From Bacteroidales bacterium (lineage in GTDB: Bacteria > Bacteroidota > Bacteroidia > Bacteroidales > Marinilabiliaceae), in contig JAKSLG010000015.1 in NCBI GenBank assembly GCA_024401295.1, forward strand, positions 1-61,702: a stretch of DNA of 61,702 nt. Direction: 5' to 3'. The stretch's first letter is position 1. The number at the start of each line of letters is the position of its first letter. Of this stretch, positions 1-61,702 are shown one piece after another. A program made the position numbers and the translations under genes. The notes beneath the pieces are model-generated. The model did not search any database, was not told where the DNA came from, and was given only the letters and a program-made list of their open reading frames with translations.

Positions 1-40
1 CCAAAGGCTATCTATTGTATGTAAACTGCTCTAAGTCAGA

Positions 41-1060
41 TTACTTCTTGTTGAGTGCGAGGTCAACGTTAACGGCGCAAGCTACTGAGCAACCTACCAT
101 TGGGTTGTTACCAATGCCGAGGAAGCCCATCATCTCAACGTGTGCAGGAACTGATGAAGAACCAGCGAACTGTGCATCAGAGTGCATACGACCGAGAGTA
201 TCTGTCATGCCGTAAGAAGCAGGACCAGCAGCCATGTTATCTGGGTGAAGTGTACGACCTGTACCACCACCTGAAGCTACTGAGAAGTATGGCTTACCAG
301 CGCGTGTACGCTCCTTCTTGTAAGTACCTGCTGTTGGGTGCTGGAAACGTGTTGGGTTTGTTGAGTTACCTGTGATAGATACGTCAACGTCTTCCTTCCA
401 CATGATTGCTACACCCTCACGTACGTCATCAGCACCGTAGCAGTTAACAGCTGCACGTGGGCCCTTAGAGTAAGCGATACGCTTAACTTCCTTGAGTTCG
501 CCAGTGAAGTAGTCGAACTGAGTCTGAACGTATGTGAAGCCGTTGATACGGCTGATGATCATAGCTGCGTCCTTGCCGAGACCGTTGAGGATGCAACGGA
601 GTGGCTTGTCTGCAGGCCTTGATTTGTTAGCCATCTGAGCGATCTTGATAGCACCCTCAGCTGCAGCGAATGATTCGTGACCAGCGAGGAATGCGAAGCA
701 CTTTGTCTCTGGCTGGAGCAAACGAGCAGCGAGCTCGCCGTGGCCAATACCTACCTTACGGTCGTCAGCTACAGAACCAGGAATACAGAATGACTGAAGA
801 CCCTCACCGATGTAGTTTGCAGCCTCAACTGCGTCCTTTGCCTTCTCCTTGAGCGCGATTGCAGTACCTACTACGTAAGCCCACTTTGCGTTCTCGAAGC
901 AGATCATCTGAGTCTCTTCGCAAGTCTTATATGGGTCGAGACCTGCCTTGTCGCAGATTTCGTTTGCCTCTTCGATAGTTTTGATGCCGTGCTTATTCAA
1001 ACAAGCAAGAATTTGCTTGATACGACGGTCCTGAGATTCGAATTTTACTTCACGTATCAT
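41..1060 (-). CDS. GGGtGRT family protein
   Basis: A 339-residue soluble protein of unknown biochemical role. It carries the motif GGGTGRT near residues 264-270, which names the family, and eight to nine scattered cysteines, including CSVAC near the C-terminus. The family is usually found beside a NifU-like scaffold, as here: the upstream gene ends 16 bases before this one, so the two are almost certainly co-transcribed. The open frame extends further upstream, but I chose the ATG at 1060 because a perfect AGGAGG lies 8 bases before it and the upstream part overlaps the preceding gene. A role with an iron-sulfur or other metal centre is inference from the neighbour and the cysteines. No membrane segment or signal peptide is visible. 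Confidence 0.85.
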   Translation of the reverse strand: MIREVKFESQDRRIKQILACLNKHGIKTIEEANEICDKAGLDPYKTCEETQMICFENAKWAYVVGTAIALKEKAKDAVEAANYIGEGLQSFCIPGSVADDRKVGIGHGELAARLLQPETKCFAFLAGHESFAAAEGAIKIAQMANKSRPADKPLRCILNGLGKDAAMIISRINGFTYVQTQFDYFTGELKEVKRIAYSKGPRAAVNCYGADDVREGVAIMWKEDVDVSITGNSTNPTRFQHPTAGTYKKERTRAGKPYFSVASGGGTGRTLHPDNMAAGPASYGMTDTLGRMHSDAQFAGSSSVPAHVEMMGFLGIGNNPMVGCSVACAVNVDLALNKK

Positions 1061-1068
1061 AGTATATT

Positions 1069-1074
1069 CCTCCT
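1069..1074 (-). promoter_or_regulatory. Strong Shine-Dalgarno site (AGGAGG)
   Basis: A full AGGAGG sits 8 bases before the ATG of the GGGtGRT gene. Most starts in this window lack such a site, as is common in Bacteroidetes, so this one decides the start codon and suggests strong translation. Confidence 0.7.
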
Positions 1075-1076
1075 TA

Positions 1077-1778
1077 TTATTCTTTGCGTGGGTCAATTGA
1101 TTTAACTGCACCGTCCTCAGCCTTTGTGCGGCCGTAAGTACCGGTTACGCTCTTGAGAGCTTCATTGGCATCCATGCCCTTCTTAACTGCATCCATGAAC
1201 TTGCCCATGTGAACGAATTCATAGCCACAAACCTGGTCGTCAGCATCGAGGAACATCTTAGTGATGTAGCCTTCAGTGAGCTGGAGGTAACGAGTACCCT
1301 TAACCTTTGTACCATAGAGTGTACCAGTCTGAGAGATGAGGCCCTTGCCGAGGTCTTCAAGACCAGCACCGATCATAAGACCGCCTTCAGAGAAAGCAGA
1401 CTGTGTACGACCGTAAACGATCTGGAGGAAGAGCTCGCGCATTGCAGTGTTGATTGCGTCGCAAACGAGGTCTGTGTTGAGAGCTTCGAGGATTGTCTTG
1501 CCTGGGAGGATTTCAGATGCCATAGCAGCTGAGTGAGTCATACCAGAGCAACCAATTGTCTCAACGAGAGCTTCTTCGATAACGCCTTCTTTTACGTTGA
1601 GGGTAAGCTTACAAGCGCCCTGCTGTGGAGCACACCAGCCAATGCCGTGAGTGAGGCCTGAGATGTCCTTTATTTCCTTTGCCTGTACCCACTTGCCTTC
1701 TTCAGGAATTGGTGCAGGACCATGGTTTGGGCCTTTAGCTACCAAACACATGTTCTGAACTTCATGTGAATAAACCAT
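1077..1778 (-). CDS. NifU-like iron-sulfur cluster scaffold protein
   Basis: A 233-residue protein resembling the IscU/NifU N-terminal scaffold fold. Cysteines that could hold a cluster are visible in GWCAPQQGAC (about residues 47-56) and TIGCSGMTHSAAMASEI (about 74-90), the latter resembling the GCG...A..SS..E segment of IscU. It is longer than IscU (about 130 residues) and lacks the NFU C-terminal domain. It is first in a two-gene unit with the GGGtGRT gene. No cysteine desulfurase or other ISC/SUF gene lies nearby, so it may serve a dedicated target and not general cluster assembly; that is inference. Confidence 0.75.
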   Translation of the reverse strand: MVYSHEVQNMCLVAKGPNHGPAPIPEEGKWVQAKEIKDISGLTHGIGWCAPQQGACKLTLNVKEGVIEEALVETIGCSGMTHSAAMASEILPGKTILEALNTDLVCDAINTAMRELFLQIVYGRTQSAFSEGGLMIGAGLEDLGKGLISQTGTLYGTKVKGTRYLQLTEGYITKMFLDADDQVCGYEFVHMGKFMDAVKKGMDANEALKSVTGTYGRTKAEDGAVKSIDPRKE

Positions 1779-1825
1779 ATTATATCTTACTTTTAGTTGT
1801 TTATTAGCTTAAAATAAAGCAAATG

Positions 1826-1857
1826 CAAATTTAAGCGTTATTATAACATAATGCAAC
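1826..1857 (-). promoter_or_regulatory. Bacteroidetes-type promoter for the NifU-like operon
   Basis: On the minus strand TAAATTTG (1826-1833) matches the TAnnTTTG -7 box, and GTTG at 1854-1857 lies 20 bases upstream in the place of the TTTG -33 box. The leader to the start at 1778 would be about 45 bases. Confidence 0.5.
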
Positions 1858-1952
1858 CAAATCGTGTTTGTTAGATTATTATTTGTTGTCATTCTAAACA
1901 ACTGGGCATTTCGTGGGACGTAATTTCAGCAAAGACTTCATCTGTTCTCTCG

Positions 1953-2852
1953 TCAGCCTTCTTCGCCCCAATCCTTCTTGCTTGCTATCGTACCGAGAAT
2001 CTCCTTGGCAGACGACTTAGGCTCTTTAGCCTCTCGCTCACTGTTGCGGTCGATGATTGGCTGAACCTCACGAGCAATCCATTCATCAATAGCTTCACGA
2101 GCCTTGCGCTGGTCATCTGTCTCATGAGTGAAAGAGAAACGTGGCTGGCTCAATTCATTGCCTTTGCCTTTTTTATCTCCCTTATTATCAATTCCACTAT
2201 CTGACAATCTGTCAGTTTCTTGTTTGATGATATCATTTTCATCGTTTCGTAAAACATCATTTGATTTGTCTTCCACATATCCCATACGAGGAATATAGCC
2301 AAATCCTGATTCAGTCCTCGCTGAATCAAGTACATCGTCGAGTACATTTTCGCTAATGTTCTTTTGTCCATTTGCGAGTCGTCTATTGAATCTTTTGGCA
2401 AATTCTTCATAAGCATCTACATCTTCGTATGAATATTCTCCTGCGTGTATGAATCTATATTTGTTGAATCCATAGTTTTCGAATACCGCAAATATAGAAT
2501 TTTCTCCATTGGGAGAGAAATGTTCTATGCTTATTTTAGAACTTTTATGTTTAGAGTAGTTGCTATTAATCTCACTTTTAAGACCAGCATACTCTTCGTC
2601 TGTCAATTCCACGCTATCAATGTCAGTGCGCAGTTTGGTGTTGTCAAACTCATCCGTGAAAAGAAGAACACCATTCTCGTTCCTGTGCGGACGGCATGAG
2701 AATCTCTGCACATCATCAATATTGATATCGCCATTATTGCCAAGGCAAAAAAGGGCATATCCAACGGCGTTGAACGGAGCGGAGAGGGCCAGTGAGGGGG
2801 TGGCGAGAGGACGCCACTGGCGGCCGAAGCCAGGGGGAGACTTCCCCCACAA
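1953..2852 (-). pseudogene. Start-less remnant, possibly of a mobile-element polyvalent protein
   Basis: An open frame of about 299 codons with no ATG or GTG until roughly codon 190; the frame opens at a TTG inside a GC-rich hairpin element. From about residue 40 the text looks like protein: acidic and lysine-rich, with RFS motifs (DVQRFS, QPRFSF), a region KRFNRRLANGQKNIS and a charged coiled C-terminus ending KDWGEEG. Short RFS/RFR motifs in long low-complexity stretches occur in the polyvalent proteins of phages and conjugative elements, which is why I suggest that origin. It is AT-richer than its neighbours. I do not recognise a catalytic domain. The simplest reading is the 3' end of a larger gene left by a deletion or an old insertion. 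Function: none proposed. Confidence 0.5.
2787..2848. repeat. GC-rich double-hairpin element
   Basis: Two tight inverted repeats lie back to back: GTGGCG/CGCCAC (2800-2805 with 2812-2817, 6-base loop), which competes with an outer CCAGTG/CACTGG pairing, and GGGGGA/TCCCCC (2833-2838 with 2843-2848, 4-base loop). The stretch of roughly 2780-2850 is far richer in G+C than the rest of the window. It lies exactly at the junction between the remnant frame and the 3' end of the amidase-like gene. It may be a REP-like or mobile-element end; no U-tract follows on the minus strand, so a simple terminator is less likely. Confidence 0.45.
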
Positions 2853-2867
2853 GAAAGATGAAAAAAT

Positions 2868-5360
2868 TCAATATCCGCGGACTCGGATGTTGCCTTTCTG
2901 GATTTCGGCTGACATTTGCGTGTCGGAATAGCGGAGGGTTGTTTTTGCGCCTTTGGCTGGTTCGATGGCATCAGGAATGGCTCCGTCGATTGTTTGCGAT
3001 GCGTGGTTTGTGCGGAAGGTGAAGCCGAGGATTTTTGAGGCGAATTCTTTGGCTTCATCGGTGCGCAAGTCGGTGCCGACAAAGGATCCGGACATGAAGA
3101 TTTTCGTGGCATTGGCGACGATGGCCGTCATGCGTTGCATGAACTTTTGGGTGTAGATTGCGTGGCGTGTTGTCTGGTTGCCATACCATGATGTTTTCTG
3201 ACGGTCGAGCCAGATGCGAAGCAGGTCGCAACTGAGAGCTGATTGGTCGTTTTCGAAATAGTCTTTGCTTTGCGATATGACGGTGTAGCCATCTGCTGCA
3301 AGTTTGCGGACTTCATCGGGCACGTGACGTGTGTGGCTGCCGATTATTGCTTTCTGTTCCATGTCGGCAAATGATGCGCCGCAACCTGGGGCATCGTCGT
3401 CGAGCCAAAGACTTTGCGGATTGAAATCGTATTGGCTGCCTGTGGTGAACCGCTCACTGCCCCAGCCGACTCCCGGTTCCGTGGCTATGATTCCGCGCCA
3501 TGTTGCTTCGTTGACAACGTCGGGCGCAGACAATCGGTCGAATCCATCGACGAAGATGGCTGTCTGAGTATTTTTGTCGTTGAGATATGCGCCAAGCGTC
3601 ATCGAAGGGAATGAACGTCCGCCCTTGTTGATGGCAACAACCTGATATTCGACGAGTTTGCCTTTCGGCTGCGAAACGGTTATGCAAGTATCGCTCAGCT
3701 GGGCTACCAGTGCGCCATCGGCATAGACCATGTAGCCATCGGGCTTTGCCGACAATTCGAGCGGATCGACGGCCGGCATCCACGAGAGGAGTAGAGAATC
3801 GGGCGCAAACTGCTTCATGCCGAAACGCTGGACAGGCAAAGGCTGGACGACGGCATCGTCGCCTTCGAAGAAACGAAGCATACCTTTATATATCGCCCGA
3901 CAGACATCGAAACGGAACTGCGGATGAAGCGCAAGACGGATGTCGTTAAGATTCTGGTGGGAAAGCATCTCGATGAGGACTGACGGCAAATCCTGTCGGC
4001 GGGCTTCAGAGTAGCCTTTGTCCCAAATGCCACGCTCTGTCCAACCGGCATTCCATGTCCGACGGACATCACCGACAATCTGACTCTCAATTATATGCGC
4101 AAGCGAATGAGCAATCATACGATTGCGGCCATCGGCATATTTGGCAGTTCCATTTTTCGTATTGACGATTGTAAGCGTTCCATATATCGAGTCGGCCTGC
4201 ATCACGCCAGCGTCGGTGTGAAGCGCAATTGAAGCATCAACACCCAAATGCTTGATGTCACGCAACGCATTAACCCATTCGCCTCGACAATTTATGTCAT
4301 CCGTATAGTCATTTGTGCCACCGCCCGGGGCATAGACAGAAGACGGAAAACCGTCTGTCTCAAGATAATAACGCGCACCTTCCATCCACGCTGGCATGCC
4401 ACTCGTTGAGCCATCGCGCTCAACCGTACCCATGCCACCGCCAAGACGGATGTCGGATATTGCCACAGGACCATCGGCCTTTATTTCAACATGGCAACCG
4501 CTGGTAAAATGGTGAGTTCCAAGATATACCCACATATCTGTGGCCACTTTATGGCAGACTGAATATTCAGAAATGCCACCGGCATGATGAACCGAATATA
4601 TCACTTCCGAAGAAGCATCGGCTTTCTCCGGATAGCGAACATAGACACCATACTCGCCGTCTTCAGGAACGTCAAGATCGACGCCAAGCGACTTCGCAGC
4701 CAAATTCCCTTCATAACCGACATGAGCTACGACCTTCTGGCTTTGCATATCGCGTTCACGAGGCAGAAACACATTCGCACCACCATTTTCGAGCATCGGA
4801 ACGAGAAACGGCAATACGAATGACGAACTGAGCAGATCCTCAACCGTCGTAAACAGACGCGCACGCTGCCACTCCCACCTGTTGAGCGAATGCTCATAGT
4901 AACGGCCGTGACTGTTCCAGACGGCAAAAGTACGCCCCGACAGATTCGCCGAATCCGTACCATTATTCAACCGGCGAACAGCCACAGGTGAACTGCTTCG
5001 CGGCATCGCATATCGTTTCGGAAGAAGCTGAGACAAATCGCGTTGGTCGGCATAGAAAACGACCTTGGCTTTAGGCATATCGAGCCATCTGCGGATCGAA
5101 TCGGTCATGGCATCGAGACGCTGCTGATTCAGAAGCACTGTCGATGCAGTCTTGTTGAAGCGGACTCTGACCTGTTGTCCGTCTGCGACAACCGATTTGA
5201 GCGAAATCTTTTCTATGCTATACCAGTTGTCGCCACACAGCATACGGACAAGAACACTGTCATTGACAGCATCGGACACGGAACGCACCTGCGCAGAAGC
5301 GACGGCAGAGCATAATGCACAGACGATGCACAAAAAGATATTTCTTATTCCACTAGCCAT
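2868..5360 (-). CDS. Secreted amidase / 'xanthan lyase'-like multidomain protein
   Basis: About 830 residues with an N-terminal signal peptide (MASGIRNIFLCIVCALC..ASAQ). The middle part, about residues 345-520, has the order expected of an N-acetylmuramoyl-L-alanine amidase type 3 fold (VDASIALHTDAG, then a late Glu in PSVLIEMLSHQN). It is preceded by a golvesin-like/carbohydrate-binding type region and followed by a fibronectin III-like stretch. Bacteroidetes relatives are commonly labelled 'xanthan lyase' without biochemical proof. Likely exported and acting on peptidoglycan or another envelope glycan. The ATG at 5360 was chosen over the longer frame because it begins the signal peptide. 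A tRNA terminator ends only 11-20 bases upstream, and I could not see a clear promoter of its own. Confidence 0.7.
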   Translation of the reverse strand: MASGIRNIFLCIVCALCSAVASAQVRSVSDAVNDSVLVRMLCGDNWYSIEKISLKSVVADGQQVRVRFNKTASTVLLNQQRLDAMTDSIRRWLDMPKAKVVFYADQRDLSQLLPKRYAMPRSSSPVAVRRLNNGTDSANLSGRTFAVWNSHGRYYEHSLNRWEWQRARLFTTVEDLLSSSFVLPFLVPMLENGGANVFLPRERDMQSQKVVAHVGYEGNLAAKSLGVDLDVPEDGEYGVYVRYPEKADASSEVIYSVHHAGGISEYSVCHKVATDMWVYLGTHHFTSGCHVEIKADGPVAISDIRLGGGMGTVERDGSTSGMPAWMEGARYYLETDGFPSSVYAPGGGTNDYTDDINCRGEWVNALRDIKHLGVDASIALHTDAGVMQADSIYGTLTIVNTKNGTAKYADGRNRMIAHSLAHIIESQIVGDVRRTWNAGWTERGIWDKGYSEARRQDLPSVLIEMLSHQNLNDIRLALHPQFRFDVCRAIYKGMLRFFEGDDAVVQPLPVQRFGMKQFAPDSLLLSWMPAVDPLELSAKPDGYMVYADGALVAQLSDTCITVSQPKGKLVEYQVVAINKGGRSFPSMTLGAYLNDKNTQTAIFVDGFDRLSAPDVVNEATWRGIIATEPGVGWGSERFTTGSQYDFNPQSLWLDDDAPGCGASFADMEQKAIIGSHTRHVPDEVRKLAADGYTVISQSKDYFENDQSALSCDLLRIWLDRQKTSWYGNQTTRHAIYTQKFMQRMTAIVANATKIFMSGSFVGTDLRTDEAKEFASKILGFTFRTNHASQTIDGAIPDAIEPAKGAKTTLRYSDTQMSAEIQKGNIRVRGY

Positions 5361-5371
5361 AGCGATAAAAT

Positions 5372-5412
5372 AAAAAAAAATCGCAAACACCTAAATAATA
5401 AGCATTTGCGAT
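5372..5412 (-). terminator. Intrinsic terminator after tRNA-Arg(TCT)
   Basis: On the minus strand ATCGCAAA (5405-5412) pairs with TTTGCGAT (5380-5387) and is followed by a run of nine T (5372-5380). It starts 8 bases after the tRNA 3' end. Confidence 0.8.
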
Positions 5413-5419
5413 TCATAAG

Positions 5420-5493
5420 TGATCCCGGCGGGATTCGAACCCACGACCCGCAGCTTAGAAGGCTGCTGCTCTATCCAGCTGAGCTACGAGACC
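5420..5493 (-). tRNA. tRNA-Arg (anticodon TCT)
   Basis: A 74-base cloverleaf. Acceptor arms GGTCTCG and CGGGATC pair with two wobbles; the anticodon loop CTTCTAA gives TCT; the T-arm has GGTTCGAATCC. Discriminator base A; CCA is not encoded. Confidence 0.95.
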
Positions 5494-5511
5494 GACCCTT
5501 ATTTTGCGGTG

Positions 5512-5519
5512 CAAATTTA
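5512..5519 (-). promoter_or_regulatory. -7 box for tRNA-Arg(TCT)
   Basis: TAAATTTG on the minus strand, ending 18 bases before the mature tRNA 5' end, matches TAnnTTTG. Confidence 0.5.
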
Positions 5520-5761
5520 AAGAGAATTTTTAAAACGAGCAAAACTTGAGTAAACTTTCGTCAGAATAGGCCTGAAACAGCAAACATTTCGCATCCCAAT
5601 GTGGGGGAATGCGCGCAGACGAGTCCATAGGCATATTTTTGCGCCATGTAACATTTATTTTCTTATTCCGTGCAGAAATTTTCAAAAATACGACAATAAT
5701 CGTTAACTTTCTTTCACATTTTGCGTATCAAGAAGAAAGACAACCTTTAAAACGCATAGTC

Positions 5762-7738
5762 GTGAAACGATTTGTCCGACATATTATCGCACTCATCACT
5801 CTGTGTATTGCTTGTACACAAGTGTTTGCGCTGCCAAAAAGCAAGCGTAACAGTGACGGACAACGTGTTCTGATTGTCAGTTCGTACAATCCTGAGACTC
5901 CGACTGCGGCTGCAACAATCAACGATTTCGTCAACTATTATAATCTCCACGGCAACAATGGTACCGTGATGATTGAAAACATGAACTGCAAAAGCTTGTC
6001 TGAAGCAAGTTTATGGACAGAACGCATGGGCGAAATCATCGAACGATACAGCAATCCGAGCATAACGCCAAGTGTCATCATTCTTCTCGGACAGGAGGCA
6101 TGGGCATCGTATCTCTCGCTTGACCTTTCGAAAATAAAGACAAAAATACCGGTCATGTGCTGCAATGCATCACGCAATATCGTGCAATTGCCAAAAGATA
6201 CATGCAACACCGTCACATGGCAACCGGAATCAATTGATTTCTCGACACTTCGCGCTCAATACAACATCGTCGGAGGAAATCTCTACGAATACGACATCGA
6301 CAAGAACATCGAGCTCATACTCGATCTTTATCCCGACACGAAACACATTGCGCTGCTTACAGACAACAGCTATGGCGGCATCTCGCTGCTCGCACACACG
6401 AGAAAACAGATACAGAAATACGAAAACATTGATTTCATCAGCCTCGACGGACGCAAAGCGACAATCTATTCGATGAGCGAAGACATCAACAAGCTCCCAA
6501 GCAATACCGTTCTGCTCATCGGCACATGGCGTGTGGACCGAACCGAGAGCTACTATGTCAAGAACTCGACACATCTGCTTCGAGATGCCAACAACGAATT
6601 GCCTGTTTTCACGTTGTCATCGCTCGGCATTGGCTATTGGGCTATCGGAGGCTATGTCCCGATGTTCCATTCGCAAGGCAAGGAGATGGCAAAAAAAGCT
6701 ATCAAGTATCAGTACCAACTCAAGAACGGCGCTATCAGCAGTAATGACGAACTGACAATCATCGGAAATCATTACATGTTTGACAAAAACGAGATTAACA
6801 AGCGTGGACTTGATTTCAAGGACTTGCCTGAAAACATCGAGCTTGTCAACGACACACCGACATTCTTTGCGCAATATAAATACGAGATCATTGCCGTTGC
6901 GGGCGCATTTATTGCCCTGCTCGGAATACTCGGCATCGTCGTATTCTTCCTTCAGAGAAACAGACGCCTGACGAACGCACTTCAGCAATCGCAAATAGAA
7001 CTTATCCACGCAAAGGATAGTGCCGAAGAGAGCAACAGAATGAAAACCGCATTCCTCGCGAATATGAGTCATGAGATTCGCACGCCACTCAATGCGCTCG
7101 TAGGTTTTTCCGAAATCCTGACGACAGACACGACACTGACGACTGCCGACAAGCATCAGATCAGCGATATCATTCAGAAGAACTCTGACATGCTGCTCAA
7201 CCTGATCAACGACGTGCTCGACATGGCTCGTCTCGAATCTGGACGAACAAAATACATCACCGCACCATGTGATGCCGTTGAACTTTGTCGTGACACGCTC
7301 GCAACATGCAAGACTGCATCGCGTCGAGATGACATCGAATACATTCTTGAGACAGACATGGATTCGTGCATGGCTATTCTCGACGAGCAGCACATACGCC
7401 AAGTGCTCATAAACCTGATGTCGAATGCAAATAAATTTACGCTCCAGGGATTCATCAAAGTCAGCCTTCACAGGGCAGGCGACAAGCTGCAATTTTCTGT
7501 CAGCGATACCGGAATCGGCATTCCGCCAGAAAAGGGCGCAAAGGTATTTGAACGCTTTGAGAAACTGAATGAGATGTCACAAGGATTTGGCATCGGACTT
7601 TCACTCTGCAAAAACATCATCGAACATTTCCACGGTAATATCTGGATCGATATGGGATATCAGGAAGGAGCTCGCTTCATATTTACGATTCCATATTTGC
7701 CGGCCGAATCGTTCGAAGGCGAAGAGAGTGTCGAGTGA
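5762..7738 (+). CDS. Orphan sensor histidine kinase with periplasmic binding-protein-like domain
   Basis: About 658 residues from the proposed GTG start. A signal-anchor (KRFVRHIIALITLCIA) leads into a periplasmic region of about 340 residues resembling an ABC-type substrate-binding fold (RVLIVSSYNPETP..., VIILLGQEAW, IALLTDNSYGG). A transmembrane helix at about 374-397 follows, then a dimerisation/phosphoacceptor box MSHEIRTPLN (His about 437), and an ATPase with NANKF, DTGIGIP and GFGIGLSL boxes. No receiver domain and no response regulator nearby, so the partner is elsewhere. The frame is open to an ATG at 5609, but a -7-like TATTTTTG lies at 5634-5641 and the signal sequence begins at 5762, so the upstream part is probably leader. 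The ligand is unknown. Confidence 0.8.
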   Translation: MKRFVRHIIALITLCIACTQVFALPKSKRNSDGQRVLIVSSYNPETPTAAATINDFVNYYNLHGNNGTVMIENMNCKSLSEASLWTERMGEIIERYSNPSITPSVIILLGQEAWASYLSLDLSKIKTKIPVMCCNASRNIVQLPKDTCNTVTWQPESIDFSTLRAQYNIVGGNLYEYDIDKNIELILDLYPDTKHIALLTDNSYGGISLLAHTRKQIQKYENIDFISLDGRKATIYSMSEDINKLPSNTVLLIGTWRVDRTESYYVKNSTHLLRDANNELPVFTLSSLGIGYWAIGGYVPMFHSQGKEMAKKAIKYQYQLKNGAISSNDELTIIGNHYMFDKNEINKRGLDFKDLPENIELVNDTPTFFAQYKYEIIAVAGAFIALLGILGIVVFFLQRNRRLTNALQQSQIELIHAKDSAEESNRMKTAFLANMSHEIRTPLNALVGFSEILTTDTTLTTADKHQISDIIQKNSDMLLNLINDVLDMARLESGRTKYITAPCDAVELCRDTLATCKTASRRDDIEYILETDMDSCMAILDEQHIRQVLINLMSNANKFTLQGFIKVSLHRAGDKLQFSVSDTGIGIPPEKGAKVFERFEKLNEMSQGFGIGLSLCKNIIEHFHGNIWIDMGYQEGARFIFTIPYLPAESFEGEESVE

Positions 7739-7745
7739 AAAAAAG

Positions 7746-7817
7746 TGAACCCGAGGGGAATCGAACCCCTATCGTCTGAACCGGAATCAGATATTCTATC
7801 CATTGAACTACGGGTCC
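7746..7817 (-). tRNA. tRNA-Arg (anticodon CCG)
   Basis: A 72-base cloverleaf with acceptor arms GGACCCG and CGGGTTC, anticodon loop TTCCGGT (CCG) and T-arm GGTTCGATTCC. Discriminator A, no encoded CCA. Its 3' end lies 7 bases from the kinase stop codon, and the T-run just past it overlaps the end of that gene. Confidence 0.95.
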
Positions 7818-7831
7818 GCGATATTCGCACG

Positions 7832-7839
7832 CAAAGATA
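7832..7839 (-). promoter_or_regulatory. -7 box for tRNA-Arg(CCG)
   Basis: TATCTTTG on the minus strand, 14 bases before the tRNA 5' end, is a full TAnnTTTG match. Confidence 0.55.
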
Positions 7840-7853
7840 GCATTTTTTTGAAT

Positions 7854-10800
7854 CTAAACCGAGCGCATGGATGCAATGAGTCGTCGATAATTATCATCTG
7901 ACGCCAAAAGATGCTCGTTGCCGACAAGAATAAGATGCTCACGAGCACGAGTTATTGCGACATTAAGCTTTCGGTCAATAACGCTTTCTCCTTCAACAAA
8001 AGAGTTGCCCGTCAGAAAGTCGAGCTGATATTTCTTCTTTATCGTCGTACCATATATAATAATGTCTCGCTGACTGCCTTGATAGCGCTCAACGGTATCA
8101 ATAGTTATATCGAGAAGTTCAGGCATTTCGAATGATTCGAGCGCATTGCGCACCGCGACAATCTGATTTCTGTATGGAACAATCACACCGATCGTCAAAT
8201 CGGGGCTAAATTCCTGGTCTTTGCTTTTGCGGTCATTGTATGCCGCGACGACAAGACGTGCAATCACCTGAGCTTCAGCATAGTTGACCTTATCCGTTGT
8301 CCATGCACGCTTCTCCAACTTCACATCAAAAAATGTCATGCGACGAGATGATACAGCCGCTTGATATTTGTCGGATTCATCTTCACTTTCAAGTTCAATC
8401 TGCTGATGAGGAAGCGGAACCGGCTGCAAGATACCATTGTAGAACGCGACGTTAGGAAAATCAGCAATCGCAGGGTGCATTCTTCCGTGAAATCGCAGCG
8501 AAGCAACTACGTTCGGATCATACTCGCCATTTATGGTATTCAACGATAACAATCGTTCAAACAGCGAGTTGCGACAATTTGTCAATCCAATCTCTTTCAA
8601 CTGGTCATCATCGACGCTCGATTCCTCGGCCGACTGCTGAACAACAGCCGGCAACTGCTTATGATCTCCTATCAAGACAAACCGCCCAATTGCATTTTCA
8701 TTATTCTGACGCACAGTCAATAACGACATGATTTGCGGTTCAAGAATTTGCGATGCCTCGTCAACGATGCAAAGCGAAAATTTCTTTATCGAGAATATGT
8801 CGATATTCGCAATAATCGATGTCGTAGTGGCGACAAAGACTCTCGCAGAAGATATAATATCTTGAACTTCAGACACTTTTTGACAATCTCTCGTTCGGTA
8901 AGTCAACAAATGGTCTTTATACTCATCGGGACATGAAACTCGGCTGCCGATTCTAATGAAATCGAAATCATCACTAAATCCGACCAACTTCGAGCATATT
9001 TCATCGACTGCGCGATTCGTATATGCAACAATCAAAACCGACGAAACGCCACTCATCAGCTCCTCGCGCAAAAGATTCACCATGCCATAAGATGTCTTTC
9101 CCGTGCCAGGAGGACCTATAATGAGAAAATAATCGCGTGCGCATTTCGCTCTTCGGACGAGGTCATTGAACTCAGAAGAACCGTATTCGCCAATGCATAT
9201 TTGCGATTCATCAATCGCAGGCTTACGCGTTCCCAAAATCAGGTCACGACGGTCGTCGTTTGCTTCCAAAAACGAATACAACGAGCGATAAATGGCTGAG
9301 TAAGAAGATTCCATGAAGTCATGCTCGATAGCCCAAAGCGTACCTTCCGATCGTTCGAAAACAAGGCGATTCCGCTGTGGAGCTCGCAGTCTGACTCTAA
9401 TCGAATCCGACGACATCGCAACGATCGTCGAGCGCTGCACTATGACTTTTCGGGCATCAGGCTCCGTCCCTTCCTTATAGTCATAAAGAATCACGATGTC
9501 GCCAAGCCTGAAATTCGGCAAAAACATCTTATCCATCTGCGCGATTGCCAATGTCACCGAGACAATTCCCTGCTTCGATTCCTGCTCATCGAGCGATGTT
9601 ATCGACAATCCGTAAAGAATATTTCCTGCCTGAAGTTTCTCATTAAGAGTCGAATTCCATGTCGATGCAAATCCGCTTCCCTCCTTATTCGGCGTTCCGA
9701 TTTTTGACAACAGATGCTCCTTTGAAACGAAACGAAACATCCGATAAAAATAGCGTTTTGCCAAAGGCGAAGCACCGTGTATTGTGTTCAGAATCAGATT
9801 AAAACGCGGCTCAATGTAATCGGACCACAACTTGCCACGGATATTTGCCGTGTTAAGCATTTCGGGTGTCATTTCTTCAAGTACTGAAGCTCCACCTTCA
9901 CTCAATGAAAGATCAAGTCGCGCTATTTCATTGCGCAGTTTTAACGCGTCAAAAAGCGGCTTAGGCGCTGACGTTGAGCGCATTAAACCATCCTGATATT
10001 TTGAATAGAGCAGAAAACTTGACACATCATCATTGCGCATTCCTCGATTATAATGCAGATAGGCCAGATAAAGAAGCATCTGAGCCAGATGCTCTTGCTT
10101 CGCTTTCTCCGTCAGGAATTCGCGTTTTCCGGATTTTTGCTCAATCAAAACCTTGAAATCCAGCTGCAAAAGGTCCATACGGCCTTGAATTCCAAGCATT
10201 TCAGAGAAAAAAGACGGTTCTAGGACGATTTTCGACAAATCGACAGATTTATTCTCTTCGAACTGATTGCGAATAATATTCCTAATATTTTGTTGCTGGC
10301 TCTTCGCATTTTCATGAAAATCTCTTGCCTGCGGACCGCGCATCTCGCTGCAAGTAGCTATCTGCAAGGCATTTAAACCGAAAAAAGAATTGACGCTACT
10401 GCTATATTCAACAGGCTCTCCACCATAATTATGAATCTCCTCGTCAAGCATCTGACTCGCAAAGTTACCAAGCAGGATTGCGTTCGTGCTCGATGTCGGT
10501 TCAATCTTATGGATTAGATGCGCAAACGGCGTCATTCCATGTGGAGTGATGCATCTTGTTATTGCGGTAATATCTATCAGATAGTCAGGCTCATAGATTA
10601 TCAATTCCGGAAAATAACGTCCATCCTTGATTTGAGGACGAATAAGGTTCAACTGAGAGCCTTCGCGGATCATCTCAAGAACATACGCCCAATTGCCAAA
10701 GCGGTTTTCCCCACATAAAATTTCAATCGGTTCGGCTCCGTCATAATCAGGCATTGCGTTTACGACATCGACATCGACATCAATCACACTAACGCGCAAG

Positions 10801-11264
10801 CAATCCGTAACAATCTCATTTCTACGTCTTTCTGCATATTCAGCAGGTAGTTTTTCGGCTATTTTAGACGGAATTTTCGAATTGTATGCGCATGAAATAA
10901 AAGCAACCAATGCCTTGAGATCGCTCAAATACCAATCGCCAAGAGTTTCTGCAACAGAGAACGAATACAATTCGCGGCAACGTCCACGGAAATCGTTGAC
11001 TGCAAGATAGGCTCGGCGATGCTCACTCTTAAAACCGCACTGTTGGCTGACAAATTCAAATTTTGCGAATGGGCTCGAAAAACTCGTCTTGCATTCCGAC
11101 GTCATGTCGTTGAGCACAGACATATAGACATGCTGCATAATCTCGTATCTATCAGACATTTCAATTGACTGATCATTTGTCATTTGCAGCAATTCCTCAA
11201 AACACGTCTTTGCAAAATTCTTATCGTATAAAAACATTGTCGAGCTATTCAGTTGGTATTTCAT
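7854..11264 (-). CDS. Dna2-like nuclease-helicase
   Basis: About 1136 residues. The N-terminal half contains a PD-(D/E)xK nuclease core of the Dna2/Cas4/RecB type: GNFASQMLDEE (about 268-278), GRMDLL (about 363-368) and EQKSGK (about 377-382). The C-terminal half is a superfamily 1 helicase of the Upf1/Dna2 group: Walker A GPPGTGKTS (about 719-727), Walker B DEAS (about 837-840), GDHKQLPAV, and the late motifs VERYQGSQRD and LNVAITRAR. The cysteine quartet of an iron-sulfur Dna2/Cas4 nuclease is not obvious. A role in resecting or processing DNA ends is inference. Two ATGs (11270, 11264) are possible; I chose the second because a -7 box overlaps the first. It stands alone and is divergent from trpS. 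Confidence 0.8.
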   Translation of the reverse strand: MKYQLNSSTMFLYDKNFAKTCFEELLQMTNDQSIEMSDRYEIMQHVYMSVLNDMTSECKTSFSSPFAKFEFVSQQCGFKSEHRRAYLAVNDFRGRCRELYSFSVAETLGDWYLSDLKALVAFISCAYNSKIPSKIAEKLPAEYAERRRNEIVTDCLRVSVIDVDVDVVNAMPDYDGAEPIEILCGENRFGNWAYVLEMIREGSQLNLIRPQIKDGRYFPELIIYEPDYLIDITAITRCITPHGMTPFAHLIHKIEPTSSTNAILLGNFASQMLDEEIHNYGGEPVEYSSSVNSFFGLNALQIATCSEMRGPQARDFHENAKSQQQNIRNIIRNQFEENKSVDLSKIVLEPSFFSEMLGIQGRMDLLQLDFKVLIEQKSGKREFLTEKAKQEHLAQMLLYLAYLHYNRGMRNDDVSSFLLYSKYQDGLMRSTSAPKPLFDALKLRNEIARLDLSLSEGGASVLEEMTPEMLNTANIRGKLWSDYIEPRFNLILNTIHGASPLAKRYFYRMFRFVSKEHLLSKIGTPNKEGSGFASTWNSTLNEKLQAGNILYGLSITSLDEQESKQGIVSVTLAIAQMDKMFLPNFRLGDIVILYDYKEGTEPDARKVIVQRSTIVAMSSDSIRVRLRAPQRNRLVFERSEGTLWAIEHDFMESSYSAIYRSLYSFLEANDDRRDLILGTRKPAIDESQICIGEYGSSEFNDLVRRAKCARDYFLIIGPPGTGKTSYGMVNLLREELMSGVSSVLIVAYTNRAVDEICSKLVGFSDDFDFIRIGSRVSCPDEYKDHLLTYRTRDCQKVSEVQDIISSARVFVATTTSIIANIDIFSIKKFSLCIVDEASQILEPQIMSLLTVRQNNENAIGRFVLIGDHKQLPAVVQQSAEESSVDDDQLKEIGLTNCRNSLFERLLSLNTINGEYDPNVVASLRFHGRMHPAIADFPNVAFYNGILQPVPLPHQQIELESEDESDKYQAAVSSRRMTFFDVKLEKRAWTTDKVNYAEAQVIARLVVAAYNDRKSKDQEFSPDLTIGVIVPYRNQIVAVRNALESFEMPELLDITIDTVERYQGSQRDIIIYGTTIKKKYQLDFLTGNSFVEGESVIDRKLNVAITRAREHLILVGNEHLLASDDNYRRLIASMRSV

Positions 11265-11267
11265 TTG

Positions 11268-11275
11268 CAAAATTA
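11268..11275 (-). promoter_or_regulatory. -7 box abutting the nuclease-helicase start
   Basis: TAATTTTG on the minus strand is followed by CAA and then the ATG at 11264, so transcription would begin at or within a base or two of the start codon. Confidence 0.45.
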
Positions 11276-11298
11276 TGCAAACAGAAATATTTATTTCA

Positions 11299-11306
11299 TA
11301 ACTTTG
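11299..11306 (+). promoter_or_regulatory. -7 box for trpS
   Basis: TAACTTTG, a full TAnnTTTG match 23 bases before the trpS ATG. Confidence 0.5.
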
Positions 11307-11329
11307 CGCCGAAAAACAAATAACTTCAA

Positions 11330-12316
11330 ATGGAAAAAGTAGTAAGCGGAATTCGCCCGACAGGCAATCTTCATCTTGGCAATTATTTTGGCGCCGTTAC
11401 CAATTTCGTGCGCATGCAAAACGATTATAACTGCTATTTCTTCATCGCCGACTGGCATTCGCTGACAACGCACCCAAAACCTGACGATATCATCAACAGC
11501 GCAGACACGATTTTGGCCGAATACCTCGCTTGCGGTCTCGACCCTGAAAAATCGACGATATACGTTCAAAGCGATGTCAAGGAAGTTTTGGAACTCTACC
11601 TTTTCCTCAATATGAATGCTTATCTCGGTGAGCTCGAGCGAGTTACAACATTCAAAGAGAAGGCTCGCAAGCAGCCAGACAACGTAAATGCCGGTCTGCT
11701 CACCTACCCTACACTCATGGCATCAGACATCCTGATCCACAGAGCAGTAAAGGTTCCTGTCGGCAAAGACCAAGAACAGAACATGGAGATGGCTCGCAAG
11801 TGTGCCCGCCGATTCAACAACATATATGGCGTTGACTTCTTCCCAGAGCCACAATCATTCTATTTCACAGAAAAAGCTGTCAAGATTCCAGGACTCGACG
11901 GCTCGGGCAAGATGGGCAAGAGCGAAGGCAACTGCATCTACCTGAAAGATGATGCGAAGACCATACAGAAGAAGGTGATGAAAGCCGTGACAGACAGTGG
12001 TCCGACAGTACCAAACAGCGAAAAGCCGGAAGTCATCCAAAACCTCTTCACGTTCCTCAACATCGTTAGCGAGCCTGAGACTGTCAAGTTCTTCGAAGAA
12101 AAATGGAATGACTGCTCGATCCGCTATGGCGACCTCAAGAAGCAGCTTGCGCAGGACATCATAAAGTTCACAGAGCCTATTCGCGAAAGAATAACAGAAT
12201 ATTCGTCGAACAAGGAATTGCTTCACAAGATTGCAGCACAAGGTGCGGACAAAGCCCGCGAAAGTGCCCAGGAGACTATCCGCGAAGTACGCAAGATCAT
12301 AGGTTTCCGCCAGTAA
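11330..12316 (+). CDS. trpS: Tryptophanyl-tRNA synthetase
   Basis: A 328-residue class I aminoacyl-tRNA synthetase that charges tRNA-Trp in the cytoplasm. The HIGH-type motif is HLGN (residues 15-18) within SGIRPTGNLHLGN, and the KMSKS-type motif is KMGKS (194-198) followed by EGN. The length is normal for bacterial TrpRS. It has its own short-leader promoter (-7 box at 11299-11306) and is followed by a hairpin before the next gene, so it is probably monocistronic or only partly read through into tatD. Nothing odd is seen. Confidence 0.97.
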   Translation: MEKVVSGIRPTGNLHLGNYFGAVTNFVRMQNDYNCYFFIADWHSLTTHPKPDDIINSADTILAEYLACGLDPEKSTIYVQSDVKEVLELYLFLNMNAYLGELERVTTFKEKARKQPDNVNAGLLTYPTLMASDILIHRAVKVPVGKDQEQNMEMARKCARRFNNIYGVDFFPEPQSFYFTEKAVKIPGLDGSGKMGKSEGNCIYLKDDAKTIQKKVMKAVTDSGPTVPNSEKPEVIQNLFTFLNIVSEPETVKFFEEKWNDCSIRYGDLKKQLAQDIIKFTEPIRERITEYSSNKELLHKIAAQGADKARESAQETIREVRKIIGFRQ

Positions 12317-12337
12317 TCCGGCGCAACACAAAAATAC

Positions 12338-12371
12338 AACGCAGATAATACACCATTGTGTTATCTGCGTT
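12338..12371 (+). terminator. Inverted repeat after trpS
   Basis: AACGCAGATAA (12338-12348) pairs with TTATCTGCGTT (12361-12371), an 11-base stem with a 12-base loop. The following T-run is short, so it may be a weak terminator or an mRNA 3'-end stabiliser. Confidence 0.5.
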
Positions 12372-12392
12372 TACTAATATAATATAAGGACA

Positions 12393-13169
12393 ATGATTGA
12401 CACACATACACACATCGACGGCGAGGAATTCGAGTCGGACCGCGATGACATAATTGCACGAGCAAAAAGCGCCGGTGTATCACACATCCTTCTGCCAAAC
12501 ATCGACATGATGTCGCTCCTTGCGATGGACGAGGCCTGCAACATGTATCCCGACATCTGTCGTCCACTCTACGGCCTTCATCCATCAAATGTGACCGAAG
12601 ACTACAAAATACAGCTCGAAGCCATTTTTGCAGCAGCTGCAGTTGACAAACGCATCGTCGGCATTGGTGAAATCGGACTTGACCTGCATTGGGATGACAA
12701 ATTCCGTGCAGAACAGATAGACGCATTCGAATGGCAGATCAACTACGCCATTGAACACAATCTCCCGATGTCCATACACGTTCGCGACGCCTTCGCAGAC
12801 ATGTATGACGTATTCTCGAAATTCGACGGCAAAAAGCTCGTAGGCTCGCTCCACTGCTTCTCTGGCAATGCCGAAGACGCAAAACGCTGCGTTGAACAAT
12901 ATCCGAACCTCATGTTCGGCATCAACGGAACATTTACATACAAGAAATCTGAACTTCCCGAGATATACAAGACACACATTCCGCTAGACAGAATATTACT
13001 CGAGACCGATGCTCCGTATCTTGCGCCACAACCCCTCAGAGGAAAGCGCAACGAACCATCAAATCTGCCGGTCATCATCAAGCACATTGCGGAGGCATAC
13101 GGCGTATCGGTTAAAGATATTGAAAATTATACGGACAACAACGCGAAAAGACTTTTCCGCAATATCTAA
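12393..13169 (+). CDS. tatD: TatD family metal-dependent hydrolase (DNase)
   Basis: A 258-residue TIM-barrel hydrolase of the TatD family, members of which degrade DNA with a 3'-5' polarity. The expected metal ligands are visible: HTH at residues 5-7, GEIGLD near 90, SIHVRDA near 125, LHCFSG near 150, and ETDAPYL near 203. The length is typical. It has a purine-rich site (AAGGA) just before the ATG at 12393. The gene lies between trpS and the exbB operon with a 220-base gap on its right. A second, shorter member of the family lies at 20304. Confidence 0.93.
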   Translation: MIDTHTHIDGEEFESDRDDIIARAKSAGVSHILLPNIDMMSLLAMDEACNMYPDICRPLYGLHPSNVTEDYKIQLEAIFAAAAVDKRIVGIGEIGLDLHWDDKFRAEQIDAFEWQINYAIEHNLPMSIHVRDAFADMYDVFSKFDGKKLVGSLHCFSGNAEDAKRCVEQYPNLMFGINGTFTYKKSELPEIYKTHIPLDRILLETDAPYLAPQPLRGKRNEPSNLPVIIKHIAEAYGVSVKDIENYTDNNAKRLFRNI

Positions 13170-13390
13170 CAACGGCTCAAGCACTTACAGAGATTGGCGG
13201 CGAATCATTTTTTACAACACGTGGAGAAATATGTCCAATATGATTGTCAATTCATAAAAAATGTGTAATTTAGACCGCTCAAATGTGAAGAATGGTTTCA
13301 CGACCAAACCGACCGATTGGGCTAAGTGACATACTTTGTGTAACTTAAAATCAAAATCAAATAATAAATTAAACAAATTTCATTGAAATT

Positions 13391-14191
13391 ATGAAAAAGC
13401 TATTTGCTTTATTGGCAGTTTTCGGAATGTTGAGCTTCGGCACAACAGTTATGGCACAGGAAGCTGAAACAGCTGAGCCTGCTGCTGAAGAGGTTGCAGC
13501 AACAGAAGAAGTTGCTGCTGAAGATGAGGTTGCAGCTGCTCCTGCAGAGGAAGAAGTTTCAATCCACAAGACTCTCAAGACAAAGTTCGTTGAAGGTGGT
13601 GTAGGCTGGATGCTTCCAGTGCTTGCATGTCTCGTACTTGGTCTCGCTATCTCAATCGAGCGTATCATCTACTTGACAGCTGCTGACACAAACAACAAGA
13701 AGCTCCTTGCTAAGGTTGAGGACGCTCTTGCAAAGGGTGGTGTTGAAGAAGCAAAGAACGTATGCCGCAACTCACGTGGTCCTGTTGCTTCAATCTTCTA
13801 TCAGGGTCTCCTCCGCTACGACGAGGGTACTGAGATGGTAGAGAAGTCAGTAGTATCATACGGCTCAGTTATGATGGGTCAGCTCGAGAGCGGTCTTACT
13901 TGGATCTCACTCTTCATCGCACTTTCTCCATCACTCGGATTCATGGGTACAGTCGTTGGTATGATCGGTGCATTCGATAGCATCCAGGCAATGGGTGATA
14001 TCTCTCCAATCGCCGTTGCAGGTGGTATCAAGGTAGCCCTCCTTACTACATTGTTCGGTCTTATCGCAGCCGTTATCCTTCAGGTCTTCTACAACTACAT
14101 CGTTGTTAAGATCGACGGTATCGTAAACAAGATGGAAGATGCTTCTATCTCGCTTATGGATATCATCACAAAGTATAAGGCTAACCACTAA
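13391..14191 (+). CDS. exbB: ExbB/TolQ/MotA-type proton channel subunit
   Basis: A 266-residue inner-membrane protein that, with ExbD and TonB, turns the proton gradient into work on outer-membrane transporters. After a signal-like first helix (MKKLFALLAVFGMLSFG..MAQ) comes an alanine- and glutamate-rich stretch (about 23-58), then the channel domain with membrane segments near 73-95, 165-185 and 205-225. The N-terminal cleavable-looking sequence plus acidic spacer is a Bacteroidetes feature absent from E. coli ExbB. It is first in an operon of four. A TACTTTG at 13332-13338 resembles a -7 box with one base missing in the spacer. Codon choice suggests high expression. Confidence 0.9.
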   Translation: MKKLFALLAVFGMLSFGTTVMAQEAETAEPAAEEVAATEEVAAEDEVAAAPAEEEVSIHKTLKTKFVEGGVGWMLPVLACLVLGLAISIERIIYLTAADTNNKKLLAKVEDALAKGGVEEAKNVCRNSRGPVASIFYQGLLRYDEGTEMVEKSVVSYGSVMMGQLESGLTWISLFIALSPSLGFMGTVVGMIGAFDSIQAMGDISPIAVAGGIKVALLTTLFGLIAAVILQVFYNYIVVKIDGIVNKMEDASISLMDIITKYKANH

Positions 14192-14238
14192 TCAGTTTCC
14201 ACGTTTGTGGCAACTCATTAAATAAGACATTAGAGAAA

Positions 14239-14685
14239 ATGAAGTTAATAGGCTATATATCACAGGGAGTGATGATAGTATTGATGGTGCTCAGCGTAGT
14301 ACTGATGGCCCTCAGCGCAACTGAGGCATCTTCAGACGCCGTTGCAGCAGCAGATGGCTCATGGACTGGAACAGTCATCACTTGGGCAATCGTAGTCTTT
14401 GCTATCGGACTCATTGGCGCAGCAGCATCATATGTTGTTGGCGCATTCGTAGACACATCAAATCTTCTCAAGTCGGCAATCGTTGTTGTTGGTGCTGTCG
14501 TTCTCGTCGGCATTTGCTGGGCACTCGCTGATGGCACTCCACTTCCACTCGTTGGATACGAAGGCTCTGAGAACGTTCCTTTCTGGCTCAAGATTGCAGA
14601 CACAGGTCTCTTCCTCGGTTATATCGCAGCAATTGTTGCTATCGTATCAATTGTTGTCTCTGAGGTCGTACAGTTGTTCCGCTAA
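14239..14685 (+). CDS. Conserved membrane protein of the exb operon
   Basis: A 148-residue hydrophobic protein with about four predicted membrane helices (near 5-26, 46-72, 80-98 and 122-145) and short polar loops. I do not recognise a catalytic motif. It sits between exbB and exbD with small gaps (47 and 30 bases), an arrangement I recall from other Bacteroidetes exb operons. An accessory subunit of the ExbBD motor is the natural inference, without direct evidence. Codon use matches exbB. Confidence 0.75.
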   Translation: MKLIGYISQGVMIVLMVLSVVLMALSATEASSDAVAAADGSWTGTVITWAIVVFAIGLIGAAASYVVGAFVDTSNLLKSAIVVVGAVVLVGICWALADGTPLPLVGYEGSENVPFWLKIADTGLFLGYIAAIVAIVSIVVSEVVQLFR

Positions 14686-14715
14686 TCAGGTGTTTAACTA
14701 AACAATCACATTAAG

Positions 14716-15288
14716 ATGAGTAAGAAAGAAACACCGGAATTGAACGCCAGCTCACTCGCTGACATCGCGTTCCTCCTTTTGATCTTCTTCCTCGTCGCTA
14801 CAACAATGAGCACGGACACTGGCTTGGCACGTATGTTGCCACCTATCGTCCCTCCAACTCAAGACGACGCTCCACCTATCAAGGAGAGAAACGTCTTCCA
14901 GGTTATGCTCAACTTCAAAAACCAACTCCTCGTTGAAGGTGAATGGTGCGAAATTAGCGATTTGAAGGAAAAAGCAAAGGAGTTCATTGCGAACCCTGCT
15001 GACAACGAAAAGTTGCCAGAGAAGACAGAAACTGAGATTCCTTTGATTGGTACATACATGGTTTCTAAGGGTGTTATTTCACTCCAGAACGACCGTGGTA
15101 GCCAGTATCAGGCATATCTTCAGGTGCAGAATGAACTTCAGGCTGCATACAATGAATTGCGTGACGAACTTGCAAAAGTTAAGTTCCACAAGTCATACGA
15201 AGATTGCACTGATGACGAGCAGGATGCCATCAAGAAAGTCTATCCTCAGCGTATTTCAGAAGCAGAACCTAAAAACTATAAGAAGTAA
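14716..15288 (+). CDS. exbD: ExbD/TolR biopolymer transport protein, long form
   Basis: A 190-residue protein with a short cytoplasmic N-terminus, one membrane helix with the essential aspartate (SSLADIAFLLLIFFLVAT, Asp about 16), and a large periplasmic domain. The periplasmic part is longer than usual and ends in a charged helix-rich stretch (YLQVQNELQAAYNELRDEL). It is the proton-carrying partner of ExbB. The stop codon overlaps the start of the next exbD by one base, so the two are translationally coupled. Confidence 0.9.
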   Translation: MSKKETPELNASSLADIAFLLLIFFLVATTMSTDTGLARMLPPIVPPTQDDAPPIKERNVFQVMLNFKNQLLVEGEWCEISDLKEKAKEFIANPADNEKLPEKTETEIPLIGTYMVSKGVISLQNDRGSQYQAYLQVQNELQAAYNELRDELAKVKFHKSYEDCTDDEQDAIKKVYPQRISEAEPKNYKK

Positions 15289-15749
15289 TGGCAAAGTTTA
15301 AAAAAGGCAAGAAAAATGCGCAGCAGAAGCTCAACACTTCTTCGTTGCCAGATATCGTGTTCATGTTGCTGTTCTTCTTCATGGTTGCAACCTCTATGAA
15401 AGAGGTGACTATGATGGTCAAGATCAAGTCGCCAGAAGCAACTGAGGTAACTAAGCTTGAGCAGAAGTCTTTGGTGTCATACATCTATGTAGGTACACCA
15501 TTGAACTCGCGTAAGTTCGGTTCTGAACCACGTATCCAGCTTAACGACTCTTACGCAACTGTTGATGATATAGAGAGCTATATCCTTCAGGAACGTGAGG
15601 GCATGAAGGAAAGTGATCGTCCTAAGATGACTGTTTCGCTCAAGGCTGACCTTGACGTACAGATGGGTACAATCACTGACATCAAGCAGGCTCTTCGTAA
15701 GGCTCAGGCTCTGAAGATTAGCTACGCAGCACGACGTGCAGTAAATTAA
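15288..15749 (+). CDS. exbD: ExbD/TolR biopolymer transport protein, short form
   Basis: A 153-residue second ExbD, with a lysine-rich N-terminus (KFKKGKKNAQQK), the membrane helix with its aspartate (SSLPDIVFMLLFFFMVAT) and a compact periplasmic domain. Two different ExbD proteins behind one ExbB are usual in Bacteroidetes and suggest a mixed ExbD dimer. It is the last gene of the operon and is followed by a strong terminator. No tonB follows; the tonB gene of this window lies at 59143-59829. Confidence 0.9.
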   Translation: MAKFKKGKKNAQQKLNTSSLPDIVFMLLFFFMVATSMKEVTMMVKIKSPEATEVTKLEQKSLVSYIYVGTPLNSRKFGSEPRIQLNDSYATVDDIESYILQEREGMKESDRPKMTVSLKADLDVQMGTITDIKQALRKAQALKISYAARRAVN

Positions 15750-15780
15750 AGAAAGTAATTTCAATTCAAGTCAAGTAATA

Positions 15781-15820
15781 AGTGCCTGGCCTTTCGGTCG
15801 GGCACTTTTTGTTTTTAGTC
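15781..15820 (+). terminator. Intrinsic terminator of the exb operon
   Basis: AGTGCCTGGCC pairs with GGTCGGGCACT across a TTTC loop, followed by TTTTTGTTTTT. Confidence 0.85.
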
Positions 15821-15896
15821 ATGCCAGACATATCGCAAACATGCCGCTTTTTCAAAAATCACACAAACACATGAAACGAAGAAAATATAAATAATC

Positions 15897-15927
15897 TTTG
15901 TACATAACGAACAAAACCATATATTTG
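15897..15927 (+). promoter_or_regulatory. Full Bacteroidetes promoter (TTTG-N19-TATATTTG)
   Basis: TTTG at 15897-15900 and TATATTTG at 15920-15927 with a 19-base spacer match the consensus exactly. The leader to the lipoprotein ATG is about 55 bases. Confidence 0.65.
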
Positions 15928-15987
15928 CATGATAGATATCAAACGGATATCTTCTTTATTGAAAATTCGACCTTAACACACAAAAAA

Positions 15988-17097
15988 ATGAAACACCTAT
16001 CTATTATTACAGCACTTTTCGCACTCCTAGTATCTTCTTGCGGAAAGAAAATCTTTGAAATTCCAGAGGATGCAATAATCTTGACGGAAGAGAATATGCC
16101 TGCAATTCAATACCTTGAAGCAGAAAGAATTGATTTGCCCGACAGCATGTTCTTGAAATCTGATTTTTCTGTTTTTCACGATACCATCTTGGTGGCTATA
16201 AATGATGATTACCCAGATCCGACATATCTCACTGTAATGAACCTCAACACGAAGAAGGTTATAGGACATTACTATCCTAAAGGAGATGGGCCGAACGAGG
16301 TTGTCGCCATATACGGAAACCCAGACAACAATTGCATGAAGATAACAGATTATCCAACCCTCAGGCAGTCTATTTTCTATATCGATTCCGTGCTGATAAA
16401 AGGAGATGAGTACAAACCAAATCTATTTCAGACCGACTTGAGCTGGTTCACTTATACCCTAATCACAGACTCTTCATTTTTAGTCAGCAATATGTTTTAT
16501 TGCGAAGAGTGTGGAGAATATGAGAACAAAGGGACAACGCCTGAGTTTTATTTTTCTGACTTGAATGGCAATCATGAAGAAATCACAAAAATTTATCCTT
16601 TTGGTTGTGATTGTAGCGGACATATCACTTCAAACAAGAAGCAAAAAAAGGTTTTCATGGCATACAATCGATTTCCGAAATACAAAATACTCGATTATGA
16701 TTTGAACGTAATAAAGAAGATGTATGGTCCTGATAACTATTATGATGTTGAGCTTGGATGCGATGAAGGAAGAAGTTTGTTCATTATGAACAACAAATAT
16801 CATAGCTACAATTCGGCTATTGCATCTAATGACAAATATGTATTTGTAAGAAATGATCGAGTTATAGACCAGCCACATACCACAAATATGGCAGAATGGG
16901 GCGACATTGTAAGAGAAACTAGCATAGAAAATAATGAACTCTACCAGTTCGACTGGGATGGAAATATGGTTGGCAGATATAAGGTGAAGGACAACCTCGT
17001 CTGCACCATCACTATTTCGGAAGATTCCAAGACGTTGTTTTTCACGGGATATAACGAAGACAGAGACTACTGCCTTTACAAAGTGCAGTTGCCATGA
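15988..17097 (+). CDS. BF3164-like beta-propeller lipoprotein
   Basis: About 369 residues. The ATG at 15988 opens a lipoprotein signal (MKHLSIITALFALLVSSCGKK) with the lipobox cysteine near residue 18. The rest is rich in beta strands with repeated Tyr/Asp-Gly turns (e.g. YYPKGDGPNEV, YQFDWDGN, LFFTGYNEDRDYCLY), as expected of the six-bladed TolB-like propellers of the BF3164 family. The frame runs 30 codons further upstream but that part contains the promoter. Such lipoproteins are numerous in Bacteroidales and have no firm function. It is alone in its transcription unit. Confidence 0.75.
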   Translation: MKHLSIITALFALLVSSCGKKIFEIPEDAIILTEENMPAIQYLEAERIDLPDSMFLKSDFSVFHDTILVAINDDYPDPTYLTVMNLNTKKVIGHYYPKGDGPNEVVAIYGNPDNNCMKITDYPTLRQSIFYIDSVLIKGDEYKPNLFQTDLSWFTYTLITDSSFLVSNMFYCEECGEYENKGTTPEFYFSDLNGNHEEITKIYPFGCDCSGHITSNKKQKKVFMAYNRFPKYKILDYDLNVIKKMYGPDNYYDVELGCDEGRSLFIMNNKYHSYNSAIASNDKYVFVRNDRVIDQPHTTNMAEWGDIVRETSIENNELYQFDWDGNMVGRYKVKDNLVCTITISEDSKTLFFTGYNEDRDYCLYKVQLP

Positions 17098-17178
17098 AAA
17101 GGAAGTGTAAGATTTCCAGAAGACAGCAATAAACGCGTTTTGAATTGACAGAGGAGGACTATCCGATTCTTGTCCTGT

Positions 17179-17203
17179 ATTCATTCAATCCTTTTGAATG
17201 AAT
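17179..17203. terminator. Inverted repeat between convergent genes
   Basis: ATTCATTCAA (17179-17188) pairs with TTGAATGAAT (17194-17203) over a 5-base loop, between the lipoprotein stop and the tadA stop. Flanking T-runs are poor, so terminator function is uncertain. Confidence 0.4.
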
Positions 17204-17233
17204 GGAAAGGGGCTGAATCGGCAAAAAGGCGCA

Positions 17234-17671
17234 TTATCTTTTCCCTGCGAAAAAACGAACAACAAGGTCACTACATTCTTGGGCAAGTATGCCTTGCGTC
17301 ACCTTTGTCTTAGGATGGAGCATCGATGGCTCGAATCGGGCATAGCCACGCTTTGGATCGGCTGTGCCATAGACAATGCGACCAATCTGCGACCAGGCCA
17401 AGGCACCGGCACACATGCAGCAAGGCTCGACAGTTACGTACAGCGTGCAATCATTGAGGTATTTAGCGGCAAGAGCACCGGCAGCAGAGGTGATTGCTAT
17501 GATTTCGGCATGGGCAGTCACGTCGGTCAGGCGCTCGGTTTGATTGTGTCCACGACCAATGATGCGGCCATTGCACACGACGACGGCACCAATCGGGACC
17601 TCATCGGCATCAAGTGCTTTGCGAGCCTCCTTGAGAGCTTCGCGCATGAACATCTCGTCGGCAGAATCCAT
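17234..17671 (-). CDS. tadA: tRNA-specific adenosine deaminase
   Basis: A 145-residue zinc deaminase of the CDA fold. The metal and catalytic residues are HAE (54-56) and PCCMC (83-87). It most likely converts the wobble adenosine of tRNA-Arg(ACG) to inosine; a guanine deaminase of the same fold is the alternative, but the length and the C-terminal FEPSMLHPKTKV..GIL stretch fit TadA better. Its ATG overlaps the stop of the upstream lipoprotein gene by one base (TGATG), so translation is coupled. Confidence 0.85.
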   Translation of the reverse strand: MDSADEMFMREALKEARKALDADEVPIGAVVVCNGRIIGRGHNQTERLTDVTAHAEIIAITSAAGALAAKYLNDCTLYVTVEPCCMCAGALAWSQIGRIVYGTADPKRGYARFEPSMLHPKTKVTQGILAQECSDLVVRFFAGKR

Positions 17672-19542
17672 CAGCGTTTCTTTTTGTCCTTTATACGGAA
17701 TTTGCGCGCAAATTTGTCCTGAGAGAAATCTGCCACATTGAAGTCTACTTTTATATCCCAGTTGGCTCGGACTGCGACTTTTTCCATATAGTAACTGACA
17801 TTTTCGGGCTCTATTTTGTCGTCATAGTTTCCAATGTCGAGCATCCCGTTCTGATTGGTATCTTCCACGATACGAATCATATAATTGCCTGGCTTGAGAT
17901 AGCGGAATGCGACACGTCCGTTGGCTGGGACACGATTCTGGCGCGAAACCTTCTCGCCTTTCATGTCGACGAGCTGCAAGAGCGCATTTTCCGGCGTGTT
18001 TGAAACGATGATGTACAACGTTCCATATTTGTCGAGCGTAGTGATCTTGATTTTTGATTCCTGCTTGTTGCATTGCAACCCGAACACATCTCGAACGGAT
18101 GCCGAATCTATTGTCAAGAGATATTCTTCGCCCGGTTGCCAATCGGCCTTGATTGTCTGACGGCGCAGATTGACCGTGTCGGCAGAATGCGTGAATGCCA
18201 TTGGCTCAAAAATGGTATCGACTTTATGTTTCAACTGAAAACCATTCCAATCGATATCGCCGAAAGGTGTTTCGCTTGTGATCTGGAGCACCGAGAAGAC
18301 GCCGATGGATGTTGAAACCTTGAGTTTCAGCGTAGGAACATCAGCTTTCTTCTGATTGTCTGCCCTATTTCTCCGGTTCTTTTTTTCTTCCTTCTTATCG
18401 ACAGGCTTGTCCATGAACCACATGTCGAGGGTGTCAATCTTGTCCACGAAATTCTTGTCCTGGTCGAGGACCGGATATTTGAGTGCAACGACTACAGAAT
18501 CGCCTTTGTAAATGAGCGAATCGGTAATCCAATATGTGACGGTATCGTTGTGGAGACTGTATTCGGCAACGCCATGCGATACGCTTGGATCCTGCTCCGG
18601 GAACGAGATTTCGGGCTTTGTCGTCATGCGATTGTTGAAGACAAAATTGAGGACATTACGCTTCGAGCGCTTGTCTGAAACGATATACTGATCGTAGCTT
18701 TCTTCCGTGTATGCAAAAAGAATGAGCGAATCGGGAGTGTAAACCAGCGTATCGCGAACGACATGTTCATAGACCCATTCTGCGGTATCGGCAGATAACG
18801 AGAGCGAATCAATCTTGACACTATCGTTGATCTGGCGTATTTCCCATCCAGGTGTAACTTCGCCTTCGTGCCAAGCAATCATTTCAGCCGGCTGATCATA
18901 GAGGAAATTACGATTCTGATCATCGAGCGCAAAGATGCGATATTTCTTATCGGCCGGAACATTCTTAATTGCGAATCGACCGGCATCATCAGTCTTTGCG
19001 ATACGCACCGGAGGAACGGTGTGAAAAGCTGAATCAGCAAGATTCTGCTGAAGCATGACGTATATTCCGCTGACAGGCGCGATCGTTCCAACAGCATACA
19101 CATTGCCCGAAATCATCATGGAGTCCTGACTCTCGCCTGTCGAAAATGTGAATGTGAAATTCTCATAGACATTGCCCTCGTTGAGGTCCATAAGACAATC
19201 GGCAAAATCGAGCGTATAAGTCGTTCCAGGGACCAGAAGAGTATCGCTGTCGAAACGAATGCGAAGAATATTTCCGTGGGCATCGAGCTTTGGCTGAACG
19301 GCCAATGGCGGCGAAATGATGAACTTCTTATCCTGATCTTTCAGCTGGATATTCTCATCGAAAGTAAGCGTTATGATGTTGCCAGAGAAACCCGTTGAAT
19401 TTGGCTCAGGCACCGAACGGACAAGGACAGGAGGCTTTTTATCACGCGGACCACCTGTTGGCGTTCCCGGATTGGCACAGCAGACCGCAACGAGGGCGAC
19501 AAATGCGATGCCGATGATACGAAATATATCTTTTATCTTCAT
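17671..19542 (-). CDS. SbsA-type Ig-like domain lipoprotein
   Basis: About 623 residues. A lipoprotein signal (MKIKDIFRIIGIAFVALVAVCCA) is followed by the segment PTGGPRDKKPPVLVRSVPEP and an Ig-like domain of the SbsA/Big_5 kind (NIITLTFDENIQL..., TYTLDFADCLMDLNEGN). Later parts include a carboxypeptidase-regulatory-like fold (DDAGRFAIKNVPADKKYRIFALDD), a lysine/arginine-rich linker near 395-410 and a C-terminal beta-sandwich ending in RFRIKDKKKR. Probably anchored in the outer membrane. This lipoprotein type is widespread in Bacteroidetes with unknown function. It begins 3 bases after the SAH-hydrolase-like gene, or 12 bases if the ATG at 19542 is used. Confidence 0.8.
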   Translation of the reverse strand: MKIKDIFRIIGIAFVALVAVCCANPGTPTGGPRDKKPPVLVRSVPEPNSTGFSGNIITLTFDENIQLKDQDKKFIISPPLAVQPKLDAHGNILRIRFDSDTLLVPGTTYTLDFADCLMDLNEGNVYENFTFTFSTGESQDSMMISGNVYAVGTIAPVSGIYVMLQQNLADSAFHTVPPVRIAKTDDAGRFAIKNVPADKKYRIFALDDQNRNFLYDQPAEMIAWHEGEVTPGWEIRQINDSVKIDSLSLSADTAEWVYEHVVRDTLVYTPDSLILFAYTEESYDQYIVSDKRSKRNVLNFVFNNRMTTKPEISFPEQDPSVSHGVAEYSLHNDTVTYWITDSLIYKGDSVVVALKYPVLDQDKNFVDKIDTLDMWFMDKPVDKKEEKKNRRNRADNQKKADVPTLKLKVSTSIGVFSVLQITSETPFGDIDWNGFQLKHKVDTIFEPMAFTHSADTVNLRRQTIKADWQPGEEYLLTIDSASVRDVFGLQCNKQESKIKITTLDKYGTLYIIVSNTPENALLQLVDMKGEKVSRQNRVPANGRVAFRYLKPGNYMIRIVEDTNQNGMLDIGNYDDKIEPENVSYYMEKVAVRANWDIKVDFNVADFSQDKFARKFRIKDKKKR

Positions 19543-19554
19543 CTGTTTCATAAA

Positions 19555-20217
19555 TCAATGTCCTTTGGACTCGGCCAGAGCCAGAATCTGAGAAACACAA
19601 GCAACGAGTGCATTTTCTGATTGAGACGGCATCTCGATAATCGTTGTCTCATTGCGCACGGCAGTCCAGAAACCACTCTTGTTGCGTGTCATGAAAAGCA
19701 TTTCATTAAGCTCGAAAATCTCATCATCGCCATTGTCTTCGTTCAAGACATCGGAATTCACCTCCGATTCAGCGCCTTGATTTATGGCCATGCGAGCCTT
19801 GCCATTGCCGTCGATGACAACGTCCGGCAGATCGTTTTCGCCAAAAGTCAAAGCCTGAAGCATTGCCCACCAGAGTTCACCAACGGACTGGCCTTTCCAC
19901 GCAAAAACGGATATCTTTGCTGCAGCCAAAGCTGCCGCAACAGCATTGTCGGTTGAATCGACAGCAGACGAACACCAACGGACTTTTGCCCCCAACGCAT
20001 CGAGCACTTCGACCAAAACAGCCGACGAAGCATCGACACCAAGCGAGCCGACGACCTTGACATTCGACAATGGCGACTGCCCTTCATATTTCTTCAGAAG
20101 ATCATTCAACTGAGGTAAATTCTGCATTGCCGCATCAATAGATTTGCGGCCTTCAGCAGCAAGCGACATATCGGCTATCTTGCGGTCGTACTGGTTATTG
20201 TCTACATATTCAATCAT
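19555..20217 (-). CDS. Truncated S-adenosylhomocysteine-hydrolase-like protein
   Basis: A 220-residue protein that lines up by eye with the first half of S-adenosylhomocysteine hydrolase: YDRKIADMSLAAEGRKSID (10-28), VVGSLGVDASSAVLVEVLDALGAKVRW (55-81, against the enzyme's GCLHMT..TAVLIETL..LGA), DSTDNAVAAALAAAKISVFAWKGQS (87-111), PDVVIDGNG (131-139, against DDGGD) and NETT (189-192, against EETTT). The catalytic His of HMT is replaced (GVD), DDGGD is reduced to IDGNG, and the frame ends before the Lys/Asp active-site segment and the whole NAD-binding domain. A normal enzyme has about 430-480 residues. It is an intact frame with its own promoter and two co-transcribed genes, so it looks maintained and not decaying. 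Loss of the hydrolase reaction is predicted; a binding or regulatory role is speculation. Confidence 0.7.
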   Translation of the reverse strand: MIEYVDNNQYDRKIADMSLAAEGRKSIDAAMQNLPQLNDLLKKYEGQSPLSNVKVVGSLGVDASSAVLVEVLDALGAKVRWCSSAVDSTDNAVAAALAAAKISVFAWKGQSVGELWWAMLQALTFGENDLPDVVIDGNGKARMAINQGAESEVNSDVLNEDNGDDEIFELNEMLFMTRNKSGFWTAVRNETTIIEMPSQSENALVACVSQILALAESKGH

Positions 20218-20240
20218 AACAATGCCTTTAAAAAGTCAAG

Positions 20241-20248
20241 CAAAGGTA
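20241..20248 (-). promoter_or_regulatory. -7 box for the SAH-hydrolase-like operon
   Basis: TACCTTTG on the minus strand, 23 bases before the ATG at 20217. Confidence 0.5.
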
Positions 20249-20291
20249 GTCAAGATTTTGCGAACATCGCTGATGTTTTGGCGATTATGGT

Positions 20292-20299
20292 TATTTTTG
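20292..20299 (+). promoter_or_regulatory. -7 box abutting the TatD-like start
   Basis: TATTTTTG is followed by TATC and the ATG at 20304, so a leaderless transcript is predicted. Confidence 0.45.
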
Positions 20300-20303
20300 T
20301 ATC

Positions 20304-20930
20304 ATGCCAGTCATAGATATACATACGCATAATATTGAGAATGAGGCAGATACGTTTGTTTACAACATCCGTTTCGGATGCACGCAACAAAACGTATTTG
20401 CGCCGCTTTATTCCGTAGGAATACATCCATGGGACGCTGACGTCGATATCAACGATGAATTTTATACGCTTGCAGAAAAAGCCGTTGCAATCGGAGAATG
20501 CGGGCTCGACAAAGCTTGCAAGACGCCGATGGAGAAGCAACAACAGATTTTTTCGCAACAGATTGAAATTGCGCAAGACATGAACAAACCCGTTATCATT
20601 CATTGCGTCAGATGCTGGGGACAGATTCTTGAAATGAGCCATCGATATGCCAATCATACGCCATGGCTCATCCACGGCTGCTACGCCTCGGCAGAATGGA
20701 TAAGACAAGCATCAAGACACAATTTTTTCTTTTCGTTAGGTCCGAAACAGATTGGTCTGCCTCGCTTTGCAGAGATTTTGCAGGCAATTCCGCCATCGAG
20801 ACTTTTGCTTGAGACCGACGATGACAAAAGCATGAATATCCGCGATGTGTATGCTGCGACAAATGCCAATGAAAGGCAAATTGAGGGAAACTACGAACAA
20901 TTTATCGGCCGCAGCTTAATTAGCAGATGA
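20304..20930 (+). CDS. Short TatD-family metal-dependent hydrolase
   Basis: A 208-residue TIM-barrel hydrolase, about 50 residues shorter than the TatD at 12393. Metal ligands are present: HTH (7-9), GECGLD, IIHCVR, IHGCYAS and LLETDDD. The shortening is in the outer helices and C-terminus. A DNase or related phosphodiesterase activity is inferred from the family. The promoter box ends 4 bases before the ATG. Its last 11 bases overlap the 3' end of the opposing phosphatase gene. Confidence 0.85.
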   Translation: MPVIDIHTHNIENEADTFVYNIRFGCTQQNVFAPLYSVGIHPWDADVDINDEFYTLAEKAVAIGECGLDKACKTPMEKQQQIFSQQIEIAQDMNKPVIIHCVRCWGQILEMSHRYANHTPWLIHGCYASAEWIRQASRHNFFFSLGPKQIGLPRFAEILQAIPPSRLLLETDDDKSMNIRDVYAATNANERQIEGNYEQFIGRSLISR

Positions 20931-21558
20931 AATGAAAATCGGAGATGTCATCAATGCCTTTGCGCACATGCACACTCTCGATTCCCAGCTTTCCGGCAGC
21001 TTCGACATTCATGAGCGAATCATCGAAGAAGACAGCCTCAGATGCTTGAATACCGTGATATTCAAGGACTTTCAGAAATATATCCGAATGCGGTTTATTC
21101 ATGTGCATCTCGTGGCTATACCATGTCTTGTCGAACAAATCGCTCAGCGAATCATAGCCTTCGGCGAGTGAATCGAAACACTCCTTGTGAGTGATGTTCG
21201 TATTGCTCAGAAGGACAACAGTATGCGTCTTTTTCAGACGTTCGATGACGCGCACACGCTGCGTTGGCAGATTGCCGATCATTGCATTCCAGGCATCGCG
21301 AATCTGACTGTCGGACAAGGAAGAAATGCCCGAAAGTCGTCGGATTTCGTTGAACATAGAGATATCCGACACCTCGCCACGCTCGAATTGCGTGAAGATG
21401 CCACCGACCGAATGACTTTCAGTCACATAACGTTCAACGCCGTCTACGCCAAGTGTTCTGAACGCTTCGACAGTTGCGTTCATATCGATGTCAACGATGA
21501 CATTTCCGAGGTCAAATATCAGTAAACGCTTGCTGCGGACGTCCAAATAATTTTCCAT
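20920..21558 (-). CDS. HAD-superfamily phosphatase, YihX-like
   Basis: A 212-residue haloacid-dehalogenase fold protein. Motif I is FDLGNVIVDID, the form found in the glucose-1-phosphate phosphatase YihX; motif II is LLSNTN, motif III the Lys in HMNKPHSDIF, and motif IV VFFDDS. All catalytic positions appear to be there. The sugar-phosphate substrate is inference. It converges on, and overlaps by 11 bases, the TatD-like gene. A possible -7 box (TATATTTG, minus strand 21643-21650) is 85 bases upstream. Confidence 0.85.
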   Translation of the reverse strand: MENYLDVRSKRLLIFDLGNVIVDIDMNATVEAFRTLGVDGVERYVTESHSVGGIFTQFERGEVSDISMFNEIRRLSGISSLSDSQIRDAWNAMIGNLPTQRVRVIERLKKTHTVVLLSNTNITHKECFDSLAEGYDSLSDLFDKTWYSHEMHMNKPHSDIFLKVLEYHGIQASEAVFFDDSLMNVEAAGKLGIESVHVRKGIDDISDFHFIC

Positions 21559-21668
21559 GTCGATTTTGTATATTCAAAAAAAATGTGCAAATTTGCAACG
21601 CTTTTGACAGATGAGGCGTGCCAAAGCCACCCTTCTGCAATGCAAATATACTTATTTAATCGTAAGTA

Positions 21669-21743
21669 GGGCCTATAGCTCAGTTGGTTAGTAGCACCTG
21701 ACTCATAATCAGGGGGTCGCTGGTTCAAGCCCAGCTGGGCCCA
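21669..21743 (+). tRNA. tRNA with CAT anticodon (elongator Met or Ile2)
   Basis: A 75-base cloverleaf: acceptor arms GGGCCTA and TGGGCCC, anticodon stem CTGAC/ATCAG... with loop carrying CAT, T-arm GCTGGTTCAAGCCCAGC, discriminator A. The D-arm reads GCTC...GTAGC where GAGC is usual, leaving a C/T mismatch at the inner stem pair or one extra base in the D-loop. CAT can be elongator methionine or the lysidine-modified isoleucine tRNA; I cannot decide by eye. It is not the initiator, since the acceptor starts with a proper G-C pair. Confidence 0.9.
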
Positions 21744-21748
21744 CATAA

Positions 21749-21780
21749 AGAATCGCTCCATGGCGGTTCTTTTTTTATTT
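21749..21780 (+). terminator. Intrinsic terminator after the CAT tRNA
   Basis: AGAATCGC pairs with GCGGTTCT (8 pairs, one G-T) around a 6-base loop and is followed by TTTTTTATTTT. Confidence 0.8.
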
Positions 21781-21824
21781 TGTATATGCTGAAAATAGCA
21801 TTTCATAAATTGACGTTTAAATTG

Positions 21825-21832
21825 TATCTTTG
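21825..21832 (+). promoter_or_regulatory. -7 box for porW-porX
   Basis: TATCTTTG, 18 bases before the lipoprotein ATG at 21851. Confidence 0.5.
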
Positions 21833-21850
21833 CATCTGTTAAACAGGAAA

Positions 21851-24595
21851 ATGCGCAAATTTCTAATCGTCATAATCGTTGCCGTTCTTGCAGCATGTTC
21901 GACGAAGCATAACACATGGTATAGTCGCCATTATCAGATGCTTACGTCGGAATTCAACGTGTTGTTCAACGGCAAGGAAGCATTCAAAAGCGGCATTGAG
22001 ACGACACGAATGCAGTATAAAAACGATTATAGCCACGTTCTTCCGATCTATGAGTTTTCCGATGCGCAGACCGCAAGTTCTGCAACGAGCGACATGGAGA
22101 CGGCCTTGAAAAAGGCGCATAAGCTCATTCAGCTACACTCAATCACGACAAAGCCCGAAGCGAAGAAAAACATGACCGACAAAGATCGTCGATTCATGGC
22201 ACAGGAAGAATTCAATCCGCTCGTAAACGATGCCTATCTGCTGATTGGCAAGGCCAATGTCGTCTGCCATGAGGAAGATGAGGCCATAGAAGTCCTCGAC
22301 TACGTTGCACGAAAGTTCCCGACAGACAAAACGGCATACGAAAGCAAAATCTGGAAATCGATTGCATTCATGCAACTCGGTCAGCCAATCAACGCACAGA
22401 CAGCACTCGAAAGCTACGACATGGACGGACTTGCGCCAGCAGAACTCTATGGGCAATTCATGGCTGCGCAGGCAAACATCTATATCGGACAGGAAAAATA
22501 TGCCGAAGCAATACATTGCGTCGATGAGGCTCAGAAAAATGCCGACTGCAAGCATAACAGACTGAGATACAGATATATTCTCGCTCAATTATACAAAATC
22601 ACAGGTCAGCGCGAAAAAGCTGCGCCGATTTTCCTCGCATTGTCGAAAAGCATGGGTGACTATGACATGGCTTTTGCCGCAAAGATGGATCTGGCAACCG
22701 TTGCACAAACGCCTGAAGAACTCGCACAAGCCGAAAATACGCTCAACAAAATGGCTCGCGACAAGAAAAACGAGGATCAACTCGATCAGATCTACTATGC
22801 GCTAGGTCAGATGGACGAAAACAAAGGCAATGTCAACCATGCGCTCATCAACTATCAGAAATCCATTGATGCCAGCATAACAAATACGAACCAGAAAGGA
22901 TTGTCATTCCTGGCAATGTCTGACATCTACAAAATCAGACCTCAATACATCGAAGCAAGCACATCTGCTGACAGCGCAGCATTCTTCCTGTCTGACAGAA
23001 ACGTGCGCAAGGCAGAGACAAAAGAGCTCTCGCTACGTCTTGCGCCTGTAGCCGAGCAACTGCGCATCGTCAGGGACGAAGATTCGCTCATGCGTCTGGC
23101 CAACATGAACTCGCGAGACAGAGACAGAGTCATACAGAAGATACTCGACGACATTGAAGAAAAACGCCGTGCAGAAGAAGAGGCAAGAGCTGCACTCGAA
23201 GAGGAAGGAATGAGCCAAAGCGACTTCTATAACATCACACGCGGACAGAACAGACCTCAACAGAACACTGGCGGACGAGGCACTTCGTGGTATTTCTATA
23301 ACACGACAATGGTCAATGCCGGAAGGTCAACATTCATCAATAAATGGGGACGAAGACCTAACGAAGACAACTGGCGCCGCGCCGACAAGAGTACTGCCGC
23401 ATTCAGTTCTTCGACAAGCGATTCTGAAGACAAATTTGACAATGCTGCATCCGATGCAGAACAGAGCAACGGCGAAGCAGATGAGTCTGCTACAGAAAAT
23501 GGCCAGAAGGAGGAGGTTGTCACTCGCGAGAGTCTGATGGCTAAGATTCCTCTCACGGACAGTCAGAAAGCCGAGGCAAACACACGCATAGACGATGCGC
23601 TGTTCAATAGCGGCATCTTGCTTTATGACAATCTGAAAGACTATCCGTCGGCAATTGCACAACTCGACCGATTGATCAGCAGACACAGCAATATTGATTG
23701 CGACAACTGCTACGATGCACTTGTCGTGCTCTACCTTGCACAGGTCAAAGACAAACGTGCATCGGAAGCACAGCAGACGCGCAACAGGATACTCAAGCAA
23801 TATCCTGATTCTCAGTTTGCAAAATATCTTTCAAACAGTAATTATTTCGATATACAGGCAGCAGAAAAAGCAGAAAAAGAGATGCATTATGAAAATGCAT
23901 ACTCGTCATATCTCAAAAATAATTATGGAGACGCAATTGCCGCATCATCGAAAGAACTGGCCGCCTCGCCAGAAAAGGAATACACACCTAAATATCTGCT
24001 TATCAGAGCATTATCATACGCAAAAACAGCACAGGCACAGGCTTTCCGCGCCGATTTGACAGAAATCACGCAGAACTATGCCGATGGCGAAGAGGCTGAA
24101 ATGGCGCAGAAACTGCTTGCAAAACTCGACGAAGGCAAAGAACCTGTCAGGGCAACGGCCTACGAGTCGCCATTGGCAAATGCCAACAACAGCAACGAAG
24201 AGACAGCCATGGCGAACAAGGCTTACGAATACAGACCAGATACGACACACACCATCATCTGTGTGATTGACAACGGATTGCAGACAGAAGCGCAATTCAC
24301 TATTGCCGACTACAACTTTACAAACTATCTGGTTGAAGACCTCGACATCCGCACCAGTGCATTGGCAGATAAACGACAAATTATTGCCGTCAGCGGATTT
24401 GGCAACAAGCAGGAGGCGATGAACTACTTCTATGCCATCCGTGACAAAGACTTCTGGAAAGAACTTACCAGCAGCAGCATACCCGAGATATATGTCGTAT
24501 CAGACAACAATGTTCGAATCCTGCAACTCTCAAAAAGTACTGCAGAATACGAAGCATTCTTCGAGGAGAACTACCTGCGCCGCATAGGCAATTAA
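21851..24595 (+). CDS. porW: TPR lipoprotein, PorW/SprE homologue
   Basis: About 914 residues. Lipoprotein signal MRKFLIVIIVAVLAACST with the cysteine near residue 16. The N-terminal two-thirds is helical and made of tetratricopeptide-like repeats (e.g. AYLLIGKANVVCHEEDEAIEVL, LYGQFMAAQANIYIGQEKYAEA). Then comes a low-complexity Glu/Arg/Gln linker, the segment WYFYNTT..NAGRSTFINKWGRR..EDNWRR that I recognise from SprE/PorW, and a second TPR region. In Flavobacterium and Porphyromonas this lipoprotein is needed for type IX secretion and gliding. The next gene, 24 bases on, is a PorX homologue. The frame is open from 21830 but the ATG at 21851 opens the signal peptide. Confidence 0.8.
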   Translation: MRKFLIVIIVAVLAACSTKHNTWYSRHYQMLTSEFNVLFNGKEAFKSGIETTRMQYKNDYSHVLPIYEFSDAQTASSATSDMETALKKAHKLIQLHSITTKPEAKKNMTDKDRRFMAQEEFNPLVNDAYLLIGKANVVCHEEDEAIEVLDYVARKFPTDKTAYESKIWKSIAFMQLGQPINAQTALESYDMDGLAPAELYGQFMAAQANIYIGQEKYAEAIHCVDEAQKNADCKHNRLRYRYILAQLYKITGQREKAAPIFLALSKSMGDYDMAFAAKMDLATVAQTPEELAQAENTLNKMARDKKNEDQLDQIYYALGQMDENKGNVNHALINYQKSIDASITNTNQKGLSFLAMSDIYKIRPQYIEASTSADSAAFFLSDRNVRKAETKELSLRLAPVAEQLRIVRDEDSLMRLANMNSRDRDRVIQKILDDIEEKRRAEEEARAALEEEGMSQSDFYNITRGQNRPQQNTGGRGTSWYFYNTTMVNAGRSTFINKWGRRPNEDNWRRADKSTAAFSSSTSDSEDKFDNAASDAEQSNGEADESATENGQKEEVVTRESLMAKIPLTDSQKAEANTRIDDALFNSGILLYDNLKDYPSAIAQLDRLISRHSNIDCDNCYDALVVLYLAQVKDKRASEAQQTRNRILKQYPDSQFAKYLSNSNYFDIQAAEKAEKEMHYENAYSSYLKNNYGDAIAASSKELAASPEKEYTPKYLLIRALSYAKTAQAQAFRADLTEITQNYADGEEAEMAQKLLAKLDEGKEPVRATAYESPLANANNSNEETAMANKAYEYRPDTTHTIICVIDNGLQTEAQFTIADYNFTNYLVEDLDIRTSALADKRQIIAVSGFGNKQEAMNYFYAIRDKDFWKELTSSSIPEIYVVSDNNVRILQLSKSTAEYEAFFEENYLRRIGN

Positions 24596-24619
24596 TCAGT
24601 CACAAAAATCTTCTTTACC

Positions 24620-26161
24620 ATGGCAAAAATTCTCTGGATCGACGACGAGATCGACCTTCTTCGTCCGCAATGCATAATCCTCGAAAACGAGGGCTATGAA
24701 GTGACAACTGCGCAAAGTGGCATTGACGGCATTGACATCGTACGTGAAAATTCATTCGATGCAATCCTTCTAGATGAAAACATGCCTGGTATGAACGGCC
24801 TTGAAACACTTGAGAAAATCAAGGAGATATCGCCAGACACGCCAGTTGTGATGGTCACGAAAAGCGAAGAAGAAAACATCATGGAGCAAGCCATCGGACG
24901 CAAAATTGCCAACTACCTCGTAAAGCCGGTAAGCAAAATGCAGCTCAAAGCCTGTCTTAAGCAGATCATCGGCAAACAAAGCCTTGTGAGCGAGACATCA
25001 CAAAGCAAATATCAACAAGAGTTCGGTTCACTCTCATTCGAAATCGGCCAATGCAACACATTTTCAGACTGGGCGAATGTCTATCAGAAACTTGTCCGAT
25101 GGGAGATTGAACTCGAAAAAGTCCGCACGATGGACGACATTCTGCTTTTGCAGAAAAAAGAAGCCAACGAAGGATTTGCAAAGTTCATTTCAAAGAACTA
25201 CCTGAAGTGGATGACCGACAGACAAGATGCACCGCTCATGTCGAATCGAATACTGCACGATCGAATACTGCCGATTATTGAAAGTGGCAAAAAAGTGGCT
25301 ATGATCGTCATCGACAATTGCCGACTCGATCAATGGGAAACGCTGCGTTCACTTCTTTCGCCAGACTTCAACATCTCAACAGAACTCTATTGCGCAATCC
25401 TTCCAACGGCCACGCAATACGCCAGGAATGCAATCTTTTCGGGACTCATGCCTAGCGAAATTGAAAAATACTATCCAGAATACTGGACACACTCCGAAGA
25501 TGAAGCATCGCAGAACCAATATGAGCGAGAACTGGTCAACACCTTTTTCGAGCGATATAAAAAGACACAGTATAAACGTGCATATTACAAGGTAAACACG
25601 TCGGAAAGCGGCGAAAACCTCATCAAAAAATGGCCAAACTATCGACAAAACGACCTGAATGCATTAGTATTCAATTTTGTCGATATGCTCTCTCATGCAC
25701 GTACCGACGTCAATGTCGTCAGCCAATTGTCTGAAACAGATGCCGCCTATCGATCAATAACACGTTCGTGGTTTGAACATAGTGCATTGTCAAAACTCAT
25801 CAGGATTTTGCACGACGAAAAAATCACCATTGTCATAACAACAGACCACGGAACAATAAAAGCGACAAATCCGCAGCGCATAATCGGCGACCGCGAAATC
25901 AATACGAACCTGCGATTCAAAACAGGCAAAAATATGACATACGACGAAAAAAAGGTTTTTGAAATCCGCAATCCTTCCGACGCTTTACTTCCGCAAGGCA
26001 AACTGACATCTTGCTATATTTTTGCAAAAGGACAGGACTTCTTCGTCTATCCGAACAACTATTCCGACTATGTCCGCCGATTTACGGACACGTTCCAACA
26101 TGGTGGCATTTCAATGGAAGAAATGATTATCCCACTGGCTATATTACAGCCAAAGGCTTGA
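24620..26161 (+). CDS. porX: Response regulator with PglZ (alkaline-phosphatase-fold) domain, PorX-like
   Basis: A 513-residue cytoplasmic protein. Residues 1-120 are a receiver domain with the phospho-acceptor Asp52 in LLDENMPG and the conserved Thr/Lys (MVTKS, LVKPV). The remainder is a PglZ domain with the nucleophile region LPTATQYARNAIFSG and metal-binding TTDHGT. In Porphyromonas PorX works with the kinase PorY and the sigma factor SigP to control type IX secretion genes, and its PglZ part is a phosphodiesterase. The protein is also kept in Bacteroidetes without type IX secretion, so presence alone does not prove the system. It follows porW by 24 bases and ends 3 bases before the opposing metA stop. 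Confidence 0.9.
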   Translation: MAKILWIDDEIDLLRPQCIILENEGYEVTTAQSGIDGIDIVRENSFDAILLDENMPGMNGLETLEKIKEISPDTPVVMVTKSEEENIMEQAIGRKIANYLVKPVSKMQLKACLKQIIGKQSLVSETSQSKYQQEFGSLSFEIGQCNTFSDWANVYQKLVRWEIELEKVRTMDDILLLQKKEANEGFAKFISKNYLKWMTDRQDAPLMSNRILHDRILPIIESGKKVAMIVIDNCRLDQWETLRSLLSPDFNISTELYCAILPTATQYARNAIFSGLMPSEIEKYYPEYWTHSEDEASQNQYERELVNTFFERYKKTQYKRAYYKVNTSESGENLIKKWPNYRQNDLNALVFNFVDMLSHARTDVNVVSQLSETDAAYRSITRSWFEHSALSKLIRILHDEKITIVITTDHGTIKATNPQRIIGDREINTNLRFKTGKNMTYDEKKVFEIRNPSDALLPQGKLTSCYIFAKGQDFFVYPNNYSDYVRRFTDTFQHGGISMEEMIIPLAILQPKA

Positions 26162-26164
26162 TAA

Positions 26165-27073
26165 TCACCACTCGTATGGCGTTGCCTGATAAACGTAGTA
26201 GTTCAACCAATTTGAATACAAAAGGCTCGCGTGCGATTTCCACGTAACGATCGGCTTTTGCGTTGGATCATCGTTAGGGAAATAATTTGCTGGCACCTTT
26301 ATAGGCAAGCCCTTCGTCTTGTCACGCATATATTCCGAAGCAAGTGTATCGCGATCATATTCGCTATGACCAGACACGAAAATCTGTCGTCTGTCACGCG
26401 ACACTATAATATAAACTCCGGCATCGTCCGATTCTGCAAGTAATTTCAGGTTCTCATTTGCAATCACCGCCTCTCTGCGAACCGATGTATGACGCGAATG
26501 CGGAACGCGGAAAACCTCATCGAAACCACGCAGAAGCGGTTCGTTTGCATCATCAACAATATGATGCTCAAAAACACCGAACATCTTCTCAGGAAGCTGA
26601 TATTTGTCTATGCCATAATGGTAATAGAGCCCGGCCTGTGCTCCCCAACAGATATGAAATGTGTTGGTCACATTCGACTTCGACCACTCCATAATCTCTG
26701 TGAGTTCACTCCAGTAATCGACCTCCTCAAACGGCATCTGTTCAACAGGCGCACCCGTGATTATCAAGCCGTCATACTTCTGACTGCGAACCTCGTCAAA
26801 ACATTTGTAGAATGTATCAAGATGCTCATTAGAAGTATTTTTCGAGGTATGAGAACTCATCTTCATAAATTCAACATTAACCTGAAGCGGCGAATTCGAA
26901 AGATTGCGAAGAATCTGTGTCTCTGTTATTATCTTGACAGGCATCAGATTCAAGATCATAATCCTCAATGGTCTGATATCTTGCTGCATAGCACGTGAAG
27001 TGCCCATGACAAAAACATTCTCGCTTTCAAGCACTCTGCGAGCCGGCAATGCATCTGGAATATTTATCGGCAT
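26165..27073 (-). CDS. metA: Homoserine O-acyltransferase (predicted O-acetyltransferase)
   Basis: A 302-residue MetA-family enzyme of methionine synthesis that activates homoserine. The catalytic Cys142 is in HICWGAQ, His in VSGHSEYD and the conserved EHH segment is present. Residue 111 is Glu (GAPVEQM), the residue that in the Bacillus cereus enzyme selects acetyl-CoA over succinyl-CoA; succinyl-type enzymes have Gly there. I therefore predict O-acetylhomoserine as product. Its -7 box is TAATTTTG on the minus strand at 27125-27132. It is transcribed alone, divergent from a glycosyltransferase gene. Confidence 0.93.
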
Positions 27074-27124
27074 ATCAAATAGCTATATGTTGAAATTTCG
27101 AAGTGTTACTAATCTTTGCGTCTG

Positions 27125-27162
27125 CAAAATTAACAAAAGACGCCGACAAAGCATTATCTTTG
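27125..27162. promoter_or_regulatory. Divergent -7 boxes for metA and the glycosyltransferase
   Basis: Minus strand TAATTTTG (27125-27132) faces metA; plus strand TATCTTTG (27155-27162) faces the gene at 27188, leaving a 25-base leader there. No riboswitch-like structure was recognised in the metA leader. Confidence 0.5.
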
Positions 27163-27187
27163 CAGAAAATTAAACACCACATCCAAA

Positions 27188-28147
27188 ATGCGCATTCTTG
27201 TTTCGCCACTCGATTGGGGACTCGGTCATGCATCTCGCCTTTCACCCGTTGTTCAGCATTATCTGTCCAACGGCGATGAGGTCGTGATTGCAGGCCAAGG
27301 GCGTTCATTGATGCTGCTTCAAAGTGATTTTCCGACACTAAAGAATCTTCAGTTAAAGTCTTTCTCACCACGTTTTTGCAAAAAAGCGCCTCAATGGCTT
27401 GCCATATCATTGCAACTGCCAGTTTTCTTCTGGAGAATCATCTCCGAATACCGTGAGACGCGTAAAATTGTCGCCAACGAGAATATCGACCTCATCATTT
27501 CCGACAACCGCTACGGAGTAAGAAGTCGTCAATGCAAATCCATTCTCATAACCCATCAGCTGTCTCCGAAAGCTGCATCATGGGCACCTGTATGGTTCAA
27601 CACCGTGCTCGCACGTGGAATAGCATGGTTTGCAAACAGCTTCGACGAAATCTGGATTCCTGACGAAAAGCCGTTTCCCGATGGCCTTGCTGGAGATCTT
27701 GCAAACCCTCGGTTCATAAAGACCAAGGTAAAAACCATCGGACTTCTATCACGACTGAAAGCAAGCGGCATAACGACGCACAACATCTCACATCTGGCAA
27801 TCATATCCGGACCGGAACCACAGAGAACAATCTTCGAAAACAAGATTGCCTCTTTGTTTCAAAAGAAGAATGGCCCCAAAGTCATTATCAGAGGCATAAC
27901 TGAAAACCAGTGCGAATCTGAGGAGAACGGCATTAAAATGATAAACTCAGCCAACCCTGAACAATTGTCGGAGCTAATCTCTGCGGCAGAGAACATATAT
28001 TGCCGCTCTGGATACTCAACGATAATGGATTTGAGAGCATTAGGCCGCCAGGCCTTCCTCTGCCCTACTCCCGGACAAGCCGAGCAAGAGTACCTCTGCA
28101 AACGAATGACCGGACCCAATTTTCAAAAACTTGAAAATATAGACTAA
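27188..28147 (+). CDS. MurG-like glycosyltransferase (GT-B fold)
   Basis: A 319-residue protein beginning with ILVSPLDWGLGHASRLSPVV, the glycine-rich nucleotide-sugar/acceptor entry loop of MurG-type GT-B enzymes. The C-terminal half has the donor-binding pattern (LAIISGPEPQRTIFENK, ENIYCRSGYSTIMDLRALGRQAFLCPTPGQAEQEYL). It is not MurG itself, which is longer and would lie in a division cluster. The acceptor is unknown; a lipid or surface glycan is possible. A small membrane protein gene follows after 39 bases. Confidence 0.8.
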   Translation: MRILVSPLDWGLGHASRLSPVVQHYLSNGDEVVIAGQGRSLMLLQSDFPTLKNLQLKSFSPRFCKKAPQWLAISLQLPVFFWRIISEYRETRKIVANENIDLIISDNRYGVRSRQCKSILITHQLSPKAASWAPVWFNTVLARGIAWFANSFDEIWIPDEKPFPDGLAGDLANPRFIKTKVKTIGLLSRLKASGITTHNISHLAIISGPEPQRTIFENKIASLFQKKNGPKVIIRGITENQCESEENGIKMINSANPEQLSELISAAENIYCRSGYSTIMDLRALGRQAFLCPTPGQAEQEYLCKRMTGPNFQKLENID

Positions 28148-28186
28148 ACAAACGCAACAAAAAAAACACTAATCCGTAACCACAGA

Positions 28187-28591
28187 ATGAAATTTTATAC
28201 AATAATGCTTATAGAGATAATTATCATATTAGTTGCCATTGTCGTCCTCGCTGTTGTTGGGCGATTGGTTCGGCGTAATATCTCTGAAAAGCACACAATC
28301 GAGCGTCTTATCAACATTCTCTTCCCGTTGGGCGAAAGCCAAATGAACGAAACGCTCAATGACATCGACGAGATGACACAGAAAAGATTCAAACGCGAAG
28401 AGATTCTTGATTACTATCTAAAAATAAAGGGATTGCAGATTATCGACCTTCATGCTAATTCAGATGGCGGAATTCGCCGATTCCTTATGAAGCCAACGAA
28501 AATCAGATTGACATATTTCGAACAGGTGAAATTCTACGAAATCTATCTCAACTATCCGCAGGCCGTCGGCCAAAGTCTTGTTGAACGCTAA
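28187..28591 (+). CDS. Small membrane-anchored protein of unknown function
   Basis: A 134-residue protein with one N-terminal membrane helix (about 8-27, IEIIIILVAIVVLAVVG), then a charged, mainly helical cytoplasmic part (KRFKREEILDYYLKIKG) and a C-terminal segment GIRRFLMKPTKIRLTYFEQVKFYEIY. A second ATG at codon 7 is an alternative start. I do not recognise the family. It probably shares a transcript with the glycosyltransferase and ends at a strong bidirectional terminator. Confidence 0.65.
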   Translation: MKFYTIMLIEIIIILVAIVVLAVVGRLVRRNISEKHTIERLINILFPLGESQMNETLNDIDEMTQKRFKREEILDYYLKIKGLQIIDLHANSDGGIRRFLMKPTKIRLTYFEQVKFYEIYLNYPQAVGQSLVER

Positions 28592-28617
28592 AAGATAAAA
28601 AAAAACGCCATAAATGG

Positions 28618-28650
28618 AAAAGCACATTCATCAGAATGTGCTTTTTTTAT
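28618..28650. terminator. Bidirectional intrinsic terminator
   Basis: AGCACATTC (28621-28629) pairs with GAATGTGCT (28634-28642), with A-run before and T-run after. It serves two convergent genes. Confidence 0.85.
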
Positions 28651-28653
28651 TTT

Positions 28654-29094
28654 CTACAAATTTGGACGCTCTAAGATTACTTGATAAATCAATGCCTGAC
28701 GCATCTTTTCTGCTGTCATCTCAACCTCTTCCTCTTCCACGCCCTCTTCATACGAAGGATGATTCTCATGTTCCACCATTGGTTTCTGGGGCAGCGCTTC
28801 ATATTGCGAAGAATGTTGCCAACGATTTGAACCTTCTTCAAACAACTGCGTTTTTGCAAACTCTTCCGTCATCGATGGATTATCAGACAAAGGTTCATCA
28901 TCTTCCATAAATTCTTCCTCGTCCTCATCCTCCATCATGTCAATAGGTTCTTCTTGATATTCTGTGTCAGGAGCTTCGTCTTCTTCGACCTCCCACTTTG
29001 GCACACTCTTCTTCTGCTCTGTATTTTTTCTCAGAGCAAATCTCAGAGCAATGAATACTGCAACAAGGCCTATTTTGAATATCAGAGAACCCAT
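28654..29094 (-). CDS. Small acidic membrane-anchored protein
   Basis: About 146 residues. One N-terminal membrane helix (LIFKIGLVAVFIALRFAL), a very acidic middle (EEPIDMMEDEDEEEFMEDDEP), and a C-terminus AEKMRQALIYQVILERPNL that resembles the '(K/R)ALIYSEIL.RP' tail I know from short hypothetical proteins of Bacteroidetes. That tail is the only conserved-looking part. The ATG at 29094 was chosen over 29115 because it begins the hydrophobic helix. Function unknown. Confidence 0.6.
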   Translation of the reverse strand: MGSLIFKIGLVAVFIALRFALRKNTEQKKSVPKWEVEEDEAPDTEYQEEPIDMMEDEDEEEFMEDDEPLSDNPSMTEEFAKTQLFEEGSNRWQHSSQYEALPQKPMVEHENHPSYEEGVEEEEVEMTAEKMRQALIYQVILERPNL

Positions 29095-29160
29095 AGTTTG
29101 ATTTATTGTTGACAAATATAATCAATCATATTTACATTCGCACAGAAAACTCTCAATAAA

Positions 29161-29973
29161 TCAAATAACATCTAGACACGTCTCAATAGGAATGCCTTTG
29201 AATTTATCCTTATTGTCGCGGTTCATAGAAACAAGCGTTCTGACGACATCCATCGCCCTCTGAGTACTTGTCTGCAAGTCTTTGCCGTTAAGCAACTCAC
29301 CATAAAGTACGGCCGAGAACATATCGCCCGTACCCGGAAAGCGGACTGGAACGACTTCATAAGGCAAAACAAAATTTGAATCTTTCTGGCTGTCATAACC
29401 GAGAACGACCGTCTTGCCGTCAACAATGGCACTGCTTACAATCACAGATTTTGCTCCGAGATTACGCAGACGCATGACTATCTCGTCAGCTTCATCAAGA
29501 CTAATGCTTTCCTTATATGGCATTCCGCACAAATAGGCTGCTTCCGTATAATTGGGAACAATCACATCAGCAATACGGACAAGCTCCTTCATATTCTCGA
29601 TTGTCGGCTCGCTAACACCATTGTATAGATGACCTTCGTCGCCCATTATAGGATCGACATATATCTTCGTGCCTTTTTTTGCCTTGTCCTGACAATATTT
29701 CGAAACTATCTTTGCCTGTTCTTCGCTCACTATGAATCCCGTAGCAATGGCATCGAATTCAAAATCGAGATTCTTCCACACTTCAATCGTTTTCTTGATA
29801 TGTTCCGTCGTATCAAGTATTGTAAAAAATCCATAGTCAAGCGTATTCGACACGATTGCCGTGGGCATATTATATATGACATGCCCCATATGCGTAAGAA
29901 TCGGCATCATTGCTGCCAAAGCAACTTTGCCATAGCCTGGAAGATCATTGATGAGCAGAATTTGCTTTTTCAT
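29161..29973 (-). CDS. Pyridoxamine / pyridoxal kinase
   Basis: A 270-residue PfkB/ribokinase-fold vitamin B6 kinase that phosphorylates pyridoxine, pyridoxal or pyridoxamine. Visible signs are the N-terminal LLINDLPGYGKVALAAMMP, the substrate region YNMPTAIVSNTLDYG, YVDPIMGDEG, VIVPNYTEAAYL, and the C-terminal catalytic anion hole FPGTGDMF. Start at ATG 29973 (MKKQILLIND); the upstream extension is poorly protein-like. It stands alone. Confidence 0.9.
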   Translation of the reverse strand: MKKQILLINDLPGYGKVALAAMMPILTHMGHVIYNMPTAIVSNTLDYGFFTILDTTEHIKKTIEVWKNLDFEFDAIATGFIVSEEQAKIVSKYCQDKAKKGTKIYVDPIMGDEGHLYNGVSEPTIENMKELVRIADVIVPNYTEAAYLCGMPYKESISLDEADEIVMRLRNLGAKSVIVSSAIVDGKTVVLGYDSQKDSNFVLPYEVVPVRFPGTGDMFSAVLYGELLNGKDLQTSTQRAMDVVRTLVSMNRDNKDKFKGIPIETCLDVI

Positions 29974-30055
29974 CCCGATTGTTTTTCTAAATATCAAAAA
30001 AAGAAAGGCAACCATTTCTGATTACCTTCCACAATTCATTGCCGTTTTGGGCAGA

Positions 30056-30841
30056 TTATTTCTTTGTGAATTCTGACTGCGAGTTGTCAAAGTTCAAGTA
30101 GTACTTACCCTTCGCGAGGCTGCCGATGTTGATTGTCGCACCGTAACCCTTGAAGACGATACCACCGTACTGGTCGTAGATTTCATACATTGTCTCTGCC
30201 GAGAAGTCGATTGCAGAATCAGTCTGCTTGAATGTGACTACAGGAGCAGTCACAAGAGCAACTGCCTCTTTAGAGTAAACCGAAATCTTCTTGTTATCAG
30301 TCTGGCGAACACGGAACTTGTTTGCACCGCTATGTGTTCTAACCTTTGCTTCGTATGTGTTTGGCTTATTCTTGCCCTTGCCACGAACCTCGCCAACCTT
30401 AACCCACTTGTTCCATCTGTACTGCTCAATCACGAATGGGATTGAACCAGTTTCACCGCTTGTCGAGAATGTGAGAACACCGTCCTTCACTGCTATGCTT
30501 TCAAACTTCGCAGGAGTCTTGACTTGCAATGCATATGTATTGAGAACCATTGGCGTGCAGTCGTCTTTGTATTTGATTGCAACAGAGACCTCATCACCGA
30601 TGCTGAATCCATAAACAGAAAGATCTATTTCAAATGCGCTCGAGTTGATTTCGTCGGTAGTAATCATGCCGTTTACAGTTACCTCATAAGCACAAAAACC
30701 AACACCAGAAGGAGCGAATGGATTTCTGACGTATATATTTTCACCTTGGTATGTACCTTTAACAACGAGTTCGTCCGCTTTTACCTCTGTGCCAACAAAT
30801 GCGCAGAGAAGAAGTGAGATCGCAGTCAAAAAATTTTTCAT
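30056..30841 (-). CDS. Conserved secreted protein with sorting-domain-like C-terminus
   Basis: About 261 residues with signal peptide MKNFLTAISLLLCAFVG. It is beta-rich: an N-terminal domain (ELVVKGTYQGENIYVRNPFA...GFCAYEVTVNG), a fibronectin-like part (FVIEQYRWNKWVKVGEVRGKG, GANKFRVRQ) and a final 45 residues (MYEIYDQYGGIVFKGYG..INIGSLAKGKYYLNF) with the strand pattern of a type IX secretion C-terminal sorting domain. I recall close relatives as conserved hypothetical proteins of Bacteroidales. The frame opens 8 codons earlier, but the ATG at 30841 fits the signal peptide. Exported; function unknown. Confidence 0.65.
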   Translation of the reverse strand: MKNFLTAISLLLCAFVGTEVKADELVVKGTYQGENIYVRNPFAPSGVGFCAYEVTVNGMITTDEINSSAFEIDLSVYGFSIGDEVSVAIKYKDDCTPMVLNTYALQVKTPAKFESIAVKDGVLTFSTSGETGSIPFVIEQYRWNKWVKVGEVRGKGKNKPNTYEAKVRTHSGANKFRVRQTDNKKISVYSKEAVALVTAPVVTFKQTDSAIDFSAETMYEIYDQYGGIVFKGYGATINIGSLAKGKYYLNFDNSQSEFTKK

Positions 30842-30922
30842 ATTTTCACGTGTAATATTTTTCAAGGAACAATTTTAGTGATAATTTGTTTAATGACAAA
30901 ACAAATGTTCAATTTTCGTTGT

Positions 30923-32626
30923 TTATTTTTTTGATTCAATCCACCTTCCGTCGCTTTTAATCAAGCTAACAAGCTCATTTATAGCATCTTGTTCTTGCAA
31001 GGCACGTTTTATCAAAACTTTTCCTCGATATAGAGAAATTTTCCCCGGACCGGCTCCAACATAGCCATAATCAGCATCAGCCATTTCGCCAATTCCATTT
31101 ACAATACATCCCATAACGGCAATTTTGAGGCCTTTGAGATGTCCAAATACGGCTTTTATTCGCTGTGTTGCCTCTTGAATGTTGTATAGAGTTCGGCCAC
31201 ATCCCGGGCATGAAATGAATTCTGCTTTCGAATAGCGGACTTTAGTCGCCTGAAGAATCTGCAAAGATGTTTCTGCGATCGCGTCGGCCGAAAGATTTTC
31301 ATTGATAAGCATAAGGCCATCTGCAAGACCATCGATGAAGAGCAAACCTGTATCGGCAGACGCTTTAAGCTGGAAAGAATCAAGGTCGCTGTCTGCATAG
31401 CGAACAGATACGACTACAGGCAATTTTACAGTATTCGCAGACAGTTTCAAGATGAATGCTCGCAACTCTGCCGTTGGATTTGTCGTCTCCGCCTCAGCAA
31501 TTATCACTCTATCTTTAAGTAATTGTAACTCAGTGATTTTCTGCTCCGTCAACATTGAAAGCGACATGCGGACGTAGCGATCAGTTTCGACATTCTGAAT
31601 ATCGGCAAGTTTAGAGTTCGCTATTATCACAGGCGCATTTACTCCGCCGACATTATCTACAGCATCAGACTGACGTCGGCGATATTCGAATGGCGAATAT
31701 GCGGATGCATCGCAGACTTCAATTGTCTGATGATTCTTTTTCGACGCAACATATTCGACAAGTTTCTTTGCTACAGGCACTTCCGCTTCCGGAGCCTCTG
31801 TCAGCGAGACTCTTATCGTATCGCCCAAGCCATCAACAAGCAGAGCACCGATACCTGCAGCGGATTTGATGCGTCCTTCAGTATCGCTTCCTGCTTCGGT
31901 CACACCAAGATGCAATGGATAAGAGCGTCCCATCTGACGCATGGTTGCTGAGAGCAATCGTACAGTCTCGACCATTACACGCGTATCCGAAGACTTTATG
32001 CTTATCACAATGCGACGGAAATCGAGCTTTTCAAGTGCTGATATATACTCGATGCATGATGCGACCATTCCTTGCGGTGTATCGCCATATTTGGCCATAA
32101 TTCGATCGGAAAGCGAACCATGGTTCACACCAATGCGAAGCGTTGTCGAATTTTTCTTGCACACGTCAATCAGAGGACGCAACTTTTCTTCTATGAGCGA
32201 CATCCATTGTTCATCGGTCATCTTGTCGGCGTCCTGGTCGAATTTCTTTTGCTCGCCAGTATAGTTTCCAGGATTAATTCTGACTTTTTCAACATTCGCA
32301 GCTGCAACAATTGCTGCATTCGGATTGAAATGGACATCAGCCACGAGCGGAGTCGTATAGCCACGCTTGCGGACGCCTTCACGAATCTTACCGATATTCT
32401 CAGCTTCAACACGACCTTGAGTCGTCAGTCGTACGATCTCGCCTCCGGCTTCGATTATGCGAATTGCCTGTTCTACAGACGATTCGACATCGTTAGTGTC
32501 GGTTGTTGTCATCGATTGGATGCGAATCGGAGCATCGCCACCTATAGATATTTCACCGACAGGAACTTCGATAGTTTTGTTTCTGCGGTACTCAAAAAGA
32601 GAGTCTGTGAATGAAATATTGCCCAT
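30923..32626 (-). CDS. ispG: 4-hydroxy-3-methylbut-2-enyl diphosphate synthase, long form
   Basis: About 567 residues, the three-domain form of IspG (GcpE) found in Bacteroidetes, chlamydiae and plants, against about 370 in E. coli. It performs the penultimate step of the MEP isoprenoid pathway with a 4Fe-4S cluster. N-terminal TIM barrel: IRIQSMTTTDT, ADVHFNPNAA, LRIGVNHGSL. C-terminal cluster domain: ISCPGCGRTLYN, MGCIVNGIGEMADADYG. It feeds the undecaprenyl pathway together with uppS in this window. The start at 32626 was preferred over 32668 because the -7 box (32646-32653) lies in between. Confidence 0.96.
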   Translation of the reverse strand: MGNISFTDSLFEYRRNKTIEVPVGEISIGGDAPIRIQSMTTTDTNDVESSVEQAIRIIEAGGEIVRLTTQGRVEAENIGKIREGVRKRGYTTPLVADVHFNPNAAIVAAANVEKVRINPGNYTGEQKKFDQDADKMTDEQWMSLIEEKLRPLIDVCKKNSTTLRIGVNHGSLSDRIMAKYGDTPQGMVASCIEYISALEKLDFRRIVISIKSSDTRVMVETVRLLSATMRQMGRSYPLHLGVTEAGSDTEGRIKSAAGIGALLVDGLGDTIRVSLTEAPEAEVPVAKKLVEYVASKKNHQTIEVCDASAYSPFEYRRRQSDAVDNVGGVNAPVIIANSKLADIQNVETDRYVRMSLSMLTEQKITELQLLKDRVIIAEAETTNPTAELRAFILKLSANTVKLPVVVSVRYADSDLDSFQLKASADTGLLFIDGLADGLMLINENLSADAIAETSLQILQATKVRYSKAEFISCPGCGRTLYNIQEATQRIKAVFGHLKGLKIAVMGCIVNGIGEMADADYGYVGAGPGKISLYRGKVLIKRALQEQDAINELVSLIKSDGRWIESKK

Positions 32627-32645
32627 TTTCTGCCAGAAATTTCCA

Positions 32646-32653
32646 CAAAGGTA
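32646..32653 (-). promoter_or_regulatory. -7 box for ispG
   Basis: TACCTTTG on the minus strand, 19 bases before the ATG at 32626. Confidence 0.5.
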
Positions 32654-32661
32654 GTTAGTTT

Positions 32662-32694
32662 TTTGCATTCACATGACGTTTATTCTTACCTTTG
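32662..32694 (+). promoter_or_regulatory. Full promoter (TTTG-N21-TACCTTTG) for the gldA-like gene
   Basis: TTTG 32662-32665 and TACCTTTG 32687-32694, 21-base spacer. The ATG at 32710 is 15 bases on, so the leader is about 10 bases. The TTG at 32692 that opens the frame lies inside the box. Confidence 0.6.
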
Positions 32695-32709
32695 CGTCAA
32701 AAAAATAGT

Positions 32710-33612
32710 ATGTCGGTTACAGTAGACAATATTTCAAAAACATACGGACAGCAAAAAGCATTGGACAACGTAAGTTTTTCAATTGCGAAGGGCGAAGTTG
32801 TTGGATTCCTGGGGCCAAATGGCGCAGGCAAATCGACCATGATGAAAATCGCAACCGGATATGTCATGCCAGACAGCGGGAAAGTGAGCGTTTGCGGAAT
32901 CGAGGTCAATGGCAACTCACTTGCAACGCATCGCCTTATCGGATATCTGCCAGAACATAACCCTCTTTACCTGGATATGTATGTTCGCGAATATCTTCAG
33001 ATGGTTGCCGGGATGTATGGTCTTGACAACACCGCGAAACGTGCTGCGGACGTAATCGACATGGTCGGACTTGGCAACGAGAGTCATAAAGTCATCGGCG
33101 CGCTCTCGAAAGGCTATCGACAGCGTGTCGGCATAGCGCAAGCACTCATTTCAAATCCGGAAGTTGTCATTCTCGACGAGCCAACGACCGGTTTGGACCC
33201 TAATCAAATTGTCGAAATACGCCAGCTCATAAAAAATGTCGGCAAAGAGAAAACGGTTATGCTTTCAACGCATATCATGCAGGAAGTCGAAGCCGTATGC
33301 GACAAAGTCATCATCATCGACCACGGAAAAATCAAGGCTCAAGGTTCGATAGACGAGATTGCAATGAAAGCCAATGGAGGCCTTATGATTGATTTTGAAT
33401 TCGACAAAGAAATCGACATTCAGATGCTTGCCTCGGAATTGCCATCACAAGCATTGTCGGCAATCGGTTCTGGGAAATTCAGAATGAGCTGCGAAAAAGA
33501 CCTACGAAAGGACATCTTCGATTTCGCAGTACGTCACGAACTAAGGCTCATCGAACTCCACGCCGAACAGATTGGCATGGAGGCACTATTCCACGAACTG
33601 ACAGAAAATTAA
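32710..33612 (+). CDS. gldA: ABC transporter ATP-binding protein, GldA-like
   Basis: A 300-residue ABC ATPase. Walker A GPNGAGKST (35-43), signature LSKGYRQRVG, Walker B VVILDEPTTGLD and switch STHIMQEVEAVCD are all present, followed by a C-terminal domain of about 80 residues. Sequence style and length fit GldA, the ATPase of the GldAFG transporter associated with gliding in Flavobacteria, and its relatives in non-gliding Bacteroidetes. No GldF/GldG permease gene is adjacent. Its stop codon shares two bases with the opposing aroA stop. Confidence 0.75.
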   Translation: MSVTVDNISKTYGQQKALDNVSFSIAKGEVVGFLGPNGAGKSTMMKIATGYVMPDSGKVSVCGIEVNGNSLATHRLIGYLPEHNPLYLDMYVREYLQMVAGMYGLDNTAKRAADVIDMVGLGNESHKVIGALSKGYRQRVGIAQALISNPEVVILDEPTTGLDPNQIVEIRQLIKNVGKEKTVMLSTHIMQEVEAVCDKVIIIDHGKIKAQGSIDEIAMKANGGLMIDFEFDKEIDIQMLASELPSQALSAIGSGKFRMSCEKDLRKDIFDFAVRHELRLIELHAEQIGMEALFHELTEN

Positions 33613-34841
33613 TCCTCTTCGATAACAAAACCGACCTTCTTCAAGTCATCCCAATATCGCGGATACGACTTCGACACGACTGCCGGATCATCAATTCTGA
33701 TGCTGCCAAGCTTGAGCGCGGCCGGAGCAAATGCCATTGCCATGCGATGATCCTTATACGTTGCAATTGGCTCGTTGCAAGGCTCACATGTTTCACCATC
33801 CCACGCAAGATCGTCAACGTCATTGCTCTTGAGCACAAAACCGATCTTTCGGCATTCGTTGATGAGCGCAGATATGCGGTCTGTTTCTTTTATTTTGAGA
33901 CTTTCAAGGCCAGTAAAATGGAATGTCACACCAAGACAACAGCACAAGACAACAAATGTCTGCGCAATATCCGGCTGACTATTAAAATCATAATCGAGAT
34001 GTTTCACCGATGACGCATTGGCAACAACCGTTGTCATGCTCAAGCCGTCTTTTTCCGAAAAACTTGTCTCTACGCCAAGTTTTTTTGCAATATTCCGAAC
34101 CTCAGAATCTCCTTGAAGACTGTTTTCCGCCAGACCGACCATCGCAAATGGCGTCTGACCAGCAAGTGCAGACATCTCATACCAATATGAAGCGGCGCTC
34201 CAATCGGACTCTACACGAACTTTCTTGTGAAGATATTTCCCTTCGGGAATTTCAATATGGCTGCCGCTCCATTTTCCCTCAACACCAAACTGTTTCATCG
34301 TCTGAAGCGTCATGTTGATGTAAGGCTGCGATACAATCTTGCCAACAAGTTCGATATTCAGACCTCCACGAATCATCGGTGCAATCATCATAAGCGCCGA
34401 AATATACTGGCTGCTGATATTACCAGGCAGTTCAATCGTTCCGCCACGAAGTTCCTTGCCGCAGATTCTCAATGGCGGGAATCCTTCATTTTCTGCATAT
34501 TCTATATCCGCGCCAAGCATTCGCAATGCATCAACAAGCACCCCTATCGGGCGCTTCTTCATGCGCTCAGAACCCGTAATCACATGTATCCCTGGCAATA
34601 GAGACAGATACGCCGTCAGAAATCGCATAGACGTTCCTGCAGCACCTACATCAACGAGTGAGCAATCGCTCTCCAAAGCCTTGAGCATAACTGCAGTATC
34701 ATCGCTCTCCGATAAATTTTCAGGAGCATTCACATTCGCCGACAACACATTTATGAGCAGCAGACGATTGCTGATACTTTTCGACGATGGCAACTCAATC
34801 GTGCCACTCTTTACACTTGGAACAGAAATATTGTATATCAT
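33609..34841 (-). CDS. aroA: 3-phosphoshikimate 1-carboxyvinyltransferase (EPSP synthase)
   Basis: A 410-residue shikimate-pathway enzyme joining shikimate-3-phosphate and PEP. Motifs: LPSSKSISNRLL (18-29), DVGAAGTSMRFLTAYL, KKRPIGVLVDALRMLGA, SSQYISALMMIAP, KIKETDRISAL and YKDHRMAMAFAPAAL. The length is slightly short, as in other Bacteroidetes. It begins 3 bases after the aroB stop and so belongs to the operon. Its stop codon TAA overlaps the gldA stop on the other strand by two bases (TTAA). Confidence 0.95.
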   Translation of the reverse strand: MIYNISVPSVKSGTIELPSSKSISNRLLLINVLSANVNAPENLSESDDTAVMLKALESDCSLVDVGAAGTSMRFLTAYLSLLPGIHVITGSERMKKRPIGVLVDALRMLGADIEYAENEGFPPLRICGKELRGGTIELPGNISSQYISALMMIAPMIRGGLNIELVGKIVSQPYINMTLQTMKQFGVEGKWSGSHIEIPEGKYLHKKVRVESDWSAASYWYEMSALAGQTPFAMVGLAENSLQGDSEVRNIAKKLGVETSFSEKDGLSMTTVVANASSVKHLDYDFNSQPDIAQTFVVLCCCLGVTFHFTGLESLKIKETDRISALINECRKIGFVLKSNDVDDLAWDGETCEPCNEPIATYKDHRMAMAFAPAALKLGSIRIDDPAVVSKSYPRYWDDLKKVGFVIEED

Positions 34842-34844
34842 CGG

Positions 34845-35918
34845 TCAGGCATTCATTTTGAGATATGAATCAAGGACTTGGCTAATCTCTTCCTTCGTTC
34901 CAATATTGTTGATTGAGATCTCGCCAATCGTTGGCAACAATGTGAAATTAATGCCGTTGCCGTCATTCTTTTTATCATGAGTCATAAGCTCAAGCAATTC
35001 CGCGAAGTCAGATTCTGCGAATTCCATCTTGCCATATTGGCTATTAATGTATTCGTATATGCGTTTTGCATCATCATGATTCAATCCGCACTTCTTTTCG
35101 CTGAGCATAAGTTCGCAGACCATACCGAATGCCACAGCCTTTCCATGAAGAATTGGGTGATCATTGTGGCGCATCGAAAATGTTTCAAATGCATGGCCAA
35201 ATGTATGACCGAAATTAAGCGCCTTGCGGACGCTCTGCTCCTTCGGATCTTCCGTCACGAAGTAGTTCTTGACTGCAATCGAGTCGCATATCAGGCGCGA
35301 CAACTTGTCATAATCCGGATTATTAAAATCGATGGTCATCAGTTCATTGAGCGACTGCGCATCGCGAATAAGAGCATGCTTGAGCATCTCGGCATATCCT
35401 GAAAGAAGATTCTCCTTGTCGAGTGTCCTGATGAATTCGCCGCTGACGAGCACGGCTTTTGCGATTGAGAAAACTCCGATTTCGTTCTTCAGACCGCCAA
35501 GGTTCATTCCTGTCTTGCCACCCAAAGAGGCATCTACCTGCGCAAGAATCGTTGTCGGAATGTTGATGAAATCAATTCCTCGCTTGAACGTAGAAGCACA
35601 GAATCCACCTAAATCACACGGCATTCCACCGCCGAGGTTGATGAGAACGGACTTGCGCGTGGCTCCATTTGCGCTAAGAAATTCCCATATCGAAATTGCA
35701 GCCTCGGCATTCTTGAAATCGTCTCCCTGACGGATGACAAGCGTATGCTCTGGCGTTATCTGGCTTATGCCTTCAATCAGTTTCAAGCAGTATTTCTGTG
35801 AACCTTCATCCGTCAGAAGGAAGACCTGCTTCGATGTATATTTTTCAAGCAACTCTGCAAGATCGGCCTTGATATTGTCCGATGCATATACATTGCAATT
35901 CGCTGCAACTGTTCTCAT
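34845..35918 (-). CDS. aroB: 3-dehydroquinate synthase
   Basis: A 357-residue NAD- and zinc-dependent enzyme of the shikimate pathway. NAD-binding and metal sites visible: NLGGGMPCDLGGFCASTFKRGI, PTTILAQVDASLGGKTGMN, SGYAEMLKHALI, ALNFGHTFGHAFE and HGKAVAFGM. The middle gene of a three-gene minus-strand operon: its ATG overlaps the stop of the upstream small membrane-protein gene by 4 bases, and aroA follows after 3 bases. Confidence 0.96.
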   Translation of the reverse strand: MRTVAANCNVYASDNIKADLAELLEKYTSKQVFLLTDEGSQKYCLKLIEGISQITPEHTLVIRQGDDFKNAEAAISIWEFLSANGATRKSVLINLGGGMPCDLGGFCASTFKRGIDFINIPTTILAQVDASLGGKTGMNLGGLKNEIGVFSIAKAVLVSGEFIRTLDKENLLSGYAEMLKHALIRDAQSLNELMTIDFNNPDYDKLSRLICDSIAVKNYFVTEDPKEQSVRKALNFGHTFGHAFETFSMRHNDHPILHGKAVAFGMVCELMLSEKKCGLNHDDAKRIYEYINSQYGKMEFAESDFAELLELMTHDKKNDGNGINFTLLPTIGEISINNIGTKEEISQVLDSYLKMNA

Positions 35919-36391
35919 TGATTATCTTTGTAATTATTGTTTTTGCAAATTATTTTGAGATCCCTCAAGAGCTCACGTCGGTGAATCGACCCCATGAAGG
36001 TCAAACCGATTGTTACTGTCTTTTCCTTGTTCGAATGGCTCATATAGCGCAAGCGAACATAGCGCAAGAACATGAAACGCGTATATTTAACAGATATGAG
36101 CCGCGAAGCATCAGCCGAAATAAGCTGTCGGCCGCCTTTTCTTATTTCCACGAATGGTCGAGAATCAACTTCTATATATCCTTGACCGACAGAAACAAGC
36201 AGTTCGTCGAAACCGCCGAAAGCCGACAGCATCGCTACGAACAAAAGCATTACACCAATCAGAGGCCAAACCTTGTGCAATTCCGCATAATCGCCCATAA
36301 ATGCGACAACAAAAAGTATGGCCAGCAACCCGAATACTCCCTTGAGCACCGTCCTAGCCTTATAGATATTCTGCCTGTTCGTATACTGCAT
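35915..36391 (-). CDS. Small two-helix membrane protein coupled to aroB
   Basis: A 158-residue protein with two hydrophobic helices (about 17-34 and 41-60) separated by a short loop, then a beta-rich domain of about 85 residues (YIEVDSRPFVEIRKGGRQLI, RFMFLRYVRLRYM, TIGLTFMGSIHRREL) reminiscent of a PH-like fold. I do not recognise the family. It overlaps aroB by 4 bases and is the first gene of the operon, with a -7 box at 36422-36429. No link to the shikimate pathway is evident. Confidence 0.65.
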   Translation of the reverse strand: MQYTNRQNIYKARTVLKGVFGLLAILFVVAFMGDYAELHKVWPLIGVMLLFVAMLSAFGGFDELLVSVGQGYIEVDSRPFVEIRKGGRQLISADASRLISVKYTRFMFLRYVRLRYMSHSNKEKTVTIGLTFMGSIHRRELLRDLKIICKNNNYKDNQ

Positions 36392-36421
36392 TGTCTATCA
36401 CGTACTTTTTCTTTGCGAGTG

Positions 36422-36429
36422 CAAAGTTA
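36422..36429 (-). promoter_or_regulatory. -7 box for the aroB-aroA operon
   Basis: TAACTTTG on the minus strand, 30 bases before the ATG at 36391. Confidence 0.5.
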
Positions 36430-36486
36430 ATCATTTCTCTCACTATACGGGAAACGACGCATTCGGTTTTGTTTTGGTCTTATGCA

Positions 36487-37416
36487 TTATGCCTCATGCT
36501 GCGAAAGATCATGCTTGCGTTGCTCCATCTCGCGCTGGCGCTCAAGCCACTGTTCACGCGTTCTGCGCCAACGCTTGTGGCTCCACAGCCACAAATGAGG
36601 CGTCGTGACGATATCCTTTTCAAGAAGACTCATAAACTTATCCGTGATTTCATAATCAGGCAGCGATTTCGGAGCATCAGTCAGAGGAATGAACTTAGCT
36701 TGATAATACCCTCGTCTGTTGCGTGTAAAACTCGCATAAACCATTGAAGCATTGAGTTTTTTACCAAGCTGTTCAGCACCGGTAAACACGGCCGTATCCT
36801 GATGGAGGAATTCTACGAAATGATGAATGCCTTTCCACTGCGGCAATTGATCAGCAATAAACGCAACCAGGACCTTTTTGCCCTCGGCACGAAGTTTCAA
36901 TATCCGTCGAGCCGCGATTTCCTTGGATATACACTCACCGCCATATCGCTGACGAAGTTTCAAGAACACCTGGTCCATCGTCTGATTTTGAAGCGGGCTG
37001 TATAGTTGTGTTCCGTATGCAAAAGGCATCCAATACGTGAACGAAGCCATCCATTCCCAATTACAATAGTGCCCCATCGTTACAAAGACGAAATCCTTGC
37101 CGCCATCATACTGACTTTTTATCCAATTGATTCCTTCTTCGTCGAATTTAACACGACGCATCATCTCCTTCTTGCTGATCGAGAACGACTTTATATCCTC
37201 CGCAAAATAATCACAGAACACTCGATAAAATTTCTTTTCAATTTCAGCAATCTCCTCGTCGGTCTTGTCCGGGAACGAATTTTTCAGATTTGTTCGCACG
37301 ACATCCCGTCTATAGAATCGATGTGCAAAAACATACATCAAATCAGACAATAGATAGAGCACCCATAATGGCAACAACGAAATAAGCCAAAGGAGACCAT
37401 ATACAACGCGATACAT
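36487..37416 (-). CDS. Lipid A biosynthesis acyltransferase, LpxL/HtrB-like
   Basis: A 309-residue inner-membrane acyltransferase with an N-terminal membrane helix (LLWLISLLPLWVLYLLSDLMYVF split by charges) and the HX4(D/E) catalytic box GHYCNWEW. Later conserved parts are ADQLPQWKGIHHFVEFL and GAEQLGKKLNASMVYASF. It would add a secondary acyl chain to lipid A, or transfer acyl groups in related lipids. It lies 21 bases after the MFS gene on the same strand, so they may be co-transcribed. Confidence 0.88.
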   Translation of the reverse strand: MYRVVYGLLWLISLLPLWVLYLLSDLMYVFAHRFYRRDVVRTNLKNSFPDKTDEEIAEIEKKFYRVFCDYFAEDIKSFSISKKEMMRRVKFDEEGINWIKSQYDGGKDFVFVTMGHYCNWEWMASFTYWMPFAYGTQLYSPLQNQTMDQVFLKLRQRYGGECISKEIAARRILKLRAEGKKVLVAFIADQLPQWKGIHHFVEFLHQDTAVFTGAEQLGKKLNASMVYASFTRNRRGYYQAKFIPLTDAPKSLPDYEITDKFMSLLEKDIVTTPHLWLWSHKRWRRTREQWLERQREMEQRKHDLSQHEA

Positions 37417-37437
37417 ATATATAATAAGGTATAATGT

Positions 37438-38700
37438 TTATTTTTTCCGAAACACCAATGCAAATGCGACAGCTACAAGCAGCGCATAAACAGCAAAAAT
37501 CGTCCATGAAATTCGCCAACCCTCGATTGACAGAGCAATATTGTCGGCATTAGCATAAACGTAATGATTGACAACAAATTGCGCAGCAAGAGTGCCGATT
37601 GTTGCGCCAAGTCCATTTGTCATCAGCATAAACAGGCCCTGCGCACTTGAGCGGATCGACTCGTCGGTCTGCTGATTGACAAAAAGCGAACCTGATATGT
37701 TGAAGAAGTCAAAAGCGACACCATAGACAATCATCGAAAGAATGAGAAAGGCAACGCCAATGCCAGCCGGACTTCCTATTGCGAACATTCCGAAACGGCC
37801 AAACCATGCAACCATTGCGATAAGCATGACTCGCTTGATTCCGAAACGCTTGAGACAAAACGGTATCAGGAGGATGCATAACGTCTCGGAAATCTGCGAA
37901 AGCGAGATCAGCAGATTAGCATGTTGAGCAAAAAATGCATTTTCGTATTGCGGATCATTCGCAAAATACGATATGAACGGATTCGCATAGCCATTAGTGA
38001 TCTGAAGTGACACGCCAAGAAGCATCGAAAAGATGAAAAAAGCGCACATCTTGCTATCCTTGAAAAGCAAAAAAGCACGAAGTCCGAAAATATCGACAAT
38101 CGATTTCTTTTCTGCATTCTTGCTCTGCAAACTGCACGGTGGCAAAGTCAACGAATAAGCCGCAAGCATAAAGCCCCATGCGGCACAAGCATAAAACTGC
38201 TCATGGGAATGTTGATAACCCAATAAATCTACAATCCACATTGAAGCAATAAAACCGACAGTTCCAAACACACGGATCGGAGGGAAAGCCTTCACCGGAT
38301 CGAAGCCGGAATGCTCAAGTGCCGAATATGAAACAGAATACGACAAGGCGATTGTCGGCATATAAAATGCGACAGAAATTGCATAAAAAGGAAATATCTG
38401 ACTCATGGCTACGCTCTCACCTGCCTCAGAACCGATGAATCCGGTATAAGCCATCGTGATGGCCGCCACAAAATGGCAGATCGACAAGAGACGCTGTGCG
38501 GGAATCCATCGATCGGCAACGACACCCATGAGTGCCGGCATAAAAATCGACACAATTCCCTGTATAGAATAGAACCAACCAATATTCTCACCCAATCCGA
38601 CATTTCCGAGATAACCACCCATCGATGTCAGATATGCACCCCACACGGCAAACTGCATCCACATCATTGCCGTCAGGCGGAATTTTAAGCCATAATTCAT
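37438..38700 (-). CDS. MFS transporter, nucleoside:H+ symporter (NupG/XapB) type
   Basis: A 420-residue protein with about 12 membrane helices. The N-terminus LKFRLTAMMWMQFAVWGAYL and GMFAIGSPAGIGVAFLILSMIVYGVAFDFFNISGSLFV in two parts match the nucleoside-proton symporter family. Import of nucleosides is inferred. The central loop (about 200-225) is the usual one between the two six-helix halves. Nothing upstream but a 326-base gap shared with acpP. Confidence 0.85.
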   Translation of the reverse strand: MNYGLKFRLTAMMWMQFAVWGAYLTSMGGYLGNVGLGENIGWFYSIQGIVSIFMPALMGVVADRWIPAQRLLSICHFVAAITMAYTGFIGSEAGESVAMSQIFPFYAISVAFYMPTIALSYSVSYSALEHSGFDPVKAFPPIRVFGTVGFIASMWIVDLLGYQHSHEQFYACAAWGFMLAAYSLTLPPCSLQSKNAEKKSIVDIFGLRAFLLFKDSKMCAFFIFSMLLGVSLQITNGYANPFISYFANDPQYENAFFAQHANLLISLSQISETLCILLIPFCLKRFGIKRVMLIAMVAWFGRFGMFAIGSPAGIGVAFLILSMIVYGVAFDFFNISGSLFVNQQTDESIRSSAQGLFMLMTNGLGATIGTLAAQFVVNHYVYANADNIALSIEGWRISWTIFAVYALLVAVAFALVFRKK

Positions 38701-39026
38701 AATATCAATCTATTTTCACCTTTTTCGAGTGCAAAAAGCATAATCATGTGTTCAAAAACATAAAAAATGCCAAAAACGCATGCTATCCGATTGTTTTATA
38801 ATCAATTATATCATCACAAACGTAAAACTTGCAGACAAAAATACGCAAAATTTTGGAGGGAGGGATACATTTTTTCGCTTCGTTTCTTGAAAAATCATCA
38901 ATAAATGATTTACTTTGCGCTGTCGTTTCGGAAAATTTTTTCGAAAAGCGACAAAAGATGCACCATAAAACGGGCAACCGAAGGTGCGAAAAAGTAACAG
39001 AAAATATTAACTAAAAACTAGAAATC
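38701..39026. other. Divergent intergenic region before acpP with two hairpins
   Basis: 326 bases without a gene. On the plus strand a TACTTTG (38911-38917), a one-base-short -7 box, precedes acpP by about 110 bases. Around it are a perfect hairpin AAATCAT/ATGATTT (38892-38898 with 38905-38911) and an imperfect one from TGTCG/CGACA (38921-38925 with 38949-38953) that would sit at the 5' end of the acpP mRNA. A short frame inside (38829-39014) has no protein character. Confidence 0.4.
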
Positions 39027-39260
39027 ATGTCAGAAGTTGCAGAAAAGGTAAAGGCAATTATCGTAGACAAATTGGGCGTTGACGAAGCAGAAGTTACTGA
39101 GACAGCAAGCTTCACAAACGATCTTGGCGCAGATTCACTCGACACAGTAGAACTCATCATGGAGTTTGAAAAGGCATTCGGAATCAACATTCCTGATGAC
39201 GCTGCAGAGAAGATCGCTACAGTAGGCGATGCAGTAGCTTACATCGAGGCTAATAAATAA
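39027..39260 (+). CDS. acpP: Acyl carrier protein
   Basis: A 77-residue acidic carrier of fatty acyl chains. The serine that receives phosphopantetheine is in [12 protein letters not shown]. Length and composition are typical. It heads the order acpP-fabF-rnc with a 26-base gap to fabF. A structured leader of about 105 bases may precede it. Confidence 0.97.
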
Positions 39261-39286
39261 GTAAACAACTAGATCTTAAGAATTAT

Positions 39287-40531
39287 ATGGAGTTGAAACG
39301 AGTAGTAGTAACGGGTCTTGGAGCCATAAGCCCACTCGGAAATACCCTTGCCGCAACGTGGGAAGGATTGGTCAATGGTGTTAGTGGTGCAGCCCCTATC
39401 ACTCATTTCGACGCTTCCAAATTCAAGACACAGTTTGCTTGCGAAGTTAAAAACTTCGACCCGGTGGCATATTTCGGCAAGGAGGCACGCAAATTGGATC
39501 CATTTACCCAATTTGCGGTTGTCGCCGCCGATGAAGCTGTCAAGGATGCAAAACTTGACCAGGAAGGCATCGACAAAAACGAAGTCGGCGTGGTTTGGGG
39601 TGCAGGTATTGGTGGCATTGTCACATACTTCAATGAAGTATCTGAATATGTCCAGGGTGACGGCACGCCAAGATTCAATCCGTTCTTCATTCCTAAACTT
39701 ATTGCGGACATCGCACCAGGCTATATCTCTATAAAGTATGGCTTCGGAGGTCCTAACTACGGCACTGTTGCAGCATGCGCATCATCAACAAATGCATTGG
39801 CCAATTCACTTGACCTCATCCGTCTTGGAAAGGCTACTGTAATTGTAACAGGTGGTTCTGAAGCAGCAATCGTAGAGCCAGGTGTTGGCGGCTTCTCATC
39901 AATGAAAGCCCTCTCAACACGCAACGATGATCCAAAGACAGCATCACGTCCATACGACAAGAATCGTGACGGTTTCGTGATGGGTGAAGGCGGAGCATGC
40001 TTAGTCCTCGAAGAATATGAGCACGCAAAGAAACGCGGAGCACATATTTATTGCGAAGTTGTCGGCTCGGCTTATTCGGGCGACGCTTACCACTTGACAG
40101 CTCCACATCCAGAAGGAGAAGGCGCTGCTCGTGTTATGGCAAATGCATTGCGTGATGCATCGCTCAAGCCTGAGGATATCGACTACGTGAACACACACGG
40201 AACATCGACACCACTCGGCGACAAGGGCGAAATCAAGGCTATCCTCAAGGTTTTCGGAGAGCATGCATACAACATGAACATCAGCTCTACGAAGTCTATG
40301 ACAGGCCACTTGCTCGGGGCCACTGGTGCCTTGGAAGCTATCGCTTGTGTCAAGGCTATTGAGGAAGGCATCGTGCCACCTACAATCAACCATTTCGAAG
40401 ACGATCCAGAAATCGACAGCAAGTTGAATCTCACATTCAACAAAGCTCAAAAGCGCAACATCAAAGCTGCACTTTCGAACACTTTCGGATTTGGAGGCCA
40501 CAACTCTACAGTCATCTTCAAAGCACTGTAA
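39287..40531 (+). CDS. fabF: 3-oxoacyl-ACP synthase II
   Basis: A 414-residue condensing enzyme of fatty-acid elongation. The Cys-His-His triad is visible: nucleophile in VAACASSTNAL, His in NTHGTSTPLGD and His in SMTGHLLGATGA. The N-terminus KRVVVTGLGAISPLGN is standard. It lies between acpP and rnc in one operon. Confidence 0.97.
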   Translation: MELKRVVVTGLGAISPLGNTLAATWEGLVNGVSGAAPITHFDASKFKTQFACEVKNFDPVAYFGKEARKLDPFTQFAVVAADEAVKDAKLDQEGIDKNEVGVVWGAGIGGIVTYFNEVSEYVQGDGTPRFNPFFIPKLIADIAPGYISIKYGFGGPNYGTVAACASSTNALANSLDLIRLGKATVIVTGGSEAAIVEPGVGGFSSMKALSTRNDDPKTASRPYDKNRDGFVMGEGGACLVLEEYEHAKKRGAHIYCEVVGSAYSGDAYHLTAPHPEGEGAARVMANALRDASLKPEDIDYVNTHGTSTPLGDKGEIKAILKVFGEHAYNMNISSTKSMTGHLLGATGALEAIACVKAIEEGIVPPTINHFEDDPEIDSKLNLTFNKAQKRNIKAALSNTFGFGGHNSTVIFKAL

Positions 40532-40533
40532 TC

Positions 40534-41283
40534 TTGACCTTTAAATTCAACAATATAATAAAACTTTTTTTCCGCGAGGAAAGAAAGTTTTATTTTTTTA
40601 TAAAGAGCACTGCGGGATATTGGCCCGGCAATGTCGAATTGTTTCGCGAAGCATTGACACACAAGTCGGCCAACAAAAAACAACATGGACAGTCAGTCGA
40701 CAACGAACGACTTGAATATCTCGGAGACGCAATTCTCGACATGCTCGTAGCAGAACGCATCTTCATGACACACAAAGATGCGGACGAAGGAAACATGACC
40801 CGAGTCAGAAGCAATATGGTCAGCAGAAACACACTCGACCATATAGCCGTAGAACTCAATCTCGACAAACACATCCTACGTGGCAGCGGCGTGTCTACAA
40901 CTGAAACACACCTGCCCGGCAATGCGCTTGAAGCCTTTGTCGCCGCAATATATATCGATGGCGGCATGGACAAGGTAAAGAAATTTGTCCGCAAACACAT
41001 TGCGAGTGAGGATATGATTGAGAATGCCTTCTCTGATGCTGAAGACTACAAATCGAAGCTGCTTCAGTGGGCACATGCAAAAAGGAAAACCATAACATTT
41101 GAAACAAACTACGTCGGAAAAAACAACGACGGACATTACATATTCACAAGCTCTGTATATATCAGAGACAATGACGCACCAGAGAGCTCGATACAAGAAA
41201 TAGGCAAAGGAGACGGCTCTTCAAAGAAAACCTCAGAACAAAGAGCTTCGCGAGTTGCAATCACAGAACTCAATATCATTTGA
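40534..41283 (+). CDS. rnc: Ribonuclease III
   Basis: A 249-residue double-strand-specific RNase. The catalytic signature is NERLEYLGDAILDMLVAE (about 58-75), the second acidic site NALEAFVAAIYIDGG, and a double-stranded-RNA-binding domain occupies the last 70 residues (DYKSKLLQWAHAKR, SEQRASRVAITELNI). The start is a TTG two bases after the fabF stop: the encoded KFNNIIKLFFREERKFYF aligns with the N-termini of other Bacteroidetes RNase III proteins and no ATG is close. Translational coupling to fabF is likely. Confidence 0.93.
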   Translation: MTFKFNNIIKLFFREERKFYFFIKSTAGYWPGNVELFREALTHKSANKKQHGQSVDNERLEYLGDAILDMLVAERIFMTHKDADEGNMTRVRSNMVSRNTLDHIAVELNLDKHILRGSGVSTTETHLPGNALEAFVAAIYIDGGMDKVKKFVRKHIASEDMIENAFSDAEDYKSKLLQWAHAKRKTITFETNYVGKNNDGHYIFTSSVYIRDNDAPESSIQEIGKGDGSSKKTSEQRASRVAITELNII

Positions 41284-41325
41284 GAAATGATTTTCATTTA
41301 AATTCAAAAAAATTTCTTCTGTTTC

Positions 41326-41356
41326 TTGTGAAAACTCTAACACTTGTTTAACTTTG
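41326..41356 (+). promoter_or_regulatory. Promoter for rprX-rprY
   Basis: TTG (41326-41328), 20 bases, then TAACTTTG (41349-41356). The ATG at 41363 lies only 6 bases further, predicting a leaderless or nearly leaderless mRNA. Confidence 0.55.
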
Positions 41357-41362
41357 TTTGAC

Positions 41363-42916
41363 ATGAGAAGCAAAAAATTAATAATATGGTTGTGTGTCAC
41401 AATGACTGTGGCCTTTGTCGGTCTGATTTTTATGCAGACACGATGGATTTCTGAGGCTTCCGACTTGAAAAGCAGTCATTTTGAACAACTTGTGCACCAA
41501 AGTATCGATGATGTCATTTCCCGACTGGAGACAAACGAAATCTCAGCCGTAAAATCTTCGTATACCCCAAATGGAGCAACCATCACGCCTTTGTTGCGAA
41601 GAAGGCAAATCGGAACGGATCTGTCAAAAACGTCGAGCGATTTCAACATTTCGATAGACGTTGACATGAATGGACAATTCAGTCTCAACACGTATCGCAA
41701 AGACTCGCTCATCTCGGTTCAGCGCGGACAAGCAAGCTTGAACAATGGCATCGTAAAACTCGATCCGATGACGAACGCGATGATTGCCATCCAGAACGAA
41801 TTACACAACAGAATTGACGAGCAAAGCTATCTGCTTATGCATTCAGCATTTGAAGATATGCCTATCGAGCAGCGCGTCAATCAGCAACGACTCGACGCAA
41901 TGTTGTGGCGTGCATTTGAGGAACGAGGCATCACTCAGACATTTGAATTTGCCGTATCGAATTCAAAGGAAACCATAGTCCTGCAAACGCCGGGATATGC
42001 ACCTAATGAGAAAGATAAAATATATAAGAAACAACTTTTCCCGAAAGACGTTCATGCCAAGATACACGCCTTGCAGGTTTACTTTCCGGAGAAGAAAACA
42101 TTTTTCAGCGAATCAATAGGACTCATCTTGCCGTCTGCAATTTTTACGCTGATGGTTTTGGCCGTTTTCATCTATACCATCTACGTGATATTCAGCCAAA
42201 AGAAAATTGATCAGATCAAGGATGATTTTATCAACAACATGACACATGAGTTCAAGACTCCGATTGCAACCATCATGTTGGCTGCTGGAATGATGAAAGA
42301 CTCTTCAATAAACCTGACTAAAGAATCTATCATCAAAAAAGCCGGAATCATCATAAACGAGTGTCAGCGACAACGCAACATGGTTGAACGCATTCTTTCC
42401 ATTGCAGCCATCGATAGCGGCCGTTTAAAGCTGAATTTCAAGATGTTAGATATTAACGAAATTGTCGAAAATGTAGCCGACACATTTAGAATGCAGGTTG
42501 AAAAAGAGGGCGGAGAACTCAATGCGCAGATTGAAGCGACGATGAGTGAGACACTTGTTGACGAGGTTCATTTTACGAATGTAATCTACAATCTTATTGA
42601 GAATGCGTTTAAATATCGCAAGCCAGATACCCCTCCAAAACTCTATATTAGAACGCGTGACACGAACGGTGGAATAATAATTTCTATAAAAGACAGCGGT
42701 TTAGGTATATCCAAAGAGAATTTAAATCGTATATTTGATAAATTCTATCGTGTTCCGACAGGAAATGTGCATAACGTGAAGGGTTTCGGACTAGGTTTGT
42801 CCTATGTCAAGAGCATAATTGATCTTCACGGAGCACAGATTACCGTCGAGAGCGAACTGAATATTGGAACAAAATTCGAAATATTTTTACCATTAAAAAA
42901 CAGTAAGAATGGATAA
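41363..42916 (+). CDS. rprX: Sensor histidine kinase RprX-like
   Basis: About 517 residues. Membrane helices at about 5-24 and 252-277 enclose a periplasmic sensor region of about 225 residues without recognised fold. The phosphoacceptor His295 is in NNMTHEFKTPIATIM; the ATPase boxes are NLIENAFKY, IKDSGLGIS and GFGLGLSYVK. It pairs with the downstream OmpR-type regulator, which overlaps it by 8 bases. Assigned RprX mainly because the partner closely resembles Bacteroides RprY. The frame opens at a TTG at 41354 inside the promoter, so the ATG at 41363 is used. Confidence 0.85.
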   Translation: MRSKKLIIWLCVTMTVAFVGLIFMQTRWISEASDLKSSHFEQLVHQSIDDVISRLETNEISAVKSSYTPNGATITPLLRRRQIGTDLSKTSSDFNISIDVDMNGQFSLNTYRKDSLISVQRGQASLNNGIVKLDPMTNAMIAIQNELHNRIDEQSYLLMHSAFEDMPIEQRVNQQRLDAMLWRAFEERGITQTFEFAVSNSKETIVLQTPGYAPNEKDKIYKKQLFPKDVHAKIHALQVYFPEKKTFFSESIGLILPSAIFTLMVLAVFIYTIYVIFSQKKIDQIKDDFINNMTHEFKTPIATIMLAAGMMKDSSINLTKESIIKKAGIIINECQRQRNMVERILSIAAIDSGRLKLNFKMLDINEIVENVADTFRMQVEKEGGELNAQIEATMSETLVDEVHFTNVIYNLIENAFKYRKPDTPPKLYIRTRDTNGGIIISIKDSGLGISKENLNRIFDKFYRVPTGNVHNVKGFGLGLSYVKSIIDLHGAQITVESELNIGTKFEIFLPLKNSKNG

Positions 42917-43595
42917 GGAACAAAAAATTCTTCTTGCCGAAGATGAAGAAACTCTCGGTATGATTCTCAGCGAGCATCTCCAGGCTAAAGGTTATGACAC
43001 CACGCTGACAACTAATGGCGAAGATGCCTATAACACTTTTGTTTCCGGCAAATTCGACATCTGTATTTTTGACGTGATGATGCCAAAGAAAGACGGCTTC
43101 ACACTTGCCAAGGAAATACGTATGCTTGACACAGAAGTGCCAATCGTATTCTTAACAGCCAAGACTATGAAGGATGATATTCTTCAGGGTTTCAAGGTTG
43201 GTGCGGACGATTATCTTTCAAAGCCTTTCAGCACAGAGGAGCTTTTGCTTCGCATCGAGGCCATTTTGCGCAGAACAAGCGGCGCAACTGTGGTTCAGGA
43301 GACATACGTACTTGGAAAATACAAGTTCGACACTCAGAAGCAGCAGCTTTCGCTTGGCGACGGAGAGCCAATCAAATTGACAACAAAGGAGTCTGAATTG
43401 CTCAAATTGCTTTGTCTCAATGCAAACAAAGTTCTTGAACGCAACATTGCGCTTAAGACAATTTGGGTTGACGACAACTATTTCAATGCCAGAAGTATGG
43501 ATGTGTATATCACAAAACTTCGCAAGCATTTGAAAGACGATCCTACTGTTGAAATCATCAATGTGCATGGCAAGGGCTACAAGCTCGTCATGTAA
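42909..43595 (+). CDS. rprY: OmpR-family response regulator RprY-like
   Basis: A 228-residue regulator: receiver domain with Asp55 in FDVMMPKKDG, TAKT and SKPF, followed by a winged-helix DNA-binding domain (LTTKESELLKLL, RSMDVYITKLRKHL). The N-terminus DKEQKILLAEDEETLGM is very like RprY of Bacteroides. It overlaps rprX by 8 bases and is the last gene of the pair. Target genes are not evident from the sequence. Confidence 0.9.
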   Translation: MDKEQKILLAEDEETLGMILSEHLQAKGYDTTLTTNGEDAYNTFVSGKFDICIFDVMMPKKDGFTLAKEIRMLDTEVPIVFLTAKTMKDDILQGFKVGADDYLSKPFSTEELLLRIEAILRRTSGATVVQETYVLGKYKFDTQKQQLSLGDGEPIKLTTKESELLKLLCLNANKVLERNIALKTIWVDDNYFNARSMDVYITKLRKHLKDDPTVEIINVHGKGYKLVM

Positions 43596-43734
43596 TGCTT
43601 CGGCACTATTTCGCAAGACATATTCCGGCAGCGGCAATCTATACGATTTAGCCGTTGCTATGTCGTGTAGTGTCAAATAGCAAGAATGGCATTATTTAGA
43701 GTGCCACAAATGCGCCAATATGCAAATAAAATAT

Positions 43735-43742
43735 TATTTTTG
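43735..43742 (+). promoter_or_regulatory. -7 box for the lpxD-lpxC-lpxA operon
   Basis: TATTTTTG, 26 bases before the lpxD ATG. Confidence 0.5.
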
Positions 43743-43768
43743 CATTTCGAGAATTTAAAGTATACTCA

Positions 43769-44794
43769 ATGGAATTTACGGCGATACAAATAGCACAAGT
43801 GCTTGGCGGCACGGTTGAAGGCAACCCAGACAGCCCAGTACGCACATATTGCAAGATTGAAGAGGGAGTGCCAGGTGCACTGACGTTCTTTGCCAATCCG
43901 AAATATGAGCATTTTGTGTATTCGACGGAGGCATCGGTTATACTTGTCAATAATGACTTTCAGCCTCAGCAACCAGTTCGCGCAACTCTCATAAAAGTGC
44001 CAAATGCGTATGAGGCTCTGGCACAGTTGCTCAATATGTATGAGCAGATGCAGCCAAAGAAAGTCGGCATCGAGCAGCCTTCGTACATAAGTGCAAAAGC
44101 CACGGTTGGAGAATTCGCTTATGTTGGTGCGTTTGCATATATCGGTGATGGCGCAAAGATTGGAAACAATGTAAAAATATATCCACAAGCATATATCGGC
44201 GATGGCGTCACTATCGGTGATGACACTGTTGTATATGCTGGTGTAAAAATATACAAAGGCTGCAAAATCGGTTCACGATGCACGTTGCACGCAGGATGCG
44301 TGATTGGTGCAGATGGATTTGGATTTGCACCGGATGCAAATGGTCAGTACCAGAAGATTTCGCAAATTGGCAATGTTGAGATTGCCGATGATGTTGAAAT
44401 TGGTGCAAACACTTGCATTGACCGTGCAACAATGGGCTCGACGCGTATTGGCAAAGGTACAAAACTGGATAATCTTGTCCAGATTGCGCATAATGTCGAG
44501 ATTGGCGAGAGCACAGTCATGGCAGCACTTGGTGGCGTGGCTGGATCAACAAAAATCGGCAGCCACTGCATGTTTGGCGGACAGACAGGCATTGCTGGCC
44601 ATATAAAAGTGGCAGATCGTACAAAATGTGGTGCACAGACAGGTATTGCAGGCAACGTCAAGAAAGAGGATCAGACTCTGTTCGGATCGCCTGCTATTGA
44701 TGTCATGAACTACAACAAGGCATATGCGATTTTCCGTCATCTGCCAGAAATGAAGAAACAACTTGATGCGCTCATTGAATCGCAGCAAAAATAG
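43769..44794 (+). CDS. lpxD: UDP-3-O-acylglucosamine N-acyltransferase
   Basis: A 341-residue lipid A enzyme that adds the second acyl chain. An N-terminal uridine-binding domain (about 1-100, ending [11 protein letters not shown]) is followed by a left-handed beta-helix of hexapeptide repeats (e.g. [19 protein letters not shown]) with the catalytic-region [10 protein letters not shown], and a short C-terminal helix ([21 protein letters not shown]). lpxC begins 4 bases after its stop. Confidence 0.95.
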
Positions 44795-44798
44795 ACAA

Positions 44799-45716
44799 AT
44801 GGAAAAACAGACAACTCTAAAAGGCGAGGCATCGTTCGTAGGCAAGGGATTGCATACGGGTGTTGTTGTAAACCTCACGATAAAGCCGGCTGAGAAGGAT
44901 TTTGGATTCAAGTTCAAGAGAATTGACCTTGAAGGCCAACCTGTTACGCCAGCCGATGCAAATAGAGTTTCATTTACACAACGTGGAACAGTGCTTGCGG
45001 GAGACCGCGATGACGTACGCATTTCGACCATCGAGCATTTGATGTCGGCTTTGCGTGCCATGCGAGTTGACAATTGCCTGATTGAACTCGATGGTCCGGA
45101 AGTTCCAATTCTTGACGGAAGTGCAAAACCATTTGTCGATGCGATAAAGAGTGTCGGTATAGAAGAACTTGATGCAGAGCGTCAGTATCTAACGATTACG
45201 CACAAAGCTGTTTATGAGGAGCCAGAAAAGGGCATTCGCATAATTGCGCTTCCTGAAGAATATTTTGCAGCTCAGGTTAATATCGCGTTTGACGGTTCAA
45301 GATGCTTGGCAAATCAATATGCCCTTTTGGAAAGCCTCGACGAATACGAGGAGGTATATGACTGCCGAACTTTCGTATTCCTCCACGAGATTCAACCATT
45401 GCTGCAATATGGTCTTATTAAGGGTGGCGATCTTGACAACGCGATTGTATTCGTTGACAAGCAGCTCACTGATGAACAGAAATCGGAAATTGCCAAGCAG
45501 TTGGGCAAAGACGAAATAACAATTCATCCTTCGGGCGTTCTAAACAAAAACGACTTGAAGTATGCAAATGAAGCAGCCAGACACAAATTGCTGGATCTTA
45601 TCGGCGATTTGGCATTGGTCGGACGACCAATAAAAGGCAGAATCATTGCAACGAAATCGGGACATGGCTCAAATACAGCCTTTGCGCGTCAGCTCATGGC
45701 CGAATTTATTAAGTAA
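44799..45716 (+). CDS. lpxC: UDP-3-O-acyl-N-acetylglucosamine deacetylase, without FabZ domain
   Basis: A 305-residue zinc deacetylase, the committed step of lipid A synthesis. Zinc and catalytic residues are visible: STIEHLMSAL, AARHKLLDLIGDLALVG and TKSGHGSN. The known Bacteroidetes protein is a fusion of LpxC with the dehydratase FabZ (about 460 residues); here the frame stops right after the LpxC fold (LMAEFIK) and lpxA starts 20 bases later, so FabZ is missing from this locus. The ATG at 44799 is used because an upstream one lies inside lpxD. Confidence 0.93.
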   Translation: MEKQTTLKGEASFVGKGLHTGVVVNLTIKPAEKDFGFKFKRIDLEGQPVTPADANRVSFTQRGTVLAGDRDDVRISTIEHLMSALRAMRVDNCLIELDGPEVPILDGSAKPFVDAIKSVGIEELDAERQYLTITHKAVYEEPEKGIRIIALPEEYFAAQVNIAFDGSRCLANQYALLESLDEYEEVYDCRTFVFLHEIQPLLQYGLIKGGDLDNAIVFVDKQLTDEQKSEIAKQLGKDEITIHPSGVLNKNDLKYANEAARHKLLDLIGDLALVGRPIKGRIIATKSGHGSNTAFARQLMAEFIK

Positions 45717-45736
45717 GTAAACAATAGAGTAAAGAC

Positions 45737-46516
45737 ATGATTCATCCTTCAGCGGTTATTGATCCGGAAGCGAAAATCGGAGAAAACGTAGAGATTGGTC
45801 CATTCGTAACAATTGAGAAGAATGTTGTTATCGGTGATGGTTGCCAAATCATGAGCGGTGCTGTTATCTGCTACGGCACACGTATGGGCAAGAACAATAG
45901 AATTTTTCCTCACGCAGTGATCGGCATGGTTCCTCAGGACTTGAAATTCAAGGGCGAAGAGACGACATGCGAGATTGGCGACAACAACTCTATACGCGAA
46001 TTCGTAACAATAAATAGAGGCACAGCATCGAAAGGCAAGACCGTCGTTGGAAGCAACAACCTTCTGATGGCGTACGTTCATATTGGTCATGACTGTGTGT
46101 TTGGAAACAATATTATCGTTTCAAATGCATGCCAGTTTGCCGGAGAAGTTGAAGTCAACGACTGTGCAGTTGTTGGCGGCGGTTCTCTCGTTCACCAGTT
46201 CACTCGCATCGGTTCGTATGTAATGATTCAAGGAGGCTCACGTCTTGGCAAGGATGTTCCACCATACGTAATGGTTGGCCGCGAACCTGCGAGCTTTGAG
46301 GGATTGAACATTGTCGGTTTGAAGCGCAGAGGTTTCAACGTAGCACAGATCTCAGAGGCACAGGAGATATACAAATACCTATTCCAGAAAAATCTGAATA
46401 CGACACAGGCTGTTACGGCTATCGAAGCGGAAATGCAGCCAAGCGAAATACGCGACAGCATTTTGGCATTTGTAAAATCGTCGCCACGCGGAATTATCAG
46501 AGCTCCTCGAGATTAA
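45737..46516 (+). CDS. lpxA: Acyl-ACP--UDP-N-acetylglucosamine O-acyltransferase
   Basis: A 259-residue left-handed beta-helix trimer-forming enzyme that performs the first step of lipid A synthesis. Hexapeptide repeats run from residue 2; the catalytic histidine lies in AYVHIGHDC; a C-terminal helical domain starts near 190 (GLNIVGLKRRGFNVAQISEAQ). It is the last gene of the lpx operon; a hairpin with a T-run begins 68 bases after its stop, downstream of a promoter for greA. Confidence 0.96.
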   Translation: MIHPSAVIDPEAKIGENVEIGPFVTIEKNVVIGDGCQIMSGAVICYGTRMGKNNRIFPHAVIGMVPQDLKFKGEETTCEIGDNNSIREFVTINRGTASKGKTVVGSNNLLMAYVHIGHDCVFGNNIIVSNACQFAGEVEVNDCAVVGGGSLVHQFTRIGSYVMIQGGSRLGKDVPPYVMVGREPASFEGLNIVGLKRRGFNVAQISEAQEIYKYLFQKNLNTTQAVTAIEAEMQPSEIRDSILAFVKSSPRGIIRAPRD

Positions 46517-46554
46517 TTTTCGCGTTAAACACTTTTTTACAAGAAATAAATTCT

Positions 46555-46562
46555 TAACTTTG
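46555..46562 (+). promoter_or_regulatory. -7 box upstream of greA
   Basis: TAACTTTG; transcription should begin near 46567, before the hairpin at 46585. Confidence 0.5.
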
Positions 46563-46584
46563 CGTTGAACATACGACTTAAGGG

Positions 46585-46618
46585 TCCTGAAAGTCAATTT
46601 CAGGATTCTTCTTTTTTT
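46585..46618 (+). terminator. Terminator-like hairpin between the greA promoter and greA
   Basis: TCCTGAAA (46585-46592) pairs with TTTCAGGA (46598-46605), followed by the T-rich run TTCTTCTTTTTTT. It can end the lpx transcript, but because it is also downstream of a -7 box it could attenuate greA. Confidence 0.7.
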
Positions 46619-46662
46619 ATGTTTCATAAAAGAAAAAACAATAAACTAAAACAACAATAATT

Positions 46663-47133
46663 ATGGCTATCAACTACGTTACAGAAGAGGGTTTGAAGAA
46701 GCTCAAAGAAGAGCTCGCACACCTCGAAAGTGTTGAGCGCCCGAAAGTTATTCAGCAGATTGCCGAGGCTCGCGACAAGGGCGACCTTTCGGAAAATGCG
46801 GAATATGACGCAGCAAAAGAGGCGCAGGGACATTTGGAGGCAAAGATTGCAAAATTGAAAATTCTGTTGGCAAACAGTCGCACACTTGATGCATCAAAAG
46901 TAGATACTTCGCAGGTTCAGATTCTCAATAAAGTCACAATCAAAAATGTCAAAAACAATGCGAAGATGACATATACGCTTGTTCCAGAAACAGAAGCCGA
47001 CCTCAAGAGCGGCAAGATTTCTGTGACGACGCCTATTGCAAAAGGTCTTTTGGGCAAGAAGGTTGGTGATCAGGTTGAGATTAAGATTCCTGCAGGAACA
47101 GCTACATTTGAAATTATCGAAATTTCAATCTAA
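46663..47133 (+). CDS. greA: Transcription elongation factor GreA
   Basis: A 156-residue factor that rescues stalled RNA polymerase by stimulating transcript cleavage. The N-terminal coiled coil carries the acidic tip (KGDLSENAEYDAAKEAQG), and the C-terminal FKBP-like domain ends at TATFEIIEIS. Length is typical. A HIT-family gene follows after 12 bases. The leader from the proposed promoter is about 95 bases and contains a terminator-like hairpin. Confidence 0.97.
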   Translation: MAINYVTEEGLKKLKEELAHLESVERPKVIQQIAEARDKGDLSENAEYDAAKEAQGHLEAKIAKLKILLANSRTLDASKVDTSQVQILNKVTIKNVKNNAKMTYTLVPETEADLKSGKISVTTPIAKGLLGKKVGDQVEIKIPAGTATFEIIEISI

Positions 47134-47145
47134 CGAAGAAGCATT

Positions 47146-47541
47146 ATGGCAACTATTTTCAGCAGAATCGTAGCAGGTGAAATACCTTCGTACAAAGTTG
47201 CAGAGAACGCTGATTTCTATGCATTTCTTGATATTAATCCTGTTGCGAAAGGACATGTGCTCGTCATTCCGAAGCGCGAAGTCGATTATTTCTTCGACAT
47301 GGACGACAAAGAGCTTGCCGGCATCATGCAGTTTGCAAAACATGTCGCAGCTGCAATAAAGGCGGCTTTCCCATGTCTCAAAGTTGGAATGAGTGTTATC
47401 GGAGTTGATGTTCCTCATGCCCATATTCATCTCGTTCCACTAAATTCGGGCAAAGAGATTGACATGTCAAATCCGAAATTAAAGCTTGAAGCAGCAGAAT
47501 TTGAAAGCATTGCAAGTTCTATTGCAAAGAATTTCAAATAA
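47146..47541 (+). CDS. HIT family nucleotide-binding hydrolase
   Basis: A 131-residue histidine-triad protein, probably an adenosine 5'-monophosphoramidase or dinucleoside polyphosphate hydrolase (HinT group). The triad HAHIHLVPL is visible near residues 90-98, and the N-terminus IFSRIVAGEIPSYKVAE is characteristic. It is joined to greA with a 12-base gap and followed by a terminator. Confidence 0.93.
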   Translation: MATIFSRIVAGEIPSYKVAENADFYAFLDINPVAKGHVLVIPKREVDYFFDMDDKELAGIMQFAKHVAAAIKAAFPCLKVGMSVIGVDVPHAHIHLVPLNSGKEIDMSNPKLKLEAAEFESIASSIAKNFK

Positions 47542-47555
47542 TATAAATCGAAAAA

Positions 47556-47597
47556 ACAGGACGCGATTGGAGATAAAAATCCTTTCGTGTCCTTTTC
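47556..47597 (+). terminator. Intrinsic terminator after the HIT gene
   Basis: AGGACGCGA (47558-47566) pairs with TCGTGTCCT (47585-47593), one G-T pair, followed by TTT. The T-run is short. Confidence 0.6.
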
Positions 47598-47609
47598 AGT
47601 TAATATCTC

Positions 47610-48446
47610 ATGTCTATTAATAAACATTTGAAAAAAATAGTCTTTACAGGCTTATTTCTCGTGTCGCTCTATGCTGACGCACAAGATATAATTGTGCAAA
47701 GCGGTGAGAGCATGGGCATTGCGGGGATGTTGACTGTTTCGCAAGTTGATGGGATATCAAGTATAGATCCATCGGCAATAGCGGAAATAGAAGGTCTTGC
47801 AGCCGTCGAGGTATCGCACGCACGACCATTCGGCATGAGTGAGTTGCGACAGACGAGTGCAAAAGTTGCCGGGCAGACAAAATTTGCAAATGTTCTTGTA
47901 GCATTTGCACGTTGTGGCGATGAAGACAGCCATTATACCGAAATCGGCGGTGGTTTGTCTCGAAAGTTTGGTATATGGTCGATGGGTCTTGAATACCATG
48001 CACTGATTCACACAATGAGTGATAACCGGCGCTATTCTTCGTCTTTTTCACGTTTTGGATTCCGTCTCAGGCCACGCAAGGAGTGGCTTCTTTCTGTTGC
48101 CATTCACAGCATTGAGCAACGAGAAATCAGCTACGGATTTACTTCCAGAGAAATCGAAGCGATTGCCATGGCTGGCATCAAATGGAGACCTAATCAGTTA
48201 TGCTCGGTAATGCTTGAGGCTGAGAAAAGATGGAATGATGATGCCATTGGCAAAGTGGCAGTAGCAATATATCCGATAGAGGGACTCGATGTATCCGCCG
48301 GCTTTTCTTCTAATGGATCGTCATTTTCTGCCGGAGCAGGATATATATGGCAAGGAATTGCTCTCCATGTCGGAATAATGCGTCACGAAAAACTCGGCGT
48401 TTCCTCAGGAGTGACACTCTCATATAACCTAAATAAGAGCAAATAA
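47610..48446 (+). CDS. Outer-membrane beta-barrel protein of unknown function
   Basis: A 278-residue protein with a signal peptide (KKIVFTGLFLVSLYADAQ) and a long series of amphipathic strands ending in VTLSYNLNKSK. The start of the mature protein (GESMGIAGMLTVSQVDGISSIDPSAIAEI) recalls the PorV/PorQ-like barrels, where a conserved 'small loop' names early residues in this way, but the likeness is faint. Its stop overlaps the start of the following helix-hairpin-helix gene by one base, so the two products are probably made and used together. Confidence 0.65.
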   Translation: MSINKHLKKIVFTGLFLVSLYADAQDIIVQSGESMGIAGMLTVSQVDGISSIDPSAIAEIEGLAAVEVSHARPFGMSELRQTSAKVAGQTKFANVLVAFARCGDEDSHYTEIGGGLSRKFGIWSMGLEYHALIHTMSDNRRYSSSFSRFGFRLRPRKEWLLSVAIHSIEQREISYGFTSREIEAIAMAGIKWRPNQLCSVMLEAEKRWNDDAIGKVAVAIYPIEGLDVSAGFSSNGSSFSAGAGYIWQGIALHVGIMRHEKLGVSSGVTLSYNLNKSK

Positions 48447-50464
48447 TGCTACGACGTCTTGCGATAATATTATGCGTAACAGCAACTGTCATTGCAAAGG
48501 CGCAAGACGTGCCATCGAATAGCATTATCAATCAGATTGTTGAAGAGATGGCTGAAGACGGGACACTCACTGAAGATTCCGAAGATGAGGCTGCCGAACT
48601 TGAAAACCTTGCAGAGAACCGCCTCGACCTGAACAAAGCCACACTTGACGATTTGCGTCACATCCTCACCCTTACGGAACGACAGGCACAATACATCATC
48701 TCATACAGAAACAGATATGGTGAATTCAGATCAGAATCTGAACTTCTGACATTACCCGGTTTTAGAAATGACGATGTCGAAAAACTGCTTGCATTTGCTT
48801 TCGTTGATAAATCAGACAATAAAGACAATCGAAAGAAATACTTTGGAATAAATGCCCTCGGGCGTATCCAAAGGACCTTCCCAAAGGCCAAAGGATATAA
48901 GGCTAAAAATGATTCGACAGCTGCGGCATTTCTTGGATCTCCAAACAAATACTATCTCAGAATCCTTGCAAACTATGGCAATGAGTGGCAAGGCGGATTC
49001 GTGGCAGAAAGCGATGCTGGAGAGCCTGTTTTTTCACACGGAATATCTATTACTGATTTCGTGTCCGGACACGTAGCATACACTCCGCGTAATAAGTTCA
49101 TCAAAAAAATCATCGCAGGTCATTTCTCGGCAAGATATGGACAAGGTCTCGGATTATGGAATGGTTTTTCAGCAGATGTATCTGCTATCCAATCCTCAAT
49201 AATGCGTAATGGAACAGGCATCACGCCAAATATGTCGGCCAGCGAAACTGACTATTTGCGAGGCGTGGCAGCGTCAATGGGTACTGAAAAAATCCGTTTC
49301 GACGTTTTCGCTTCGCACACGGATGGAGATGCTTCGACATTCATAGACGAAGACACGGTACTCTATGCGACTTCAATCTCTGTGACACGCTATCACCGCA
49401 CTAAAAACGAACTCCAGAAACGAAACAACATGCAACAGATGCTTTTTGGAGCATACGCCATGTACACCAAACAGAATTTGACAATCGGAGCCGGCAGTAA
49501 CTATTGGCACTCGTCACTGGCAATGAGCAGCAAAGGCGAGACATACAAAAAATTCTATCCATCGGGTAAAGACGTCACGACAATCCATGCCGACTACAAA
49601 TACAGACACAGCATATTTTCGCTGTATGGTGAAATCGCATGGCAGAGTTCTGACGCATGGGCTGCGATGCAAGCTGCCGACTTTGATTTGCAAGGTGTAC
49701 AATTTACGATTGGAATACGAAAATTCGGTCGCAGATATTACGACATAATGCAGAATCCGTTCAGTCGCGCCAGCCATCCTGGTGGAGAGTCCGGACTATA
49801 TATGGCTCTCGCTGCATCGCCATTCAAGAATACAGAAATACTTGCGAATGTCAACATTTTCAGCAATTCATGGTTACTATATCAAAAACCTGCGCCGACA
49901 TCTGGCTATAAGGCTCGATTCAAAATCACACATTCTATAGACAGACGCAACAGTATTGCACTTGTGGTTAGACACGATGATGGCGAAGATGCCGACATGG
50001 ATGACAAAACGGAAATCGCAAGAACAAAAAGAAGCAGTTTCAAAGAATCGTGGACCACACAACTGACGCCAAAACTCCGCCTGAAAACGTCTGCCGAAGA
50101 GATTTTGTATCATCGCGGGTCATTCCGTTCCAAAGGTTTTTGGATTAGTGAAGAGGCCAAATTCGAATTCAACAGTCATGCAACCGTGACTGCAAAGCTC
50201 ACGCATTTCGACACTGATGACTATTATAGCCGAGCTTATACGACGCAGCCAGACGTCCTTTATGCCATGACAATGCCTATGCTATTCGGACACGGAATAG
50301 CAGCAACAGCAATGACAAAACTGACCATCAACAGACATATTGCAATATGGTTGTGGGGATCATTCATGAATTACCTCGATCGCGACAAAATAAGCTCTGG
50401 AAACACAGAACTGAACTCTTCACACAAAACAGAAGCAAAAATTCAAATGCGATTCAAGCTATAA
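48446..50464 (+). CDS. Secreted protein with helix-hairpin-helix domain and outer-membrane barrel
   Basis: A 672-residue protein: signal peptide (MLRRLAIILCVTATVIAKAQ), an acidic stretch (VEEMAEDGTLTEDSEDEAAELE), a ComEA-like pair of helix-hairpin-helix motifs at about 58-115 (LDLNKATLDDLRHI.., ELLTLPGFRNDDVEKL), and about 540 residues of beta-barrel character ending EAKIQMRFKL, with a terminal aromatic as expected for BAM substrates. Helix-hairpin-helix motifs usually bind DNA without sequence preference; their place on an outer-membrane protein suggests DNA binding in the periplasm, for example in uptake, but that is inference. Translationally coupled to the preceding barrel gene. Confidence 0.75.
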   Translation: MLRRLAIILCVTATVIAKAQDVPSNSIINQIVEEMAEDGTLTEDSEDEAAELENLAENRLDLNKATLDDLRHILTLTERQAQYIISYRNRYGEFRSESELLTLPGFRNDDVEKLLAFAFVDKSDNKDNRKKYFGINALGRIQRTFPKAKGYKAKNDSTAAAFLGSPNKYYLRILANYGNEWQGGFVAESDAGEPVFSHGISITDFVSGHVAYTPRNKFIKKIIAGHFSARYGQGLGLWNGFSADVSAIQSSIMRNGTGITPNMSASETDYLRGVAASMGTEKIRFDVFASHTDGDASTFIDEDTVLYATSISVTRYHRTKNELQKRNNMQQMLFGAYAMYTKQNLTIGAGSNYWHSSLAMSSKGETYKKFYPSGKDVTTIHADYKYRHSIFSLYGEIAWQSSDAWAAMQAADFDLQGVQFTIGIRKFGRRYYDIMQNPFSRASHPGGESGLYMALAASPFKNTEILANVNIFSNSWLLYQKPAPTSGYKARFKITHSIDRRNSIALVVRHDDGEDADMDDKTEIARTKRSSFKESWTTQLTPKLRLKTSAEEILYHRGSFRSKGFWISEEAKFEFNSHATVTAKLTHFDTDDYYSRAYTTQPDVLYAMTMPMLFGHGIAATAMTKLTINRHIAIWLWGSFMNYLDRDKISSGNTELNSSHKTEAKIQMRFKL

Positions 50465-50493
50465 TAGCAAGAAATTCTCTCACAATAAAGACA

Positions 50494-50544
50494 TAAAAAA
50501 AGTGTCTTGGCAGACTAAATTGCTGACAAGACACTAAGTTTTAT
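50494..50544. terminator. Bidirectional terminator between convergent operons
   Basis: AGTGTCTTG (50501-50509) pairs with CAAGACACT (50527-50535), with an A-run before and AAGTTTTA after; an inner CAG/CTG extends the stem. A second inverted repeat (GAACAGTA...TACTGTTC, about 50553-50605) lies nearer the ompH side. Confidence 0.75.
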
Positions 50545-50607
50545 ATTCGCCACAGAACAGTACAATTTAAAACTGTAGTGTTCAGGACGGAGTGATACTG
50601 TTCTCGA

Positions 50608-51105
50608 CTACAGACCGAGCTTCTTTTTGATGAATGGAGTTGCATCTTCGCTCTGCTCAGAATGATAAAGAATCACCTGTGCCGAAATATCGAAGATGTA
50701 AATATAATTCTGTTCCTTACCAACCTCATTAACCGCATTCTGCATCTTTTCGATGATTGGCATAAGGAGCTGCTGCTCTTTCTGAGAAAGGCTCTGCTGA
50801 GCCATCTGCTGATATTGCTGAATTCGAGCCTGAGCATCCTGAATTTCCTTCTCGCGTGTTGCTCTGATCAAATCTGGCAAACTATCACGCTTAGTCAGAT
50901 AATCTTCATACTTCTGCTGAAGTTCATTACCCATAATGCCAAGCTGATCCTCGAGCTTCTTAGCCTCATCCTGAAGCTGCTGCTCAGCTGCAACTCTCTC
51001 TGGAAGCTCCGACATCAATTTCTGTGAATCGATATGCGCAAATTTCTGTGCCTGAGCACCTATTGCGAACATGGCAACAAGTGCAAGTGTAAATATATTT
51101 TTCAT
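50608..51105 (-). CDS. OmpH/Skp-family periplasmic chaperone (third copy)
   Basis: A 165-residue protein with a signal peptide (MKNIFTLALVAMFAIGAQAQ) and a long coiled coil (about 45-130), the tentacle of a Skp trimer that carries unfolded outer-membrane proteins. The N-terminal KFAHIDSQKLMSELPE and C-terminal ATPFIKKKLGL are shared with the two copies upstream. It is the last gene of the operon, 22 bases after the second copy. Confidence 0.88.
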   Translation of the reverse strand: MKNIFTLALVAMFAIGAQAQKFAHIDSQKLMSELPERVAAEQQLQDEAKKLEDQLGIMGNELQQKYEDYLTKRDSLPDLIRATREKEIQDAQARIQQYQQMAQQSLSQKEQQLLMPIIEKMQNAVNEVGKEQNYIYIFDISAQVILYHSEQSEDATPFIKKKLGL

Positions 51106-51127
51106 AATAGTCTAATATTCTAAATAA

Positions 51128-51631
51128 TTAAATACCCAATTTTTTCTTCACAAGTGGAGCGACATCAACAGAATTTGTCTTCGACACATAAGGTGTGAGA
51201 CCAGCATTCTCCTCCAAAATATAGATGAAGTTGTTTTCTGCGCCAACCTCATTGATTACGTTGCGCAATTTCATGAGTATAGGCTGCATGAGCTGCTGTT
51301 GCTTCTGAGCAAGTTCCTGGCGCTGCTGAGCTATGTACTGCTGGATCTTCTGATAGTTTTCCTGCAGTTCCTGCTCACGTTCCATCTGCTGAGCCTCAGA
51401 CATCTTTGGCTGTTGCTGCTGATAATCATTCATCATTTTCTGAAAATCCTCGTTGAGCATTGCCAACGTAGATTCCACCTTCGATTGCTCCGTTTCGAGC
51501 TGCTTTTCAGCATCCTTGTATTGAGGCATCTGCTCAATGATGCTTTCTGTGTTGATATGGCCGAATTTCTGCGCCTGAGCGAACGAAATAGACGCCATAA
51601 TCAAGACGATAAGTGATAATATGTTTTTCAT
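51128..51631 (-). CDS. OmpH/Skp-family periplasmic chaperone (second copy)
   Basis: About 167 residues: signal peptide MKNILSLIVLIMASISFAQAQ, the KFGHINTESIIEQMPQ start of the mature protein, a glutamine-rich coiled coil (QQQPKMSEAQQMEREQEL, QQRQELAQKQQQLMQP) and the C-terminus VAPLVKKKLGI. The frame is open 25 codons upstream into the preceding gene; the ATG at 51631 fits the signal peptide. It is more like the third copy than the first, which points to a local duplication. Confidence 0.88.
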   Translation of the reverse strand: MKNILSLIVLIMASISFAQAQKFGHINTESIIEQMPQYKDAEKQLETEQSKVESTLAMLNEDFQKMMNDYQQQQPKMSEAQQMEREQELQENYQKIQQYIAQQRQELAQKQQQLMQPILMKLRNVINEVGAENNFIYILEENAGLTPYVSKTNSVDVAPLVKKKLGI

Positions 51632-51647
51632 AGAGTTTAAGAGTTGC

Positions 51648-52166
51648 TTATTTATATCCCAAGCGAGCAAGAACAAGGTCTGAGATGTCGAGATTCTGCT
51701 CTGCATACATCAAACCGATATTCGATGACTTGTCGAATATTGCAGAATAGCCCTTCTCTTTAGCAAGACCCGAAATGGCATTGTAAACCTGATCCTGAAT
51801 TGGACGTACGAGCACTTCACGCTGCTTGTAGAGTTCTCCGTCCTGGCCAAAATAGCTCTGCTGAAGCTTTTTTGCAAGTTTCTCCTTCTCGACAATTTCA
51901 TTCTCTTTCTTGACCTTCATCTCTGCAGTCAGGAAAACACTTTCCGTGCGGTACGAATCGTAGAGGTCAGCCACCTCCTGCATCTTCTGCCTGATTTCGT
52001 CTTCATATTTCTTTGAGAGCTGATCAAGCTGATCATTTGCACTTTCGTATGCTGGAATATTCTTGAGAATATATTCCGTATCGACAAAGACGAACTTCTG
52101 AGCCTTTGCTTCATTGGTCATTGCAAATGCTGCAAGTGCCATAATAATGCTAAGTATCTTTTTCAT
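51648..52166 (-). CDS. OmpH/Skp-family periplasmic chaperone (first copy)
   Basis: About 172 residues: signal peptide MKKILSIIMALAAFAMTNEAKAQ, then KFVFVDTEYILKNIPAYESA, a coiled coil rich in Lys/Glu (MKVKKENEIVEKEKLAKKLQ) and the C-terminal DISDLVLARLGYK. It directly follows bamA (49-base gap), the usual place of ompH, so this is probably the ancestral copy. The ATG at 52166 fits the signal peptide. Confidence 0.9.
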   Translation of the reverse strand: MKKILSIIMALAAFAMTNEAKAQKFVFVDTEYILKNIPAYESANDQLDQLSKKYEDEIRQKMQEVADLYDSYRTESVFLTAEMKVKKENEIVEKEKLAKKLQQSYFGQDGELYKQREVLVRPIQDQVYNAISGLAKEKGYSAIFDKSSNIGLMYAEQNLDISDLVLARLGYK

Positions 52167-52215
52167 ATCTTTCGTTTTTTCAAATCGATTCCTCAATATT
52201 CGTGCCATTTTTTTA

Positions 52216-54810
52216 TTAGAACGACTGACCCATTACGAAATGCCACTGAGATCCGCCTGCTCCATTATATCCTGCAACACTGTCGAAGCCATAACCCCAA
52301 TCGACACCAAGCAGACCAAATATAGGCAAGAATACGCGAAGGCCAACACCGGCAGATCGCTTCAAATCGAATGGGCTGAAGTATTGGAAATCACTCCAGC
52401 AGTTACCTGCTTCGAGGAATCCAAGTGCCCAAACTGTTGCCTGAGGCTGAAGCGAAATTGGATAACGCAATTCAAGCGTGTATTTGTTGTATATGTTGCC
52501 ATCGTATGAATAGCTGCCATTCTTGACTGTACGTGGAGTAAGTGAAGAGTTCTCATAACCACGCAAGCCTATCGTTTCTTCGCCATAAGTTGAATAACCA
52601 CTCATGCCATCACCACCCATGACATATTTTTCAAATGGCGACTTGCGATAACGGTTATAATAGCCAAGATAGCCCATTTCAAACTTACCCATGAGAATCA
52701 GTTTCGCATTGCGATCAAGTGGCTTGAAGACCTGACCCTTAAGTGTCCACTTATGATACTCAATGACTTTGTAGAGTTTCTGATCCTCTGTTTCTCCCTT
52801 CCAGTTGTAATTACTGAATGCAGAATATGGAGGAGTGAGCGCAACTCCAAGCGAGAAGTTCGATCCGCTACGTGTATAAATAGGGGCATCAAGTGAGTTG
52901 CGGGACAAATTCACACGAAGACTCAGGTTATGACTTTCACCATTTTGCATGAGGAAGTACTGCCAGTTGCGCAAACGATACAACTGGTATGACAATTCCG
53001 TATAGAGAACGAACCAGTCATCAGGCCATGTAAGACGCTTACCGAAGCCTACCGAAACGCCAGAAACCTTTCTATATTGGTGAAGTTCCTTTCTGTTCGG
53101 AACATTGGCTTCTGTAGTATAACCATACGAGATACCATTATAGAAATTGTTGTAATAGCTCTTTGATACGCCCGTCTGCGACGAATAGAATGCACTTATA
53201 GACAACGAATTTGGTCGTTTGCCGCCAAGCCAAGGCTCTGTGAATGAGAACGAAAGCGACTTATAGTATTTTCCATTTGCCGAGGCTTTGATTGACAATT
53301 TCTGTCCATCACCTGTTGGAAGTGGAGAATATGCTTCTTTGTTAAACAGATTACGAAGAGAGAAGTTGTTGAATGAAAGGCCAAGCGAACCGACGAACAT
53401 ACCCGCGCCATAACCGCCAGAGATTTCAATCTGGTCGTTCGACTTTTCTTCGAGATTATACACGAGGTCAACAGTTCCGTTGTCAGGGTCTTGAATTGGA
53501 ACAGGATTGATTGTCTCCTGATTAAAATGTCCAAGATTAGCAATTTCGCGAACAGTACGTATAAGTTCAGATTTCGAGAACAGCTGTCCCGGTTTTGTTC
53601 TCACCTCTCGACGTACGACGTGCTCATGCGTCTTGTCGTTACCCTTAAGAATAACCTCATTGATTGATGCCTGAGCACCTTCATACACGCGCATCTCAAT
53701 GTCAATCGTATCGGCATAAACATTTGTCTCGACAGGTTCAATCTGCGAGAAAAGATAGCCATTATTCAAATAGAGGCTCGAAACGGCATCTTCATCATCT
53801 CTCAATCGCTTTTCGAATTTCTTTGTGTCGTAGACATCGCCCTTTTTCATTCCGAAATAGAGCTGAAGATATTCCGAACTGTAGATTGTATTTCCGACCC
53901 ATGTAATATTACCAAGATAATATTTCTGGCCTTCTTCGATGTCAATCGTGATGTTGACCATATTGTCATCCGTACGTTCAACCACATCGCGCAATATCTT
54001 TGCATCGTGGTAGCCCATCTCGTTGTATTTTTCGATGACCTTATGTTTGTCTTCTTCGTATTTTTCCTTAACGAATTTCTTGGTACGGAAGAAGTTGTAT
54101 AGCTTCTTCTCGTTAGTCTTTTTCATGATTCGGTTCAACTTCCTGTATGAGAAAGCCTGATTGCCGTTGAAAACAAGGGACTTAACCTTAACCTTGTCTT
54201 TCTTATCTACAAAGATGTCGAGAATGACATAATGATCCTTGCGAGTATCGTTGCGCTGACTGATCTTGACATCAACATTATAGAATCCCTTGCTGATAAA
54301 GAACTCCTTAACATATTTCTCAGCTCTTGTAACAAGGAACGGTGTAACCTGCGAGCCTTTCATGATGGCTACCTTCGGCTCAACGTCTTTAATTTCAGAT
54401 TTCTTGACGCCAAAAAAATTGATATCAGAAAGTCGTGGACGCTCTTTCAATGCTACTTCGAGCCAGACCATGCGGCCATCAGGAGTATCCTCAGTTTTTG
54501 TCTGATATATCTTCACGTCTGAGAAAAGTCCATGATTCCAATAGCGCTTCAATGCCTGAGTTACGGCATCGCCTGGAATTGAAATTTCCTGACCGACACG
54601 CAATCCACTAAGGTTCAAAAGGACCTTTTGGTCCATATTCTCGATGCCTGTGACTTTGATGTCGGCAATGCGATATTTCTTTGCTATACCAGAATATGAA
54701 ACCTTATCGACGTTCTGGTCTACCCATATTGAATCTGCATTCTGAGCGTTTGCAATAACATGCGCAAACACCAGTGCAAATAGCATCAAATATATTCTGT
54801 TGAGTGTCAT
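52216..54810 (-). CDS. bamA: Outer-membrane barrel assembly protein BamA
   Basis: About 864 residues. Signal peptide (TLNRIYLMLFALVFAHVIANAQ), five POTRA-type domains (about 40-430; e.g. IADIKVTGIENMDQKVLLNLSGL, VKSLVFNGNQAFSYRKLNRIM) and a C-terminal 16-strand Omp85 barrel with the loop-6 region (VMGGDGMSGYSTYGEETIGLRGYE) and a final FVMGQSF. It inserts outer-membrane proteins. Its ATG at 54810 lies 14 bases after the uppS stop; a TTG at 54828 would overlap that stop but has no signal-peptide advantage. Confidence 0.96.
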   Translation of the reverse strand: MTLNRIYLMLFALVFAHVIANAQNADSIWVDQNVDKVSYSGIAKKYRIADIKVTGIENMDQKVLLNLSGLRVGQEISIPGDAVTQALKRYWNHGLFSDVKIYQTKTEDTPDGRMVWLEVALKERPRLSDINFFGVKKSEIKDVEPKVAIMKGSQVTPFLVTRAEKYVKEFFISKGFYNVDVKISQRNDTRKDHYVILDIFVDKKDKVKVKSLVFNGNQAFSYRKLNRIMKKTNEKKLYNFFRTKKFVKEKYEEDKHKVIEKYNEMGYHDAKILRDVVERTDDNMVNITIDIEEGQKYYLGNITWVGNTIYSSEYLQLYFGMKKGDVYDTKKFEKRLRDDEDAVSSLYLNNGYLFSQIEPVETNVYADTIDIEMRVYEGAQASINEVILKGNDKTHEHVVRREVRTKPGQLFSKSELIRTVREIANLGHFNQETINPVPIQDPDNGTVDLVYNLEEKSNDQIEISGGYGAGMFVGSLGLSFNNFSLRNLFNKEAYSPLPTGDGQKLSIKASANGKYYKSLSFSFTEPWLGGKRPNSLSISAFYSSQTGVSKSYYNNFYNGISYGYTTEANVPNRKELHQYRKVSGVSVGFGKRLTWPDDWFVLYTELSYQLYRLRNWQYFLMQNGESHNLSLRVNLSRNSLDAPIYTRSGSNFSLGVALTPPYSAFSNYNWKGETEDQKLYKVIEYHKWTLKGQVFKPLDRNAKLILMGKFEMGYLGYYNRYRKSPFEKYVMGGDGMSGYSTYGEETIGLRGYENSSLTPRTVKNGSYSYDGNIYNKYTLELRYPISLQPQATVWALGFLEAGNCWSDFQYFSPFDLKRSAGVGLRVFLPIFGLLGVDWGYGFDSVAGYNGAGGSQWHFVMGQSF

Positions 54811-54824
54811 CAATGTTGTTAGTT

Positions 54825-55568
54825 TCAATTTATTTGTTCGCTCGTCAAACCGAATCGACGCTCACGTCCCTGAAAATCAACAATAGCCTTGAAAAATTCT
54901 TCCTTATCGAAATCAGGCCACAATGTCTGTGTGAAATACAGTTCCGAATAGGCAAGTTGCCAAAGCAGATAGTTGGACAGGCGGAGTTCTCCGCTTGTTC
55001 TTATGAGCAATTCTGGATCGGGCATATAGCTTGTTGCCAAATGATTGGCAAAGACGTTTTCATCGATTGCATCGACCTGTAGTCTGCCTTCAGCCACATC
55101 TTTGGCAATGCTCTTGGCTGCATCGGCAATCTCCCAACGCGAGCTATAACTCAGCGCAAGCGTCAGCGTAAGTCCTGTATTGTTTTCTGTAAGTTTCTCG
55201 CATTCTGCAAGTTTTGCCCTCACATCGACAGGCAAAGCATCATTACCGACGATTTTGAAACGGACATTGTTCTGATGCAATTTCTTGCATTCCTCGGCCA
55301 ATGTTCCGACGAGAAGTTTCATCAGTCCTTCAACTTCAAGCTTAGGTCTGTTCCAATTTTCTGTAGAGAAAGTATAGAGTGTCAGATATTTAACTCCGAT
55401 TTCACCAGCAGCCTCAACAACTTCGCGAACAGCCTTAACTCCCTGCTTATGTCCCAAAAGGCGTATGCCTCCCATCTTCTTTGCCCATCGGCCATTGCCA
55501 TCCATGATGATTGCCACGTGTTGAGGCAACCGGCTGACGTCTATTTTGTCCTTGTATGTTGAAGCCAT
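54825..55568 (-). CDS. uppS: Undecaprenyl diphosphate synthase
   Basis: A 247-residue cis-prenyltransferase that makes the C55 carrier lipid for peptidoglycan and surface glycans. Motifs: HVAIIMDGNGRWAKKMG (18-34), YTFSTENWNRP, SSRWEIADA and DPELLIRTSGELRLSNYLLWQLAYSEL in two parts. Length is typical. It sits between porG and bamA with a 13-base gap on the upstream side. Confidence 0.97.
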   Translation of the reverse strand: MASTYKDKIDVSRLPQHVAIIMDGNGRWAKKMGGIRLLGHKQGVKAVREVVEAAGEIGVKYLTLYTFSTENWNRPKLEVEGLMKLLVGTLAEECKKLHQNNVRFKIVGNDALPVDVRAKLAECEKLTENNTGLTLTLALSYSSRWEIADAAKSIAKDVAEGRLQVDAIDENVFANHLATSYMPDPELLIRTSGELRLSNYLLWQLAYSELYFTQTLWPDFDKEEFFKAIVDFQGRERRFGLTSEQIN

Positions 55569-55581
55569 ATCTGTTTTCTTC

Positions 55582-56307
55582 TTACTTATTAAAATTTGTG
55601 CCGTCGTAGCATTCCAGTTTTCGCGGCCACATACTCAACGTAACCGTTACGCCACAAAGCGAATACCAGTCGTTGTTATGTGTCAGCACCTTGCTGCCAA
55701 AGCCATAAGGGTCGTTTGGATTGACTTTTCCACTTACATCGCCGACAAGGTCAAGGTCATCGGCAAAGGTCTTTCGCATCGTCCACTCCAAACCAAGTCG
55801 AAGCCACTGATTGACTTTGTATTTGGCACCCATTCCAAATGGCAAAGATACAACAATCTTTTGTTTTCCGTCAACATTTTCCTCATAACTCTTGTATATT
55901 GTTGCGGCGAGGCCAAGTGTCAGATACGGAGTGAATTTGCTCTTGTCCTTGAAGAACATGTGGTCGTAACTTCTGAAATTGACTTCACCTGTCAACCCGA
56001 CATCGACAAATGTTCGACGAAACTCGTATTCACTTGTCGAATTGAGGTATATGTTGTCCTGCGAAGGATACTCGCCCTCTATGTTTGCGACAACGGCATT
56101 GAGCTTTGCTGCAAGCCTGTCGGTGAACGCATATCGCGAGACCACACCGACCGCCGGACGGGTCTTTTTGAAAGGCACACCAGTATTGAGGTCGCCAACA
56201 TAATACGAGCCACCGAGAAACAGACCAAGCTCAAGCTTGTCCTGCGCTGCAATGGTCGTTCCTATCGCAATGTGCAAAATAAGCAATATGTTTCTAAGCC
56301 ACCTCAT
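55582..56307 (-). CDS. porG: Outer-membrane beta-barrel protein, PorG / DUF6089 family
   Basis: A 241-residue protein with signal peptide (RWLRNILLILHIAIGTTIAAQ) and an eight-strand-like barrel: ELGLFLGGSYYVGDLN at the start, then VVSRYAFTDRLAAKLN, and FGMGAKYKVNQWLRLGLEWTMRKTFADDLD near the end. These are marks of DUF6089/PorG. In Porphyromonas, PorG is part of type IX secretion and its gene lies next to uppS and bamA, as here. The family is also found outside type IX-competent species, so the symbol indicates homology, not proven role. Confidence 0.75.
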   Translation of the reverse strand: MRWLRNILLILHIAIGTTIAAQDKLELGLFLGGSYYVGDLNTGVPFKKTRPAVGVVSRYAFTDRLAAKLNAVVANIEGEYPSQDNIYLNSTSEYEFRRTFVDVGLTGEVNFRSYDHMFFKDKSKFTPYLTLGLAATIYKSYEENVDGKQKIVVSLPFGMGAKYKVNQWLRLGLEWTMRKTFADDLDLVGDVSGKVNPNDPYGFGSKVLTHNNDWYSLCGVTVTLSMWPRKLECYDGTNFNK

Positions 56308-56316
56308 TTTTTCAAC

Positions 56317-57174
56317 CTACGGCTCATTTATTTCAACCAACGGATTGCGGGCATCGGCTCCCCACATCAGTTTATCGCGCATGGCTTCAAAGAAAGTATG
56401 CCATCCGAGAGTAATAACCTTCACTTTGAAAGGTGCCGGAGTTATCCTCATGTTGCAGCCGTTCTGCATCACATGGTTTCTTCCGTCCATAGACGTAAGA
56501 ATATGCTGTCCACGGCCCTCGACATGCAAATCTATTTCCGATGTGTTTGGAACCACAAGCGGGCGAAGGCTCAAGTTGTGCGGAGCTATTGGAGTAATGA
56601 TAAAATTCTTTGAAGCCGGCATGGCTATCGGACCACCGACACTGAGAGAATAGGCTGTTGAGCCTGTTGCCGTTGCAACAATAAGACCATCGGCCCAATA
56701 GTTTGCCAGAAATTCTCCATCAATCTTTGCCGTTATGGTGAGCATAGAGGCATTGTCGCATTTGCTCACGGCAAATTCGTTGAGCGCATAGTCAACAACT
56801 CCGTCATCGGTCGTCAGTGTGAGTACATCGCGCTCGGCAATGCGATAATCTCCATCGATTACCCTGTCGATAGCCTCAAGAGCTCTTCCCGGATCAACTT
56901 CTGCCATGAAACCCAAACGGCCACTGTTGATGCCAAGTATCGGCACCTGCTCTTTCATCGACCATCGCGCTGCCTCAAGAAACGTACCATCACCTCCAAG
57001 ACTCATAATGGCATCAGCCTCGCCAATGTCCGACAAATCATCGCTCGGAGCAATGCCAACACTAACACCACGACTCTTGATGTGATACACCAAATCGGCA
57101 ACAAACGCATCGAGTTTCGAGCCCGTATGCGAACCGATCTGGCGACTGTACAATATGATTCTCCGGCAACTCAC
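56317..57174 (-). CDS. nadK: NAD kinase
   Basis: A 285-residue enzyme that makes NADP from NAD and ATP. The GGDGT motif is near residue 59 (MSLGGDGTFLEAAR), followed by the substrate regions LNEFAV and ATATGSTAYSLSVGGPI and the C-terminal GWHTFFEAMRDKL. It starts with GTG, and GTGA joins it to the mpl stop, so translation is coupled. A 9-base gap separates it from porG. Confidence 0.96.
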   Translation of the reverse strand: MSCRRIILYSRQIGSHTGSKLDAFVADLVYHIKSRGVSVGIAPSDDLSDIGEADAIMSLGGDGTFLEAARWSMKEQVPILGINSGRLGFMAEVDPGRALEAIDRVIDGDYRIAERDVLTLTTDDGVVDYALNEFAVSKCDNASMLTITAKIDGEFLANYWADGLIVATATGSTAYSLSVGGPIAMPASKNFIITPIAPHNLSLRPLVVPNTSEIDLHVEGRGQHILTSMDGRNHVMQNGCNMRITPAPFKVKVITLGWHTFFEAMRDKLMWGADARNPLVEINEP

Positions 57175-58529
57175 ACTATTACCTTATTTGCTATTTCTTT
57201 CAGATTCTGACCATCGAAATTACCCGATGTCATAATGAGCAACACGGCATTTTCGTAGTTCTTACTCTCAATCTCAGCAACCATTGCATCCGACTTCGTG
57301 AAAACCTTGAGGTTGTCACCGCCGAAAGCTTCAGCCACATCGGCTTCCGTTATCGGCTCAAGTCGTTTATGCTCAATCACTTGCGGATTGAAATACACCA
57401 TTGCCTCGTCTGCCGACGCCATCGTATTGGCATACTGTGGCAAAAAGGCTTTTGTCAAGCTACTGAAAGTATGCAACTCCATGCATGCAACAATCTTACG
57501 ATTACTGTATTTGTCTCGGACAGCATCAAGAGTAGCCTTGAGCTTCGATGGCGAATGCGCAAAATCAAGGAATGCCACACTATTCTTCGATTCCTTCAAT
57601 GTCTGCAGGCGTTTTGCTGCGCCACGGAACGAAACAATAGCCTTCATGAAGTCCTCCGCACTGATTCCGACACTCTTGCAGGCAAGCATAGCTGCGTTCA
57701 TATCCTGCATGTTATGCTTTCCGAAAATGCCAACAGCATAGTCACGACCTTCTACAGTCACTATAGTCTGTTCGTTTTCAGTCCGATACGACAATCCTTC
57801 GTACGGCATAGCCTCAACATCACCTCGCAAAGATGATGCCAAATTCACAAGCTCAGGATCGCTAGCATAATATATATACTTACCATTTGACATTATGGAG
57901 TCAACAAACTTGCGGAATGTGCCGACATAGCTATCCCACGTAGGGAAAACATTTATATGATCCCATGCGATACCTGTAAGAATCGCAACATCAGGCTTAT
58001 AGCGCAAAAATTTCGACGTCATGTCCAATGTCGACGAGAGATACTCATCGCCCTCAAACACAGCGACCGGAGCATCCTTCGAAAGGCCGACCATCGTATC
58101 AAAACCCTCAATCTGAGCACCGACCATATAGTCGAACTTCATGCCAAGAGTGCGCATGACATGCATTATCATCGATGTCGTTGTTGTCTTTCCGTGGCTT
58201 CCTCCAACGACGATGCGTTTTTTGTCCTTTGTCTGCTCATAGAGATATTCAGGGAAACTATAGACTTTCAAGCCCAATTCGCGTGCACGAACAAGCTCCG
58301 GATTGTCATTCATTGCATGCATTCCTAAAATCACAGCATCAAGATCTGCCGTGATGCGCTCAGGATGCCATCCCGTCTCTTCTGGCAAAAGGCCATTTGC
58401 TGCAAGACGTGACTTCGAAGGCTCGAAAAACTCATCGTCCGAACCTGTCACATCAAATCCCTTATGATGTAAAGCCAGCGCCAGATTGTGCATCACACTT
58501 CCGCCGATGGCTATAAAATGAACTCGCAT
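57171..58529 (-). CDS. mpl: UDP-N-acetylmuramate:tripeptide ligase (peptidoglycan recycling)
   Basis: About 452 residues of the Mur ligase family. N-terminal RVHFIAIGGSVMHNLALALHH, P-loop VVGGSHGKTTTTSM, YLSSTLDMTSKF and WDHINVFP, and C-terminal FLDFAHSPSKLKATLDAVR. The Met-His-Asn form of the first motif points to Mpl, which attaches recycled tripeptide to UDP-MurNAc, over MurC. The ATG at 58529 is used; the frame continues only to a TTG at 58547. It is first in the large minus-strand operon, with a -7 box at 58565-58572. Confidence 0.92.
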   Translation of the reverse strand: MRVHFIAIGGSVMHNLALALHHKGFDVTGSDDEFFEPSKSRLAANGLLPEETGWHPERITADLDAVILGMHAMNDNPELVRARELGLKVYSFPEYLYEQTKDKKRIVVGGSHGKTTTTSMIMHVMRTLGMKFDYMVGAQIEGFDTMVGLSKDAPVAVFEGDEYLSSTLDMTSKFLRYKPDVAILTGIAWDHINVFPTWDSYVGTFRKFVDSIMSNGKYIYYASDPELVNLASSLRGDVEAMPYEGLSYRTENEQTIVTVEGRDYAVGIFGKHNMQDMNAAMLACKSVGISAEDFMKAIVSFRGAAKRLQTLKESKNSVAFLDFAHSPSKLKATLDAVRDKYSNRKIVACMELHTFSSLTKAFLPQYANTMASADEAMVYFNPQVIEHKRLEPITEADVAEAFGGDNLKVFTKSDAMVAEIESKNYENAVLLIMTSGNFDGQNLKEIANKVIV

Positions 58530-58564
58530 ATTTTGACTTATTTTCAAAAAAACAAAAATCTTGG

Positions 58565-58572
58565 CAAAGTTA
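58565..58572 (-). promoter_or_regulatory. -7 box for the mpl-...-ompH operon
   Basis: TAACTTTG on the minus strand, 35 bases before the mpl ATG. Confidence 0.5.
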
Positions 58573-58647
58573 CGAATTTATCTCGCAATGCCTCACACGT
58601 TTTTCGAACTTCGCGCAGAGATTTCTTGTAGCGACAGCTACAAAAAA

Positions 58648-59049
58648 CTATTTTTTTGAAAAATTAATTGGTATCGTGTATGACACACGAACAGGTTTAC
58701 CCTTATTCTTGCCAGGCTTCCACTTAGGCATAAGCTTCACGACGCGCAACGCTTCGGCGTCGAGAACAGGATCGACAGAACGGGCAATCGAAGCACGCTC
58801 AATACGGCCGTCCTTTTCAACAACAAAATAAACAAAAACGCGCCCGCTCTTATCATTCTCAGAATAACGGATGTTGTTCGCAATGAAATTGCGCAACGCC
58901 TCGTCGCCACCAGGGAATATCGGCATCTCATCGACAACAAGATAGATGTCATCGCCATCAGGCGAAGATACTCCGATTGCATGGCCATCGGGCACGGCCA
59001 TAATCATGTGCAGCATAAAAACTGCAAGCATCTTAATCATCGTTTTCAT
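58648..59049 (-). CDS. Secreted stand-alone TonB C-terminal domain protein
   Basis: A 133-residue protein with an N-terminal signal peptide (MLAVFMLHMIMAVPDGHA) and then only a TonB C-terminal domain (about 40-133: EMPIFPGGDEALRNFIANN, GRVFVYFVVEKDG, MPKWKPGKNKGKPVRVSYTIP). It lacks the cytoplasmic anchor helix and the proline linker of TonB. The domain is closely like that of the adjacent tonB gene, including a 20-base identical stretch, so it probably arose by tandem duplication. It could occupy TonB boxes without pulling on them, or bind peptidoglycan; both are inference. Confidence 0.75.
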   Translation of the reverse strand: MKTMIKMLAVFMLHMIMAVPDGHAIGVSSPDGDDIYLVVDEMPIFPGGDEALRNFIANNIRYSENDKSGRVFVYFVVEKDGRIERASIARSVDPVLDAEALRVVKLMPKWKPGKNKGKPVRVSYTIPINFSKK

Positions 59050-59075
59050 TGTAGTGGCTATTAAATTCTCACTTA

Positions 59076-59114
59076 AAAAGCAAAGGTTGCCCCATTTTCA
59101 TGAGACAACCTTTG
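59076..59114 (-). terminator. Intrinsic terminator after tonB
   Basis: CAAAGGTTG (59081-59089) pairs with CAACCTTTG (59106-59114); on the minus strand a CTTTTT run follows. It separates tonB from the small TonB-domain gene. Confidence 0.75.
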
Positions 59115-59142
59115 TTGATTATTTTAAATCGCGAAGACTCTA

Positions 59143-59829
59143 TTACTGGAGCACGAAGTTGATAGGCACGGTATATGATACCTTAACTGCCTTACCACGC
59201 TGCATACCTGGAGTCCATTTTGGCATCGACTGTACAACTCGAACAGCCTCCTTATCGAGGTTCGGGTCGAATGGACGTGCAACTCGTACGTTTGTGACTT
59301 CACCCTTCTGGTTAACCACGAAAGAAACGAATACACGACCCTGGATACCGTTCTCCTGAGCAATCACAGGATACTTCACAGACTGTGCGAGATACTTACG
59401 GAGAGCCTCGTCGCCACCAGGGAACACTGGCATCTGCTCTACGATGAGGAACACCTCTTCAGTCTCCTCTGGCTCTTCCTCCTGAACTTCTACCTCCTGG
59501 AATACGATTTCTGTGTCATCATCAGCTTCCGTATCCATAAGCTCGAGCTCATCGTTGATCTCAGTCTTATCGTCCACGATATTAATGACGTCGACCATCT
59601 TTGGTGGTGGTGGTGGTGGTGGTGGCTTTATCTCATCCTGCTTCGTGATAGGAACCATCTCCTCCTCAACGGCAACCTCATCAGGCATGTCGCTGATGTC
59701 TACCTTGACGTCCTTGCTCGACCACTCGAATGCCAAGAAGACAACTCCGAGGACGATCGCAAGACCAATCTCAGTAAACAACCCCTTCTTGTTCTCAAGG
59801 TCCGCGCCAGGTGTTTTTTTGATTTCCAT
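59143..59829 (-). CDS. tonB: TonB energy-transducing protein
   Basis: A 228-residue protein that links the ExbB/ExbD motor to outer-membrane transporters. Anchor helix at about 17-34 (FTEIGLAIVLGVVFLAFEW), a linker with eight prolines in a row (about 69-76) flanked by Lys and a very acidic segment (EVQEEEPEETEEV), and the C-terminal domain with QMPVFPGGDEALRKYLAQS and MPKWTPGMQRGKAVKVSYT. The acidic linker is unlike the Pro-Lys/Pro-Glu linker of E. coli TonB. It has a structured leader and its own terminator; exbB/exbD are 45 kb away in this window. Confidence 0.92.
   Translation of the reverse strand: MEIKKTPGADLENKKGLFTEIGLAIVLGVVFLAFEWSSKDVKVDISDMPDEVAVEEEMVPITKQDEIKPPPPPPPPKMVDVINIVDDKTEINDELELMDTEADDDTEIVFQEVEVQEEEPEETEEVFLIVEQMPVFPGGDEALRKYLAQSVKYPVIAQENGIQGRVFVSFVVNQKGEVTNVRVARPFDPNLDKEAVRVVQSMPKWTPGMQRGKAVKVSYTVPINFVLQ
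59602..59625 (-). repeat. (CCA)8 triplet repeat in tonB
   Basis: Eight identical CCA codons encode the proline run. Slippage here would change linker length in steps of one proline and keep the frame. Confidence 0.8.
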
Positions 59830-59843
59830 ACGTTTAACAATTT

Positions 59844-59930
59844 GAGCCTGCGGAGGCTCGATTATTTCAAGTCAAGTAATTCAATTTCATGTCACCAATC
59901 GACTAGCGATTGATTTCGAGTGCCAAATTA
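59844..59930 (-). promoter_or_regulatory. tonB: Structured tonB leader with two hairpins
   Basis: A one-base-short -7 box, TAATTTG, lies at 59924-59930 on the minus strand. Downstream are CAATCG/CGATTG (59896-59901 with 59907-59912, 5-base loop) and GAGCCT/AGGCTC (59844-59849 with 59854-59859, 4-base loop). The second ends 15 bases before the ATG and could affect ribosome access. Confidence 0.45.
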
Positions 59931-60062
59931 CGCATTTTCTTTCACATTTAGAGCCGTATTGCTTATTTTTATTTAAAAAATTTCACCACTTCATAAGAAT
60001 CGTTAATCGATCCTTAATCGCTACAGCCATCTAAATATCTATAAACTAGCGCAATCCGAGCT

Positions 60063-61316
60063 TCATGCAAGAGCAAATGCAGATTTGATCTTGTCTATAT
60101 AGTCAAGCTTCTCCCATGTGAAGAATTCGAGCGTACGTTCGATTGTTTCACCGTTGACATTGAACTTCACTGTCGCAGTATATGGCTTGCGGCCAACATG
60201 ACCATAGGCTGCCGTCGGACCATAAATTGGATTTTTGAGTCCGAAACGCTTCACGATACGGCTTGGACGCATATCGAAGATCTTGCTCACCTTCTGTGCG
60301 ATCTGTCCGTCGGTGAATTTCACCTTAGATGTGCCATATGTATTGACATATAGACCGACAGGCTTGGCTACACCGATTGCATAGGCAACCTGCACGAGAA
60401 CTTCGTCGGCTACGCCTGCCGCAACGAGGTTCTTTGCAATATGACGCGCTGCATAGGCAGCAGAACGGTCAACTTTTGACGAGTCCTTACCAGAAAATGC
60501 TCCACCGCCATGTGCACCTTTACCGCCATAGGTATCGACGATAATCTTGCGGCCTGTCAAACCGGTATCGCCATGAGGGCCACCGATCACGAATTTGCCT
60601 GTAGGGTTTACAAAGAGCTTATATTCATTAGCAAAAAGCTTTGCCTGAGCCTCCGGCAAACGAGCAACAAGACGCTTGAGGAGAATAGACTTAACGTCCT
60701 CGCGGATCTTGGCAAGCATTGTATCATCGTCTGCAAACTCGTCGTGCTGTGTCGAAACAACGATTGTATCTATCTTGTTTGGAGTATTGTCATTGTTATA
60801 TTCGATTGTCACCTGGCTCTTGGCATCCGGACGAAGGTATGTCATTACCTTACCCTCCTTGCGAATAGCATCGAGTTCAATAAGAATCTGATGCGCAAGA
60901 TAGATTGGCAGAGGCATATAATCTTCCGTATCCTTGCAGGCATAACCGAACATCATACCCTGGTCGCCTGCGCCCTGATCGTCCTTCTTCGCACGCTCAA
61001 CGCCACGATTGATGTCGTCAGACTGTGCATGGAGAGCAGATACGACGCCACATGATTCCGCATCGTACTTATACTCAGCCTTGTTATAGCCGATTTTGTC
61101 GATTGTTTCGCGAGCCACATCGCTTACATTGACAAAACCCTTTGACTTGATTTCGCCAGCAACAACCGTGAGACCCGTTGTTACAAGTGTCTCACATGCG
61201 ACCTTAGACTCAGGGTCCTGAATGAGCAAATTATCAAGAACTGCGTCTGAAATCTGGTCAGCCACCTTATCTGGATGACCTGCTGAAACTGATTCTGAAG
61301 TGAAAAAATATCCCAT
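60063..61316 (-). CDS. metK: S-adenosylmethionine synthetase
   Basis: A 417-residue enzyme making SAM from methionine and ATP. Motifs: [20 protein letters not shown] (7-26), [32 protein letters not shown] and [19 protein letters not shown]. The length is above the E. coli enzyme (384), as in other Bacteroidetes, owing to loops in the middle. It is alone, with a leader of about 115 bases from the -7 box at 61431-61438; I did not recognise a SAM riboswitch there. Confidence 0.97.
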
Positions 61317-61430
61317 TTCTACTATTATGATTAATTGTTAAAAATGGAAAGGGACATGAGAGATGCATTTTAGCACTTTTTTATAGTGGTTGCAATGAGC
61401 AAATCCATCCACTCTTTCTCTTTCTGGGTG

Positions 61431-61438
61431 CAAAGTTA
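61431..61438 (-). promoter_or_regulatory. -7 box for metK
   Basis: TAACTTTG on the minus strand, about 115 bases before the ATG. The 165 bases between this and the tRNA-Phe terminator hold no feature that I can identify. Confidence 0.45.
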
Positions 61439-61603
61439 CAAAATACGAATGTCAATACCGAAAAAAGGCATCATAAAATATGCAATTATTGATATGACTT
61501 ACCTTATTACAGTAAAGCAGGCTTGACTGCACACAAGCATGGAGCATTCGGCTTAGCTATAAAACCAGCCTATGACACATCACAAACATTAACACCATGT
61601 AAC

Positions 61604-61635
61604 AAAAAAAGCCTCTGAATTTCTTCAGAGGCTTT
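61604..61635 (-). terminator. Intrinsic terminator after tRNA-Phe
   Basis: AAAGCCTCTGAA (61608-61619) pairs with TTCAGAGGCTTT (61624-61635) around a 4-base loop; on the minus strand a T-run follows (complement of 61604-61610). Confidence 0.85.
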
Positions 61636-61636
61636 G

Positions 61637-61702
<66 letters not shown>

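Follow-up and report, generated by a model that had tools for sequence, protein, structure and literature searches.

S-Adenosylhomocysteine hydrolase (SAHH; AhcY or SahH) is recognised by two Pfam families, PF05221 (AdoHcyase) and PF00670 (the NAD domain). In the mouse enzyme the substrate domain comprises residues 1-181 and 355-385, adenosine is contacted by Leu54, Thr57, Glu59, Asp131, Glu156, Thr157, Met358 and Phe362 and by the hinge-borne residues Lys186, Asp190 and His353, and catalysis involves His55 and Asp131 (PMC4647836). HxTxQ(E) has been described as an SAHH motif (PMC7765604). Inactive relatives of SAHH that bind partners have also been described, namely the animal proteins AHCYL1 (IRBIT) and AHCYL2 (PMC12955632). 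SahH and the Pfs/LuxS route were found to be almost mutually exclusive across 138 genomes, and the excerpted text of that study mentions no retained remnant of the displaced enzyme (PMC524169). Enzyme displacement is usually visible only as the presence or absence of genes. The locus described here places such a swap among close relatives, in two species of which the displaced enzyme seems to persist as a dead domain.

The locus lies in a window of 61,702 nucleotides, by which we mean the whole stretch of DNA analysed, from a Marinilabiliaceae genome. An initial annotation had reported an open reading frame resembling the first half of SAHH; this frame is real and lies on the minus strand. Its features are the following:

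19555..20217, minus strand: coding sequence, stop codon included, with its ATG at 20217; putative SAHH substrate-domain pseudoenzyme of 220 residues.
20026..20049, minus strand: GSLGVDAS, residues 57-64, corresponding to GSLHMTIQ in SAHH, with the catalytic His and the adenine-contacting Thr and Gln lost.
19798..19815, minus strand: IDGNGK, residues 135-140, corresponding to VDDGGD in SAHH, with the equivalent of catalytic Asp131 changed to Gly.
19558..19653, minus strand: C-terminal tail, residues 189-220, with a predicted strand (192-195) and helix (201-217).

We consider that the product is probably an ancestral SAHH substrate domain, which became separate and catalytically dead after Pfs and LuxS took over the recycling of SAH in a small clade of Bacteroidales.

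The likeness to SAHH is clear. The 220-residue protein matches PF05221 with an E value of 8.6e-41 and 140.4 bits (cut-off 25), its residues 12-191 aligning to profile positions 2-180 of 299 and 11 residues preceding the match; no further Pfam family was found in it at E <= 10. Its top match in the PDB is an SAHH, 6uk3_A (E 2.3e-36), and the segments named in the initial annotation were found. One of them, NETT, was proposed as the counterpart of EETTTG; the segment is present but the pairing is insecure, because alignments conflict over the last ~30 residues. The protein falls short of the NCBIfam cut-off for full-length ahcY (100.7 against 497.6 bits) and, as had been reported, the Lys/Asp segment and the NAD domain are absent from the frame; it also lacks the C-terminal dimerisation domain. 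The substrate-binding domain of SAHH is thus present both in sequence and in predicted fold, the fold prediction covering the window protein only of the two short copies described below. Catalytic residues are lost, the frame is kept in two species and the fold is predicted for the window protein; together these support its assignment, from sequence, as a putative SAHH substrate-domain pseudoenzyme.

Changes in the active site bear on what the protein could still bind. We mapped residue numbers onto the short copies by alignment to numbered structures. The catalytic His of the HMT motif was correctly reported as replaced, HMT aligning with GVD; the whole HMTIQ segment corresponds to GVDAS in the window copy and to PINES in the second copy, found in genome G068, so that neither has the HxTxQ(E) motif. 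A change of DDGGD had also been proposed and did occur, but its ungapped counterpart is DGNGK, in which the first Asp is retained and the second is Gly. This second position, equivalent to Asp131, is His in the G068 copy. Equivalents of His55, Thr57, Glu/Gln59 and Asp131 are substituted in both copies, and Leu54 is the only one of the five alignable substrate-domain contacts retained in each. Among the remaining constant positions, 37 of 74 are retained in the window copy and 34 of 74 in that of G068, and with five contacts the difference is not significant (Fisher p 0.36 and 0.38). When three active-site loops were delimited by hand, 7 of their 21 constant positions were retained in the window copy against 31 of 58 elsewhere (p 0.13); the G068 copy retained 4 of 21, compared with 31 of 58 (p 0.0096). 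The protein might still bind SAH or adenosine, as had been suggested, and serve as a sensor that reports the level of its old ligand or a buffer that limits it. The substrate domain holds the nucleoside in SAHH (PMC4647836), and its fold is predicted to be intact here. We regard this possibility as very unlikely, given the four substitutions common to both copies and the missing Lys186/Asp190 segment and NAD domain with His301; the suggestion of SAH or adenosine binding is unsupported, and the substrate domain would no longer bind either ligand in the old manner.

The tail of the protein may derive either from the old hinge segment or from the segment that returns after the NAD domain. Its scores against the profile are within shuffled noise, and hhalign slightly favours a plain truncation (289-291) over an excision of the NAD domain (279-285), a tail-less protein scoring 288. 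These scores lend no support to an internal excision. In the structure alignment, residues 9..219 of the model align with 8..419 of 5v96 (end residues only), which ends past the NAD domain of SAHH, so that the tail would fill that place in the predicted structure. The NAD domain may thus have been excised, or the end of the protein may have been lost and then rebuilt.

We then asked how widely the half-length gene is distributed, giving genomes by their survey numbers where needed. The window protein has matches in 68 of 71 genomes of the family, the three without a match being G062, G013 and G015. In 63 of the 68 the matching frame is 467-521 residues long. Shorter frames occur in the remaining five: 226 residues in the window genome, 257 (stop to stop) in G068, 430 and 73 in G017, 138 in G032 and 51 in G056. 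The pieces of the last three genomes lie at or near contig ends by coordinates, one G017 piece having been checked. G068, which represents a different species, thus provides a second short homologue that is intact. Its protein has 214 residues from the matching ATG, or 230 from an upstream ATG, and the gene ends with its own stop 175 nt from the contig end, no SAHH sequence being seen in those 175 nt. The same half-gene is found in CAJONN010000034.1 (uncultured Marinilabiliaceae bacterium, isolate Reindeer_2_mag_9). Relatives G063 and G059 match MAG contigs from horse faeces and yak rumen.

The two short proteins share 38% identity. A tree of 17 proteins pairs them with a support of 0.998, with G063 adjoining at 0.735. 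Both short copies depart, at 40 columns, from a residue common to 15 or more of 16 full-length relatives, and in 13 of these columns the replacement is identical, against 2.9 expected by shuffling and 3.2 by BLOSUM. These common replacements therefore suggest a single inactivation before the two species split. Relationships among the genomes were examined with the two genes that follow the half-gene in the window:

17671..19551, minus strand: lipoprotein-like protein of 626 residues with a Big_5 domain, its start codon 3 bases past the stop of the half-gene.
17234..17671, minus strand: tadA-like tRNA adenosine deaminase, third gene in the run (136.3 bits, narrowly missing the NCBIfam cut-off of 150).

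In a tree of these two proteins G062 pairs with the window genome at 0.967, and the trio formed with G068 is separated from other members of the genus at only 0.379. In G062 no copy of the half-gene was found even at E 10, and the protein is therefore dispensable or lost there, or its gene is unassembled. In this analysis the half-length form was found in two species of this clade of three. It could in principle be an artefact of assembly or binning, the contig being truncated or chimeric, and the genome is indeed fragmented and 75% complete. We find this scarcely credible, as the frame ends at its own stop in mid-contig, the adjoining lipoprotein-like gene has its closest relatives in G062 and G068, and a separate copy exists in the second assembly, CAJONN010000034.1.

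Beyond the family, PF05221 is matched in 321 of 393 genomes of the order, the window genome included. We re-searched 25 others, picked by eye because their best match was weak or they matched more than once, plus G017. No intact half was found among the 25, several pieces being cut by contig ends; these genomes carry full-length genes and contig-end pieces (15 loci were checked, the others judged by coordinates). The pieces of G316 and G118 are mutually complementary, the 414-423-residue frames of G078, G195 and G434 were taken as archaeal-type, and some pieces, such as those of G152, G286, G374, G384 and G278, stand alone at contig ends with no full length visible. Each of the other 295 genomes has a single PF05221 match with an E value of 1e-138 or better, frame lengths being available for part of them. 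Two genomes, G109 and G120, have two full-length SAHH genes each, in frames of 475-492 residues. Of 72,556 plasmid records 82 match, all below 60% identity, and the eight matches listed are all annotated ahcY. A half-length bacterial SAHH was named in no title or abstract opening returned by full-text literature searches, which were not exhaustive.

SAHH is also common on IMG/VR contigs (130 relatives in one scan, of which 80 were retained as L064-L143), mostly in frames of 428-471 residues. One viral contig, L114 (177,658 bases), carries at 2004-2681 an SAHH of 225 residues in which an N-terminal part with HMT is fused to a C-terminal tail. Like the half-protein it lacks the NAD domain; unlike it, it has HMT intact, keeps the C-terminal tail and is known from one contig, and nothing links the two. 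In a scan with the L114 protein only L114 itself matched past residue 189 among 80 of 221 loci, and it looks like a singleton.

The half-gene coincides with a change in the route of SAH recycling. The NAD domain of SAHH is found above the curated cut-off in 12 of 15 genomes of the genus and not in the window genome, G068 or G062, the last of which has a PF00670 match below the family cut-off (E 4.9e-4, in a frame of 310 residues). LuxS is present in these same three genomes and absent from the other 68 of the 71 family genomes. The initial annotation had proposed looking for a Pfs/LuxS route, and one was found in the window genome by profile cut-offs. The nucleosidases of all three genomes exceed the NF004079 and TIGR01704 cut-offs for MTA/SAH nucleosidase, and LuxS of the two genomes tested, the window genome and G068, exceeds that of NF002604. 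The nucleosidase gene directly precedes luxS in the window genome and G062, and the two lie on separate contigs in G068. Because PNP_UDP matches occur in all 15 genomes of the genus and those of the other 12 were left unannotated, the restriction to the trio is claimed for LuxS and not for Pfs. The three genomes are incomplete (75% for the window genome, and 84% and 81% for the other two), and a full-length ahcY could therefore be unassembled; the chance of its missing from all three for this reason is 0.25 x 0.16 x 0.19, or about 0.8%, assuming independence. It appears that SAHH has been exchanged for the two-enzyme route in a few gut bacteria, two species of which keep a shrunken, inactive half, its gene open for longer than would be expected of one without use. 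In the same family, G013 and G015 (100% and 94% complete) have neither an SAHH match nor LuxS, so loss of SAHH is possible without LuxS; they may handle SAH in another way or have a divergent SAHH.

A full-length SAHH had been proposed as the partner of the half-protein, which would make this a regulatory or structural subunit; heteromers of AHCYL1 and AHCY have been proposed in animals, on weak evidence (PMC12955632). The partnership is most improbable here, as the window assembly, from a genome 75% complete, has neither another PF05221 match nor any PF00670 match at E <= 0.001, and G068 has a single match to the short-copy profile and none to PF00670. We also rejected a split gene with its NAD domain encoded elsewhere: PF00670 has no match in the window genome (G000) or G068, and only the sub-cut-off match in G062. 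There is a small chance, which we rate as slight as that of a sensor of SAH, that the remnant was recruited as a regulator or sensor of the Pfs-LuxS route, in which case its partner could be Pfs, LuxS or a methyltransferase, or it could bind a new ligand, for instance S-ribosylhomocysteine. If so, a displaced enzyme would survive as the controller of its successor.

Whether the half-gene is kept or decaying could not be decided by dN/dS, which is not estimable because synonymous sites are saturated in the half-gene and its two neighbours; branch lengths in the fits for the half-gene and for lipoprotein plus tadA were at bounds or saturated, and the omegas were not used. Differences between the two copies number 95, 69 and 123 of 183 at codon positions 1, 2 and 3, an excess at third positions matched by none of 20000 permutations. 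In simulations of random drift of the frame to 37-44% identity, which ignored indels, a mean of 5.7-6.4 stops arose, and about 0.3% of the 400 runs per distance left the frame clean. Furthermore, columns that are at least 90% hydrophobic in SAHH retain a hydrophobic residue at 52 of 60 positions in the window copy and 46 of 60 in the G068 copy. These three tests point to selection, although they are weaker than a formal dN/dS, and with the second intact copy they favour the maintenance put forward in the initial annotation over simple decay. The gene may nevertheless have lost its job when Pfs and LuxS came and be decaying slowly, its frames open by chance or by recent release from constraint. 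The short copies change about three times faster than lipoprotein plus tadA (1.57 against 0.55 substitutions per site), as expected of relaxed constraint, with a stem of 0.74 and tips of 0.53 and 1.04, compared with 0.002 for G063; G062 has no visible copy; the neighbourhoods of the two copies differ; and in the same order an ahcY in the 1.2 Mb genome G160 (C5:249512-250786) is truly decaying, with several internal stops. We consider slow decay unlikely, though a serious rival, since the 13 common replacements among 40 occur in two open frames, with an inactivation that seems older than the split, and the third-position excess, the stop simulation, the retained hydrophobic core and the predicted fold all stand against it.

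The history that we favour is that SAH recycling passed to Pfs and LuxS in this clade, that the enzyme function of SAHH would have been lost once, before the window and G068 species split, and that the dead substrate domain would then have been retained by selection. It may be a folded module that works by contacting another protein and not by binding SAH or adenosine; function by contact, by analogy with the action of dead AHCYL1 on its partners, is the part of which we are least sure. Like the half-protein, AHCYL1 and AHCYL2 are SAHH relatives with replaced catalytic residues. Unlike it, they retain an AHCY domain, carry an extra IRBIT domain at the N terminus and occur alongside an active AHCY (PMC12955632), whereas the half-protein is half-length, lacks this architecture of IRBIT domain plus whole AHCY domain and comes from a genome in which no SAHH was detected. 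The locus offers a testable case in which a second, non-catalytic job of a very conserved ancient enzyme might outlive its chemistry, as has been argued for animal AHCYL.

The half-gene had been said to have its own promoter and to head a tight operon. TAnnTTTG is the consensus of the Bacteroidota -7 promoter element, and a candidate fitting it was found:

20241..20248, minus strand: TACCTTTG, Bacteroidota-type -7 element that begins 31 nt 5' of the ATG.

The motif is enriched across the window overall (62 against 39.7 expected). It also occurs at -30 before the G068 short gene and, at a similar distance, before the full-length ahcY of three of the four relatives examined (-33 in G059, -47 in G063 and -30 in G058), with none 5' of that of G055. 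The close spacing holds, the half-gene ending at 19555, the lipoprotein-like gene beginning at 19551 and tadA following. No match to the half-gene was found beside the lipoprotein gene in 14 loci of relatives, within flanks of at most 1.5 kb. In G068 the half-gene follows a 179-residue frame, the tested part of which matches no Pfam family, and genes labelled fatty-acid-synthase-like from reading their translations; the two neighbourhoods differ, and the context therefore names no partner. Elsewhere in the window, a SAM-II riboswitch (RF01726; 49.2 bits, gathering threshold 44) at 61360-61418 on the minus strand lies 43 bases 5' of an open reading frame at 61316..60063 that looks like metK from its translation.
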